DNA of 64,000 nucleotides from Parelaphostrongylus tenuis (taxonomy: Eukaryota > Nematoda > Chromadorea > Rhabditida > Metastrongylidae), in NCBI GenBank assembly GCA_019055375.1, contig JAHQIW010000933.1, positions 31,413-95,412 of the forward strand, in the 5' to 3' direction. Of this stretch, positions 1 through 64,000 are shown in pieces. The number at the start of each line of letters is the position of its first letter. The first letter of the stretch is position 1. Below the pieces are notes generated by a model. The model was not told the DNA's origin and made no database searches. It saw only the letters and a list, made by a program, of their open reading frames with translations. A program made the translations under genes and the position numbers.

Positions 1-79
1 TAGCATCCCGTATTTCCCGTGGTATAAGCCACTACTATATCGGCAAATGAGCAAATAAAATAATCAGTCATCTAAACGG

Positions 80-275
80 GAAATGTCTCTTCTACGCGGA
101 TAATTCATCATTTCACCTGTCTTCACTAGTCGCTGATAGAATTCACACGATATAATTAGCGCAATTTTAAAGTGAGCAAAGACCGTGTTTGTGATCATTC
201 TAGAAATGATTCGGGTGGGTATTTCAACACCCGAAGGAGACCCGATGAGTCACCCGGATGGAAATTGACAAATCC
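80..275. repeat. Upstream block, first copy of a duplicated segment 5' of actin
   Basis: This segment shares an ordered series of words with 762-962: CTTCTACG, TTCACCTGTCTTCAC, GTTTGTGATC, ATTCGGGTGG and GATGA followed by CTCACCCG or GTCACCCG. The copies are about 690 bases apart in the same orientation, with a SINE between them. It lies about 1.5 kb upstream of the actin start, so a regulatory role is possible but is only inference. Confidence 0.6.
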
Positions 276-411
276 CAGTCACCTCCTTACTTCTGACACG
301 TTCTCAGCCCCTTAGATTTTGTAGTTATCAAGAAAAACCTTCCATTTCAACGAAAACCCATCAGCCCCTTAAAGACAAGAGATCTAAACGCCCCGAGCTT
401 TCACCACAAAG

Positions 412-690
412 GATAAAGCTCTTGGCGTTGATCAATCCTCGAGGGATGCGCTATGCATTCGTGTTCGATTTCTAGCTTCCTTTTAGGCGAATGAGTACAT
501 TTCTAGGCACTACAATGACTCAAGATGTCATACCGCTGAATCGAGCCAGTGCTGCTTATCCTTCCAGGAAGGTTTGGTGCCTATTTTACCGACCCCGGAG
601 GGATGGAAGGCTTGATGAACCGTGAGCGCGAGCAAGCCATCGACCTTGTGCGCGACGAGAGCACCTCTAACCAATGCGTCACATACGCTC
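412..690 (-). mobile_element. tRNA-derived SINE, family A, copy 1
   Basis: Read on the minus strand, the copy starts with a GAGCGTATG-type head and an A-box-like segment, then GAGGTGCTC, a tRNA-like middle and a GCGCTCAC junction. The body is shared with the other family A copies. The tail matches the ATGCATTCG and TTGATCAACGCCAAGAGCTTTAT words seen in pieces in every full copy. It separates the two duplicated upstream blocks. Confidence 0.7.
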
Positions 691-761
691 TTTTTTCAAC
701 CATCGAATCGCCATACTAGTAAATAAACAGTCACCCCGAGGCTGTGGAGCGGATCAAACCC

Positions 762-962
762 ATGGAGACATGCCTTCTACGTGGAGAACTTGATTCACCT
801 GTCTTCACCAGTCTTAACCGGAATGTACACGACCTCGTCAGTCTCGCTTTCCACTGATCGATGACCACGTTTGTGATCGCTTTCGACCCATTCGGGTGGT
901 GGTTATTCTGACACCTGTGGGAGACCCACCCGATGACTCACCCGAGAGACGGAAACCGACCC
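762..962. repeat. Upstream block, second copy of the duplicated segment
   Basis: This is the direct-repeat partner of 80-275, with the same order of shared words. It is more GC rich and lies about 750 bases before the actin ATG. See the first copy for the evidence. Confidence 0.6.
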
Positions 963-1285
963 ACGGGCGGGTGCCAATCGACGGCGACGTCACCTGCTTT
1001 GCATTTGCCTTCGCGAGGAGGCCACGCCCATTTCGGCTTTCGCGCCAAACGGGCGATTTGAATTCGACCAATCGACGACCGCTCGCATGCGCACGCCAGC
1101 CGAATTTAGCCGTGCGGTGGGCGGGGCGAGTTGGGGCCAATCGTTGCGCGTCGCTGCAGCACGTCGTCGTCGTCGTCCCCGGTCCGGCCAGCCTCGCTGT
1201 CCCCATCCATCCCCACGACCGTCCCCGACGCCGACGTCCTCGATCGCCCTCTCCCTCCTCCCCCACTCAATCCATAGCCGTATTC

Positions 1286-1294
1286 TATTTAAAT
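1286..1294 (+). promoter_or_regulatory. TATA-like AT box upstream of actin
   Basis: TATTTAAAT stands out in an otherwise GC-rich stretch about 430 bases before the actin ATG. A (TTCG)n microsatellite follows at about 1428-1448. This is only a composition-based suggestion of a core promoter; the transcription start is not visible. Confidence 0.25.
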
Positions 1295-1712
1295 GTGCTT
1301 ATTTGGTAGTCAATCGAGTCAGCGAGACGATCGGCTGGGGGCTTCCCGAATGAGCCAGTCGGTGCTGGGTGGCCGTCGTCCTCTGGTTGATGCCCCGGAT
1401 TGCCTCCTCATTCGCCTTTACGCCGCTGTTCGTTCGTTCGTTCGTTCGTGATCGACATACTACCGCCGACGGAGACGGACGCTGTCTGCTGCTAAACCGT
1501 CCGGTTGCCCCCGTGTGGTGTTTATCGTGGGGATTTGCGCTAAGTCTTAGCAGAAAGCACAACACGGCATCACCCGATCGTTTTTGTTTTACCTTCGTTG
1601 AAGACGATTTTTCCAAGTGTTTTCCTGTTATCATCGTATTTATCATCATTTATCTTCTATCATACGCCCACTTATCAATCCTACGACTGAATCATAGGTG
1701 AGAATCATTTAG

Positions 1713-6379
<4,667 letters not shown>

Positions 6380-6616
6380 ATGTTGTAGTATTTGTGCTTC
6401 CCAAGTGAGTTGTTTTTCGTATCTGTGAATAGTGCGAATGCAGCTCATTTTCCTAGTTTTCGAATTGAGATCCTTCGAGCCATCGTCGTCAGGTTCACCT
6501 GGTCTTTGCTCGATTCCATTCTTGAAGTTCCTTTTTTTTTGTGTAATTACTCGAAAATGTTTCCGATGTGTTGTTTATAGATGCAAGTTGTTCCCCTCTC
6601 ATTTCGAAGATCTATG

Positions 6617-6622
6617 AATAAA
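6617..6622 (+). terminator. Actin poly(A) signal
   Basis: An exact AATAAA occurs 238 bases after the actin stop codon, the first canonical signal downstream. It is the likely 3' end signal for the actin transcript. Confidence 0.7.
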
Positions 6623-9600
6623 AGTAAAGGTTTTTCGAGTAGCGTGTTTCCCACAGACCTTTTACTTCTACACGAGGCAATCTAGCTCATTCCTGAGTAA
6701 CAGATGGGTCATCAAATGCGGCTTATATATGAAGGGTTTTGTTAGATTCAAGAGGAGAGTTAACTGTTTTCGTTGAACAAAGTTGACATCTATCTGCCCC
6801 CGTCGTGGTTCTACATAATACATATCTATATGAGACAGCTTGCGCACATGCAAATAATGTACGGCCAGCGATCGATCGACCGCAATCGTCTGGACTGATG
6901 GGAATGCAGCGGGAGAACGATTCGAAGTGGCATTCCACAAAACAAGACCGATAGGGACGACGCACGTCTGCTATTTATCTTCCCCAAAACAATGAACAGA
7001 ACGCCTCAGTTCGCAGACATAATGCTAATTTTGTCCCACGAACCAACAGGCCTCAGAGATCGACGAATTGTGGGAGTGGTCAGAAATGATTAGAAAGTAT
7101 TGTCGTCCTTACTAAGTGCCTTAAATGTTGCGGACGGCAATCTGTCAATTTTCAGGAACGGCGCGCGATCTTTGCTGTTTGGTAAGGGTTTTTTTCCTCG
7201 TTTCGGAAAAATCTTTAGGTTTCCCGTATCACTCTGATACGACAGAATGGTCTCGAGACGCTCATAGAGTTTTTGCTCATATACAGCTTTCATGTGCGTA
7301 GTAACTACGATTGTGAAAAGTAATCATTTCTCAGCTCCTACGGTGCACTATGGAGATCTTCTCAGGAAACAGATCTAGCTTTAGAAAAAGCAGATCTAGG
7401 AAAAGAACAGATCTAAAAGAAAGAAACAAATCTAGTTTTATTTGTGTTAACAAATATCTATTAGTATAGTCTAATGGAAGGCCTTCCACGGACCTTAGCC
7501 GTGCTAACAATGCACTCCTAATGTAAAACGTAATGTTGTTTTTGTTACTGCAGCTTTCCAAGATGACCTTTTCAGCACAGAGGCATAGTGTTGAAGTCGC
7601 CGAAATTTAGGCTACTGAATGACTTCTGAAATTTCAATAGATAAAAGCTCTGTCCAGCGGAAAAACCTTTATAGAGTTGAGAATCAGAATTAACCTCGCC
7701 GTCCGCGTCCGCAAAGGGTTAGCAACCGGTAAAAGTATAAGTCACAGCAATGATAGTATGTTTAGCGCTTTAAAGTGCATGTAAATGAAGCGTTGAGACC
7801 ATGTCATCTTTCATACGCATGATGTGAAATAATGGACACTTCTTTAGAGCGAGCTAATTTTTAATGGACTGTAATTGAATGAAAATCATCATCGACAAGA
7901 TATTTGCCTACATCATACAAACGCTTTTCTTTCATTGCTATGAAATTCTGGTGTTTTGAAACCCTGAAGCCCACGAGATGTACTCTTGAACCTTTTTGCG
8001 TCGAAGTTCCTACTTGGAAAACAAGGTAAAGGGACAAGAGCAATTTCGTTCAGCAAAACACGACGGTATTCCTGAGTGTAATGCTAATTTCTCACTAATA
8101 TGGGGTTAACTTTTTTATTACCTCGCTCACATGGAGAATTATGGATTTCGTATTCACTGTTCAAATTGATCAGATATCATAATTTGTGAAAATTGTTTCA
8201 TTTCCTTGAAGTTAAAGAGAGCGATCTTTTCTAGAAATATGCTGAAAGTTCACTCTTTTGCTGTTCTGTCAACGAGAAAATTGTCGTCTGCTATCTGGAG
8301 CCGGCCTTATCACAAATGGGACACGGGGCCGCAGTAATAAAGTATCGAATTAATATGGCGAAATTTCCATCTACATGAGAGTGTTGATGGAGAACAAATA
8401 AATGCGCTCATGTTTAACAAGGAAAGACTTGAATGTTGTGTTGGATGTAATTTTGGGCACCTCTTTGTATGCACCAAATCTGGATCTTTGCACCTCTAGG
8501 GTTAGATCGAGCTCTTGAGAAGATTACGCTTTTGAATAAAGCACTTCATGACTAGAACGTTATCGATTAACTCTTGTATTTTACTACTACTGTTCTACAA
8601 GACTAACTTGTTCTTATACAGGATGAAATAACAACTGTGCATTAGTCGGCAACGTACTGCTCCAGTTCTACTATGAGAATGAAGATTTTCGTAGCACCTA
8701 TTTCTGCAAACTTTACCTTAAAACTTCTACCTAAGATTGACACGCGAGTGATCTCACCAATTCGAAAGCCATCCACTATAGGAGTTTTAGACATTTACAC
8801 CGTGTGAAAAACACTCTATAGTCGCTTAAGTTAATCACGTAGTCAAATTGCAAACTGATGTAGTTTTGTTAAATGCAAAGCAGAATCACTCATCCAGTCC
8901 ATCAAATGCATATGACTACTTGATTGATTGTTAGCGTGAAAGTTTACTCGCAAACACTAATCACTATTGCTGTTATCTTAGTGATGACAAAGATAGCATC
9001 GTTTGAAGGCTGTTATCACTCCACAAAGACTATTCGTTGCAGGGGTAACTACGAGCAGCATATCTGCAAATCTCAATCTTTTACTTTTGTGCTTTACTAA
9101 GCCTATTTTTATTCACGCACAGTATGACCCAAGAAATGGAGTCCAACTTCAAAAACAGATTTAAAGGACGCTGGTGTAAAGAGTTCTTTGGCTAATTTGT
9201 CAATGGCTTCGTCTTCTTTGGAGCCGAAATGTTCAGAATCAGTTGTCGACAGTTGCGATGGTGGCTAATCTCAGTTAAGTTCAGTTATCGAATCGAATTT
9301 TTTGGAGAATGTTTTGCTCAGAGATTAATTGCTGAGCGACGTTCTTGTGCTCTTATTTTCGCTTCGAATTGTTCTAGATATGGGTAAGTGCATTTTGTGA
9401 AGAACCCTTTGTACACTTTGCAGTTCAATAATCAGGAGAATCACTCTCTACAATGATGTGATGAGCAAATAAATGAGATGGAGATGATTCTGCTCTATGT
9501 ATCGAATCTAAGTTATAACCAGGCACCTGGAAAATCATGGTAAGCATCACTTAGTCCTTATCTTAATTTGTGTCAAAGAGGAAGGCCTGTGCGACAGCGT

Positions 9601-10800
9601 CTCAACAGATTTACTATAGCCAGTACTCTTTTGATAAGGAGTGGAATCTTTTTCACACTGACCGTTCGTTAGTGTGACTAAACCCACAACAGTACAGATT
9701 TCTACCTGTCTTCTCATGCCAGTAGAAAAACAGAATCAACGTAAAGCTTATGTTCATCACCTTATTCGAGACTGAAATCGCACGGCTGCCATGATAAGAG
9801 GAGACGCACTGATAAGAAAAATTCCGACCATGTCATCATTTTGACGGCAAGATCACTACCATTTCAAAAAGTTCAGGGTTCAAAATCTATCGAAAGCTTG
9901 GTGGATGGGTGAAAAGGTGGAAAGCAATTCAGCTGAGCTAAATTAGTTAATTCGAAAACCACTCCTTGACAGAGAGCAAAACAAGATAAATGGTGTCCAA
10001 TATAACGTCTTAAGTCTACAAAATTATTCATAAACTTATAAAATGACAGGTTTCTCGACTGTACAAAATTTCGAAGATATCATACCATCAACCTAGGGAG
10101 AAGCTTCGTGCTGACCTGTTCTATTCACCTGATATCTCAGCTTTCTACTATGTCACAGTGACTTGATTTAGATATGAGAATGATCTGCTCTTTGTGCATA
10201 AAAATTCACAAATCGTTCCAAAAAGAGTCTGAGAAATGTCTTCCAAGGCACACATAACCATGCCAAGCAGCCATTAAGACATACGCCGCTGTACAGGGCT
10301 TCGAAAAGTATACTCAGAACTCTACAGCATCACGGCGAATTATCACAAAAGTAGTGTTGGTTTTGTTTTCTCACGTTTTAGTGCTTTCCTATGGACATAT
10401 TGACAACTATAGACGTAGTTTTGATTGCATACGCGGTTGAGAACACTTGGTGTTTCACTATCTAAGCAACAATCTTACATAGAAGCTTGACTAAATGAAG
10501 CGAATATTGGACTGTCCATCCATGACAACGAGATTCATCAATATCTATTTCACAAAAAAAACTGCTTTTATCCTGAATTTCACGGGTCGCTTTTTCTCGT
10601 CCAACAAATCTATAAAGCCTTCTGGTGTAAATAATCTTCAGTCTCAATTGAAGAAGTAAAGTTACGTTTCGAAAAACTTAATGTTTCCGTGATCGAGTGA
10701 GCTCACATGCTTGTTGAATCCCTCTAATGCTCTAGTTATCGGAAACTATCAAGTGTTATGAAAAAAGTGACATAATCACAATTTCACTCAACAAAAGAAA
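6623..10800. other. Gene-free stretch
   Basis: I see no exon series with convincing splice sites or family similarity on either strand. Open frames here are short and of random composition. Local features are a short tandem repeat at 7366-7440 and a degenerate copy of the GGCT...AGCC repeat family near 9170-9260. Confidence 0.5.
7366..7440. repeat. Short tandem repeat of an AGATCTA unit
   Basis: Four imperfect units of about 17-21 bases each begin (C)AGATCTA or AAATCTA and are followed by an A/G-rich spacer. It is a degenerate minisatellite with no obvious function. Confidence 0.6.
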
Positions 10801-10802
10801 CG

Positions 10803-11030
10803 ATAAAGCTGTCGACGTTGATCAATCCCTGTGTATGCTTCATGCATTCAACTCCATCAAGCATCGTTCGAGATGACTGAACATATCGGACTTTTATAAT
10901 GGCTCATGGTGACCCACCGACGTATGATGTCGGTGCTCCTATCCTCCTAGACAAGTCTGGCACCAATTCGCCAACACTGAAAGGATTGAAGGCTTGGTGA
11001 AGGTTAAGAGCGGCAGCGAACCATCGGCCA
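10803..11030 (-). mobile_element. SINE family A, copy 2 (truncated)
   Basis: It carries the family tail (AAGCTGTCGACGTTGATCAA, ATGCATTCAACT) and the middle words GACAAGTCTGGCACCAATTC and GAAGGCTTGGTGA. The tRNA-like head is eroded. Confidence 0.6.
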
Positions 11031-11424
11031 CGGTATCCATGAATGTTTTGGTAATCATTCGTTAGCGTTGAAGATGAAAACTTCAACACTGTAGTTTGTT
11101 TTCGCAAAGACCTTTTCAATGTGCCGTAGAAGTAAAAATTGTATTATACTTCACACTCAATTTTCATTGCTTGTTCGGCTGAGACCTTAGATAAATTTCT
11201 TAGGAGCTTTACTAATCATTTGACAGTTCCATTTTCTATAATTTGAAACACTGTTTAGTTTTTGAAAAGGTCTTTGTATAGCGTCATACAAAAGAAAAGG
11301 GGATTACGTTTTAGCCTTGGAGTTCTTTTCGCAAGTACGAAATAAATATGCACCAAGAGCATAAGAGCATATAGGGGAGACCATGGAGTATCACAATATA
11401 GCACCAAAAAAGCCTAGAGGCTTT

Positions 11425-11527
11425 TCACAGCGCACCCTTATTACGTGACGGAAATTGGGCGCCACTTGAGAATAGCGCTGAGCGTCGTTGTGTGCGTTGT
11501 TAGCAGCTGTCGTCCCCAAAGGGTTAA
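11425..11527. mobile_element. TTAA-type MITE fragment
   Basis: The right end TCCCCAAAGGGTTAA at 11513-11527 matches the terminal sequence of the TTAA MITEs at 21.6, 25.2 and 31.3 kb. The left terminus is not recognisable. Confidence 0.45.
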
Positions 11528-12469
11528 AAGTTCACACTCTATGGCAGAATATGCTCTTTCAAAGTTTGAGGATAGAAAGAGACAGGGCTGTCTTGTCAAT
11601 GCTGTGCAATAGAACTAAGATCAAAACGGTATGAGTTAGACGGACAAATATCCAAAAAGGAGAACGGTAGTGCGGTCGCAATATTACATTGTCTTTTCTG
11701 GCCAATGTCTCAAACGACCAGCTTCCATCATCTAAATTTTTCCTGAGAATCGACATAACCCTGTGTTTCCGTTTGCTTTGAAGTTGCTTAAGTTTGTTAT
11801 AATGAGTCCGTTATTGGATTCAAACTGTACTCCAGTCCACTAATTATTCTTTTTATTAGCAATTCTGAATTCATGTTCGCTCAAGTCGTTGTCAGAGCTG
11901 TAAACTAGCCAAAAGTGATTAAGCCTCTTCGCCGAGTATTTTCATTTCTTTGAAGAAACGAAATTAAACTCTAGCTGAAGTATTCATAGCCCAATCGAAT
12001 TTTTGTTTGATACAGATTCTCGCTCGTCACTTCGTTTTTATTTTTCTTTTCCGAAACTCGAAATGTGTTAAGTAACTGGGAATCTCCTCACGCAATTAAA
12101 AACAAGCTTTTCAGAGGGATTGTGCTAGTCAAAGAGGATTTAAAGACCGGTATAAAGCGACGAAAGCCATCTGTGTCCAAATATTCGATGATTTCATCTT
12201 TTATAGAGAAAAAACCCAACCTCATTCGCAATCAAACAAACACTGGAAAAGTCGCCTTTGTCAATAAAAACACGGAAGACAACTGAATGTAGTGAGGAAA
12301 CTAAGAAAAAAAAAAAGGCGAATTGGAAAATAGCAATCACGAGTAAACCAACAAATGAAAAAAGCCTTTGATACTTTCGTTCCAGAATATTGACTAGTGA
12401 TATAAAAAACACTAAATCGGACTTCGTGAAAATATTTTGATAACTGACTTTTCTATAACTACGACTTTA

Positions 12470-13000
12470 CTAATCAGCCATATATTCTTCGTTGATTAAG
12501 CCTGCTGTAGCACGAAATTCTTAGCAATGAATTTACTCGAGCTACGTTTCGACGCGTTTCATTTCTTGAGAACCCAATAGTTCGAGCCGATGCTCCACAG
12601 TCGTTCATACTCGTTATGACCTTCGTTAACGTTCGCCTCGGATCCTCTTCAAGGAGCACCGCCAATATGAGAACCTCACCCTGTGCTCTCCTTATACAGG
12701 ATGGTTGCTGTTGATAGTTGAGAGTAATCTCCACTGATAAAATATATTTTTTATCAGACAACTCACCCTGCACAAATTGGTATGTTTAATGGCTTGCAAG
12801 AGCTCCATAATAATAATTTTATAGCCGGCTATCCTTCAAGCTCGGACTTACTGATCGATCATATCTTCTTTATTGTTGAGCTTGTAGCACAAAATTGTTA
12901 GAAACATTTTTACTTGGCTAACGTTTCGATGCGCTCCCTCTTCTTCAGAGACGATTCCGAGCCAATGCTTCACAGTTGTCCACCAAATCGGACTATGACA
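12470..13000 (-). repeat. Repeat family with class 2 hammerhead-like core, two adjacent remnants
   Basis: Two related units (about 12475-12760 and 12830-13000) share CTTATTGTTGAGC-like and CGTTTCGA words. Both carry, on the minus strand, a core of CUxAAGA type followed by GAAACGU. The copy at 12916-12953 reads CUGAAGA and GAAA and is flanked by UCU and AGCC. Related copies occur near 4.9, 28.4 and 30.4-31.0 kb. Confidence 0.45.
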
Positions 13001-13512
13001 GCGGCGAAAGTTCACCTTTGGACGAAGTTATGGGTGCGGATAATCTTGCCAGTAACGGACTAAACAGAAAAAATTTTAGCAAAAGTCTCTCCCTCTTTTT
13101 TTACAAATCTACCCATAACAATGGTTCTTCCTTGTGGTCAGTTCACCGTTATCGAAAGACTTGTGTTTCAGCTGTGTTCTTCCATGGTAGTATCACTACC
13201 AGTATGCTCTCGGAATTCTCTCGGTGTAGCTATATTCGAGTGATGATTGAAGAGCTTCAGTTTTTACTTGTTTCTCTTATATGCGTCATATTGCGGGACG
13301 GCGGCTCCACCTCTCACTGGTATCAAGGGTTCGTCAGACATCTGAGCTTTTAGTAATGCATACTCTTTTGTGATTTCGAGAAGCACAACAGCAGGATAGA
13401 ACTTTTCTTATTCCACTACGATTAAAACCATGCTTTTTCTGAGGATTTATGTTTTGAATAAGCGTGAAATGAAAAACACATACACCTTAAAAGTTTTCGC
13501 TTTTTTTGAGAC

Positions 13513-14001
13513 TTAGTGCAATGTTTCTTCAACATGTATATGATGTCTACATTTCGTATGTCCTCTAGTTACTGGAAATATATCACGAGTTGTAAGAAAA
13601 ATAATGCAACACCATATGTAGGGCACATGAATTTCTTTGAAATCTTGCATGTATTTCAGCAGTCGTGTGGCTGTTGTTTCACATCGTCCGCCATCATGTA
13701 AAAGAATGAACACCAAATAAAAGTCAAAAACATCTGTATTATGATGTGACTTGGTTATCGTGAGTTTACTGGCAGCACTAATGTTTACCAGATAGGATAT
13801 GCAAAAATGTGGCGTATTATGACAATATAGTAACATCTCAATGCATAAAGCAAAACCTCTTCTATACGCTTTTTCGTCCTGTTTTAGAGTCGTCTCAAGC
13901 TTCCCACAAATGGCGAAGTTCATTGAGATTATTACTGCCTTTCCCTCTTGATCAAAATAGCTCATATCTCCGATCATGATTGGAACATTAACCAACAACA
14001 T
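13513..14001 (-). other. 162-codon open frame of unknown meaning
   Basis: This is one of the longest uninterrupted frames in the repeat-rich part, starting MLLVNVPIMIGDM and ending VEETLH. It is rich in Cys and His without a regular zinc-binding spacing. I recognise no family, and the codon choice does not look optimised. It may be a chance frame or part of an unrecognised retroelement. Confidence 0.2.
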
Positions 14002-14554
14002 TTACCTGGTTTCTCCAAAATCAAATGTTTATCAGTCATTTTATTGTTTCCATTTCAACCCTTTATCATTCCTCCTGAGAAAACCTGTTCACTATGCACG
14101 CGAAGACAATACAAAATGATCGCTGCATAAAATTTTGAAAAGGAATTTTCACTGGGGAACGAATGATCGGGCAGGGATCAGGATTTATTACTAGATGGAA
14201 ACTGCGTAAGCATCTTCGAAAGTAGGCATCACGTGATTGAATTAAACCCATTGATGTAAACCCATTGATGAGAAACCAGTTCGACGATGAAGAATCCAAC
14301 ACCTAGTATTTCCTAACGAACGGCACCTAAGTGTCGTCATAAACTCGCAGAAGTGGCCGATGTGACATCAAAAAGTACCACATTCTTTGCGGTAGTTTGT
14401 TTTGACTCATGGAAGTTTTTTCTACGACATTTTGCAATCAATCGCAGATTATTTAGCGAGAATGCATTAGGGGTCGTAGTCCATAAAAAAAATGTGTTAA
14501 TAATTGATTGACACTTTGACATTTTATTGATCCTTCTTCACAGTATGTGGACTT

Positions 14555-14793
14555 TTTTTGTGCGGATCCCAATACTTCTAGCATTCAGTTTGTTTTATCG
14601 TCTTCTTCTTGAGCGTCATGGAATACTGGTAGAGTACGTCTCGTTGCAATCTCGAGGATAGACTAGCTGTGGCGTTCCATAGGGCATTTGCCGTTGACTG
14701 CTGAAGAGTGTGAGGGGGAGAAGGTGGTGGAAGGTGGGAGCTTAGCCCAGGCGCGCCGCTACGGTCATCACAACCACTCGGCCACGACGCCCC
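14555..14793 (-). mobile_element. SINE family C (Ser/Leu-type A box)
   Basis: The minus strand begins GGGGCGTCGTGGCCGAGTGG. TGGCCGAGTGG is a good pol III A box of the tRNA-Ser/Leu kind. The body runs through GCGGCGCGCCTGGGC and CTCGAGATTGCAACGAGAC to an AAGAAGAAGACGA tail. The same order is seen at 19.5, 47.8 and 53.9 kb. Confidence 0.7.
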
Positions 14794-15529
14794 TAAAAAT
14801 TTGTTATATGAATTCTATTATCTGCATGTAGCTATTGACGACAAGAGAATGCAAGATCGGGAAACGTCAATCAGTTATGAGGCGTAGAAATGCCTTTTAA
14901 CTGATATCGCACGCACTGTGCAGAATCTTTTTCGACAAGCACTTCGGTGTTTCTCAATTTTTCAGTCGGTACGATGACTCGTGGTTACCGTATCGACTAG
15001 GAGATATGAAATTGTTAGATACACATCGTAATACTCCATTCAGTGTAACATTACGTCAAATGCTGACAGCAGTATGTAAGTGAGCCAGTGCTTTTTCTAC
15101 ACGCACAAGAGTTCTATGTACACAGAAAACATAAAGGGAGAAGTGTATGGAAGAACATGGAGCAGCCATAAGAGAAGAAAAAGGATGAAATTTTCCTAGA
15201 ACGCTGAGAAAAACCGATTTCTCGAGAAAAAATTGAATCGGAAATGCTATAAAACCAGTGATTTACAAAAGTAGAACACAGCAGCCCACTATGATATAAT
15301 TAAGAAAAATGTATGGTGTGAAGAAATGTACATATTTTCCAACGTTATAAGTACTGAATCGAATTGTGTTATTTCTACACTTTCATATGCTTTTCGGCCT
15401 GAGGCTTAGGTTGCTTAAGCTTAAACTTAGGCTTAATAGCGTTTATTAAGCAATATAAAATGAAAATGAAAATCCTGAGCTATAGTACGGCAGAACGTGG
15501 TTATGGTTTTCTTTACAATTTCGATATTT

Positions 15530-16040
15530 TTGAATAAATAACGAAAATCCGTGCGATAACTCACGACCCGTGTGAAATATAATTGTATGTTTCCTGCTAC
15601 CGTCTAATAAAAAAGCATTTTCATAAGTCAAGTATTTTTTTCAAACTCTCCGAGATTCGCGCTGTTTAATATTTAATAGTAGGATGGGGAAAATCTTTGT
15701 CTAGCGAAATATAAGTGCGGCAATAATAAAAGTACACGGTATGAATGAAACGTAATTCTATTTCGGGTGCTGGCTAATTGTATAAAAAACCTCTTATAAA
15801 GCCAAGTATATTTTTGAACCTTTTGAAACATATGCTACTCAATGGCTACAAATACTTCAAAAGAAAAACTTTGTTTAGCGAAATAAAGCGTGATTATGAT
15901 AAGAGCGTATGGCACATGTGAACCTAATTTTTTGTACTCTACAACGCGGTAAAAAAGGCTTTTTAGAAAGAGTTTATTTTTTTGTTTCCCGAGATTTGAG
16001 CTTTGAATTGGTTATCAATAGTCTTTCTTCCTGTTGAGGG
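15530..16040. repeat. Degenerate tandem repeat, about 170-base period
   Basis: Three successive diverged units share GTATGAA/GTGTGAA, a poly-A stretch, (C)AAGTATATTTTT-like and TTTGTTTAGCGAAATA words, at about 15.57, 15.74 and 15.91 kb. The words TAGCGAAATA and CGAGATTTGAGC resemble the inner part of the F foldback elements, so this may be an expanded remnant of one. Confidence 0.45.
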
Positions 16041-16708
16041 ATAAACTCTACTCCAAAAATTCTTGCCGGATAACAGAAAAAACCCAAGAGGTCTTATGCA
16101 GGAAGGGTCAATAACGACGGAATACTGTAAATATCAAAATCTTAAAAGTTCTGAAGAGAAGTATATTTACGAATTTTTACTAAAAGAGTTTGTGATGTCT
16201 GCAGATAAATAAAGACTAGGAAATTCTCTTCGATCACTTGCTGCCAAACAATGACGATGAGAGCGCTGGTGACGAAGCAGATAACGGCGTGAATATTATG
16301 CACTCGTCGAAAAATAATACTTGTTGACTCCTTTCTGTGATGCGGGAATAATTGAAAAAAGCCACCCTGTGGCTGGACAAGAACTTTTCATGGAAGTGTT
16401 GGTGATTATTCGGAAACTTAAATCCCAGACTACTACGCTACGTAATTTTTCTTCTTGAAGAACTATAATTCTGTAACGGGAAATAAAAACATTTGTGTTT
16501 CACACACACATATTTCTTGCAAAATAGAGCTGTACTTTGAAGTTATGAGAAAACATCCGATAGCGTAAGCTTCGACGATCCAAGGCTATGCTGATTATCT
16601 CAAAAGACCGTTTTACTGCAAAGTAACAGGGAAGATCAGATTGGGTATCACATACACTGCTCAATTGTTTGTCGAGTATTGTGTAGATGGCTTAGAATAA
16701 ACAACTAG

Positions 16709-17143
16709 GGCATTAGAATATACTCAGTGAAGTAGAGTGACGTGCAAAAACATTTGCGTCAGTTGGGATTCGAGCCCACATTTCACCCTATCAGGACGTG
16801 CGTGCTCAACCGGCAACTCAATCACTCTACAATACTGGGTATGTTGTAACATCATACCACCGCTAAAGGTGGTCAAATAAAAAGAAGTCTGCTTGATCAT
16901 CAGTACTCAATATCTGTCAGCATGAGAGGGTTCAACGTTAATCGCGACTACTGCGCCAGACCGTCGATGGTTGGTTGTTGATAGATAGAAGCATTGTAGA
17001 GTAGAAAGATGGTGTGCGAAATGGGCGTCAGTAGTGCAAGTGATGAGCACGCGTCTGCGGATCAGGTGAAGTGCGGGTTCGCATCCCAACTGACGCAGAC
17101 TTTTGCACATCACTCTACTTCCTGAGTATATTTTGGTGCCCTG
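16709..17143. mobile_element. Foldback element, family B, with tRNA-like arms
   Basis: The left arm (TATACTCAGTGAAGTAGAGTG, then GCGTCAGTTGGGATTCGAGCCC) and right arm (GGGTTCGCATCCCAACTGACGC, then CACTCTACTTCCTGAGTATA) are inverted copies. Each arm carries a B-box-like GGTTCGCATCC or its complement. The element ends directly 5' of the reverse transcriptase fossil. Confidence 0.7.
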
Positions 17144-17144
17144 A

Positions 17145-17796
17145 TTGTTTGAACTTTTGCGGCTGGAGAAATTACTCATACAAATCAGGGGTTAGTCATG
17201 GGTCAACGATCGCACCGAGTCTTGCCATCGTTTCTAAGGTGGAAGCTCCACTTTTCGCTCACCGCCCGTTACGTGACTGTCGATATATAGACGACTGTTT
17301 CATTGTCTGTTCCACACAAGAGAAAATTGACAAATGTTTAACAGTTTCAAATCAGCAGTCAGAGTGATTGAAATCTGCACGAAGAAGTCCACGTAGGAAC
17401 TGACTTTTATTCTAAACGCACAAATAAAGCTTCTGGGAAGTGGCTAGACTGCTAAATGGTACCGGAAACCAAGGAGCAAAATTAAATAGTCCACTACTTT
17501 CCCTCTCATCCCTCACGCGTGAAAAAAGCACTTATCAAAAACATGTACCGACCGGCAAAAATGCACGCACAATAGAAGAGGAGAGGAAAGAATCGCCTGA
17601 CTTGACACGAAAAATAGCCATTTCCAATGAGTGCGAAGCATGAGCCACTCGGGCAAGTTCAAACGGTAGAATTAGGCCCCAAAACAATATTTTACACCTA
17701 AATAAGATCCTTTTCAAGCTACCATTTGTATCAAACGTAACCTATAACGCCATCAAAAGGTGCTTCAAGGACATGCTCTTAAAAGTTCTCGGGTAG
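17145..17796 (+). pseudogene. Reverse transcriptase fossil, Penelope-like
   Basis: Plus-strand frames show SGVSHGSTIAPSLAIV, SKVEAPLFAHRPL and the catalytic YIDDCFIVCSTQE block at about 17180-17365. After frameshifts come KWYRKPRSK near 17455 and LPFVSNVTYNAIKRCF near 17717. The order fingers/palm, YxDD, thumb fits reverse transcriptases of Penelope-like elements as I know them. Stops and frame changes show it is dead. The GIY-YIG endonuclease expected downstream is not seen; a SINE follows instead. It matters because hammerheads elsewhere are linked to such elements. Confidence 0.7.
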
Positions 17797-17940
17797 TTGC
17801 TGAGTCCCATCTCCAACTCTGTGTCGTCATCTAGCTCCCAATCGCCTTTATCAACTCAGAAGACTGTATAGTCTGTCCTAACAGAAGCGAGGAAGACTGT
17901 ATGAGTTTCGACCCGGCTATATATATGTAATATAAAAACG

Positions 17941-18228
17941 AATGAAGCTCTCGGCATTGATCAATTTTCGAGAAATGCGTCATGCATTCGTCTTCATTTT
18001 TAACTCCGTTTAAGGTAACCAAATGCATATGGGCTTTACAATAACTCGCAGTGGTCTTCCACTCTATCGAGTCAGCGCTGCTTATCCTCTCAGACAAGTC
18101 TGTGATCAGTCTAATAACAATTCACCAACCCTGGAGAGATGAGTGGCTGGTGCGCTATGAGCGCGAGATCGAACCATTGACCTTGTGTGCGACGCACAGC
18201 ACCTCTAACCACTGCGCCACATGTGCTC
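17941..18228 (-). mobile_element. SINE family A, copy 3 (near complete)
   Basis: The minus strand begins GAGCACATGTGGCGCAGTGG, followed by TTAGAGGTGC (A box region). Then come GTCGCACACAAGGTCAATGG and TTCGATCTCGCGCTC (B box and the pairing 3' side of a tRNA-like acceptor). The SINE body follows with ACTTGTCTGAGAGGATAAGC, and the ATGCATGACGCATTTCTCG tail. Confidence 0.8.
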
Positions 18229-18264
18229 CTATGTAATGTATGCTCGCTTAAAAGAGCATCTAAA

Positions 18265-18340
18265 TGATAAGCAGACGACGACAAACGATTTACACTACAC
18301 TGCCGTCAAGTGAAAATCACTAGATCGGCACTGCTGTATT
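18265..18340 (-). mobile_element. Fragment of the hammerhead-element family
   Basis: GACGACGACAAACG, TTTACACTACACTGCCGTCA, AGTGAAAATCACT and CACTGCTGTATTTTCAATA match the part of the 45.97-46.27 kb element that lies away from the ribozyme. No ribozyme motif remains. Confidence 0.45.
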
Positions 18341-19485
18341 TTCAATATTGTCAATTTTTTAACTGAATTGCTACATCACTGGCTTGGTTACAAACGTCGT
18401 AAATAACAAGTTTCCTGATTTTTCCAGTACTTCATATCCGCTGCAATGACATATAATGTTGATTTTATGACTGAAACTAACATCGTAATCTCTTGTGTTT
18501 CTTTTGTAACAAATTAGCAAATCGTTAGTAAGTTATTTTTGATTTTTTACTTCAAGGATTGGGTCACTGTATTAGCCTTTGTCATATTCGAGTACTTCTA
18601 CACAAGAAGACGAAAAATAAAATTTCAGAAATCGCCCCTTTGATCTCAACCATACAATAATCTACTTATGTAACCAAAACTGCTATAGAATTAGAATGTA
18701 GAAAGATAAAAAACTCATCCACCCGTCTATACAACATCTCATTTTTTCTTTCTCTTATTTTTTTTCATAGTCGAGCTATTTTGAGTATTTAAGGATGGGT
18801 TATATGTAGTGAAATATCCCCCGTATAAGACAGTTCAAGTGTTTTACACACTTCTGTCATTGATATCACTTCCATTCTTGCTTCATGTGAATATCAAATC
18901 TAATTTTAATTTCACCTTTCATCGGAACATAAAGTGGGGTCGCATTTAATTTCACGATTCGTCATACCGGGTATTGCACGGTTTTCAAAGAGTTAGTATA
19001 GTTATGGTCATAATCTGCAATTCTGCGGCCATATAATTATTCGGCTTCAAAAGCCATAATCACAGAAATCTTCTCCATAGTGGGATGAGTAGAAACAATT
19101 AATTGCTCTGCTTACAGATCAATATGCTATTGTATTATTATATGGGACTTCTTAATTCAACTGCATATTGCTGTTCTCAGGTACAATTTATGCCTGAATT
19201 CAAGCAAATACGAATTCTCGTTAAGTTTCATCTGCAATCCAATTGCTTTTTTTTTTGGAAGTATCGATACGGTAGAAAATCTGACATTTTACAACAATGT
19301 TCTGAAACTACTCAAAAAAAACGCTGCTTTCTAGATTTACAAATTAAGTAGTCCATTCTTTCCACTCTTCTATATCTATGTTCCTTTTCATCTGGGAATG
19401 TTCCTTTCACATTATGGCACGGTGAGTTGCTGATGGCTCCTGAAAAATTCTTTATTCCAGTGTTCACATGACTAATGATTGATAC
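18341..19485. other. AT-rich stretch without recognised content
   Basis: I see no exon series, no tRNA-like element and no inverted repeat that I can support here. Confidence 0.4.
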
Positions 19486-19487
19486 CT

Positions 19488-19670
19488 CTCAAATGGAGGC
19501 CCATGACCAAGTGGTTGTGATGCTGGCCGCGGCTCCTATGGAGCCAAGCTCTATCACTCAGTTCTCTCCGGCAGTCAATAACAGCTCCCTATAGAACGCC
19601 ACAGCCAGATTATCCTCGAGATTGCAAGGAGACTCGCTCAATCAGTATTCTACGACGTTCAAGAAGAAGG
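19488..19670 (+). mobile_element. SINE family C
   Basis: CCCATGACCAAGTGGTTGTG is a degraded tRNA-like head. CTCTCCGGCAGTCAATAACA, ATCCTCGAGATTGCAAGGAG and GTATTCTACGACGTTCAAG follow, collinear with the copy at 53.9 kb and inverse to those at 14.6 and 47.8 kb. Confidence 0.65.
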
Positions 19671-19680
19671 CAAAAAATCC

Positions 19681-19897
19681 TTACCTTTGAGGGCCAGCGT
19701 TGATAGGCAGGAGGCGTCGTGTCGTCACTTGCGTGGTAATCGGGGAGCGGCTCTGTATGTCTGTGCATGCGTGTCCGGCTGTCTGTCTGCTTTACCAGGA
19801 GACGCGACGACGCCATTATAGTAGCTGAGTGAGATTTGACGTCGCGCGGTGAAAATCAGAATGACTCTCATGGTCCCTAAAGGGTTGGTGCAAAATT
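19681..19897. mobile_element. TTAA-type MITE
   Basis: The ends TTACCTTTGAGGG and CCCTAAAGGGTT are inverted copies. The interior shares CAGCGTTGATAGGCAGGAGG, TGCATGCGTG and GACGTCGCGCGG with the MITEs at 21.6, 25.2, 31.3 and 49.7 kb. The left TTAA has mutated. Confidence 0.65.
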
Positions 19898-20221
19898 TCC
19901 GCCTCGCGAAACGTGGCGAAGGTGGCATATATATGTGCTACAACGGACTCAACCAAAACAATTCATAAACTCAGAAGCAGTTATCTGTTTTACGCTAATT
20001 GTAGTACTGAAGAGAATTCAAACTTTTCTTGTATGGAAGGGCCCTATGGATGTACAAACTCAACTGGTTTTTATGAGGAAATCTTCCAACTCTAGAATTT
20101 TTGATTTTCAAAATTCCACAAAGAATAGAAATCTAGATTGCATTTTTTTTTGAGCAAGACTACTCTTTTCTAGAAGTGCTATAGTACTATCATTGTATAT
20201 CCAAGAATGATGAATGACATG

Positions 20222-20310
20222 TAGAACTTGAAACCCACTACGGGAGTTGAATCTGAGACTCATCCAAATCGGGAGCGCGAGTACCACTACGCCACCGAGG
20301 CCATCCCTGT
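20222..20310 (-). mobile_element. tRNA-like unit, family B, solo
   Basis: On the minus strand, CGGTGGCGTAGTGGTACTCG (A box) and GATTCAACTCCCGTAG (B box) are separated as in a tRNA. The second foldback arm is not found next to it. Confidence 0.5.
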
Positions 20311-20468
20311 GCTACCACTCTCTCTTCGAAATAGGCAACGATTCTGTGGCAACCAGCGGTTAACGAGTTTGGTCTGGAAGGCACATATCGGCGATTCGGT
20401 AAGCAATTCGTTTTTTTTTTTCAAACTTTAATCGTTGGATAACACGTGGGTACTGTTGGAACAACAGG

Positions 20469-20629
20469 ATAACAAAGCTTCCGTGACCATGGACCCACGG
20501 CATCTGCGTCTCTAACCCCTAGCGTGTTCCGCCTAACAGCGTGCTGAAAGTTAGACGCGGTTTGCTGGAAGCATACCGCTAGGGCTTGAAGACGCAGAAG
20601 TCGTGGGTCCGCAGTTCCGTAAGGGTTAA
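20469..20629. mobile_element. TTAA-type MITE, CCGTGG subfamily
   Basis: The left part GTGACCATGGACCCACGGC and right part GTGGGTCCGCAGTTCCGTAA are inverted copies, and the right end is AAGGGTTAA. CTGCGTCTCTAACCCCTAGC matches the elements at 28.6 and 52.8 kb. Confidence 0.55.
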
Positions 20630-21529
20630 GTCGGTAAGGAAAACACCGTAATATTTAATGCAGAATTCACACAGTTTCATCAAATGCCGTTGAAAGTATG
20701 AGTTAAAGAGGGTGATTGTTTTTGTTTCACATGCAAGGATTGTCTATTCACTAGAAACAGTGTACAAAGGAAAAAAAAGCACGGAAATTTTTTTCCACAA
20801 CACACAGCAAAAATATTCACAGAACTAACTCTCCAATGAAAATCACGATAGTCGAGTGGGGATACATGAAAATTGGCCGAATCGTCGATGTGACATTCAT
20901 AGGCGTAACATTGAGGGTTGATGAAAAATCAGCCAGGCACATTGAATTCCGCAGTCACACTGAAATCAGGTGTCGTCGCAGGAGAGTGTTAAAATGTGAG
21001 TAAAGTCTCATTAGATGACAAAATTGTCATGAAGCAAGAGGTGCGGTGGTTAACATACGCACCCGGAAATGGTGAGACGCGAGTTCAACTTTCAGCATGA
21101 TTCAAATTTCACATGTCACAACATTCTTTAACCTATTGAAGAAGTTTTCAGAAGATCAATGTTTCTTTTCGGGTACTGATTTAGTTCCACTAATGTATCC
21201 ACAGTTTTCTTGGTCACTTGTGATTAGTCTCAAAATCGAGGAAGGAACTACACCACTCGCAATGCGTCGCTTCCGTGTCGGAGGCCATTTCTCTGTTTGA
21301 GGACTTTACAATACCAGGAGCTGTGTAGCTCTGTCTGAAGGAAACCTCTGTTTCCTAGTAGGAGCTTTTAACCACGACGACTTTTGATTTTTTTCGGCAC
21401 TCCGAAGTCCATGGAGGTCCCATCGATCATTGTGTTCTCGAATGAATGACTCTTAGAGGGATTACATCGTCGCCTAAGATTCAATACGGTTTTTAGCGGT
21501 GTTGTGATATTCAAATTATACGCTTGAGA

Positions 21530-22010
21530 GTGTTGAATGAAATGAAAGATATTCAACACCAGGGGAGTCGAACCCGCATCTTATCAAATTTCCGTCAGCT
21601 TAACCCTTTGGGGGCAATGGGGTCATTTTGATGGTCATCGCGCGACGTCAGATCTCACTGCATTGCCGGCATCGCGTCTCGTGGAAAGCAAGTAAGCAGC
21701 CAGACACGCATGCAGAGACATGCAGATGCCACATACCTAACAGCCGCGCAAGCGACGGCGCGACACCGTCTGTCTGTCAACGCCGCTCCTCAATGGGTTA
21801 ACTGGGTTCAATGCCGATATGGGCCTACCAAACCAAATCCCTAATTGTTGATTGTTGACGCTTCGAGTTTTTATCGAAGAAAGAATGGTGGAAAATAGAC
21901 AATCTCTGTGGTGTAGTGGTAGCGCGTGCTCCGCGCATGGGTCAAGCCGAGGTTCAACTCCCTCCAGGCGTCGAGCATATTGCATGTCATTCAGCACTTT
22001 CAGATGGTGA
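21530..22010. mobile_element. Family B foldback interrupted by a MITE
   Basis: The left arm fragment GGGGAGTCGAACCCGCAT (21560 region) carries an inverted B box. The right arm CTGTGGTGTAGTGGTAGCG with GGTTCAACTCCCTCC at 21906-21965 carries A and B boxes. A TTAA MITE (21600-21801) has landed in the left arm, cutting it off after TCCGTCAGC. Confidence 0.6.
21600..21801. mobile_element. TTAA-type MITE, complete, nested
   Basis: Both ends carry TTAA (21600-21603 and 21798-21801). The termini TTAACCCTTTGGGGGC and CTCCTCAATGGGTTAA are imperfect inverted repeats. TTAA target duplication and CCCT termini are the piggyBac signature. There is no coding capacity in 202 bases, so it would need a transposase in trans. 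Confidence 0.75.
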
Positions 22011-22376
22011 AGCAATTTTTTCGGGAGGGGCTAGAGCTTCCGAGACACTTCAGCCCAACTGCTGTTGTCATTCCATATTTACTTAACTCTTCAATCAGTT
22101 GTTTTTGTTGAGCTCGTGAAAATCACGTGACCATCGACTCTGTCCGTCTCTGGTTGTCGCTGATAACTGAGCTCCCTAGAGCACGCTTGTGACCGCCCAT
22201 ATCACACCCGATTCACCCCCCACATCAGTGTCAAATGGGGAATGGGGAGTATTGATCGCTGGCAGTGTCTGTGCTCTCTCTCGCCACCATAATCCATCAT
22301 CATCTCGAAAGGATTTAATCGATGCTTGTGGAAACCTCTGACTGTTTCGCTTTCTTTCCTTTATCTTAACCTTTCT

Positions 22377-22463
22377 CTAACCCTTTCAGGATCACGTGTA
22401 CCACTCATGACTCACGCACATTTTCGTGGTTTTCTCGTCGACTATAGACTTTTCATTGGACAC
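22377..22463. mobile_element. TTAA-type MITE fragment related to the 743-base element
   Basis: TAACCCTTTCAGGATCACG and TTTTCTCGTCGACTATAGAC match the left end of the element at 22674-23416, 300 bases away and in the same orientation. Confidence 0.55.
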
Positions 22464-22673
22464 GTATTTCGGCCGCGCAGCCTCGTTAATCGCACAGTGT
22501 CTTTTGTTTGAGCCAATCCTTTCAGGGAGAACCCCCCTCCCCCACTCCCTACATAAAGGAATAGTCGACGAACATGTTACAATGCCACATGTAAAGTGAA
22601 AATTCACTTCACAAACAGCAGAAACAGCATATCACTACTTATCCAGTGTCATGATCGCCGGACATTGCAGTGA

Positions 22674-23416
22674 TTAACCCTTTCGGGACCGCGTGTACCA
22701 CTCATGGTACATGGGAATTTTCGTGATTTTCTCGTCAACTATAAACTTCTCGTTAGACTTTAAAAAGCCATTCGATAGCTGAAAAAATTGCGGTTCTGAT
22801 GGTATACGTGACTTTTAGAAACGCTTTTCCAGTGAGCTGCAAAGGATGGTCTTTTCACGGTTCTAAGGTATTTCATCAAAATCTTAGTAATATTTCGATA
22901 GCTTGAGAAATGACGATTTAAAATATAAATTCAATTTTTTAATTTAGATTACAAATTTAGGTTTTCAATGCACTGTATAAACGTTCAACAAAAATCACGT
23001 TTCGGTTCTTTTATTTAATTTATCTATTATATTTTCGTTTCTCTAACAAGTTATTGATTGTTTTTCAACTTCAAGTTTATATTATATCTCCTAGGCAGTG
23101 TTTATGATAAGATATATCAGAATTGATAGATTTACATAATTAAATTCCTTGTTCAAGTTATTAAAATTGACAGAATGCCAACATCACTGTGATTGCATAA
23201 TAAAAGGGAGCTTTTTTTTACAGACCTAAACGTTATATTCGCATTAAATGCATACGAGTATGTAAAGAAAATCTTAAACGTTTGAGATATAACAAGACAC
23301 TCCGCATTTTTATTTGCAAAGGTGAAAAAATCCTAGTCACAAACCAAAAATCGCGCCCCGGAGCTGCGATTTGCACTGCGCGTGGCGATCGCGGTCGGTG
23401 GTCCCGAAAGGGTTGA
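22674..23416. mobile_element. Long TTAA-type MITE (743 bases)
   Basis: The left end TTAACCCTTTCGGGACCGCG and right end GTGGTCCCGAAAGGGTTGAA are inverted copies, and the interior is AT rich with no open frame. It ends 263 bases before the prx-19 start, so it may contribute to that promoter region. Confidence 0.7.
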
Positions 23417-23657
23417 ACTCTCTGATTTGTGATCTACCCAGAGTTGATCAAGCTCTCATCTCAAGCGATGTCTCAAGTCTGAAAGTGATGTGTTCTGCAC
23501 TTCGGTTTTTTTTTTCTTTTCTTATGATTTGCTAATGTTTCTTAGACGAAGGGCCCTCTATGCAGTAGATCGCCGAAAGGAAAAGAATGAAAATCGGAAA
23601 CTTCGTTAGATTTGGTTGATTTTCCTTGTCCTCTACTCATTCGCTTCTACAAGCATG

Positions 23658-23667
23658 TTTTTGACAG
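23658..23667 (+). promoter_or_regulatory. Probable trans-splice acceptor of prx-19
   Basis: GTTTTTGACAG is a T-rich run ending in AG 11 bases before the ATG, with no upstream exon in sight. This is how spliced-leader acceptor sites look in nematodes. Confidence 0.45.
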
Positions 23668-23678
23668 GAGAGAGAGAG

Positions 23679-26600
23679 ATGACGAAGAGCGATGGTGACC
23701 CTCCCAAAAACGATTCCCAGGACGTTCAGGGCCTTAGTGAACTTCTTGACGACGCCTTAAAAGGCTTCAAAGAGTGAGCTGATTTATGTTCTCTTCTATT
23801 TGTCGAGTAGCTTCATTTCTTCAGAGGTTTCTTCAAGGGTTTTCCTTATTTAACCCTACGTTTAGGCGACCTCGTACCACTGACGACGAGCTAGATGAGC
23901 TCATGGCTGAGCACGATCAAGCAGCTGCTCAAAAAGCCGCTGGAGACTTCCAAGCGATGCTCCAACAAATGGTCCGAGTCCAAGAGGTGCACTCAATTCC
24001 CTAATCTTACATTAAATATTCCTTTAGTCTAAGCAGTAGCATTTGGTCCGATCGTTCGTGTATTGTGATTTCTGAGCATGCCCAGTTGTAGGTAAAAGTC
24101 TGACCGCGGGCGGGAACTGAACTCGCATTTCGCCCATACCGGGCTCGTGCTAACACCACACCACCGAGGCTAACCCACTTGTGATTTCATCCTTTCTGCT
24201 TTTGCTATCGGGAACTCCCAAACGTTGTTCGGCGATCTAAAAATTCTGGATGATAAGCGAAAATTCGACTGTATGCGGGAGTTGAACCCGCGTTCGCCCC
24301 ATACCGCCTGGGGCGCGTGTTACCCCATTACACCACAGAAACCTCCACTCTTGTTCGTCTATTATGTTGTTATTGTATTATCATATTTAGGAAGCTATAC
24401 GTAGAGCTGAGGACTCCGGTCAACGTGTGCCGGAATGCGACCGAGAGGCTAAGGATATGATCGAAGCTATGAAGGCACTGATGGAAAGCAGTGAAAAGGT
24501 ACAAGGTGGTCTGGTCTCTCAATCTCGTTTATTTAGTGTTTAGAAGGGTAGAAATCATTTCTTTTCTGGATTGCTAACGCTACCAGTCACGACGATTTCG
24601 TCGCTGGACTCGATATGCTCAAATCACCGGATTCACAAATGGAGCCTGTCATGGCTCTGATCCTCCAGGTGATAGTTAACGTTTATTGGTTAGTCTCAGT
24701 CTTTCAAGTCCTTGTGTTCCTCCGATGAGAGTACTATGCCACTTTAAGCTGTATCAGTAGAAAAAAGTTAGGAGCTATCCAGCCACTTTCAAGTTGGCGA
24801 GGCAGAGGAGAACTACGCCATGCATTCGCCTTCAAATTTTAGCGCCGTTCGAGGTGAGGTGCATATTTAGCCCTTACAATGACTCGTGGTGGGACTGCTG
24901 CTTATCCTCCTAGATAAGTCTAGTACCGATTTGCCGACCCCTGAGGGATGGATGGCTTGGTGAGTTAGAGCACGAGGTCGAAACATTGACCTTATGTGCA
25001 ACACAGAGCACCTCTAACCACTGCGCCTAATATTTGTGAAAATAGGATGTATAAGGATTTCCACAGGTAAAATTTCAACCATGGGAAAATGAAAACCTTA
25101 ACAAAGTAGAAGGAAGAACTGAGTGAATCTCAAAAAAAAAATACTGCAAGCATTTACGAGATTCTTCGAATGAAATACGAAGATGTCCCTTTGAGGACCA
25201 AACGGCACTTTCGTGCCGTGCCGCGCGACGTCAAATCTCACTCGGCTACTGTGATGGCGGCGTCGCGTCTCGTGAGAGCGTGGGCGCATCTCGTGGGAAA
25301 GCGGGCGCAGAGTCGCAGATTCCGCCCCTGTGAGTGCCGCTCAAGGGAAGATGTAGTGCCGCGTGCCTAACAACGCTGGTCCCCAAAGGGATATGTTAAT
25401 GGAGATCAAAGAAGTGTAAATCAACAACGATTCTCACTGAGCATCGCTCAACGTGGACGACTATCAATGTCTTACTTTATAAGCCATGACAAGGATAGTG
25501 TGAGTCTTTGTTATGGCTAACTACTGACAATAAAGCATGATATTCTGAGGATAGTGGCGCTTGTGTTGCAGTGGTTAGAGGTGCTCTGCGTCGCACACAT
25601 GGTCGATGGTTCTATTCCACGCTCAAAGCTTACCAAACCTTCCATCTCTGGTGTCAGCGAATTGGCACCACACTTGTCTGGGAGAACAGCCGACCGACTT
25701 GATACATCGAGAGGCCATTGCGAGGCATTGTAAAGACCAGTTATACATTCAACCACCTCAAAGTTACCTGAAAATTGGAGATGTATGCGTGGTGCATTGC
25801 TTAGGGATTGATTACTACTAAGACCTTTGCCCTTTCATTCTGGAGAAGGTACCTTCTGTGAATTACTTTTTGATAACTGCATATTCAATAATATTGAGCG
25901 ATATGCAAAACTTTGAACCCCGGACTTGAAATGAACCCACGTCTCACTCTTTGCGGGGTGTGCTAACCACTATGCTACCCGGGCTTTTGTGCTGCTGCGT
26001 TTTTTTTTGTAATAAATAAATATCAAAGAAAGTTTAAAAGACGAATTGTTTTAGACTTTGGCGTCGAAGTCTGTGATGTACCCGCCTCTGAAGGAGATTC
26101 ATGACAATTATCCAAGCTATTTTGTCGAACATGGAGCGTCTCTTGATTCTGAGACGAGACAACGATATGAAAAACAATATGAGGTTGCTTCGTTCTTATT
26201 TGCTGAAGCGATTCAGTGTTTGTACATTTATTCTTTAACGCGGATGAAGCTCTTCTGTAGAAGTCCTTTCGCCTATTCCTTGACTTCGATTTTTTTTGTT
26301 GCATATATTGCTATACATAGCTGAGAGCGCATATGGTGCAGAGGTTAGAGGTGCTCCTCTGCCCCGCACACAAGGCCCATGGCGCGATCCTGGTCCAGGG
26401 CTCACCAAGCTATTCATTCCTGCGAGGTCAGCAAGTTGTTACCAAACTGGTCGCAAATATATCTAAGAGGATAGCCAGCATTGAGTCGATACAACAAGAG
26501 GCCACTGCGAGTCATTGTAAGGGGTGCGGTATGCATTCAATCACCTCATTCGAAGTTAAAAATTGAAAAGGAATGCATGACGCATCCCTGAGGGATTGAT

Positions 26601-27925
26601 CAACGCCGAAAGCTTCATCCTTTATATATTGTTGATATTTGTCTTTGATAACCGAAAGTTAGGCATTCTGATAAGCCGATAGGTCTTTGTAGTCAAGTTA
26701 TAGTAACGGTTTTCCTGTCATGAGGTCAAGAGATCGACTCTCAATAAGCTTCGGCATGATTCAAATCATCTCACGAACTTTCTCTCATCATAAACTTTCA
26801 CGAGGTTTTCATCATTTGATGCGAATATATGGAACCTCGAGAAAGCTTAATATTAAGAAGGACAAGTAAAACTTGTGTTTTTCTTAGACTGATCGGTCAT
26901 ATCTCTTGTAAAAATGAGATCCACTTGATACTTTTTCTTCGAGATGGTTTTAGTCTGATAATGTAATTGAGCTCTTTATTTCTATTGCTTTTTTAACAGT
27001 GTTATAATGTTGTTGATAAACATGTAAGAGTATCGAGTGGAATGCGAAACATCTGACCCTGGGCGAGAGTTGAAACAGCGTTTCATTTGTAGCAGGGAGG
27101 GACGCGTACTACCACTGTACCACAGTGGCCACCGCTTTTTCGATATAAACTATCGTAGCTGTGAGCAACCAACCTTATATGGGTTCGGTCGCATAAAAGC
27201 GTATCGAAATTAGACCCACTTCTGACTGTTGTGAAGTGCGTGAAGTATAATGAGAATCGACATAGGGGTACGGCATGATGAGGTTTGCATCAGTGTAAAC
27301 CCCAATTTGTATGACATAATGGAATGCGCATCTATAATCGAAGGATAAAAAGATTAACCAGAACTGAGAATAAAATTATTGTTGAGAGTTCGTTGCGGTA
27401 AATCTTGTATTCAAATCGGCGAACATGTGTTCCGCCCTTCCTCTAAGGCACTTATACTAAGAAGATCTGTTTTTTACTGTTGATTTATTTCAGATTCTTG
27501 GAAAAATTTGTCACGAATTCGAAAAGCAGCCGGATGATCCGCAGGAATTTGCTCGATGTTCTAATGTATCCCTCGAGGGGAAGGTGAGAAGGTTATCACT
27601 TACAAAAGTATAATTTTGAAATGTTGTGATCGACTCACACGCATTCAGGATGATATGGCCAATAGTCCTTCTCAAATGGGTAACTTTGAAGTGCTTGGAA
27701 AATTACTCGTTGAATTACAATCTTATGGTTATCCTCCAAAGGAGTTAACAGGAGAACTGCCTGCTGGTGGGTGAAAATTTCTATTTATCACATCAAGTGT
27801 TAGAAAATATGTGGAGATCGTTTGTAGTATGCTATCAATTTACAGGATGGACCGTCGATGACACTACTGGCTTGCCAAAAATAAGTGACGTTTCAGCTGC
27901 TGCGAATGCCTGTTCATTGATGTGA
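23679..27925 (+). CDS. prx-19: Peroxisome biogenesis factor 19, complete
   Basis: PEX19 is the cytosolic chaperone and import receptor that carries peroxisomal membrane proteins to PEX3. Exons are 23679-23773, 23866-23986, 24391-24498, 24552-24668, 26055-26183, 27494-27583, 27649-27766 and 27846-27925, giving 285 residues. LSELLDDALKGF (19-30) matches the PEX3-binding N-terminal helix. The middle reads MLKSPDSQMEPVMALILQ, then SKSVMYPPLKEI and NYPSYF, as in the PEX19 cargo-binding domain. GYPPKELTGELPAG leads to the C-terminus, which ends CSLM, a CaaX box for farnesylation as in other PEX19 proteins. The acceptor of exon 4 is the least certain; AAATCA after GGGTAG keeps phase. Introns 2 to 5 contain tRNA-like and SINE insertions, which account for most of the gene's length. 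Confidence 0.95.
24085..24180 (-). mobile_element. tRNA-like unit, family B, in prx-19 intron 2
   Basis: Minus strand: CTCGGTGGTGTGGTGTTAGC (A box) and GAGTTCAGTTCCCGCCC (B box) with the CGGTCAGACTTTTACC tail seen in other family B units. Confidence 0.6.
24262..24352 (-). mobile_element. tRNA-like unit, family B, second copy in prx-19 intron 2
   Basis: Minus strand: TTCTGTGGTGTAATGGGGTA (A box), then GCGGGTTCAACTCCCGC, a perfect T-arm with five pairs around TTCAACT. It points the same way as the unit 180 bases upstream, so the two do not form a foldback. Confidence 0.6.
24820..25030 (-). mobile_element. SINE family A, copy 4, in prx-19 intron 4
   Basis: It carries the tail CGCCATGCATTCGCCTTCAA, TTACAATGACTCG, the body CCTCCTAGATAAGTCTAG and GATGGCTTGGTGAG, and the head complement AGAGCACCTCTAACCACTGC. 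Confidence 0.7.
25184..25392. mobile_element. TTAA-type MITE in prx-19 intron 4
   Basis: The ends TCCCTTTGAGGACCA and TGGTCCCCAAAGGGA are near-perfect inverted repeats. The interior GCCGCGCGACGTCAAATCTC is shared with the 19.7, 21.6 and 31.3 kb elements. The outer TTAA sites have mutated. Confidence 0.7.
25557..25820 (+). mobile_element. SINE family A, copy 5, in prx-19 intron 4
   Basis: GTTGCAGTGGTTAGAGGTGC (A box) and GCGTCGCACACATGGTCGAT are followed by a B-box-like GGTTCTATTCC and GACTTGATACATCGAGAGGC. The tail TGTATGCGTGGTGCATTG ends it. The orientation is opposite to copy 4. Confidence 0.7.
25900..25985 (-). mobile_element. tRNA-like unit, family B, in prx-19 intron 4
   Basis: Minus strand: GTAGCATAGTGGTTAGCACA (A box) and GTGGGTTCATTTCAAG (degraded B box), with the CAAAGTTTTGCATA tail typical of the family. 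Confidence 0.5.
26325..26620 (+). mobile_element. SINE family A, copy 6, in prx-19 intron 5
   Basis: It begins GAGCGCATATGGTGCAGAGG and has CCGCACACAAGGCCCATGG and a body with CTCACCAAGC. The tail is ATGCATGACGCATCCCTGAG, then GATCAACGCCGAAAGCTTCA. Confidence 0.8.
27040..27140 (-). mobile_element. tRNA-like unit, family B, in prx-19 intron 5
   Basis: Minus strand: CACTGTGGTACAGTGGTAGT (A box) and a degraded B box ahead of CGCCCAGGGTCAGATGTTTC. No facing arm was found nearby. Confidence 0.5.
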
Positions 27926-28329
27926 AGCGTCAGTTTGACGAGGACTCGAGGATTAGTTGTTTCCTCGGAAAATTCTTGATTTCGCATTATGTCCTGGGCA
28001 ACGATGTCAGTTCACTCATCATCTGAATGCTCAGAAATTTCTAACCGCATTGCTCGATGTCACTTTCTCTATTTTCCTTTATCACCTGAGAAATAGGTTG
28101 TGGTAGTTTGTATCCTATTAATCACTGTTTATAGTATGTCGTAATCTTGCAAGACATCAAGTTTTTTTCTTATAATCAGCGCCATTTTGTTTTTATAGTT
28201 GTACTCGATTAACACATTTATCACTTCGTCTTCCAACTTCTTTGTGAGCGTGAGTCCAGTCCACAAATGTTTACCGTCGGATTTCTTTTGTTCTCATATT
28301 GGAGACCGACTTTCCTTTAACTTCAACAT

Positions 28330-28560
28330 CACCAACCAATCATATTTTCTTTGTTGATCGAGCCTTTATCACCAGGTTGATAATTAAAACTTTCTTGGCT
28401 AACATTTCGATGCCTTCGTCTTCTACGGAGCGAATGATCCGAGTCGACGTGCGCTGACGTTCGTCCTCGTTGTGCATCTTCGCCTTCGTTGCCGTTCAAA
28501 TCGACGCTTCTTTGGTGGAGCATCGCTGGAATGAAGAGTCTCACTCGGCGATGTCCTTAT
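28330..28560 (-). repeat. Repeat family with class 2 hammerhead-like core
   Basis: CTTGGCTAACATTTCGATGC and the following TTCGTCTTCTACGGAGCGAA correspond to the 12.9 kb repeat. On the minus strand the core reads UAGAAGA where CUGAAGA is expected, so any ribozyme is inactive. Confidence 0.45.
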
Positions 28561-28579
28561 GTACAGCATAAGGCGCGTG

Positions 28580-28883
28580 TTAGCCCTTTCGAGACCGTGG
28601 ATTCACCTCTGCGTCTCTGAACCCAGCGTGCAAGCGCATCGAATGTATCATTTTATCATTTCAATTTTATTATTGTTGTTATTTTCCTATGCTAAGTAGT
28701 ATGTAGATATGTTGTTATGAGTAGCAAAATAACAACAATAGTACAAGTGAAGTCATGTGGTAATACATTCGATGCGTTCCCACATGAGGCTATGGATGCA
28801 TAGGAGATGGAGCAGACCGTCCAGCGTTGCCACCCAGGGTTAGAGACGCGGCGGAAGTGGGCCCACGGTCCCGAAAGCGTTAA
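28580..28883. mobile_element. TTAA-type MITE, CCGTGG subfamily
   Basis: The ends TTAGCCCTTTCGAGACCGTG and CACGGTCCCGAAAGCGTTAA are inverted copies. CTGCGTCTCTGAACCCAGCG near the left arm pairs with GGGTTAGAGACGCGG near the right. It lies between prx-19 and ABITRAM. Confidence 0.7.
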
Positions 28884-29124
28884 CTGGCTAATCGCTGGTT
28901 CAAAGTGATTTGTATCTTTGGATGAGCTATAAAAGGACATTGTTGAGTGAGATTCTTCATTCGAACGGTGCCACCATCGGAGAAGGTGAACGAATTAAAG
29001 GCGCAGATCCAGAGAGTATGAACGACAATGGAGATCGGCATGAGTCATTGGCCCTAAAGAAAAAGGCGTTGATTTGTTAGGTGGGTAAGTATTTATTACC
29101 AACCTCGTGCTACAGGCCTTATCA

Positions 29125-30050
29125 ACACAAGAATGGTACTTTTCTGTCAGAAAATGGCGATAATTGAATATTCGAGCTCATTCGCTGGGTAAGAAGTTTT
29201 CATAGGAAGTTAGTAATCATTCGAAAGCTTAGATCTCTTACTAGAGCCGTATATGAGCGGTTTTTCAAAACACCTTTCTATGACGCTGTAAAATCCAAAA
29301 TAAGAATAAGTTTCAAAAACTGCGCGGTTTTTTTTCTTATCTCGCTTATATTTCGCTGGACAAAACTTCTTTCTAAGACTGCTGGTAATTTTTGCAAAGC
29401 ACAGGTCTCGAAGAACTCAAAAATAGCTTTGCTTTTTGGAAAAGCTCTTTTGGTAGCGTTCTAAAAAGAGGAAAAGATCTGTGCCTGGAACCTCGCCGGA
29501 CAGAGCACTTTGTTTGGACTATCAGTATCAGTTCGATATCGTAAGTCCCAATAATACCAACGCTGTGCTTATTTTCTGTGGAGACCGTTTCACTACAGTA
29601 TAGCGTGGGAAGTGTTACATATTCGGCAGCCTGTTCACCGACCAGTCTACGCTTTGGGGCGTGGGACGACCGATCAATTGGCGAAATTGTTAGACATATG
29701 GGATGCAACTCATTATTCAATTGCGGATTTTCTGCGTCCTGAAAGAAACCTCAGATAAAATAATTGATTCAGATACTACAAAATCTGCTCTACACGTCGA
29801 TATACTTTTCGTATTTGCAGCGAATTATACGCGTGATAAAAATGAAGGCGCGCCGTTGATGTGGAACATAATTTTATTTCGAATTTTACAACGTTGTAAA
29901 AGGGTATTTTAGAAAACCGGCCACGCATGGCTCTCGCCAAAGATTTAAGCTTTCGAATAACTACTAACACTCGTATGAAAAAATTTTATCCAGCAAATGG
30001 GGTCGAATATTCATTTGCTGCCGTCTAACAGGAAAGAATCCAAAAACCCT
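29125..30050. mobile_element. F-family foldback element just upstream of ABITRAM
   Basis: The left arm (TTCGCTGGGTAAGAAGTTTT, TAATCATTCGAAAGCTTAGA, GCGGTTTTTCAAAACACC) and right arm (AAAACCGGCCACGC, GATTTAAGCTTTCGAATAAC, AAATTTTATCCAGCAAATGG) are inverted copies roughly 200-250 bases long. The element ends about 50 bases before the ABITRAM ATG, so its right arm may lie in the promoter. Confidence 0.65.
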
Positions 30051-30080
30051 TCCTTATTCATTACATAATCCCATATCAGG

Positions 30081-30090
30081 TCTTCTTCAG
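30081..30090 (+). promoter_or_regulatory. Probable trans-splice acceptor of ABITRAM
   Basis: TCTTCTTCAG ends in AG 11 bases before the ATG at 30102 and has no upstream exon in view. It suits a spliced-leader acceptor. Confidence 0.45.
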
Positions 30091-30101
30091 TCTCCGGTTG
30101 A

Positions 30102-32282
30102 ATGTCTTTTTCGTACTTATCGACTGTCGACCGCACCTACAAACGATTTGCCTGTGAGGATTATGATAATATCGCCTACTTGCATCATCCGAGTGGCGTT
30201 AGCGTCCTGGTACTTCGCAAGTTGAGTTTCTCTGACGTAGTGATCAGCTTTTGTTGGCTTTGTCAGACAGCGTCATTAGGTTCTTAAGATGATAGCGATT
30301 GTAGTGTTGTTGTGCTCAACGTTTGTGGAGAAGTTCTGATCCTTAGTAAAGATTCTTGGAAATAGTGAAGAGCTAGGGCTAATAGGTATTGGAAGTTGAC
30401 TTTGCTTAAACCTTGGAATTACCAACCAGTAATGCCTTTTTATGATTTGGTTAAAATGAGAGGTTCAAAGTGAACATTACTTGGCTGACGTTCCCACTTC
30501 TCTGTCCTCTTCCGAGCCAGTGATTCGCTCGGTTGCCCAGAGTCGTTCCTCTTCGTTGTCGTTGAGTCGAATGTTTTCGGTGGATCACCGGTTGAATGAA
30601 GAACTCTGTTTGGCAATGTCCTTGAATATGTCCTTGTACTTTTAGTCAGGTATCTCTAGCTTTGGTGGGATTGCTACCGTATAATACCGGGATTCTTTCG
30701 GTGCTGCACCACCCATCGAGGAGGATTTGAGTAACTCGAGCCCTTACTTGTGTCAGAGATGTGAGTTGAATAGGCAGGCCTGGCATTCATCGTCTCAAAA
30801 TCTTCAGAGATTTAAGAGCATCGACATCGACAAGTGAGCTTCTTCATTCGATCGCTACTCTACGGAAGAACATTCGATCTGCACGAGAACGAAGACGAAG
30901 ATCAAAGACTACGACGAGAACGAACGACTGAGGACAATCGACTCGAATCCTTGGCCTCTGAGAAAGGCCAAGTTGTCGAAATGTTGGCCAGACTAGATTT
31001 GTATTTATTTGGCCTATTGACTATTTTGAGGCCTCGCTCAAAAATCCAGCTGAAGAAGTTTTAGAATGCCATATTGGATTTTAAGCGAGGTTTCAAAATA
31101 GTCGATTGGAAGGTATTGCTATATGCCTGCTTACCACTCGTAAACCATTGACTGAAAATCATTAGAGTAACCACATCAGGTGATGTTTTGACTTGATGAA
31201 GAGTGATACATCTTCGGTGACGATTCCTAGTAATAGATGGGGCAATGAGCCGAATGGGATGAGGCATTGATGAGGCTTGCAAGATAGCCAAAACGGATGT
31301 CTACCACTCGAGATGCCATACGAGACCTTTTGAAAGACTTAACCCTTAAAAGTCAGAAGGGTACGTTTCATACCATGCCGCGCGACGTCAAATTTTACCC
31401 ACTTACTGTAATAGCGGGTTTGCAGTTCGTGGGAAAGCAGTCGCAGACATGCATGCTGGGAAAGCGACGGCGCGACGCCGCCTGCCTATCAACGCCGACC
31501 CTCAAAAGGTTAAAACACTCCATCGGGCTATATTAAGTCTCTCTATAAAAGTCGTGATATTAGCTAAATCAAAAAAGAAGTAGTGCTAATAAAATGTATA
31601 TTTATATCATCAACTCTTTTGAATCAAAATTCACTGCAGCATTTGTCCAGTGAGGTGATCAAAGTAGATTTTGGAAATACGAAGAACAAGAAGACAGGTT
31701 TGTCCAGAAATGATCATGTCGTCGTAGGCAAAGGCAAAAAGGTATGGCTTTTCTAATCTTCTAAGCAGTATGCTTTATCACTTAGGGATTATCTTCTTAT
31801 CTATCCAGGGTGGACTTCATCTACAGAAAGAAACACGTCTATGTGTGATTCACTGTAAAGACGGTGAGGAAGTCATTGTACGGGCAGGAGTCAGAGGCGT
31901 TCTGGTTGAGGTCTGATACTTCACTTACTATCCTATGTGTGCTAAAGAATTAGGTGTCTATTTTCAGGTTAACGAACGTTTAATTGACAATCCAGACCTT
32001 GTTAGAACTGCCCCAGAGAACCAGGTATTGTAATGTATAGTCGTTCTAAACACTGAAAATTTTCAGGAGCGTTTCTTTCTAACTTTTCTTTTTTTCGCTT
32101 TTGAATTCCTAGGCTTTTAGACGCTTTTGTTTCAGGGCTACATAGCAATAATCGCTTTTGGGGCAGGTAAGAGAAAACCGGATGAGTTCGTCACGGAACT
32201 TCCTGAGAAGCGGGTGTCTTTCCGGGACCATGAAACTTGTTTCTCGGAAACGAACGGCTCTGCTGAAGATAAGCAGTTGTAA
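30102..32282 (+). CDS. ABITRAM/Simiate (FAM206A-like) protein
   Basis: The family is a small lipoyl/GcvH-fold-like protein, known in mammals as an actin-binding nuclear-speckle protein. Proposed exons are 30102-30209, 31640-31741, 31809-31910, 31968-32024 and 32136-32282, giving 171 residues (human about 181). The best match is residues 71-125. ETRLCVIHCKDGEEVIVRAG is followed by VRGVLVEVNERLIDNP and GYIAII, like the human CKIYCSDGEEYTV, CVRGRLMEVNE and GYIAV blocks. The first exon reads STVDRTYKRF, then ACEDYDNIAYLHHPSG and VSVLVL, resembling the family's VDRYFTR, CEDH and CVITL. That match is weaker, and one more short exon could lie in the 1430-base first intron. All internal junctions are GT-AG and in phase. 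A TTAA MITE and a repeat lie in intron 1. The C-terminal 35 residues are not conserved. Confidence 0.83.
30430..31010. repeat. Inverted repeat with class 2 hammerhead-like cores, ABITRAM intron 1
   Basis: The left part (30475-30640, CTTGGCTGACGTTCC, TCGTTGTCGTTGAGTCGAAT) and right part (30830-30990, ATTCGATCTGCACGAGAACG, GAAATGTTGGCCAG) are related in opposite orientation. At 30951-30989 GGCC, UCUGAGAA, GAAA and GGCC keep the layout but not the consensus core. Confidence 0.45.
31339..31513. mobile_element. TTAA-type MITE, complete, in ABITRAM intron 1
   Basis: TTAA is present at both ends (31339-31342 and 31510-31513). The termini TTAACCCTTAAAAG and CCTCAAAAGGTTAA are inverted. The interior GCCGCGCGACGTCAAATTTT is shared with the other members. 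Length is 175 bases. Confidence 0.75.
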
Positions 32283-32589
32283 TGATTTCGATGCTGTTAC
32301 ATTTTTAGACCGACCATTACGGGTTCTCGAAGTTGCATACTTTTCTGAGAGTCCATAATTTTCAGTTTGTATTTATAACACACGCGGAGAAAATCAATTA
32401 GGCGTTCTTTGTTGCTGCAACATATATGTTTCCCGTTGTTGTCGCTTCTATTGTTTTCGTTATTGTTATTAGCATGTTGGCAGTGAAAACGCACTAACCG
32501 TGGATAAAAGTTGTCTGATCTACTAACTTTGGAATGCTTTCACAGGACCCAGCACGAAATTGACATGCCGATACCAATCGAATATATTT

Positions 32590-33072
32590 GTTAGAGACAA
32601 GAATTTTACTTTATCCAACCGCTTTATAGCGGTGGTACGATGTTACAAATATAGCCAATGATGTATAGTGATGTGCAGAACTATTACGTCTGGCGGGACT
32701 CGAACCCGCATTTCACTCTTTCTGGAGGCGCGTGCTCTAGTTCGTTGCATTATCCACGCCTGTTTTTCCACCACTCTTTCTACACTATAGCGCATCAATC
32801 TGACAGCCACTGCTGTAAAGCGATTAAATCAGGAATTACTGTTTTTAACACATATATCCAATTTATGTCAGCGTGACTGGGTCCAATGTCGATATCGACT
32901 ACCAGACCAAACAGTTGACGGTTGGTTGCTGACAGATTGATGTGCTGTAATGTAGAAAGAGTGGCAGCATAACAGGCGTCGGTAGTGTAACAGATTAGAG
33001 AACATGCTCCTAGAAGAGGTGAAATACGGGTTGGAGCCCCAGCTGACGCAAAGTTTTGCACATCATCATTGG
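32590..33072. mobile_element. Foldback element, family B, with tRNA-like arms
   Basis: The left arm GCGGGACTCGAACCCGCATT and the right arm GGTGAAATACGGGTTGGAGC, CCCAGCTGACGCAAAG are facing tRNA-like units. Inner sequences CACTCTTTCTACACTATAGC and TGTAGAAAGAGTGGCAG pair as well. It lies 0.3 kb after the ABITRAM stop. Confidence 0.7.
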
Positions 33073-34000
33073 GTGTCAATTGAAAATTTCCTTCTTGAGT
33101 TATGACACAACTGGAGAATGTTTGGCTTCAATGAGAACCACTGATTAGTTTGTTTTCATACATGACTCCAAGCGTGATCCTTTCACGACCATGCGCATTG
33201 GGATCACTACATACGCTACTGTCACATTACGGACCGTACGTTTTTCAATGTGCCACGATATTCACCGGCCCACTGTCTTTCAGATTTCCGTGGTCAGGTT
33301 TTGTAGTCATTCAGTATCTTATCGAAGACAGACTTTGTACTGGGCAGGTTCGGGAATAGCTATTCTTATCGGGCCATAGCAACGAGATGTTGACTAGCGC
33401 GAGTACCACGTCGGATTTGTGGCTGCTTGAATGATAAGAGTTCAAAAATTAGGGATTCCTTACGCCATGAAAACGGTATGCCACTGAGGCTCATATAATG
33501 GTATTTCTCACATTCAGGATGTCCCCATTTGTCCTGAAAGTGCGCATTTTCCAATGAGAAAACCACCACATCCTCGGGAGAATATCACATTTTCTGTAGC
33601 TGAAGTTGTACACCTGTAACCTCGAAAAACATATTTTTACGATGCACGATTTTTAGAAGAACCTTCTATGGAGGTATTTCTAGCATGTAGATGGAGTTAG
33701 CGTAGAAAGTATAGGCATTCGTCAATTCAAAGAGCGCCTCTTCGGAAGAAATGCATATTTCAGGCCGGTTTCTTTGATCCTATTGACGTCATAAGCCTTT
33801 TAAACGCAAAGTGTTTATTCAACAGTCAACAACTCGTACAATCAGAGTCAATAATTCAAAATTCTTGGATAGAAATTGTACATCTGATAGATAATCAGCA
33901 CTTAGTATGCTCTGAAGTAATCATCAGTTAGATCTTCTTCAAATAATCAGTATCCAGGGCCCTACACTGATCAACAGGTGAAATGTACAAAAATAACTGT

Positions 34001-34713
34001 CCGTGGGTTCTTTCCGGTTATAAAGGGAAATAAGGTGAAGAGACGTGTTGGTAATCATTCGAAAGCTTGAATCTCTCGCTACAGCCCCACGTGGCCGGTT
34101 CTCAAAAAACCCTTCTATAATGCTGTAAAGTTCAAAATAATACTGCGTTCACAAGCGCATATTTCTCGTCGATTAGAGCTCTTTCTTCAGACTTTCAGTA
34201 ATCATTCGATAGCGTAATTTTTTTTGATTCCAACGCTATCCTGATTTTGTGGAAAAACCGTTTTTCTGCAGTGCAACAAGGAGGTATGGCATCCGCTAAA
34301 GCGCCAAACGATCGTTTGGTGGTGTGAAAACGGCCTCCCCTCGCCACCACTACCTCATGGAATAGCCAAAAACTTTTCCGCATACGCGTTTTAGGTGCTG
34401 CACTGCAGAGTAACGGTCTTTTCTGAAACTAAGAACAATATTGAAATCAGCAAACACTACGCTATCGACCGATTACTAATAGTCCAAATAAAAAGCTCTT
34501 TTTTGCCAGAAAAATGTGTGTGTGAAACACAAGGGGATTCCTTCTGTAGCAATCTCAAAAAAGACTTCTTCGAAGACCGGGCGCGTGGGGTCGTTGCTAG
34601 AAATCTAAGCTTTCGAATGACTACTGAAACTTCTTTGAAAAGTTTCTGCCCTGCGAATTAGGTCGTTTCCTCATCTTGTCCCCTTATAACCGAAAAGAAC
34701 CGTCCGTGTTTAT
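34001..34713. mobile_element. F-family foldback element beside the piggyBac gene
   Basis: The outer arms GTCCGTGGGTTCTTTCCGG, TTATAAAGGG and CCCCTTATAACCGAAAAGAA, CCGTCCGTG are inverted. The inner parts GTAATCATTCGAAAGCTTGA and AATCTAAGCTTTCGAATGAC continue the pairing. It ends 37 bases from the transposase stop codon. Confidence 0.65.
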
Positions 34714-34749
34714 TGGTCCTTATCACTGATATTATGTTACACACAATCC

Positions 34750-36484
34750 TTAGGTAGTCGAATGTCTACCACGTTTAGATGGCTCGCACCTTTGATGAAC
34801 AGTATTAAAGCAGTCTAAGCAAACAGCCTTCCTACATTGGCTACACCTCGTACGTATTCGCCTAGCGGTCTTCATCGCATATCTATAATCCCCATGAGCT
34901 CTCAATTTTTTGTAACACTCGACACAACGCCTCCATTTTGGTGGATCCGATATGATCTTCTCGAGTATGCGCCTAGTTGGCAGCTGCGGAACAGCGTCGT
35001 CTCCCAAGTACTTCAGGTACACATTCCATTTGAACTCGTTGAATTCAATCCTCCGCATGCAATCGCTGTAGATCCTCCAAGCGTTAACCATACATGTGTG
35101 CGTGACCAAGTGAAGGAGAAGACGTGTATACCTAAACTCCGGCAAAAATTACATATGTGAAAACTATGAAGGAATTAAAGTGTGCATACCATTTACGGCT
35201 GTTTCTCGTAAAGCATGGAGAATAATCGGCCATTCGATCCATAAGGTCCATGGACGACTTTCGCTTCTCGTAACTTCCAATCACTTCCGGTGTCGATGTG
35301 TTTGGAATGAGGGACGCGTCATACGCTGTGGATAAGATTATAATATTTTTCTTATCCTTCAATTTGAGCACCATAACGCCATTTGCATTCTGCTTGGCTA
35401 TCCATTCCCCTCTGCTCAGTCTCCGTTGGATGATGTTCTTAGGAAGACCAAATCTGTTTTTCTTGCACATACCAGTCAAGTACGTATTCCTCTGTGAAAG
35501 ACTCTCAGCTAGAGAGACACTTGTGTACCATTTATCAGTATAGACATGTCTAGCTTCATCTAGTAAATTATCCATAAGTGTCATCACCACTTTCTCAGCC
35601 AGGCTCGCTGTCCGATTGAGATCTTTGTCTGCATACGCCAACATCTTAAAAGTGTAGCCCTGTTCGCTGCATAATTTGAAGAGTTTCAATCCATATCTCA
35701 GCCTTCTGTGGGGAACACATTGCCGCAATAGAACTCTTCCTTTGAATGACATCGGCTTGTTAATGTATACCTCCTTGCCAGGTCTACATACAGCCTTGCA
35801 ATTCCTATTGATGAGGTCTATCAGTCGGCTAATCTTGAATAATCCATCACTTCCATCGTAATTCGAATTATCTGCTAGATGCAGGTGAGCTAAAATCTTT
35901 TCGAATCTCTCCCTAGACATTACATCCGGTCCAATAGGATATTTTCCAAAAGCCGGATTGTGGCTCCAGTAATCTCTTACGCGTGGCAATCGGACAATAC
36001 CCATTTGAAGACACAAACCAATGAATTTTTTCATTTCTTCGACAGTTAGCGGTTCCCATACAGAACTCTTCTGATATGCATAAGTGTTCGTCTCTTTTAC
36101 AACCAATTCCCATACGTCGACCATGAACAATTCGTAGAAATCGACTGGATCCTTGCACGTGAGCATGATATCGCCTTGAAATCCTAACCAGCTCTCATCT
36201 TTGACGGGTGAACTTTCACGAGTCGCTATCACGCTTGACCAACCACCATCCATGTCATCATCATCGCAGCCATCTTGTTCTTGCTCATCGTCGGATTCAC
36301 TGCTGTCCGAATAATCAGATTGGAGAGGTACGAATGAGTCCATGTTGTCATCCGCATCATCATCAAGGTCTTCACAATCACTGTTGGCAAGGAGTTTCTC
36401 GAACAAAGGCTCGAAACCATCATTCACTATTGACATGACGTCACTGAAATTTAATCTCTCTATCAAGTGAAGGCGGAGTCTCAA
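34750..36484 (-). CDS. piggyBac-family transposase, uninterrupted, one intron
   Basis: piggyBac transposases move DNA by cut and paste at TTAA sites. Exon 1 is 36484-35190 and exon 2 is 35131-34750. The 58-base intron has a GTATGC donor and a GTTTAG acceptor, and the join restores AGC CGT AAA TG|G TAT ACA, reading SRKWYTRLLLHL through the family's KWYxxLxxHL block. The total is 558 residues, normal for the family. Domains: acidic N-terminus (about 30-75), DDE core with SFKGRVLLRQCVPHRRLRYG and KLFKLCSEQGYTFK, second catalytic region HVYTDKWYTS, third region SSMDLMDRMADY, and a C-terminal Cys-rich zinc domain (CVECYKK to CSQC, CLDC, HQRC). The first catalytic Asp of the CDS motif is replaced (CSEQGY), so activity is uncertain. 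I found no matching terminal repeats or TTAA pair around it. The open frame suggests recent arrival or continuing selection. Confidence 0.9.
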
Positions 36485-36909
36485 GTTGTGGTCAACGGAA
36501 TACTGAGATAAAACATGAAAAAAAAGACGTACAAGGAATTTGAACAGAACAAAAACGATCTCGGAAATCTCAGAGAAATTCCGGAAAATATCGGAAGTGA
36601 ACGGGGAACGGCCGTAAAACGAATAGACAGTGTAAGCAGAGCGGTGAAGTGGCGACTACCGTAGAACGTGATAGACTGTCTGGTCTCTTGTAATCACGCC
36701 CTTATGGTAGCTCATGGTCATCTCATAGAACGCAAAGATATACGGAAATATTAGATCTCAGAAACGATAAAACAAAGTCTTTATTATAACTCTATAGAAG
36801 TCCTAACTCTTTAAGTGTTCTAATCATTGGGAATTCGTCGAGAGCTGCCGAAAGATCGGCATCAAATGCAAGATCCATCGCAATTTTTACCGCGTAATTC
36901 GTTGATTAT

Positions 36910-37200
36910 GAGCGCATCTGGTGCAGTGGTTAGAGGTGCCTTGCGTCGCACACAAGGTCAGTGTTTCGATCTCGCGCTCATGGCTCACCAAGCCATCCAT
37001 CGCTCTGGGGTCGGTAAATTAGTATCCGTCTCAGACTTGTCTGGGAGGATAAGCAGCATTGACTCGGTACACCGGTAGGCCACCGCGAGTCATCCACTGT
37101 AAAGGCCAGATATGCATTCGATTACCTCAAACGAAGTTGAAAACTGGAGACGAATGCATGACGCATCCTTCAAGCATTGATCAACTCCAAGAGCTTTATC
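36910..37200 (+). mobile_element. SINE family A, copy 7 (best preserved)
   Basis: The head starts GAGCGCATCTGGTGCAGTGG and the tRNA-like part ends in CGATCTCGCGCTC, so GAGCGC and GCGCTC can form a six-pair acceptor. The body CTTGTCTGGGAGGATAAGCA, GGCCACCGCGAGTCATCC and the tail CGAATGCATGACGCATCC follow, with AGAGCTTTATC at the end. Confidence 0.85.
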
Positions 37201-37254
37201 TTTTATTCTTTTCTAATTCGTTGATTCCTAAATTTTCCAATTCTACAACGTCTC

Positions 37255-37690
37255 TTAGATGTTATTGGAATGTACCTAAGAGAATTGAGCGGGAAGCAAA
37301 AATCTGACCTCAGGCGGACGTTGAACCTGCATTTCACCCCTCGCCGGCGACGCGTGCTACCACTACACCACAGAGACACCATTTCGCTACCTCCAATTTT
37401 TCAACGCCTCTGTCATAGTATCAGCCCACCAACCGTTAACTGGTTTGGTCGAGTAGTATCCCCTTATAAACCCAATTAAGCTGACAGCCATTGTAATATG
37501 TAGTACTCGAAATATCTTGTGTTTCTAATGCCTTCTCGCAGTCTTTGATGTTATGCAGCATGAAACGGTGCCTCGCTGGTGTAGTGGTAGCACGCGCCCT
37601 CAAACGGGTGAGACGCGGGTTCGACTCCCGCCTGAGGTCGGTTTTTTGCCTTCCCCGCAATTCTCTTAGGTACATTTGGAATATTATGAT
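37255..37690. mobile_element. Foldback element, family B, best example of tRNA-like arms
   Basis: The right arm at 37569-37640 looks like a tRNA: CTGGTGTAGTGGTAGCAC (A box) and GCGGGTTCGACTCCCGC, a five-pair T-arm. It is followed by TTGCCTTCCCCGCAATTCTC and TTAGGTACATT. The left arm (37268-37385) is the inverse, starting AATGTACCTAAGAGAATTG. A complete acceptor stem is not formed, so a functional tRNA is unlikely. Confidence 0.8.
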
Positions 37691-38249
37691 ACTGTGAAAA
37701 AGCAGTAAAATGACAAGAAATTTGTTTTGAATGAGAAAATATTAGAACCATGAGGTCAACATAACAAGATGCATTGTAAACAACGCACAACCTGATTAAG
37801 TGCGCTACAATGCAGACGCTATACTGTACGCATCTGACCTAGACCAGACGACCACTCGGCCTAGAGCCCATATTGAATTGAGTGGGCTTCAGGTGGTTTT
37901 TTATAGTAGTAGGCATATTTATCCGAATGCTAATAGGCAGAGATAACCGAATGAGATGAGATGGGAGCAAAAATGGCTTTTTCTACAATTACCCCATGAC
38001 ATACATAGCATGTTCGATGAGAGCGCGATATCTACGCGTATCGATTTCAGTACACATTTTCGTGACAGCCGAAAAATGCTCTGCCCAATGGGTTTTTTTG
38101 AGACAACTGCTGCACTGTTCAGTTGCCAAAAGCGAAAAAGAAGAAAATATAAGTTTCGAGCTGCGACCGCGTCCACTTGACTGGCGTAATCGGAAGACTG
38201 CTAAATGGCCCATGTGCGCTATAGTGTACATACTGTACGTTGAAAAAGC

Positions 38250-38435
38250 TTCAAAAGCTCTCGCTGTTGTTCAATCCTTGAGGAATACGCCATGTATTCG
38301 TCTTCAATTTTTAACTTCGTTCAAGATGACTGAAAGCATATCTGACTTTTACAATGACTCGCAGTGGTCTATCAAGTCAGTGAGGCTATTCCCACAGACA
38401 AGTCTGGTGCCAGTTCACTGACCCCTAAGGGATAG
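38250..38435 (-). mobile_element. SINE family A, copy 8 (head missing)
   Basis: The tail AAAGCTCTCGCTGTTGTTCA, CCATGTATTCGTCTTCAA and body TTTTACAATGACTCGCAG, CAGACAAGTCTGGTGCCAG are present. It stops in GGGATAGAAGACTC before the tRNA-like part. Confidence 0.65.
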
Positions 38436-38439
38436 AAGA

Positions 38440-39585
38440 CTCAAAGAGCTTTCGAGGGCAAAGGAGAACTCGCACATTTCCCGTCATCCCTTAGGTTTTC
38501 ATTGCAAGTGGTAAAAACCCAGTAAGACTATTAATGAGTTGACTACCGTAGTTTGCCGAACCAAATAGGTGAAATCGGTGACTGACTACTCTGGGTGCTT
38601 TCAACTATTAGCCGTGATGGAACAAGGAACAAGAGACTGTAAGAAACAAGTCCATTTTCGAGGGAACCCCTTCACAATCATTGTCCTACTTCCTCAGTAT
38701 TTCAACTTCGACCCTAAGCACTTTTGGTGAAACAGTGTCCACATTCAACCATAGGTTGTAGATCATACACAAATGCTCCTCTGATGTCAAGTCGACCCAA
38801 CCAACAAAATGGATCTTTTGCGATATTTTCTATTCGTCACTGTTCAACTTATTCCTAAGAAACCCCTAAATTAGACAATGAGAGGGCCAAACTAGCGAAA
38901 TCCGCACTCTAACGCTAGCTACGATGCAAAGTGAAAATAATAAAAATGATGAGAAGCTCTCATAAATTATTCCAAGCATTCTTCAACAAACAGTATTCAG
39001 ATCGCTTTTGAAATAACTACATTGTTCAGCTGCAAATTACTTCGTCTTTTATACAAGCACTTCAAATTGACATACAAATACCAATAAAAAAAATCTTTCA
39101 CGATTATAACACTCAGATATTGAACAACGTTTGAAACAACCACGATGAAAACTTGACAAAGTTCTTTTCGTGTGATGAAAAACGACAGGACGTTCTATTT
39201 GTAGCGACATAGAACAATGAAATTAAATTTATTGACTCACTAGTAAAGTCAAGAAAACAGGCATTTTAGCTTTCGAATTCGAACACCGTAGAGAAAAATT
39301 GAGTTTCAAAGTAACGACTGAAGAGAAACATGGTGAAAAGCAACTTTTCTAGAACAAACATCTTGAATTATTATCGCTTATATACTTTTTCGTACAAATA
39401 ATCTTCATCATACAATGTACAGAGATACTCTCAGGTTGACATGCGGAGCAGAAAGTGAGACTCTCTTCACTCTTGATAGAATCGCTTCATCATATTTCAA
39501 GATTTCATCAGCTGCATGATATCAAGACTCAAATAACAAGGACGGAGCAGATTTTGATATCTACATGGTCACAAAGCGAACTGAA
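38440..39585. other. Stretch without recognised content
   Basis: No exon or repeat unit could be supported between the SINE fragment and the 3' end of unc-50. TTTATT at 39228-39233 would be an AATAAA poly(A) signal for unc-50 on the minus strand, 357 bases after its stop. Confidence 0.35.
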
Positions 39586-39589
39586 TCAA

Positions 39590-42500
39590 TCATTCGGATC
39601 GCACTCTATAGTGGTAGAAACCCATAGCGCTTCGAGAAATATTCCATCCCGCAGTGATCGTGGCAACCCATAGGATGAATAAAAACGTCATCGGATAGAG
39701 AAAATAGTGTGTACGATGTAGGATTGGCAATGCTGAAGAGAAATATTGAACCGAAAACAACGTAGAAAGGAATGAATCTCAAAGTTAAATATTTCTGATT
39801 TTTTTTTTCTTCAGTAAACAAACCTGTATAACCGAGAAACGTGATATAAACATAATAAACTGCTGCAAGAAACCAAATCGTATTTCCAAGTGCAGTTGGC
39901 AGAAAGAAGGGAGAATCGACCACGGCTAAAGTCAGATTCTAACTGATCATTCAAAAAGTTGATGGCACAATTATTTTATCTTGTCTTAGTTTAGAGGTTT
40001 CAAATCCTTAACGACAACACATATTCATGCTCAATGAGTAACACGCCGGCTGGAGATAATCTTACTCTTCCAAACAATCTAAATAACTCGCATGAACATC
40101 TTAATCATAGCCTGCCCTGCTGCCTTTCTGAGATCAAGTCATGAGAAATCTACTTATAGAAATTATCTCCAATTATCAAAAACTCGCCCGTCAACGGGAT
40201 GGAAGACTTCTAAGGTGTCTGTTCTACGCAAACACATACATGAGCCTCATAGCAATCCCTTATTGCATAGATAAAGTAGCACAGAGATCTATATGTATAC
40301 GAGTATTCCATGCTTCTAGTAGAGAGGCAATCATGCACATGGATCGTTATTCCTATTTACATCCTACTATCAACAAGGAACAGTAGGCAGTTGCTGTTAA
40401 TATGTGAAAGCTTGAAAATTCAAAATATTTTTGTGCATCCATAAAGGATAAAGCAAGTACTGGTTGAGGTTTTGAGGAAATTGAATGAATAAATGGCGTT
40501 TACAATGACTCGCAGTTACCTAACGATGTGTCAGGTTAGTGTCGCTATCATCTCACACAAGTCTGGTTACAATTTGTCGAGCCGCGAAAGATATAAAGCT
40601 TGGTGAGCCCTAGGCGCTAATCGAGCAAACGTCCGCTAACTGATCGACCAGTGTGCATCGCAGAGTATCTCTTCCACTGCGCCACACGCGCTCACTGTGC
40701 GGCCATATGGCCCCTTATCTAATTACTAGTTATCCACTTACTTGGATAGATAATTGGAAGGAGTACATGGAGAAGAATCAACATAGGAAAGAAAGCGTTG
40801 AGATGTACATCGAAACAATAGCCCCATTCCACATCTTGGTCTTGTACCTTGCGAAGGAATCTATTAGACAACCACCTGAAACCACTTTCCGTGTTACGAG
40901 TCATGCACAGTAAAACAAAATAATTTGTAAAGCGTATCTCTCGCGATATTGCCGTAATTCTCACCATAAAATCGTTGCGACTAATAATCCTACACCAATA
41001 CAGTCAACAAATACAACCCAAAGAAAGAACTTGACGAATCCCCAAGTAGTTAAGCCAAGAGCTACAGCATAAAATACGGAAGAAAATAAGAGAGCCAACG
41101 ATAATAGCACCAAGAATGCTGGGTCGTCACGAGCAAACTGATCTTTTGTGCCTGAACATGACTTTTAGCAACGTTTTACAAGCAACAAAACGAAAAAGCG
41201 CAGGTGTTATATAGACAATATGCACAAACTTACGTTTCCTGTATATAAAATTTCGGTAAACTTTTTGTGGTTGAATCAGCAGATAGAGCATTTGCCAAGA
41301 AGCAAATTCGAAATCCATCTGGAACGAAAATACAGCTGCCATTGCTACTAAGATTTTCCACTCATGATGATGCACTTTCGATGGGTGAATTTGAGATTTA
41401 TCAGAACTCACCAACCCTAACAAAGATGATTTTTTTCCTGAATTTCATTACAATACAATAAAATATGATAATCCTAAGAGGAACGTCTCTCGGAATAAAA
41501 CTAGTGACTAAACTTAGTCTGAATTGAAAAAGTCCACTTAGACATATCTGTTACGACTGCTGTAATTACAAGAAATTAGCTAATTTTTGTACCAGCACGT
41601 TAAGATTATTCGCATCGCCCGCTTTTATTGATAGAAAACTGACTACTATGCGCTTAGACGATTTAAACCAGAAACAAATTCAATTTCGTTATTGGTAGGC
41701 TTTTCAAAAAAAAAAAAGGAAACAAAGGAGGTACAGACAAGGACGAGGATCCCTGTTAAACACGTTTGCGAGATTGCGAATTGGAAACCAATGTAAATGC
41801 GAGAGGTCGAATGTGGATGGTTGGACCGCCTAGAAAAACTATCGCATCCTCGATAGCAGAAAGCTCTAGTGCGTCAAAGTCGTCGCTTCGATTCACGGAA
41901 ACTCTAGTTCTTATGAAAAGTTCATGTCTCATTTTTGGAATCTGACTGTGAGCGGGTTGAAAAAATAAGGACATGGAAAAGACTGTTCACTTGTGCTGAT
42001 AAATGTTGAAGTGATGAAGACACCACTTAGTTTCCATTTCCTCGGAGTGAAAAGTGAGAGGCTCAGGGATGGCCGACGTGTTACTGGAAACACAGTAACA
42101 GCACATTGTGATATGTCATTGATAATCCAATAATTGTACCCAATGATGTTAGTGATGTGCAAAACTTTGACGTCAGACGGAAATCGAACCCGAAATTCAC
42201 CTTCCGCGGCGCGTACTAACCAGCTGCTTTATAGAGGTCTGTTTTACCAGCACTCTTTCCACACTACAACGCATCAACCTGTCAGCAACCAATCATCAAC
42301 GATTTGACCTGGCAATCCATATCGGCACTGGTCCCAGTTACGTTGACAGGTAGTGGATACACAGATTAATAAGAACGTTTTGCTATTTGACCGCTTTTTT
42401 CATAGCTCCGCAAAAAAGCGGGCAAACAAAAAAGAATAAAATAGACTATTACAAGTAGAGATTAAGCTAATTCCATGGTTTAGAGATTAGCTCTATATAC

Positions 42501-44322
42501 GCGGGACAAAGATAGGCAACAGGTATGCAAGAGTTCGATTGGCTGTTACATTGCTCATACGAAAAACATATTCAATCTAGACGAGCAGAAGAGTAAGAAA
42601 AGGCTCCGCAGGCACGTCATAAAAGAGAATTTGAAATGAGTACTTATAAAGGCTCAAAAGACTCAAAATGATACAATGATGACAAGCTGTGAGATTGAAG
42701 ATGGCTCACGGCAAATGACAATACCCTTTCAATAAACTCAAGATCATGAGTTGAAGAAAGCAACAATTAGATGGAATTTCTCGTGTGCAAAAATCTCAAT
42801 AGCATCCTACTTTCACAAGAACGGACCAGTGTATAAACATCTATGTTCCCAAAGTTTAGATGAGCATGGCCGTTCCCTTATGTAAGCTCTTGCACGTTTT
42901 TGGTGAATGCACAAAGAATCCATTAAAAGACTGTGGAGGAGAGTTGATCAAATCAAAGCTGAGTATCAAAAGAAAGAAGTGTAATATCACGACTATTAAA
43001 CTGCTTCAAAATGTGCCAAACCGGTGCAAAGAAGCCGGAATCGATGCAATAAACACAAGTATTTCAACTTGCATTTTTCTTGATTTGTTTGATAAGGTTT
43101 CGGTGAACCGCATAAAAATTGAGGAGTAAGTGTAATGAAGTAATGCTTGCAAAATGCTCTATAAAACATCGCAATGAATGCAGGCTCAGTAAAACTTGCA
43201 GAAGCTAAACACTGTAAAGTCTATGGTTATGATTACTGCAATTACAATATCAAAATGCCCCGAAAATAACAGTATAAAAAACTTATCTGCAAAGAAAAAC
43301 TTTGCCAAAGGATACTGAAGAACGCATTCTAATGGACACCTTATGTTCTCAAAGATCGACTTTTTGGTTACACTGATTATTAATATACGGCACAATAACA
43401 GCCATAAGGTCTATAGAATACTTCACCATCACATGGCATGGAGGTTTACTCATGTGTCAAACTTCAGCGTGTTAAGATTCGTAGATATCCTGATACCCCT
43501 TACCAATCACTTTTTGCTAAGAAATAACACTGGATAAAACAACCGTCCTAGGAAAATTGACACGCATATTATCTAGCAAAGAAAATGGTTGGTACTTCTT
43601 GGACGACGATTGCCACACGAATGCACAGCACAGAAGATTTGAGTTAAAAAAAAGAGTTAAGAGGAATGGAAAGTATGTATGACTTGTATTGTAACGCATG
43701 TAACAGTGCGCATACTCATAGCTTCTTAATGGAAAAATTTTATAGTAGGATATTCTCCACTCACTTGTTTGAAGTGTATGAATCGTCGTGAGAAACGAGT
43801 CAACTTTGCCCAAGCCGACATGCGTACAGCGGTGAAACAGCCAACACGATCGGTTCTACAAAAATTTAATAGCGCATTAGTGAGACAGGACGATAAATTC
43901 TCTTCAGATAAGGATCTCCAACCAATTAGCAACAAAGATATACCAGCTACGCGTAACACTATTCTTGTTGGGGTCATACTTCTCAAGGTTTTATATCATA
44001 ACTTCATAAGAGCCTTTTGCCACAATTATGCTTCTACGTACACAACGAAATTATGAGACCATTGTAAAAGAAAGTAGCTAAGCCAATACAAATAGAACTA
44101 ATCAAAGACAAAACGTATATTCAGCAACCGCCTCTTCAAGTTAGGAAGACGAAGAGTAAAAGTTATTCACGAAGACTTATGGAAAAAACGAGACGTACCC
44201 GGAAGTTGTAGAATACCCTCCTGGCGTAGAATAACCGCTACGAGCACTATTTCCGAAGCGAAATTGTTTTGCAGCAGAAGGCAAATGAGTGCCTGAAGTT
44301 CCCGGCTGATACGCTACTGGAC
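39590..44322 (-). CDS. unc-50: UNC-50 homologue, N-terminal exon not identified
   Basis: UNC-50 is a Golgi-region multi-pass protein needed in worms for assembly/trafficking of levamisole-type acetylcholine receptors. Exons on the minus strand are 44322-44199, 43855-43765, 41318-41234, 41151-40965, 40875-40742, 39925-39824 and 39732-39590. These give 287 codons plus stop, all GT-AG and in phase. MDFEFASWQMLYLL and YRNFIYRKRTKDQFARDDPA are hallmark blocks. Membrane segments include FLVLLSLALLFSSVFYAV, WVVFVDCIGVGLLVATILW, MLILLHVLLPII, TIWFLAAVYYVYITF and TFLFILWVATITAGW. VEWGYCFDVHLNAFFP is another conserved block, and the end is FYHYRVRSE. The most upstream exon is Gly/Ser/Tyr-rich, needs one base from a preceding exon, and so lacks its ATG. 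Intron 2 of this list (41319-43764) holds a family B unit. Confidence 0.95.
40495..40694 (-). mobile_element. SINE family A, copy 9, in an unc-50 intron/exon boundary region
   Basis: TTTACAATGACTCGCAG, CACACAAGTCTGGTTAC, AAGCTTGGTGAGCCC and CCACTGCGCCACACGCGCTC are family words. It lies in the unc-50 intron 39926-40741, ending 48 bases before the exon. Confidence 0.65.
42125..42350. mobile_element. Family B half element in unc-50 intron
   Basis: GATGTGCAAAACTTTGACG, GAAATCGAACCCG (inverted B box) and CACTCTTTCCACACTACAAC, GCATCAACCTGTCAGCAACC match the left half of the 32.6 kb foldback. The right arm is absent. Confidence 0.6.
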
Positions 44323-44543
44323 CTAGAAAGTTGACAAACGGAAATTATATCAGTTATAATAATCACAGATTTAGGAAGGAAACTTTATATATATCCGCAC
44401 GTTATGGGGAAGATCTTGACGGCAAACTCAAAACAAGTGCACAGATGATTGAAAATTCTCTTGGTTAATTAGAAAAAGAATACTACAAACATTTGAACTA
44501 CCACCATCATAGATTGTCAATAGTCACTAATGTCGGAAACGAT

Positions 44544-44840
44544 GAGCGAATGTGGTGCAGAGGTTAGGGGTGCTCTGCGTCGCACACAAGGTCGATGGTC
44601 CGATCTCGCGCTCATGGCTAACCAAGCTGTCCATCCCTCCGGGTTCGGTAAATTCGTACCGGACTGGTCGCAGACTTGTCTAGCAGGATAAGTAGCCCTG
44701 ACTCGATACAGTGAGAGGCCATCGCGAGTTATTGTAAAGCCCGTGTATGTACTCAATCACCTCAAACCAAGTTATAAATTGAAGACGAATGCATGGCGCA
44801 CGCATCACTAGAGGCTGATCAACGCCGAGACTTTTATCCC
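44544..44840 (+). mobile_element. SINE family A, copy 10
   Basis: GAGCGAATGTGGTGCAGAGG, GCGTCGCACACAAGGTCGAT and CCGATCTCGCGCTCATGG form the tRNA-like head. ACTCGATACAGTGAGAGGCC and GACGAATGCATGGCGCACGC are body and tail. It lies 5' of the identified unc-50 exons. Confidence 0.8.
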
Positions 44841-45324
44841 TTATCCTTTTTAATGTCCAGAGCATTTTCGCACAAATTCACTGTCTGTAACACAGGTAAT
44901 AGACAACTTCCTAGAAAAACTTCTGAAAAAATGGATAAGCTTGAGAAAAAACGCCATACAATAAACATTAATCAGGTAATTCAATTGAGGAACATAGAAT
45001 TTGGACTGGATCTACATTCAAAATATGATTTTATCGACCAATTAAAGCTAAAACAGTTTTTGATCATGACTATACACACTAAAGGTTGAGCACTCTGATG
45101 GTAAGACTCAACATGAACGTTATATTTCTAGCAATTTCGAGACTATGATAAATAACGACTGTATGGACAGTGAAACAGTGAACGAATCATTGAAAACTTT
45201 CTGTTCTCGAATGGTGTTCGAGATCATCTGCCACTGACTCTGCCATCCTGTACTCGACATCTAAGGCATGGTCAGATTTGATTATATGGATCCAATTTCT
45301 GTATCACCTTCTCTCCTCTCTAGC

Positions 45325-45490
45325 AAACTGAATGGCTATCGCATGTGCTTTTCTTTGCAATCCTGAGGCATACTGCTAAAGCGTTCCAAGTTTGACCACA
45401 AAAGGTCGCTAGTCCATTTGGATTGTCGAGATGTATACTGTCCGGACGATATGGGGAAGATTTTGATGACGGCAACGACAAGCCGTATCC
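45325..45490 (-). mobile_element. SINE family C tail fragment plus a local duplicate
   Basis: TCTTTGCAATCCTGAGGC matches the family C tail. Next to it, TCCGGACGATATGGGGAAGA with TTGATGACGGCAA duplicates 44395-44425 (CCGCACGTTATGGGGAAGA with TTGACGGCAA). Confidence 0.45.
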
Positions 45491-45569
45491 AAACATTGCT
45501 GTTGTCATAATGTGAACCTAACCACTTTTAAAACCTCTTAGACATAGAAAATGGGATAAGAAACCATAG

Positions 45570-45830
45570 TTCTTAGCGTTAATGAATTAATAAGAGATGC
45601 GCCATGGATATGTCCTCATCAAACATTTGTCATGATTCATTGAATAGCTGGCCTTTACAATGACTCGCGGTGACCTACTAATGCATTAAATCAGTTCTGC
45701 TGTCCTGCTACACAAATCTGATATTAAATCCAGTTCCTTGACAGGAGGTTTATGGGCCTCAAAACGTAATTGAACCATGAACCACGTGTGTGTTGCAGAG
45801 CACCTCAAACCATTCCAAGAAACACGTCAT
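45570..45830 (-). mobile_element. SINE family A, copy 11 (diverged)
   Basis: GCGCCATGGATATGTC, TTTACAATGACTCGCGGTGA, CTACACAAATCTGATATTAA and GTTGCAGAGCACCTCAAACC keep the family order with many changes. Confidence 0.6.
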
Positions 45831-45974
45831 AATGAAAAGGAAGCAGAAGTGAATTAAAACTGTGGTGTTAACATAATTACAGAAAGGTTATCAATACGCA
45901 CTTATCTCTTGTCCAAGGAAAAATGTAGGTATAAATTATACGCTTCGTTTTGAGTATTTTCTCAAGACCACGCA

Positions 45975-46270
45975 AAATTTCAGTATGCCAGATAATCACC
46001 TTTTGAGCCACGCATGTGATTTGTTGTAGGGTAGACTTATAGAGCCCGATACATGTGTTTCGACCTTGACAGTCTCATGATTCGGGCGGAACCCTTCGTC
46101 TTTTGCCAATTCTCTTGGGATGCTTCACTGCTTTAGTCTCCTATACCAAGAGTAGGTGACAACGAACACTTTACACCGCCCATTAAGTGAAATTATCACT
46201 GAATAGGCAGTGTTGTACACTCAATTGCTCTTGGCATGTAGGTATAGATTGTTCCTAACCGCCAATATTC
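45975..46270 (-). mobile_element. Hammerhead element, inactive ribozyme copy
   Basis: CCAGATAATCACC, TTTGAGCCACGCATGTGA and ACTTATAGAGCCCGATACA match the elements at 49.3 and 63.7 kb. TTTACACCGCCCATTAAGTG and CAGTGTTGTACACTCAATTG lie at the far end. Confidence 0.65.
46044..46087 (-). ncRNA. Hammerhead ribozyme motif, mutated core
   Basis: On the minus strand GCCCGA and UCGGGC can form helix I, GAC/GUC forms stem II, and GAAAC and GUA are intact. The first core strand reads AUCAUGA instead of CUGAUGA, so C3 and G5 are lost. Cleavage is not expected. Confidence 0.6.
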
Positions 46271-46274
46271 GTCA

Positions 46275-47735
46275 AAGAGCAACGTTTAGGACTTAGTTTA
46301 CAAAGCAAGTCAAATGCAAATCACATGCCATTTAATAGGTACCTAGTACACTTGCGCCTATGTTAGACAAATCTATTCCTTAACTAACCCGTATTTCGTA
46401 GATTTCCTGACATCAAGCATTCATGCACTTTACGAGTTGCACTCGATTTTATAGCTAGAAGAGGGCACGGTAGAACTGTAAGGCCGCACTGATCTCTAAA
46501 TTTCAGCTATACTTTAGATTCCTAAATACAACTGTAACACGTAAAGCTCGAAATAAGTACACAGTGTATAACTGATCTGTTGAAAAAAAGAAAACAAGCC
46601 AAGTATGAACATTTATCACAGAGGATACAAACAAAAAATAGCACTACTAACAATAAAACACTTAATTAACGTGGCTCATTTGAAGAAGAGTCTCAATACT
46701 TTCGTTATTGAAGATGAATCCCTGGAAAATGAGCATTCATTCTCGATTAAGATATATCAATAGTGTATAAAAAGCACAAAACAGTACAAAACAACTCTCA
46801 AGACCGACTATCTGTTGAAATCGGTACGAAAAGAATACTTCAGGGTTCTTCTTGATAAGCAGAAAAGAGGATGCTAATGGCAGAATCTATTGAAATCAAT
46901 TAAGTAAACACCTTGTCTACTACGCGATTCAAATTACTTTACATTTCTCTGCCCGGGTTAGAAAAGTGACTGCGTATATGGTAGAAAAAATTTCATCTTT
47001 CCAAGCTCTAAAGATGGTGACAACGCCGAAGCGTCAGTTACTACTTTATAGTGCTAAATTGTAATGAATGAAATTTACTGTTCGCCTCCCAAATGGTTTC
47101 CCGCCTCATCGTGGCTGGAAGGTGTTTCCTGCGTGTCGGACTGCGAAGTATAGCGCAGGGTTCAACCCTCACCTGCAAGGCCGCCCAAGCTGAGGAGTTC
47201 ATCTTTACCAGCCGGAAAGTTCTAAGAGTAAACCGTACCAGGAATGACCGCTGACGTGGCAGCTAGTGGTCGCAAAGTGAAAGCTCTCTCTGTTTCACAT
47301 AGGCCGGCGACTGTAGTGTGATGATGACCTGAGGAAGCCCCAGCTAGGCTTTCCTTGGGAAACCAGGCAACAGAACAGCTAAACCAGCTCATTTTCCCTA
47401 AACTGAGGCTCGCACTATCAGTGGAGATGAGCAGTCCAAGCACCGAAGTAGGTAAGGAAATCTAGTACTAACAATCTCGTATCATAAGCTATCCTATAAC
47501 CAGGCTTTATTACTCGACAAATTTCTCCTCAACAACATCGTTCCTGTTAATAAAAAAGAAAACTAACGAAAAAGTAAAGGAACTAGTTGGGCAGTCGATC
47601 AGATATTCTTTGAAATTTATTCCTCAGCAGGAAGTTAGTAAACTTTATTAGTATTTGGTGAAGTACAAAGTTACTTTTACCAACTTCGGCTATTGGTTTT
47701 AGACACTTTACAGACCCGTGCTAACAGTGTTTTTT
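46275..47735. other. Stretch without recognised content
   Basis: I see no supportable gene or repeat unit. The first unc-50 exon could lie in this region or nearer. Confidence 0.35.
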
Positions 47736-47737
47736 CA

Positions 47738-47943
47738 CTATGCGGATCTCAGTACTTCAATCATTCAATCAATTTTTCGTCCTCTTCTTGAACGTCATGA
47801 AATACTGGTCGGGCGAGTATCCTTGCAATCTCGAGGATAGTCCTGGCATAGGCGGCGCTGCTGTTGACCGCTGAAGAGGGTTAGGGATGTGGCGCAGCTC
47901 CACGCGCGCCCCGACGAGCATAACATCACTCGGAAACGGCGCC
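47738..47943 (-). mobile_element. SINE family C beside a poly-C run
   Basis: CACTATGCGGATCTCAGTAC, CTCTTCTTGAACGTCATGAA and CCTTGCAATCTCGAGGATAG match the 14.6 kb copy. The expected tRNA-like head end is replaced by a run of C at 47942-47959. Confidence 0.65.
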
Positions 47944-47959
47944 CCCCCCCCCCCCCCCC
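47942..47959 (+). repeat. Poly-C homopolymer
   Basis: A run of about 18 consecutive C stands at the position where the GGGCGTCGTGG head of the family C SINE should be (inverted). It may be a slippage expansion or an assembly artefact. Confidence 0.7.
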
Positions 47960-48559
47960 TATTGGTTCAATTAACAAGTATCTATATGACTGGAAGAAGA
48001 TCCCGAAGTCAAAGAACAGTTGGTTTTCTTATCATTTAGGTAGTTCTAGCCTGAACAAACTCACCAAAAAACAAAAACTGACGTGGCAGATTCGTCGACG
48101 TGGATCAACTGGATCGCTGATTGGCCGTGACATAATGGTAGAGGACTACCAGCATGAATATTCCAATACCGAGAATATTCGCGGCGATCCCCAGCTGCAC
48201 GTCGGTTATCATTTTCTTCTGAAAACTCCCCTCTAAAAGTTCATCGACAACAATTGAAAAGTGATAATTCATATAAATGCTGAATGAGCGAAGAGCGATT
48301 ATTAAAGAACGAGATACCATCGTTGATTCTCTCAGTGAAAAAGAACATCAGCGGAAGTCTACGCCAATAACTGTAATCTAATTCGGGTAAACCATGGTTT
48401 AAAAAGGCAAAAATGGGTACCAATTCTACAAAAAAAGGCAAAAAAAAGTCTCAAGGGAGGCCGAGAAATCGAGATTCCGTCACTACAAAAACAAGAGATC
48501 TTATGAATGGTAGGCACACATTTCTGAGAAAAAGGAGAAATGTTCAAGAGAACTCATTG

Positions 48560-48650
48560 GTAGGCAAAAATCGACCTCAGACGGAAGCTGACCCCGCGTT
48601 TCATCCATACCGGAGGCCCGATCTGCCACTACACCACCGAGGAGAAATAG
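48560..48650 (-). mobile_element. tRNA-like unit, family B, solo
   Basis: Minus strand: CCTCGGTGGTGTAGTGGCAG (A box) and GGGGTCAGCTTCCG (altered B box), followed by TCTGAGGTCGATTTTTGCC. Confidence 0.55.
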
Positions 48651-48889
48651 TAAAAGAAAAAATACTAAATTAATATCAAAAATCGACTCCCAGATGAGAG
48701 TGACTGATGGAGCTAGCGATGAGCTGGTAACCGACCGGATGAACCTCTTGTGATGTGTCGCCGCCCGTCCGCACGCCCCACCACCAGCTCGTCAAAATTC
48801 TGCGTGCCACGTTCGCTGAGTATCAGATCGGCGATTTGGCTGCCGAGCGAGGCAGGTTGTTGTCGCCCCGCCCCCTCTGGAGAGCAGCA

Positions 48890-48938
48890 ACGGCAACTGC
48901 AACGGCATCTGCAACGGCAGCGGCATCTGCAACGGTGG
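48890..48938 (+). repeat. 12-base tandem repeat in unc-69 leader
   Basis: CAACGGCATCTG and CAACGGCAACTG/GCAGCGGCATCTG units repeat about four times immediately before the unc-69 ATG. They are probably in the 5' untranslated region. Confidence 0.55.
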
Positions 48939-48943
48939 TGACG

Positions 48944-51900
48944 ATGCCCAACCTGTCCACGACGGACGACATTCCACTTGCCGACGACGGTGAGTCGTGA
49001 CCTTCTCTCATTTGTCCATGTTTACTGACCTTATAGGTGATGAGACGAGCATAGTTGGCGCAGTGGTTAGAGGTGCTCTCATTCGCCGGTTGATGGTTCG
49101 GTCCCGTGCTCAAGGCTCACCAAGTCATTCCACCGCAGTCGCTGAATCGGCACCAGACTTGTCTGCGACAATAGCAGTGCAGTGATTGATACATTGGTAG
49201 GCTGCCGCGAGTCATTACGAACGCCCGATCTGCATTCAGCCATCTCAAACAATTGCTACGAATGGATTTTTTTATAAGTCGGCCCTCATTGATGGACCAC
49301 TAACATGCATGGCTTAAATAATGATTGTCAGGCATATTGAAATTTGAGCAGTGGTCTTAAGAAAACACTCGAAACGAAAGACTAGATATTTTTGAATATA
49401 TCAGCCAAGAGCAATTGAGTGTACAACACTCTGTGTTTGGTGAGATTTTCACTGGACATAGAGTGTAAAACGTTCGTCGTCGCTAACTCTTATTGTGGGG
49501 ACTGGAGCTCCCACAGAGATCAGCAAAAGACGAGAAAGAATGACTGCCCGACTGACGAGATCGCAAGATTGAAACACGTGTATCGGCCTCTATAAGTCAG
49601 CCCTCATTGATAGACCACTGACATGCGTGGCTCAAATAATGATTATCGGGCTACGAATGGAGTTAAATGCATGAGGAATCTCTCAGGGACTGATCACCCA
49701 GCTACTGTAGTGGCGGCGTCGCTCCTCGTGGGAAACAGGCAAGCAGCCCGAACATGCATGCATACGCATGCAGAGCTGCTTCTGTGGCTGCGGCGCAAGC
49801 GACGGTACGGCGCCGCCTAGATATCAACAAGGGTTATCCTTCTATTACGGGATGAAAGCGTCGTTGAGGAGCTTCTTGGGTTTACGTCCCAAATCTCTGG
49901 AAGCGATGTCCTCATCAAAAGTGATGTGCTAGTGAGATTAAATTTTCAGTTTACACTGAGCACCTCGATACACTAGCGTTTCAACCGCTTTTCTAAAAGA
50001 AAATCTACTTCTTGCTCTAAAATACAGTTGGAAAACAAGAATTATATCAGTCATGTAGCGAGCTGTTGGAGAGGAGGCAGTGCAGTGGTTAGTGATGAGG
50101 TGTGTCAGAAAACAATGTGAATTCAAGGCACTAGGTGGTCCGCCAACTTCTTCTTGTGATCGTTGAACGAATCAACCCTTAGAATACGACAAACCCACGG
50201 CTCTAGCCCCGCCCAACCGCCGCGCGCAGCGACAAGCAGTCCGTAGTACTGGGTGGTGGGTGATGCTTGCCGTCGGGAAAAAGGTTGCTGGTTCGATCCC
50301 CTCTTACGCCGCTTTACATAGTTTTTTGGTGTCGTTTAGTACTCGAGTTTCTTTTATAGATGTAATTATTATATCAGAGAAACTTCTCAATTATATAACA
50401 TTTCACTACTTTTGGATACGAGGCTTAGATCTATGAGATAACAACGCAACCAACGCACAGGTTTCGCAAAACTGACTATATCTACTCCTCTATAAGACCC
50501 TCTAGAAAGTCGTACACTGTGGAAAATGTGTTTTTCGAACTTGGTTTTTGCAACATTGGTGGAAGAAATGCGAAAAAAAGTTGAATGTGCGTTCTTACCT
50601 CATGGTTATGCGTTTCGTATCAAAAAGTAGTGAAAAGTTGAACAACTGTGCACTTTTTTTTTCTGCTTATTAATTACTTTTAGAAGAACCTTTCATACTA
50701 ATCGGTACCAAAGAAACTGCCGTAAAGTGTCCTGGGAGTCAATCGAACCAACAACTTTCTTCCCGATGGTCGGCATGAGTAGCCACTCGGTGCCGAGGAC
50801 GAAGGGGGTCTAGCGCCATGGACCTGTCTCAACCAAAGAGCTAACCAGTTGACTTCCGCGAGCCCGAACTGGGCGTGTTCAACTGGCAAGGGCTCTTACC
50901 GCTAGCGTGGGAACGGCTCCACCCTCCTTCTCCTCTGCGATTCTAACCTCAACGTGGCAATCACTGTCCGTCTTTTCCCTCTCTACCACTCGGCACCCTG
51001 TCATCGGAAAGAATGCTGCTGGTTCGATTCCCTACGTCAGCACTTCACTGTAGTTTTTTTTTTGTGTTCTTTTTGTTTTCAATACAGTATGCTCTAGTCA
51101 CTGACCCACCAGATCACGTCATATCTCAAGTAGTAATACCGTAAGACAAGCCATCAATGTGTATGATTTTATCATCATTTGTTGAGCTATGAAAATTGTT
51201 ATAACCTGCAAATTATTGAGTAAATGGTGATAAATAAGTTATACGCCTTGATCACTTGCATTACGGTGATACTAATATGAGATATGGTGTGATCTGGTGT
51301 GCCAATGATTTGAGGATGTCGTAGTGAAAACAAAAAGATAACACCAATGAAATTACCGTGAAGTGATTCGATAAGGGATCGAATCAGCAACCTTCTTTCC
51401 AATGGACGGATGCCGAGTGATAGAGAGAAGTGAGACAGACAGTGATTTACACGATGAGGATAGAATCCCACTGTCACAGAAAGGGAGGGGATGGAGCCGT
51501 TTCCATGCTGGTGGTGAGAGCCTTTACCAGTAGTTAGACACGCCCAGTTAGGGTCCACGGAAGTCAGCTGGTTAACGAACGCCTTACGGAATGAGCTCGC
51601 GCTCCTCCGGGACTGCAAGGAGAACCGTTTCGACCAGCAATTATCTGGAATTGGAGAAATGAAATCCTCTAACAACAGCCGAAGCAACACGGGAAATGTT
51701 CTTACACCTTTGTGGTGGATGAATACGAGAAAACGAACAGAAGGGGGAAAGCGCTCGGATCCACACATGAAATTGTGATGATGGGCGTATAATTAGGAAT
51801 AGCTCATGCGGATTATCATTATTTTGGTCTCTGTACGTGTTTACAGATAATTTTTTTCAACCAAAATTTCATCGGCTTGTGATTGAGTAGAACAATGCGA

Positions 51901-54900
51901 AAGCTCTCCACGTCCTTAGTATCAGTAGGGGGACCTGCGAAACATGTGGCTTTTATTAGGCTTTTGACTACATTTTTCGCAGTGTTATGATGTTTCGTAT
52001 TAACCCAAGAGAACTAAGTGGTGAGCAAAAACACGACCATGCGGGTTCCGAACTCGCGTCTCATTCATATCGGGGACGCGTGCGACTACCACTACACAGT
52101 CAAGGCACATTTGCACCACTACTCATTCTTCAGCATCTCCATGTTAGCTATCAGCCACCAACCCTTAACAGGTTTGGTCGGGCATGCGATTTCGCTTTAT
52201 ATAACAGTTGAACTGGGAGATTTAATGGTGGTGTAATGTTGTAGTGGTTGAGAATGATTGGTGGTGAAAATGTGCCTTATTGGTGTAATGGTAGTAGCAC
52301 GCGTCCCAGGTATGGATGAGACGCGGGTTCGATTTCCGCCTAAGGCCATGTTTTTGCTCACCATTCAATTCTCTTAGGTAAGTAAGATAGGCTTGTCTTA
52401 AAATTAGGTTTAAGTTTCGTGGAAACTAAAGTACGCTTGACAATGGAATGAAATGACCGTTTCCAAACCACTCGATTCATAAATTAATCCCTTGTTTGTT
52501 TTGTTCTTCAAGCGGAGACAAAAACAAAGATGTTTTTTAATACAGTTTTCCGCCTGTCATAATTCAAGAAGTAACTCTTCAGGGGACGACAGTTCCATAA
52601 TCGGTGGCGTTCCACGACCAGCTCATCCGCTCCCAAGAGAGGAGCCGGCTGAGGATCCCGAGGAAAAAGCACGTCTCATCTCGCAGGTCCTCGAATTGCA
52701 AAACACTCTCGATGGTAGGCTTTTGTGCTTGTTTTCAAATTGATGACTAGCTTGAGGAGTGCAGACGGTCTGAATTTTTGCTGAGATGAAATTAACCTTT
52801 ACAGATCGTGGACCCACGCGCTCTGCGTCTCTGACTCTCATCTTGTCACGTCTGACAGTGGCGTCTAATCTTGAAAGTGTTGCGTCTAACAATGGCACAC
52901 TGGGGGCTAGACGCCATTATTAAACGCAATACGTTGACGGTCAGACGCCAATGTAGATACGACACGCTGGATGTTAGAAACGCAGAGGTCATGGGCCCAC
53001 GGTCTTAAACGGGATAGTAGGTGTTTTTTTCTTGAGCATGAAGCAGTTTATATCACTTTCTAAGTTCCAAGTGAGGAATATGACTTTGTATGCTAAAATC
53101 GTTTGTCAGACCACATGTAGGATGTCACTTGAAATCACTGCAAGAACATTTTCTTCGAAATAGGCAGCCTTCGCCCAAGAAATAGTGGCCGATTTTAGTA
53201 ATAAACCATAATAAACCACTACATCCGGCTCAAACTGAATGTCTAAAACAATGCACAAATCGTTGTCAATCAGATATGAGGTCTCTCATCTTTGCTACGA
53301 TGAAATCGTAATTTCCCGAGCCTAGTGGAACCTATCTTGTCATTTCTTTTGAGGAAGCTCAAATTTCGAAGCCGCTGGAGATTTTGTTCAGCAGAACACT
53401 ATGGTGTTACCCAGTTTAATGTCTATTTTGTTCATTCCATCAACTAATGATCATAGTTTCATAGTGTCTCCTCACGACCTCAGTTTACCTAATGAACTCC
53501 CTCATGGCTACTGCAGCGCGCGCCGGTACCACCCTGTCGCACGCGATGTACGGCGCCGCAAACCGTGGCACGTTTCCAGACCACGCGCTGCTCAAGAAGT
53601 CAAACGAACTTCATCTGCTCAAATTTCATTCTCAAATTTCTTCAGGTTTTGAGTATTTGTATGCGAAACTGAACAAAAGATCTTGTACATAGTTAGTTCA
53701 CTGACAAAAAGATTTCTCCATGAACTGAAAATTTCAACTCCTTAAGTGAGTCTTTTGTAGAGATATTATATCATCGAAAACTAGCTTCGGGTGTCATATG
53801 CCCAAGAGAAAAATAGCTTAGAATCACCTAAGGACCGCATTTTGACAAGTTTGAGTCCAGGGCGGGGCATGACCGAATGGTTGTGATGCCCGTCGCGGCG
53901 CGCGTGAGCTGAACCCCACCCCCAAAACTCTCCGGCAATCAACAACGAATGCCCTGTGAAGCGCCACAGCTAGGTTATCCTCGAGTTTGCAAGGAGACGT
54001 TCTCAAACAGTATTCTACGACTTACAAGAAGAAGACGAAAAAAGGATTGTATGCTAGAAGCACTGGCATCCGCATAGTGAAGAGACACTGTGGAGGCGGA
54101 TAATGAAGTATAAAACGAAGTGAGCCTAGGATAAAAAACGGTTTGGAAACGGATGAGCGTCATTTTACATATTCCTATTCGTAGATCCATGAATGGGCTT
54201 TTTTCCTAATGTGCCAAAATTGTTATTAGCAACTGGTCAATTCGTGTAATTCGTCTATCTTTCGTTACTAGGATTCTCAAGGAAAGTGTCAGTGCTGATT
54301 TGCTCTTCATTAGTACATTAGAACACTACTGTCGTTGATTTTGAAAGAACTTTCCTATCCGTTTCAAGTGTTGCACACTTTGATGGAAAATACGAATCGT
54401 GACGATATAGACTACCAATTCAATTGTCTTTACTCGGAGAGTGTTTTTTTGTAAGTGGTAATCCTCATCTAATGAGGTAAATGCGTTCGAATTTTCTGGT
54501 TTTCGCAGTACAGTTATGTTTTTTTTGGTTTCTCTGTGAACAGTTCTTGTTAAGCTGTAAAAAAAATAGAACTTGGTCCTCATGTGTTAGGGGGCGACAA
54601 ATTTTTGAGCCGATCTCATTTGCTGGACAGGGAATTCTCATAGGAGTGTTAGTAATCATAAAGCTTAAATCTCTGACTACAACTCTAGGTTTCCGGTTTT
54701 TCAAAACACCCTTTCATAACGATGTAGCATTTCAGAATAAAATTTTGTTTCTCACTCGCCTTTGGCCTTCATTTTTACCGCGAGTATAGATCGCTTGGAA
54801 GCATGAAAAGCATATCAGCGTGGAGAGAATTTTGCGTAATATCAAATCATTCGTTTCTATCTAGAGTTTTTTTCGAAGCGGTGAAAACAGTCTCATAAAT

Positions 54901-56528
54901 CAACGATACCTGCCGCCGTTTCATCGCATAGTGAGTAGAGCAGTGTCGAGCTGCGCGGTATATTAGGCGATAACCTTGCTAACACGTGGTTGTTGTGGCT
55001 TCCCTTCACATTTTACTTATCTATGAACCTTTCTGGTGACTTTGTTTCCCGGCCAACTCACGGACTGGCGGACGAGGCGAACAATCACTTTTGAAGTGTT
55101 GTTATTCAATTAAAGATTTTTTCGCCCTATCGACAGGAACTTCAGATAGCACGAGAAATTGTCTACAAGTTGATGTGCTTTTCGTGCTTTCAGCGTTATA
55201 TATGCGTTATAAAAATCAAGGCGAAAGGTGAGTGTGAAACAAAATCTTATTATGGATGCTACTTTGTTATAAAAGGGTGTTTTGTAAGTTCAGCAGCTTA
55301 GAGTTTTAGTCAGAGATTTAAGCTTTCTAATGATTATTGGCACTCCTATGAAAATTCCCTGTCCAGTGAACGAGATCGGCTTAAAAATCTGTCTCTCCCT
55401 AACCTTCAAGTACCTGGAATTTTCCTCCTGGTGATATATTTAGAGCCTTTCGTGAGATCTGTAATGACTCATTTATAGTGCAAGACACGTGTTTCAGCCT
55501 TACAGCGTCGTCAGTTGCACAATGCCTTTCGCTTCAGTCAATTCCTTAGACGGGAGACCCCTCACATATAAAGGAATCGACGACAAACAACTTGCATTGC
55601 CGTAAGGTGAAAAGGACATTCGCCGTGCAGTGTTTTTATAGTCAGTTGCTTGTGACTGGTAAAACTTATCGTGCGAAATGATAGCACGTTTTGAGCCTTT
55701 TCTGAGGACTGGTACGGCACTTATGTAGTACTAGGCAGACCTGTATCGCCTTTCCAGGCTCATCAGTAGTACGGCACCTTTCACTTCAGCCGATCCCTTG
55801 CAAGGGATACTCCTGTACTTGTAATGATGACATGATCTATGCTATCGGCCATAACAGCTTGACTGTGATCACTGCCGAGACCTCGCTATTGTTTTGAGCG
55901 TCCACTATATGCGGGACCTCCTTGCAAGGGATTGGTTGAACCGAAAGGCACCTTCAAACTGGCAAGGCTGTAAGGCCGAAACAACATATTTTGCACTGTA
56001 CAAGTGCCATAACAGATCTCACGAAAAGGTCAAAATATGTTGCCAAATTATGCTGTTTCGAGTGAGTCCTTAAAGCAATTGAAAAGAAAGGTATTACGAA
56101 GTCTTGTCTACCACACGACCCGTGGTCGCAATTTTCATATGCAGATCTTAGTAGTTCTTCCTTTTGACTCGTTTCCTCTTATTTATCCTTCACAAAAGTT
56201 TTCGATATCTCATATACGACTTCGGTTGTGTAAAAACCAGTGATATGGGTCAAATGAAGTGATAAAGTGAGAGTGATTGTAATGAACTCAGCAGGCATGG
56301 TCCCATCTTGCACGTTTCAGTTATGAGTTGATTACAGTCGTGCTATGTCCGAACTGCTGATGGTACAAATAATAAGATCATATTTCAGATTTGAGCCAAC
56401 GTGTGGACGCTGTGAAGGAAGAAAGTCTGAAATTACGTTCTGAGAACCAAGTTTTGGGACAGTATATACAGAATTTGATGGCATCTTCATCCGTGTTTCA
56501 GTCCTCGAATAGTGGAGGAAAACAGTAG
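48944..56528 (+). CDS. unc-69: UNC-69 / SCOC short coiled-coil protein
   Basis: UNC-69 works with UNC-76/FEZ in axon outgrowth and synaptic vesicle transport; mammalian SCOC is a Golgi and autophagy-linked coiled-coil protein. Exons are 48944-48989, 52583-52714 and 56389-56528, giving 105 residues. DDIPLADDG near the start recalls the SLADD element of long SCOC forms. The diagnostic coiled coil runs from about residue 42: [19 protein letters not shown], then [27 protein letters not shown] and ASSSVFQ. Junctions are GT-AG with phases 1 and 1. I chose ATG 48944 because the same frame upstream has no ATG before a stop at 48740. Introns of 3.6 and 3.7 kb are full of mobile DNA, including two hammerhead loci. 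An AATAAA at 56759-56764 may be the poly(A) signal. Confidence 0.93.
49043..49266 (+). mobile_element. SINE family A, copy 12, split by the hammerhead element
   Basis: GTTGGCGCAGTGGTTAGAGG, GATGGTTCGGTCCCGTGCTC (B box) and GCACCAGACTTGTCTGCGAC are clear family sequence. The copy breaks at GCTACGAATGGA and resumes at 49650 with the same 12 bases, then GTTAAATGCATGAGGAATC. Confidence 0.8.
49267..49649 (+). mobile_element. Hammerhead element inserted in a SINE, partial tandem dimer
   Basis: The insert is bounded by the 12-base direct repeat GCTACGAATGGA (49255-49266 and 49650-49661). Its two ends are the same sequence: TATAAGTCGGCCCTCATTGA at 49273 and TATAAGTCAGCCCTCATTGA at 49591, a spacing of 318 bases, with the ribozyme just before the second. 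There is no open frame. A T run at the left edge may be a reverse-complement tail. The layout fits a self-cleaving tandem RNA that was reverse transcribed; that is inference. Confidence 0.7.
49546..49588 (+). ncRNA. Hammerhead ribozyme with complete consensus core
   Basis: In order: GCCCGA (helix I 5'), CUGACGA (core, 49552-49558), GAUC-GCAA-GAUU (stem II with a GNRA loop), GAAA (49571-49574), C-ACGU-G (two-pair helix III counting A15.1-U16.1), UA at the cleavage site (after 49582), UCGG (helix I 3'). All invariant bases are present. Helix III is very short, as in hammerheads of Penelope-like elements and retrozymes. Confidence 0.75.
49690..49837. mobile_element. TTAA-type MITE, truncated
   Basis: GTGGCGGCGTCGCTCCTCGT, ACATGCATGCATACGCATGC and GGCGCAAGCGACGGTACGGC match the interior of the 19.7-31.3 kb MITEs. 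Only the right end, ATCAACAAGGGTTA, is left. Confidence 0.55.
50170..50330 (+). repeat. tRNA-like 3' part with B box
   Basis: GTCGGGAAAAAGGTTGCTGG, then TTCGATCCCCTC resembles the B box end of the unit at 50990-51050 (GGTTCGATTCCCTACG). The first half is GC rich (CCGCCCAACCGCCGCGCGC). Confidence 0.4.
50830..51600. mobile_element. Inverted repeat with tRNA-like ends in unc-69 intron 1
   Basis: The left arm (50830-51055: CTAACCAGTTGACTTCCG, ACTGGGCGTGTTCAACTG, GGAACGGCTCCACCC, TGCTGGTTCGATTCCC) and right arm (51345-51590, inverse) match over about 230 bases. A 189-codon minus-strand open frame (51768-51199) crosses the right arm and is probably not a gene. Confidence 0.6.
52000..52390. mobile_element. 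Foldback element, family B, with tRNA-like arms
   Basis: The left arm AACCCAAGAGAACTAAGTGG with GGTTCCGAACTCGCGTCTCA (inverse) faces the right arm TTGGTGTAATGGTAGTAGC, GACGCGGGTTCGATTTCCGC and CAATTCTCTTAGGTAAG. Confidence 0.75.
52792..53017. mobile_element. TTAA-type MITE, CCGTGG subfamily, in unc-69 intron 2
   Basis: It starts TTAACCTTTACAGATCGTGG, then ACCCACGCGCTCTGCGTC, and ends AACGCAGAGGTCATGGGCCC, ACGGTCTTAAACGGG. Arms are inverted; the right TTAA is lost. Confidence 0.65.
53865..54050 (+). mobile_element. SINE family C in unc-69 intron 2
   Basis: GCATGACCGAATGGTTGTGA (A box region), CTCTCCGGCAATCAACAACG, CGCCACAGCTAGGTTATCCT and CGAGTTTGCAAGGAGACG follow the family order to an AAGAAGAAGACGA tail. 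Confidence 0.7.
54583..55404. mobile_element. F-family foldback element in unc-69 intron 2
   Basis: The arms TTAGGGGGCGACAAATTTTT, GGACAGGGAATTCTCATAGG, AGTCAGAGATTTAAGC/GCTTAAATCTCTGACT and CCTATGAAAATTCCCTGTCC, TCTGTCTCTCCCTAA are inverted over roughly 150 bases at each end. Confidence 0.7.
55478..55520 (-). ncRNA. Hammerhead ribozyme with complete core
   Basis: On the minus strand: GUGCAA and UUGCAC give a perfect six-pair helix I, CUGACGA is at 55514-55508, stem II is GCU/GGC with a GUAA loop, GAAA is at 55495-55492, then C-ACGU-G and UC at the cleavage site (55484). The base pair next to the core in stem II is a C/U mismatch, which may lower activity. Confidence 0.7.
55728..55772 (-). 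ncRNA. Hammerhead ribozyme motif, second tandem copy, mutated
   Basis: On the minus strand: GUACUA and UAGUAC form a perfect helix I, CUGAUGA is intact and stem II is a perfect GCCU-GGAA-AGGC. GAUA replaces GAAA and the cleavage side of helix III is expanded. It is probably inactive, but its compensated helices show common descent with the neighbour. Confidence 0.6.
55955..56003 (+). ncRNA. Hammerhead remnant, inverted third unit
   Basis: The core CUGGCAA replaces CUGAUGA. A perfect GGCU-GUAA-GGCC stem II and GAAAC follow, then an AU-rich replacement of helix III and UUUGCACUG. It is inactive. Confidence 0.45.
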
Positions 56529-56758
56529 GGTTTTAATGTATTTCCTATTTATTTGTATTATATCATTCCGTTTTCAAAGTCGCAATTTGTCTCCTTGCTT
56601 AGTATACCTTTATCTTCTGTACGTCTGCTCTGGAGTGATCTGCTTCGTCTAGCCATGATCTGATTGGTGAAAGCTAGAATCTGTCTGCTGTAGTCGTTAT
56701 GCATTTTATGCTTGTAAAAATACCACACGTCTTTTGCGTACATGTTTATGAGAATGGA

Positions 56759-56764
56759 AATAAA
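56759..56764 (+). terminator. Candidate poly(A) signal of unc-69
   Basis: AATAAA occurs 231 bases after the unc-69 stop codon, the first exact signal downstream. Confidence 0.45.
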
Positions 56765-56799
56765 CATAATTCCCTCAATTATTCTTTATCTTATATATC

Positions 56800-57430
56800 C
56801 AATAATGTTGAGTGGTGTGCAAAATTTTGAACCTCGTGCGAGAGTTTAACCCGCGTCTTACCCTATTCGGGGGCACGTTTTGATCACTGCATTACGAAGC
56901 ACGTGTCCTCCATCGCTCTCTCTGCGATACAAGGTACCGATCCTATCAGCAACCAACGTCAACGGTTTGGCTTGATGGGCTCGTATCGGCACCGAACCAG
57001 GGTAGTTCCTGTACTACAGCGTGGTCCAAAAGAAAACCACGGTCTGCGGCGCAGCACGGTGCGCGCGACAGTCACTTCGCACTGGCGCTCCTTGTTCACC
57101 TAGCGATTACCATCTGCCGCCCGTGAAATCAATGCGCCAGTCAAGGGGTTAAGCTGACAGCTGGTGGATATATGTAATAGGCAAAAATTCCTCATTCAAT
57201 CGCTTTTTCAGTAGTGATATGATGTCGTGTGATTATATTATTATCCGCCCTCTTCCCTTCCCTCCATCTGCCCTCCTCCTCTCTTCTCCTACACCCCCTC
57301 CTCCCCTCCTCCTTCCTTTTCTTCTTCTCCTTCTCCTCTTGCCGAGAGCGGAATGGGTGCGACGCGGGTTCCACTCCCGGCCAAGTTCCAAATTTTTGCA
57401 AATAACAACATTATTGAATGTGTAGTTGTA
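56800..57430. mobile_element. Foldback element, family B, with a long pyrimidine tract
   Basis: The left arm AGTGGTGTGCAAAATTTTGA, CGAGAGTTTAACCCGCGTCT faces the right arm GCGGAATGGGTGCGACGCGG, GTTCCACTCCCGGCC, AAATTTTTGCAAATAAC. A C/T-only tract of about 90 bases (57250-57340) occupies the position of the right A box. Confidence 0.6.
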
Positions 57431-57474
57431 ACATCATATCACTGCTAAAAAGCGGTGAAGTAAAGAATTTTTAT

Positions 57475-57715
57475 ATGCCTGATAATCATTTTTTTAGCCA
57501 CGCATGTCAGTGGTCTATCAAAGAGGGCTGACTTATAGAGCCCGGTTTTTGTTCTGTCTACATTCCAATATACCTTATAGAGCTCGGGCTCTATAAGTCA
57601 GCCCATTTTAACGGACCACATGACATGCATGGCTCAAAAAATGGTTATCAGGCATATTGAAATTTGATCTGTGGTCTTAAGAAAAACACTTGAAACGAAA
57701 GATATAAAGAATTTT
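57475..57715. mobile_element. Hammerhead-element remnant, small palindrome
   Basis: ATGCCTGATAATCATTTTTT, GGGCTGACTTATAGAGCCCG and the inverse GGGCTCTATAAGTCAGCCC, GGTTATCAGGCATATTGAAA face each other. The ribozyme itself is deleted from both sides. Confidence 0.55.
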
Positions 57716-58319
57716 TGTCTATTACATATTCTCCATATTGACTCTGCATGTTGCTATGCATGTTGTGATGTGTTGTGCTACGTGCTAATAGGCTAATGTT
57801 TTCAGAAAACGATGTGGTATCCTCAATTTTCGAATGGTGATCGCCCCAGGCGTCAAGAATTTTGAGTTTTTGTTCTGTCTACATTCCAATATGACTTGGA
57901 AATGTTTTACGTTGTGTTGTATAGCACTCGTAGATCATTTTCATGCCGAAGGATAGGCTATAAGCATGGTTCATTCGTAACATGTGTGCAATTGTTGCGA
58001 TTTCTTGTAAATTATATATTTTCAGGGTAAGATAATTCATGTTAAAAATTCCTAAAGCAGTGTCTTTCCATCTCTTCCTATGCAAACTGGTGATTCAGGA
58101 CGTAACTTTCTATTTTGTGATGTACTGCTTCACCCAGTTATTACTTTAGCATGAGTTGTATTTCGTTTTTAAATAAATAGTGGATAGCTCTAAGTTGTGT
58201 TGCACATTCGATCCTCGTCCTTGTCATGTGCTCGTTCCGCTACGATGCGACTTTCACAGTACTAGCTTGCTTGTTGACAGCTTCGATGACGTTATATTGA
58301 AGAAAGAGTGGTGGCAGAG

Positions 58320-58405
58320 AGTTGGCTTCGGTGGTGTAGTGGTAGCACGCTTCTCCGACATGAATGAAAACGCTGGTTCAACTATCGCCTGAAGTCGAGT
58401 TATGG
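58320..58405 (+). mobile_element. tRNA-like unit, family B
   Basis: GGCTTCGGTGGTGTAGTGGT (A box) and GCTGGTTCAACTATCGC (B box) are spaced as in a tRNA. The inverted arm is not seen. Confidence 0.5.
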
Positions 58406-58602
58406 CGTACTACTTAGCAGTTCAGATGCCTTGGTAGATTTTCTGTCAGTGTTTGGATGTGGGTGTTGGTGTGCCTTTAACTCAATCTTTCACCTTTTCG
58501 TGATGGTGATGACGTGAGCCTTTCTGGACTACTGTCTTATTTATATCCTTTCATCATTATTTGAGCCAACATGTCATGTGATCTGGTAAGGGCTCTTGTA
58601 CA

Positions 58603-58646
58603 GCCCGAGACACCGTGCTTCGTCCTTACAGACTCATCGGCCGGGC
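58603..58646 (-). ncRNA. Hammerhead motif, left arm, mutated core
   Basis: On the minus strand helix I (GCCCGG with UCGGGC) and stem II (GUCU-GUAA-GGAC) are intact. The core reads CCGAUGA and GAAG, so two invariant positions are lost. Confidence 0.6.
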
Positions 58647-59119
58647 AGAACCCGTCGTCTGCGATCTTTTTATAGTCAATTCTCTCGGGAGTGTCACACT
58701 CCTTATATATAGTTATCGACGACGTACGCTTACACTCTATGTCAGGTGAAACATCTACTTAACACAGAGTGTTGTGCACTCGATTGCTCATTGGCTGGTG
58801 CTTTTATCATATTTATACCTTATCTCGAGTGCTTTTGTTTTAGACCACGCTCAATTTCAATTTATCCTTTCATCATTATTTGAGCCACCATGTCATGTGT
58901 CTGTCATATTTGAGCGTGGGTCTAAACAAAGCACTCGAGATAAAGGTATAAATATGATAAAAGTACCAGCCAATGAGCAATCGAGTGCACAACACTCTGT
59001 GTTAGGTGGATGTTTCACCTGACATAGAGTGTAAAGCGTACGTCGTCGATAACTATATATAAGGAGTGTGACGCTCCCGAGAGAACTGACTATAAAAAGA
59101 TCGACAGACGACGGGTTCT

Positions 59120-59161
59120 GCCGGCTGATGAGTCTGTAAGGACTAAACACGTGTCTCGGGC
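59120..59161 (+). ncRNA. Hammerhead motif, right arm, G12 changed
   Basis: CUGAUGA (59125-59131), perfect GUCU-GUAA-GGAC stem II, C-ACGU-G and GUC before UCGG are intact. UAAA replaces GAAA, removing the guanosine known as G12, the general base, so it should be inactive. Confidence 0.65.
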
Positions 59162-59285
59162 TGTTACAAGAGCCCTTACCAGACCACATGACATGTTGGC
59201 TCAAATAATGATGAATGGATATATTGAAATTTTGAGCGTGGTCTAAACAAAGCACTCGAGATAAACGTATAATATGCCTTATTTA

Positions 59286-62200
59286 TAAGTACGATGATGG
59301 ATAGGTATTAGATCACTCGACGTCTAATTTATTTCACTACAAACTAGTCCTTACTAGTATTAGCGTAGCCATTTTCTTATGTAGTACGAAAAGAAAGGAG
59401 ACACGGGAGCAAAATGCTCTCTCGGTACTACCTGTGGTTATTTGGGCTCGAGATTGTACAAATCTTCAACGACCAGCTGATGATTTGGGATCACGAACGC
59501 CAAGCTATAGCATGAAAGGATTGTGCGGAGAAGACAGCATCATCAGAATTACAGGATTTGGCTTTCTATTCACGAATCATGGATTGTTTGATGTTACATA
59601 TTTCTACGTCAAACTTTTAGAATTTGATTTCCAGGAGCGCGACGGTATGGGTTTCCGTGTAAAAACTAATGGAAGGAGAAGAATGTGATGTCATCTGAGA
59701 GCACAAGTGTTCTCTCTAGAGTTCTGAAAAAATAAAGTAGTTTCTAGATAATTTGTTCATGTATCCAGTCCTAAGTCTTGCACAACTAGCTGGACAGCGT
59801 TGTTTTGTCTTATTGACAGAAAAAAAAACCACAACGGATGGAACCTTAATTTCGTAGTGTTCGTTATACGCCGTTTCAGCTCAGCATCATTCACTATTCA
59901 TAATCAGTACCTTTTAGACTATACGGTTTTTTCCAAACTACGAGAATGGGGTTTGCCACAGTTATTGCATTAGAGCTATGAAATTTTGGGAATGTCCCAG
60001 TAGGCTATCGAATTGTGAAAAGACGAAAGAAATGTTGATGTTGAGCGATAATCCGGTCTTCCTGGTAAGGTTATTCAATGCATCGTTGAAAGAAAGAAGA
60101 ACCAAACTCTAGCTAATAGTTTGCACTCGTGAAACTGTTTCACTCTAGACTTGTGATAAGGTCTGATTCCCGTGGCGTGCTTATAGGATGACGTTCTAAA
60201 TTATCCTTCCTCCTAAAGATAATACTGTCCCATTGATAACCTCCGTAGAGGTCAACAATGTCGCTAATGTGTCAAAAGCCAACGCGGCTACAACGAACTG
60301 ACTCAAGGAATATGGAAATTGAGAAAAACTGAAGATATCTTAGATGAAATTTTACATGTGGATCACTTCTTTTTCTCTCAAAGCGACCGTCAACTGATAT
60401 GTCCAATGAAGAAACATTCTTAAAATTCATCGCTCTCTGAAGAGTTATATTAGAGCTAATTTTCACTGCATTTGAGAATACGTTTATGCTCTGCCTAATA
60501 TAAGTCAGAGTGAACACTCAAGCCTACCAAAGCGAGGGTTTTTGAGAAGAATCTTTTCACTCTGAAACATAATCGTCTCAAGAAAAATATTGCTTACCCA
60601 CACGGGCAAAACGATAATCGTGTGTCAGGAATCGAATTTCACGCCATAAAAGGAAAAAAGCGGGGAAAGCGGATTGGTAAGGGATGTAGTTACTCAGAAA
60701 GCAAGGTGTTGGTTCGGCCTCAATCTACTCAAATTCGCATTAGATCGGCTACCTCTGAAATTACAAGATTTGACTCAGTCACCACCCTACGACTTTATGC
60801 AAAAGGCGAATTTCTTAATCACTATGAGAGACCAATGCACGCATTTGGTTTTGGAGACCTTTTCAAAAAGTGGATACCTCATAGTGATGGCCTGTATTAT
60901 GAAGATTAGTAGTTGCTGTTTTTTTCTCTGAATATATGCATATAAATTTTGATTGGTTTTATCCAAAACGATGGAAACTTTCCTTTCTAACCTAGTAAAT
61001 TACTAGTAAATGCCTGGAACCCGCGTTGACAATTGTGACGGACGCGTTACGCCACAATACTTAATAAAACAGATACAACAAGCAATGTGGATTTGTATGA
61101 CGCTGACGTTTTTCCGTCTGGGGACCTCTGAAGTGGACCAATAAGGAACAGAAAGCAGATCAAGTTACTTGAACTATCTGTGTCTCACAGGACAACAGCC
61201 AACATGCACTGCAATCTGTAAAAGTCGACCATCAAGCCTTCTATACTCTAAGTTGTGCACGGCCAGTTTCAATTTGCAAAACTGGCCAATTTGAACACCA
61301 TGAATAAAATAACAGCATTTTCAAATGGACTAAATCTGGAGGACCTTCGCTTGGAATTTTTTTTTTGTCAATATAATACTGGCAGAATTTTCTCAAGATA
61401 TCTCAGAGGTCTGAGGGCACCTACGAATGGCGAATACGCTCGCACTTGAGGTGTCGTAATACCAGACCTCTGAAAGACTTTAAAAAATGCTATCGCTTTC
61501 AGCAAAGTTCGTTCGCCGATTGTAAAAATTAGTAGGGCATAGTGACATCATGAGTGTAGGCAAGAGAGAAGGAAAAGTCGGGTACCTTAAATGTCCAAAC
61601 GACTGAGGTTAGTCGTGACACTGAAGCGTAACTAGGATTTATGGAAACGGACTAACACGCTGTTATATACGTTCTAGGCACCAGACTCTGATCGATCTTG
61701 CGGAGGCCAGGACGGTATTCAAAAATACCTCTTTTCAAATATACCGTGCCGCGGAGTGGTATATCGTCAGCGACTCGATGCTCTACTTGGCTCTACTAGA
61801 CGTGAGTGAGCCTCCTAAGAACTTATCGCAAGGAACCCACCTGTTTGTGGTAAGCACTCATCCTCGAACTGACTGTTAACTTAAAAGATGGTGGTCTGAC
61901 CGAGAAATCCCCGAGAAGATATCTTCTCTGATGCGTCGGACACGTGGGTTTGTTTACAGCAATTAATTTACATATATCTTAACGTTTTGACGCCTTGACC
62001 TTCTCAGGAGCCATAGTGATTGATTGAAATATATTGCCAATACGCCATTCGCTCTGACGATACGGATTCTTCACTCTCGATCTCGGCGATCTAATCGAAT
62101 CCAATTAAGGTAGAGAACCACTCTAATGAGCTAATCTCACTCGGTAGTGCCTATTCCATACAGACGGCTCTTGACTGATTTATTATGAGCTGGACAGGAC

Positions 62201-63700
62201 ACTGACTATCTTTTTAGCGATTTCAACCCTTTTGGAGAAGGAGTGGCATTGCATGGAATGCACTCATTTTCGCTTTGAATTTTTTTTACCTGACGTTAGT
62301 CTATCCAGCTATCATAATCATTCGACAGCACCAATAAACGTTCCGTCTGTTTTTATAGTGGAAGATTAGATTCCTCTATGCATTTCCCTGCGATAATAAA
62401 ATGGAACTATCACTTGAAGAGACTTCTACAAACGTGGATTTTTCAGTAGGAAAGAGCGTCATTGTGCCTTGTTAAAATTTTGTATTTCATAATGGTAGAA
62501 CTGAATTCTTGGCACAAAAAAACATACTCGCGAATGTACTTTCATATGTGTATTGCCTCCTTTGTGAGAGGGCAACTGGGAAGTACATAGTCTCTGATGT
62601 CTAGCTCTCTGGAACGGCTCTGCATGAAGACATTCCTAATTTGTAACTGGATTAAGGACTAGAAGGAGCAGGCAATCAATCTCATTGTGGTAGAGCACTG
62701 TAGAAAAAAAAATGTGCAAAACTGATCTATGCTTCCATAACCATAATATAGAAATTTTTCTTACTACAGTCCCGAAAACTATATAGGTTGTTGAGTGACT
62801 GAAGAATTGAGAAGCGGTTTCCCATGATATGTGGGAGATGAAGAAAGTCCAATTTGATATGCATGATAGAAAATGACAAAAAAACAAAACATGTGATTCC
62901 ATCAAGTTAATAAAATACACTCTACAATTTCCGTTTTCTAAGCGAGGAACGAAAGCTTTTCAATGAGAAAACATTTCGAAAAGGGGAGTGGTTCACGAGT
63001 GAGGCAGAAGTTTTCGCACATGCTAATAAAACAAGACCTTCTACTGGAAACAGGATGAGGCTGGTTTTTTTGCTCAAACAAGCATAAAGTGCCGTCAAAG
63101 AATTATCGCAGAAAATACTGCGACTGCAAGCAATACTTAGAGCCACACTGAGCTTCAGATTTGGAGGCAAATTAACGCAGGTTTCAAAGCCCCTTTGAGT
63201 AGTGAGTATTGCTTGAATTCCAACAAACGCTATACCCTGACATAAAAAAGGGCAGTAAATAAGAGGTGTAAACGGCCAGGTATACCTAAAAAGTGATCAT
63301 ATGCTTTCTATGATCCCACATGAACGTCTACAATCGTACTGGCCTTTCACGTTAGACACAAAGATAACGCAACCAAACAGGCGGCGCTAAAAACAACATT
63401 CCTGCTGTATACGAAACGGAAGTATTGCAGGAAGTAGATATAACCCAATGCCAACAAAAGTAGGGTGGCTTACACTGAGGGAAATGCTCTACTAACGAAT
63501 ATTTTTTAATAATGTGTTTTGGAACTACTTGGGTATCACATCATCAACACTAGTTCAAACTTGACAAATCCACAAAAATAGTTTTTCGAGTTTTTTCTTC
63601 TGCTTCTAGTCCGCAAATATTTTCTACTATACAATGTATGTGTTTAACATATCTTTCCATTTCGACAGTGTTATTCTTAGATCCACAGCTTCAAATTTTC
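59286..63700. other. Stretch with unsupported open frames
   Basis: Open frames at 59434-59688 (+, 84 codons), 60622-60931 (+, two overlapping frames) and 62922-63240 (-) cannot be assigned. The last could be an exon: a TTTTTTATGTCAG acceptor is followed by GIAFVGIQAIL, and a hydrophobic frame lies upstream at 63390-63480, but I could not join them in phase. Confidence 0.3.
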
Positions 63701-63704
63701 AATA

Positions 63705-63890
63705 TGGCCTGATAATCATTATTTGAGCCACGCATGTCAGTGGTCTGTCAATGAGGGCTGACTTATAGAGCCCGAACACGTGTTTCGATCTTGCGATCTC
63801 GTCAGTCGGGCAGTTGCCCTTTCCTCGTCGTTTGCTAATTCTCTGTGGGTGCTCCAGTCAGTCCCCACAAATAAGAGTTGGCGATCTGAA
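63705..63890 (-). mobile_element. Hammerhead element, fresh-looking copy at window end
   Basis: GCCTGATAATCATTATTTGA, GCCACGCATGTCAGTGGTCT, GAGGGCTGACTTATAGAGCC and the ribozyme are followed by CTCTGTGGGTGCTCCAGTCA and CCCCACAAATAAGAGTTGGC. It is the closest relative of the 49.3 kb copy. Confidence 0.65.
63770..63811 (-). ncRNA. Hammerhead motif, intact core, one base short at cleavage site
   Basis: On the minus strand: GCCCG/CGGGC helix I, CUGACGA at 63805-63799, a perfect GAUC-GCAA-GAUC stem II, GAAA and C-ACGU-G. The junction reads GUU then CGGGC where the 49.5 kb copy has GUA then UCGG, so one base is missing. Cleavage is doubtful. Confidence 0.6.
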
Positions 63891-64000
63891 ATGTGATGTT
63901 TCTTTTGAGTCCTATTCTTAATGCGAAGGGCATCAATTGTCCGTCCCGATGCTCGTCAGGTAGCTCAAGCACTTCCTCGGTTATTTCTTGATCTCTTCTG

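Follow-up and report, generated by a model that had tools for sequence, protein, structure and literature searches.

The genome of Parelaphostrongylus tenuis contains a widespread element of about 317 nt with a predicted hammerhead, whose copies end at two fixed sites after the ribozyme and often form head-to-head pairs with one end of each kind, and the same arrangement was found in the Penelope-like element (PLE) resident in this genome. Such two-site 3′ ends and such pairing of retrozyme copies are new. The element is, with high confidence, a non-autonomous retrozyme of the metazoan non-LTR kind, made only of RNA signals that a PLE needs. Judging by the shared end pattern, it is probably mobilised in trans by the Penelope machinery, the intact PLE being the source of the borrowed enzyme. 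The features found in the window, i.e., the whole analysed stretch of 64,000 nucleotides, are listed in Table 1.

Insertion of the element into a SINE

The earlier note on this DNA described an insert in a SINE, flanked by a 12-base target duplication and with ends that repeat each other at a 318-base spacing. All three traits were confirmed for this insert (insertion A). The duplication GCTACGAATGGA is present on both sides, the end repeats are 89% identical at the 318-nt spacing, and the SINE does resume past the insert because 5 of the 23 blastn matches to the joined flanks crossed the junction by at least 15 nt on each side. These five are other copies of the SINE, namely window 36919–37183, window 11025–10819, and those in the loci L065, L083 and L003. 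The claimed span was right as to location, but its first six bases do not belong to the unit sequence. The GC at the 3′ junction can be assigned to either the element or the duplication. The SINE target is regarded as tRNA-derived, its head having been judged by eye, with no tool assignment.

Elsewhere in the window, an Rfam tRNA match (37570–37639, plus strand, 38.8 bits) corresponds to a tRNA gene or the head of a SINE. The window also contains an ORF of a piggyBac transposase (35135–36655, minus strand, 507 aa; DDE_Tnp_1_7, E 3e-74), with the best match (73%) in P. tenuis and the next named ones in Dictyocaulus and Heligmosomoides.

Table 1. Features of the window related to the retrozyme and the Penelope element.
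Feature	Position	Strand	Remarks
Retrozyme insertion A	49267..49649	+	1.2 units, 383 bp; first six bases TTTTTT are a T run outside the unit sequence
Target duplication, left copy	49255..49266	.	12 nt, GCTACGAATGGA; flanks insertion A
Target duplication, right copy	49650..49661	.	GCTACGAATGGA; flanks insertion A
Tandem end repeat, left copy	49273..49333	+	From unit position 9 onward
Tandem end repeat, right copy	49591..49651	+	Spacing 318; 3′ end class S, unit position 69
SINE target, left part	49040..49266	+	tRNA-like head, by eye
SINE target, right part	49662..49870	+	Other side of insertion A
Type I hammerhead (predicted)	49546..49588	+	Helix III short and palindromic (ACACGUGU); cut predicted after A49582, between 49582 and 49583
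Unit hairpin, 18 bp	49423..49473	+	Covaries between subfamilies, two-sided changes in 10/18 pairs
Insertion D, left arm of head-to-head pair	57466..57544	-	Unit positions 2–80; 3′ end S
Insertion D, right arm	57584..57705	+	Unit positions 1–120; 3′ end L; pair flanked by TAAAGAATTTTT
Insertion E, left arm	58553..58906	-	Older subfamily, 72%; 3′ end S
Insertion E, right arm	58908..59265	+	3′ end L; UAAA in place of GAAA in the hammerhead (by eye)
Copy B	63645..63884	-	91%; 3′ end L; hammerhead without the base preceding the cut (by eye)
Copy C	45944..46235	-	72%; 3′ end L; duplication ATGTAGGTATA, its left copy lying 10 nt beyond the edge; hammerhead core decayed
Hammerhead of distant relative F	55478..55520	-	Profile match 55440–55662, E 1e-16; compensatory helix I changes
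Fossil Penelope RT	17145..17905	+	RVT_1 E 5.3e-5, below the Pfam cut-off
Relic of Penelope-type minimal hammerhead	4887..4927	-	88% to that of the intact Penelope over 41 nt

Hammerhead ribozyme

The earlier note placed a hammerhead exactly before the second end repeat; the motif is there, but its predicted cut lies 8 nt before the repeat. It contains the CUGACGA and GAAA segments, a helix I GCCCGA/UCGGCC with one C-C mismatch, a helix II GAUC/GAUU with a GCAA loop and the palindrome CACGUG as helix III. According to PMC7229834, a palindromic helix III is a feature of hammerheads acting as dimers, and the short one found here resembles the dimer-acting axolotl motif described there. A strict structural scan gave one match in the window and one in total in 300 dinucleotide shuffles.

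The covariance-model search proposed in the earlier note had a mixed outcome. Copy A had no Rfam match in either the gathering or the E-value mode, and none was found at the gathering score in six related loci. In the E-value mode, all three units of L008, a close tandem relative, matched the full Hammerhead_1 model (1–45) at 27.7 bits (E 2e-4), which is below the gathering score of 34. In an alignment of seven subfamily sequences, 95% of the hammerhead cells were paired and 9 changes were two-sided, compared to 2.8 in shuffles; further pair types were no more numerous than in shuffles. The older relatives C, E and F of the window keep the hammerhead helices with compensatory changes. The hammerhead did not form in the minimum-energy fold of 49540–49595 (z 0.79) or in that of L008 1778–1834, which holds only a part of it. 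The ribozyme is thus predicted from the motif, the covariance-model match and the covariation.

Using the helix II string, 97 hammerheads were recognised in 56 loci, a count limited to copies that keep this string, so that decayed copies are missed; 71 of the 97 have an intact core and all six helix I pairs. A hammerhead-like pair at L010:556 (plus strand) and L012:579 (minus strand) lies in a dispersed, possibly coding segment of two loci and was set aside as probably due to chance. No exact match to the 30-base core was found in viral contigs.

The unit and its copies in the genome

The 481.5 Mb assembly (5105 contigs) was searched with insert A, which gave 5455 first-look candidates; 40 of them were scored, with 81 matches. 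The region L008:1493–1809, located inside an array of about three units, was taken as the reference unit (317 nt, GC 0.423), and its positions are numbered from the hammerhead cut. The tandem copies that the earlier note proposed to look for were found at about 317 nt in C720, C3367, C1241 and C3368, with intact hammerheads in the confirmed arrays, and target duplications of about 12 nt were found at copies across the genome. In a doubled unit, open stretches reach 67 aa at most, in agreement with the claim that the element has no protein, and no LTR, PBS or PPT was seen in the unit, as judged by eye only. The tandem copies, the lack of an ORF and the duplications support the reading proposed at the outset, namely a non-autonomous, reverse-transcribed element of about 318 bases.

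Upstream of the hammerhead, the unit contains an 18-bp hairpin, in which the two-sided changes listed in Table 1 compare with 5.9 in shuffles; it was unformed in two of the six members folded (L014e and F). The hammerhead of F has a decayed partner motif 252 nt upstream, at 55766 on the minus strand, and the two are perhaps another tandem retrozyme or a PLE pLTR. Very old relatives of the unit were detected by profile at 22459–22616, where the hammerhead is decayed, and at 18270–18344, both on the minus strand of the window. A monomer that runs from cut to cut within one base was found in L088 (673–990, minus strand), with no clear target duplication by eye.

3′ ends, head-to-head pairs and target duplications

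The 3′ ends of the copies fall at two narrow sites counted from the predicted hammerhead cut, namely S at about +72 and L at about +120, and many insertions are head-to-head pairs inside one target duplication of about 12 nt. The 36 simple pairs have 72 outer ends, of which 34 were at positions 59–83, 33 at 114–140 and 5 elsewhere, the limits of the S and L classes having been fixed after the ends were seen. The pairs were S/L in 31 of the 36 cases and never S/S or L/L, and the remaining five had one off-site end: L004 (39), L014 (48), L075 (104), L083 (the hammerhead cut, its edge being set by eye) and L089 (294). The L075 pair (104/118) is near L/L. Under independent even odds, 31 mixed pairs of 31 have a probability of about 5e-10. 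The first 18 pairs came from the window and from the insert-A query, which itself ends at S; the other 18, of which 15 were S/L, were found with a mid-unit query containing neither of the end sites. The latter query provided a neutral sample of 27 loci, taken without the already-known matches and C179:15350, a presumed duplicate.

Target duplications of at least 8 nt, most commonly of 12 nt, were found at 14/18 and 15/18 pairs against 4/306 and 5/306 mismatched controls (29/36 against 9/612 together). Among 30 insertions of the first sample, 11 had a duplication of at least 11 nt, compared to 0 of 870 controls. Since 29 of the 36 pairs lie inside target duplications, a pair represents a single insertion whose two 3′ ends face the target.

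The pair count did not include L001 (the window itself), duplicates of other loci (L009, L015, L016 and L022) or L070, L077, L080 and L081. In L070 (39–981), one pair interrupts the L tail of another; the outer pair is S/L with TAAACTA, and the inner one reads L/L with an 8-nt duplication AAAGTTAT, against the usual S/L. L080 (L/L) and L081 (S/L) have no duplication, and both are rearranged relatives of L079. In L077, blast ran into an old copy, and close reading by eye gave an S/L pair with CCTTTCATTATT. L079, L080 and L081 are three places of contig C1896 with a common head-to-head junction; two of them lie within about 1.5 kb, in inverted order and with unlike 3′ ends. The junction may have been duplicated, converted or re-transposed.

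It is improbable that the pairs are snap-back copies of a single cDNA and not the products of two primings. Variants are mostly common to both arms, which agrees with such copying, and rotifer Penelopes whose junctions are palindromic have been suggested to self-prime (PMC3846280). However, mirrored 3′ ends would be expected, and none of the simple pairs, 31 of 36 being S/L, has them; the L/L pairs of L070 and L080, both outside the count, are the sole mirrored retrozyme pairs seen. Less credible still is a SINE-like repeat or a satellite that a LINE has spread, the hammerhead being a by-product and the tandems arising via unequal exchange. The tandem arrays speak for such a repeat, as does the first report of newt hammerhead repeats as satellite DNA (PMC7229834). 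Against it, no poly-A or 3′ repeat was seen by eye at the copy ends, and the two fixed internal 3′ ends, the S/L pairing and the head-to-head arms fit PLE integration; S/L pairs are hard to reconcile with a LINE or satellite origin. Folding of the segment between S and L was slightly better than that of shuffles or no better (z −1.65, −1.47 and 0.29), and therefore no structure is claimed there.

The resident Penelope element

A Penelope-like fossil at 17.1 kb was also reported in the earlier note. Its identification was upheld by the RVT_1 match (Table 1) and by comparison with an intact Penelope of the genome, to which it is 71% identical at the nucleotide level over 791 bp. When the genome was searched with the RT fossil, 3890 candidates were obtained; 150 matches were scored, and their open frames were of up to 902 aa. 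In both L037 and L038, the elements have an open ORF as well as head-to-head partners, and a pLTR repeat is present in L038 at 2841 nt. The ORF of L038 encodes 896 aa with RVT_1 (3.4e-12) and GIY-YIG (1.1e-5) domains. Among 7991 best word-sharing candidates scored, 77 matched the intact PLE protein; the closest were from Necator, Ancylostoma and Haemonchus, and P. tenuis was not named among the 77. No sequence match to the PLE ORF was found among solved structures. L038 also contains a perfect 32-nt tandem duplication (862–925) close to where its inverted and direct PLE arms meet.

The pLTR of the PLE has a minimal hammerhead motif, GGCU CUGAAGA AGGCGGGUCGCC GAAACGUC/AGCC (slash, cut). Counted from this cut, 30 of 31 PLE 3′ ends were at +65 to +82 or +115 to +130: all 20 of the main set (including two that lie in a palindromic duplication, their flanks being identical), all 9 of a second set and one of the two for L033 and L065. 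The median ends were 72.5 and 120 for the retrozyme and 76 and 118 for the PLE (20 ends). Seven of the eight PLE pairs, defined as opposite RT matches within a few kb, were S/L (C2112, C2130, C2201, C3803, L032, L037 and L038). Locus C2158 was not counted as a pair, since its two S ends have the same flanks and belong to a palindromic duplication. The exception, L033/L065, is a nested PLE (L033 2700–3066 with L065 1400–1983), the right 3′ end of which is at its own hammerhead cut, not at S or L. A PLE–retrozyme chimera formed by an RT template jump was considered in L033 and rejected, the locus actually being a young PLE that interrupts an old retrozyme pair and has a 13-nt duplication, CCGAACTTACATT, read by eye.

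The PLE is regarded as the probable helper because both elements show the same unusual end pattern, and the possible use of a Penelope-like enzyme raised in the earlier note is thus supported. Since this geometry is common to unrelated sequences, it is the strongest argument for one shared machine. The unit could instead be a non-autonomous Penelope, i.e., an internally deleted PLE consisting of two pLTRs without an ORF, and not a separate retrozyme lineage. Its termini, tails, target duplications and head-to-head pairs are all as in PLEs, and its behaviour is that of a PLE dependent. However, no similarity between the unit and the pLTR of the intact PLE was found by blastn (L037 and L038) or with a six-sequence retrozyme profile against six PLE loci. 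In addition, the retrozyme hammerhead is a fuller type I form with a 4-bp helix II, unlike the minimal GAAACGUC form of the PLE. A deleted PLE is accordingly considered rather unlikely, and the element is filed as a retrozyme working like a PLE dependent, not as an autonomous PLE, on the basis of the published PLE anatomy, the biochemistry of the Anolis PLE and the definition of retrozymes.

5′ ends and the template

The earlier note expected copy junctions to cluster at the cleavage site. The 3′ ends do cluster at fixed distances from it, but clustering of the 5′ ends at positions 1–12 was pronounced only in the first sample, i.e., the A-query loci and the window (17/55 copies, against 4/48 in the neutral sample), and therefore it does not serve as the main evidence. 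These counts were made without L016, two copies in L065, L080, L081, the old copy in L077 and two copies in L086. The right arm of L083 terminates only a few bases from the hammerhead cut; together with L088, this hints that cleaved RNA can also serve as a template.

When 11 common polymorphic sites were compared, 16 of 146 comparisons between two arms of the same insertion showed a difference, against 2067 of 5334 between arms of different insertions (32 pairs, without W-D, W-E, L004 and L014). The contrast was weaker for all sites, with 137/5781 (2.4%) within pairs and 7053/193711 (3.6%) between them. Since the arms mostly carry matching variants, most insertions probably used one RNA, or RNAs from one source. 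The arms of L082, L091, L092 and L029 differ at 2–4 polymorphic sites, so one RNA was not the template in all cases, and these four are likely exceptions.

It is quite possible that the template was a circular RNA and not a linear multimer. The copies extend through the hammerhead joint and beyond one unit, and abundant circles are reported from metazoan retrozymes (PMC7229834). On the other hand, the 17 of 55 first-sample 5′ ends at positions 1–12 and the L088 monomer resemble linear cut RNA, which is not decisive.

Comparison with known elements

Metazoan retrozymes were defined by Cervera and de la Peña (2020, PMC7229834), who named PLEs as a strong candidate helper. The P. tenuis element resembles the non-LTR retrozymes described there in its type I hammerhead, unit length (317 nt against 170–400 nt), GC content (42% against <50%), tandem arrangement, absence of an ORF and LTRs, target duplications (>4 bp in that study) and coexistence with PLEs. 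The two-site 3′ ends, the S/L pairs and the PLE-matched geometry are not described in the available text of that study, and nematodes are not among the phyla named there. No paper on nematode retrozymes was found by title or the start of the abstract in a literature search that was thin on subscription journals. Plant LTR retrozymes are likewise non-autonomous, hammerhead-bearing and protein-free (PMC4918200), but they differ in having LTRs, type III hammerheads, circles of 600–800 nt and 4-bp duplications (PMC7229834).

As for EN+ PLEs, bdelloid rotifer Penelopes were shown in 2013 to have inverted pLTRs, a target site duplication of 8–10 bp and an optional 31-bp tail on one pLTR (PMC3846280). 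The retrozyme is similar to them in its head-to-head inverted copies, short target duplications and optional tail on one copy. The differences are the absence of an RT/EN ORF, the lack of similarity to the intact PLE of the genome and the tail of about 48 nt, not 31. Further EN+ PLE features are a hammerhead in the pLTR, two internal RT starts and extension of both target strands (PMC11167929). In that study (Frangieh 2024), the purified Anolis PLE protein cut and extended both target strands with two internal RT start sites, which explain the tail.

Proposed mechanism

In the mechanism that we propose, transcripts of tandem copies would be cut by the hammerhead, perhaps as dimers via the palindromic helix III. 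The RT/GIY-YIG protein of the PLE would bind the segment after the cut and make two nicks about 12 bp apart. Then, cDNA would be primed at S from one strand and at L from the other, usually on one RNA, and the RT would read upstream through an uncut or religated hammerhead. The two cDNA ends would be joined head to head, and single copies such as insertion A would keep one arm only. Since the retrozyme and the PLE have no detectable similarity around the cut, either the PLE protein must recognise structure or another PLE family may be the partner.

As a tentative generalisation, Penelope integration may involve two RT molecules placed one behind the other on a single RNA, at fixed distances of about 72 and 120 nt from the hammerhead, each primed by one nicked target strand. 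The hammerhead would then be a positional landmark, and the unrelated retrozyme would parasitise the enzyme by copying this geometry. If true, this would explain both the near-constant pairing of S with L and the like variants in the two arms. In the Anolis system, the use of start sites was equal between strands, insertion occurred in vitro despite a dead hammerhead and hammerhead cleavage was absent without the protein (PMC11167929). These three results count against our best explanation.

The element may add a nematode case to the retrozymes. The helper of animal retrozymes and the role of the hammerhead in Penelope elements are open questions in the papers cited, and young copies of both partners, which share a sharp end signature, are numerous in the P. 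tenuis genome. The rule of one S, one L and one target duplication is a concrete prediction for the insertion of Penelope DNA.
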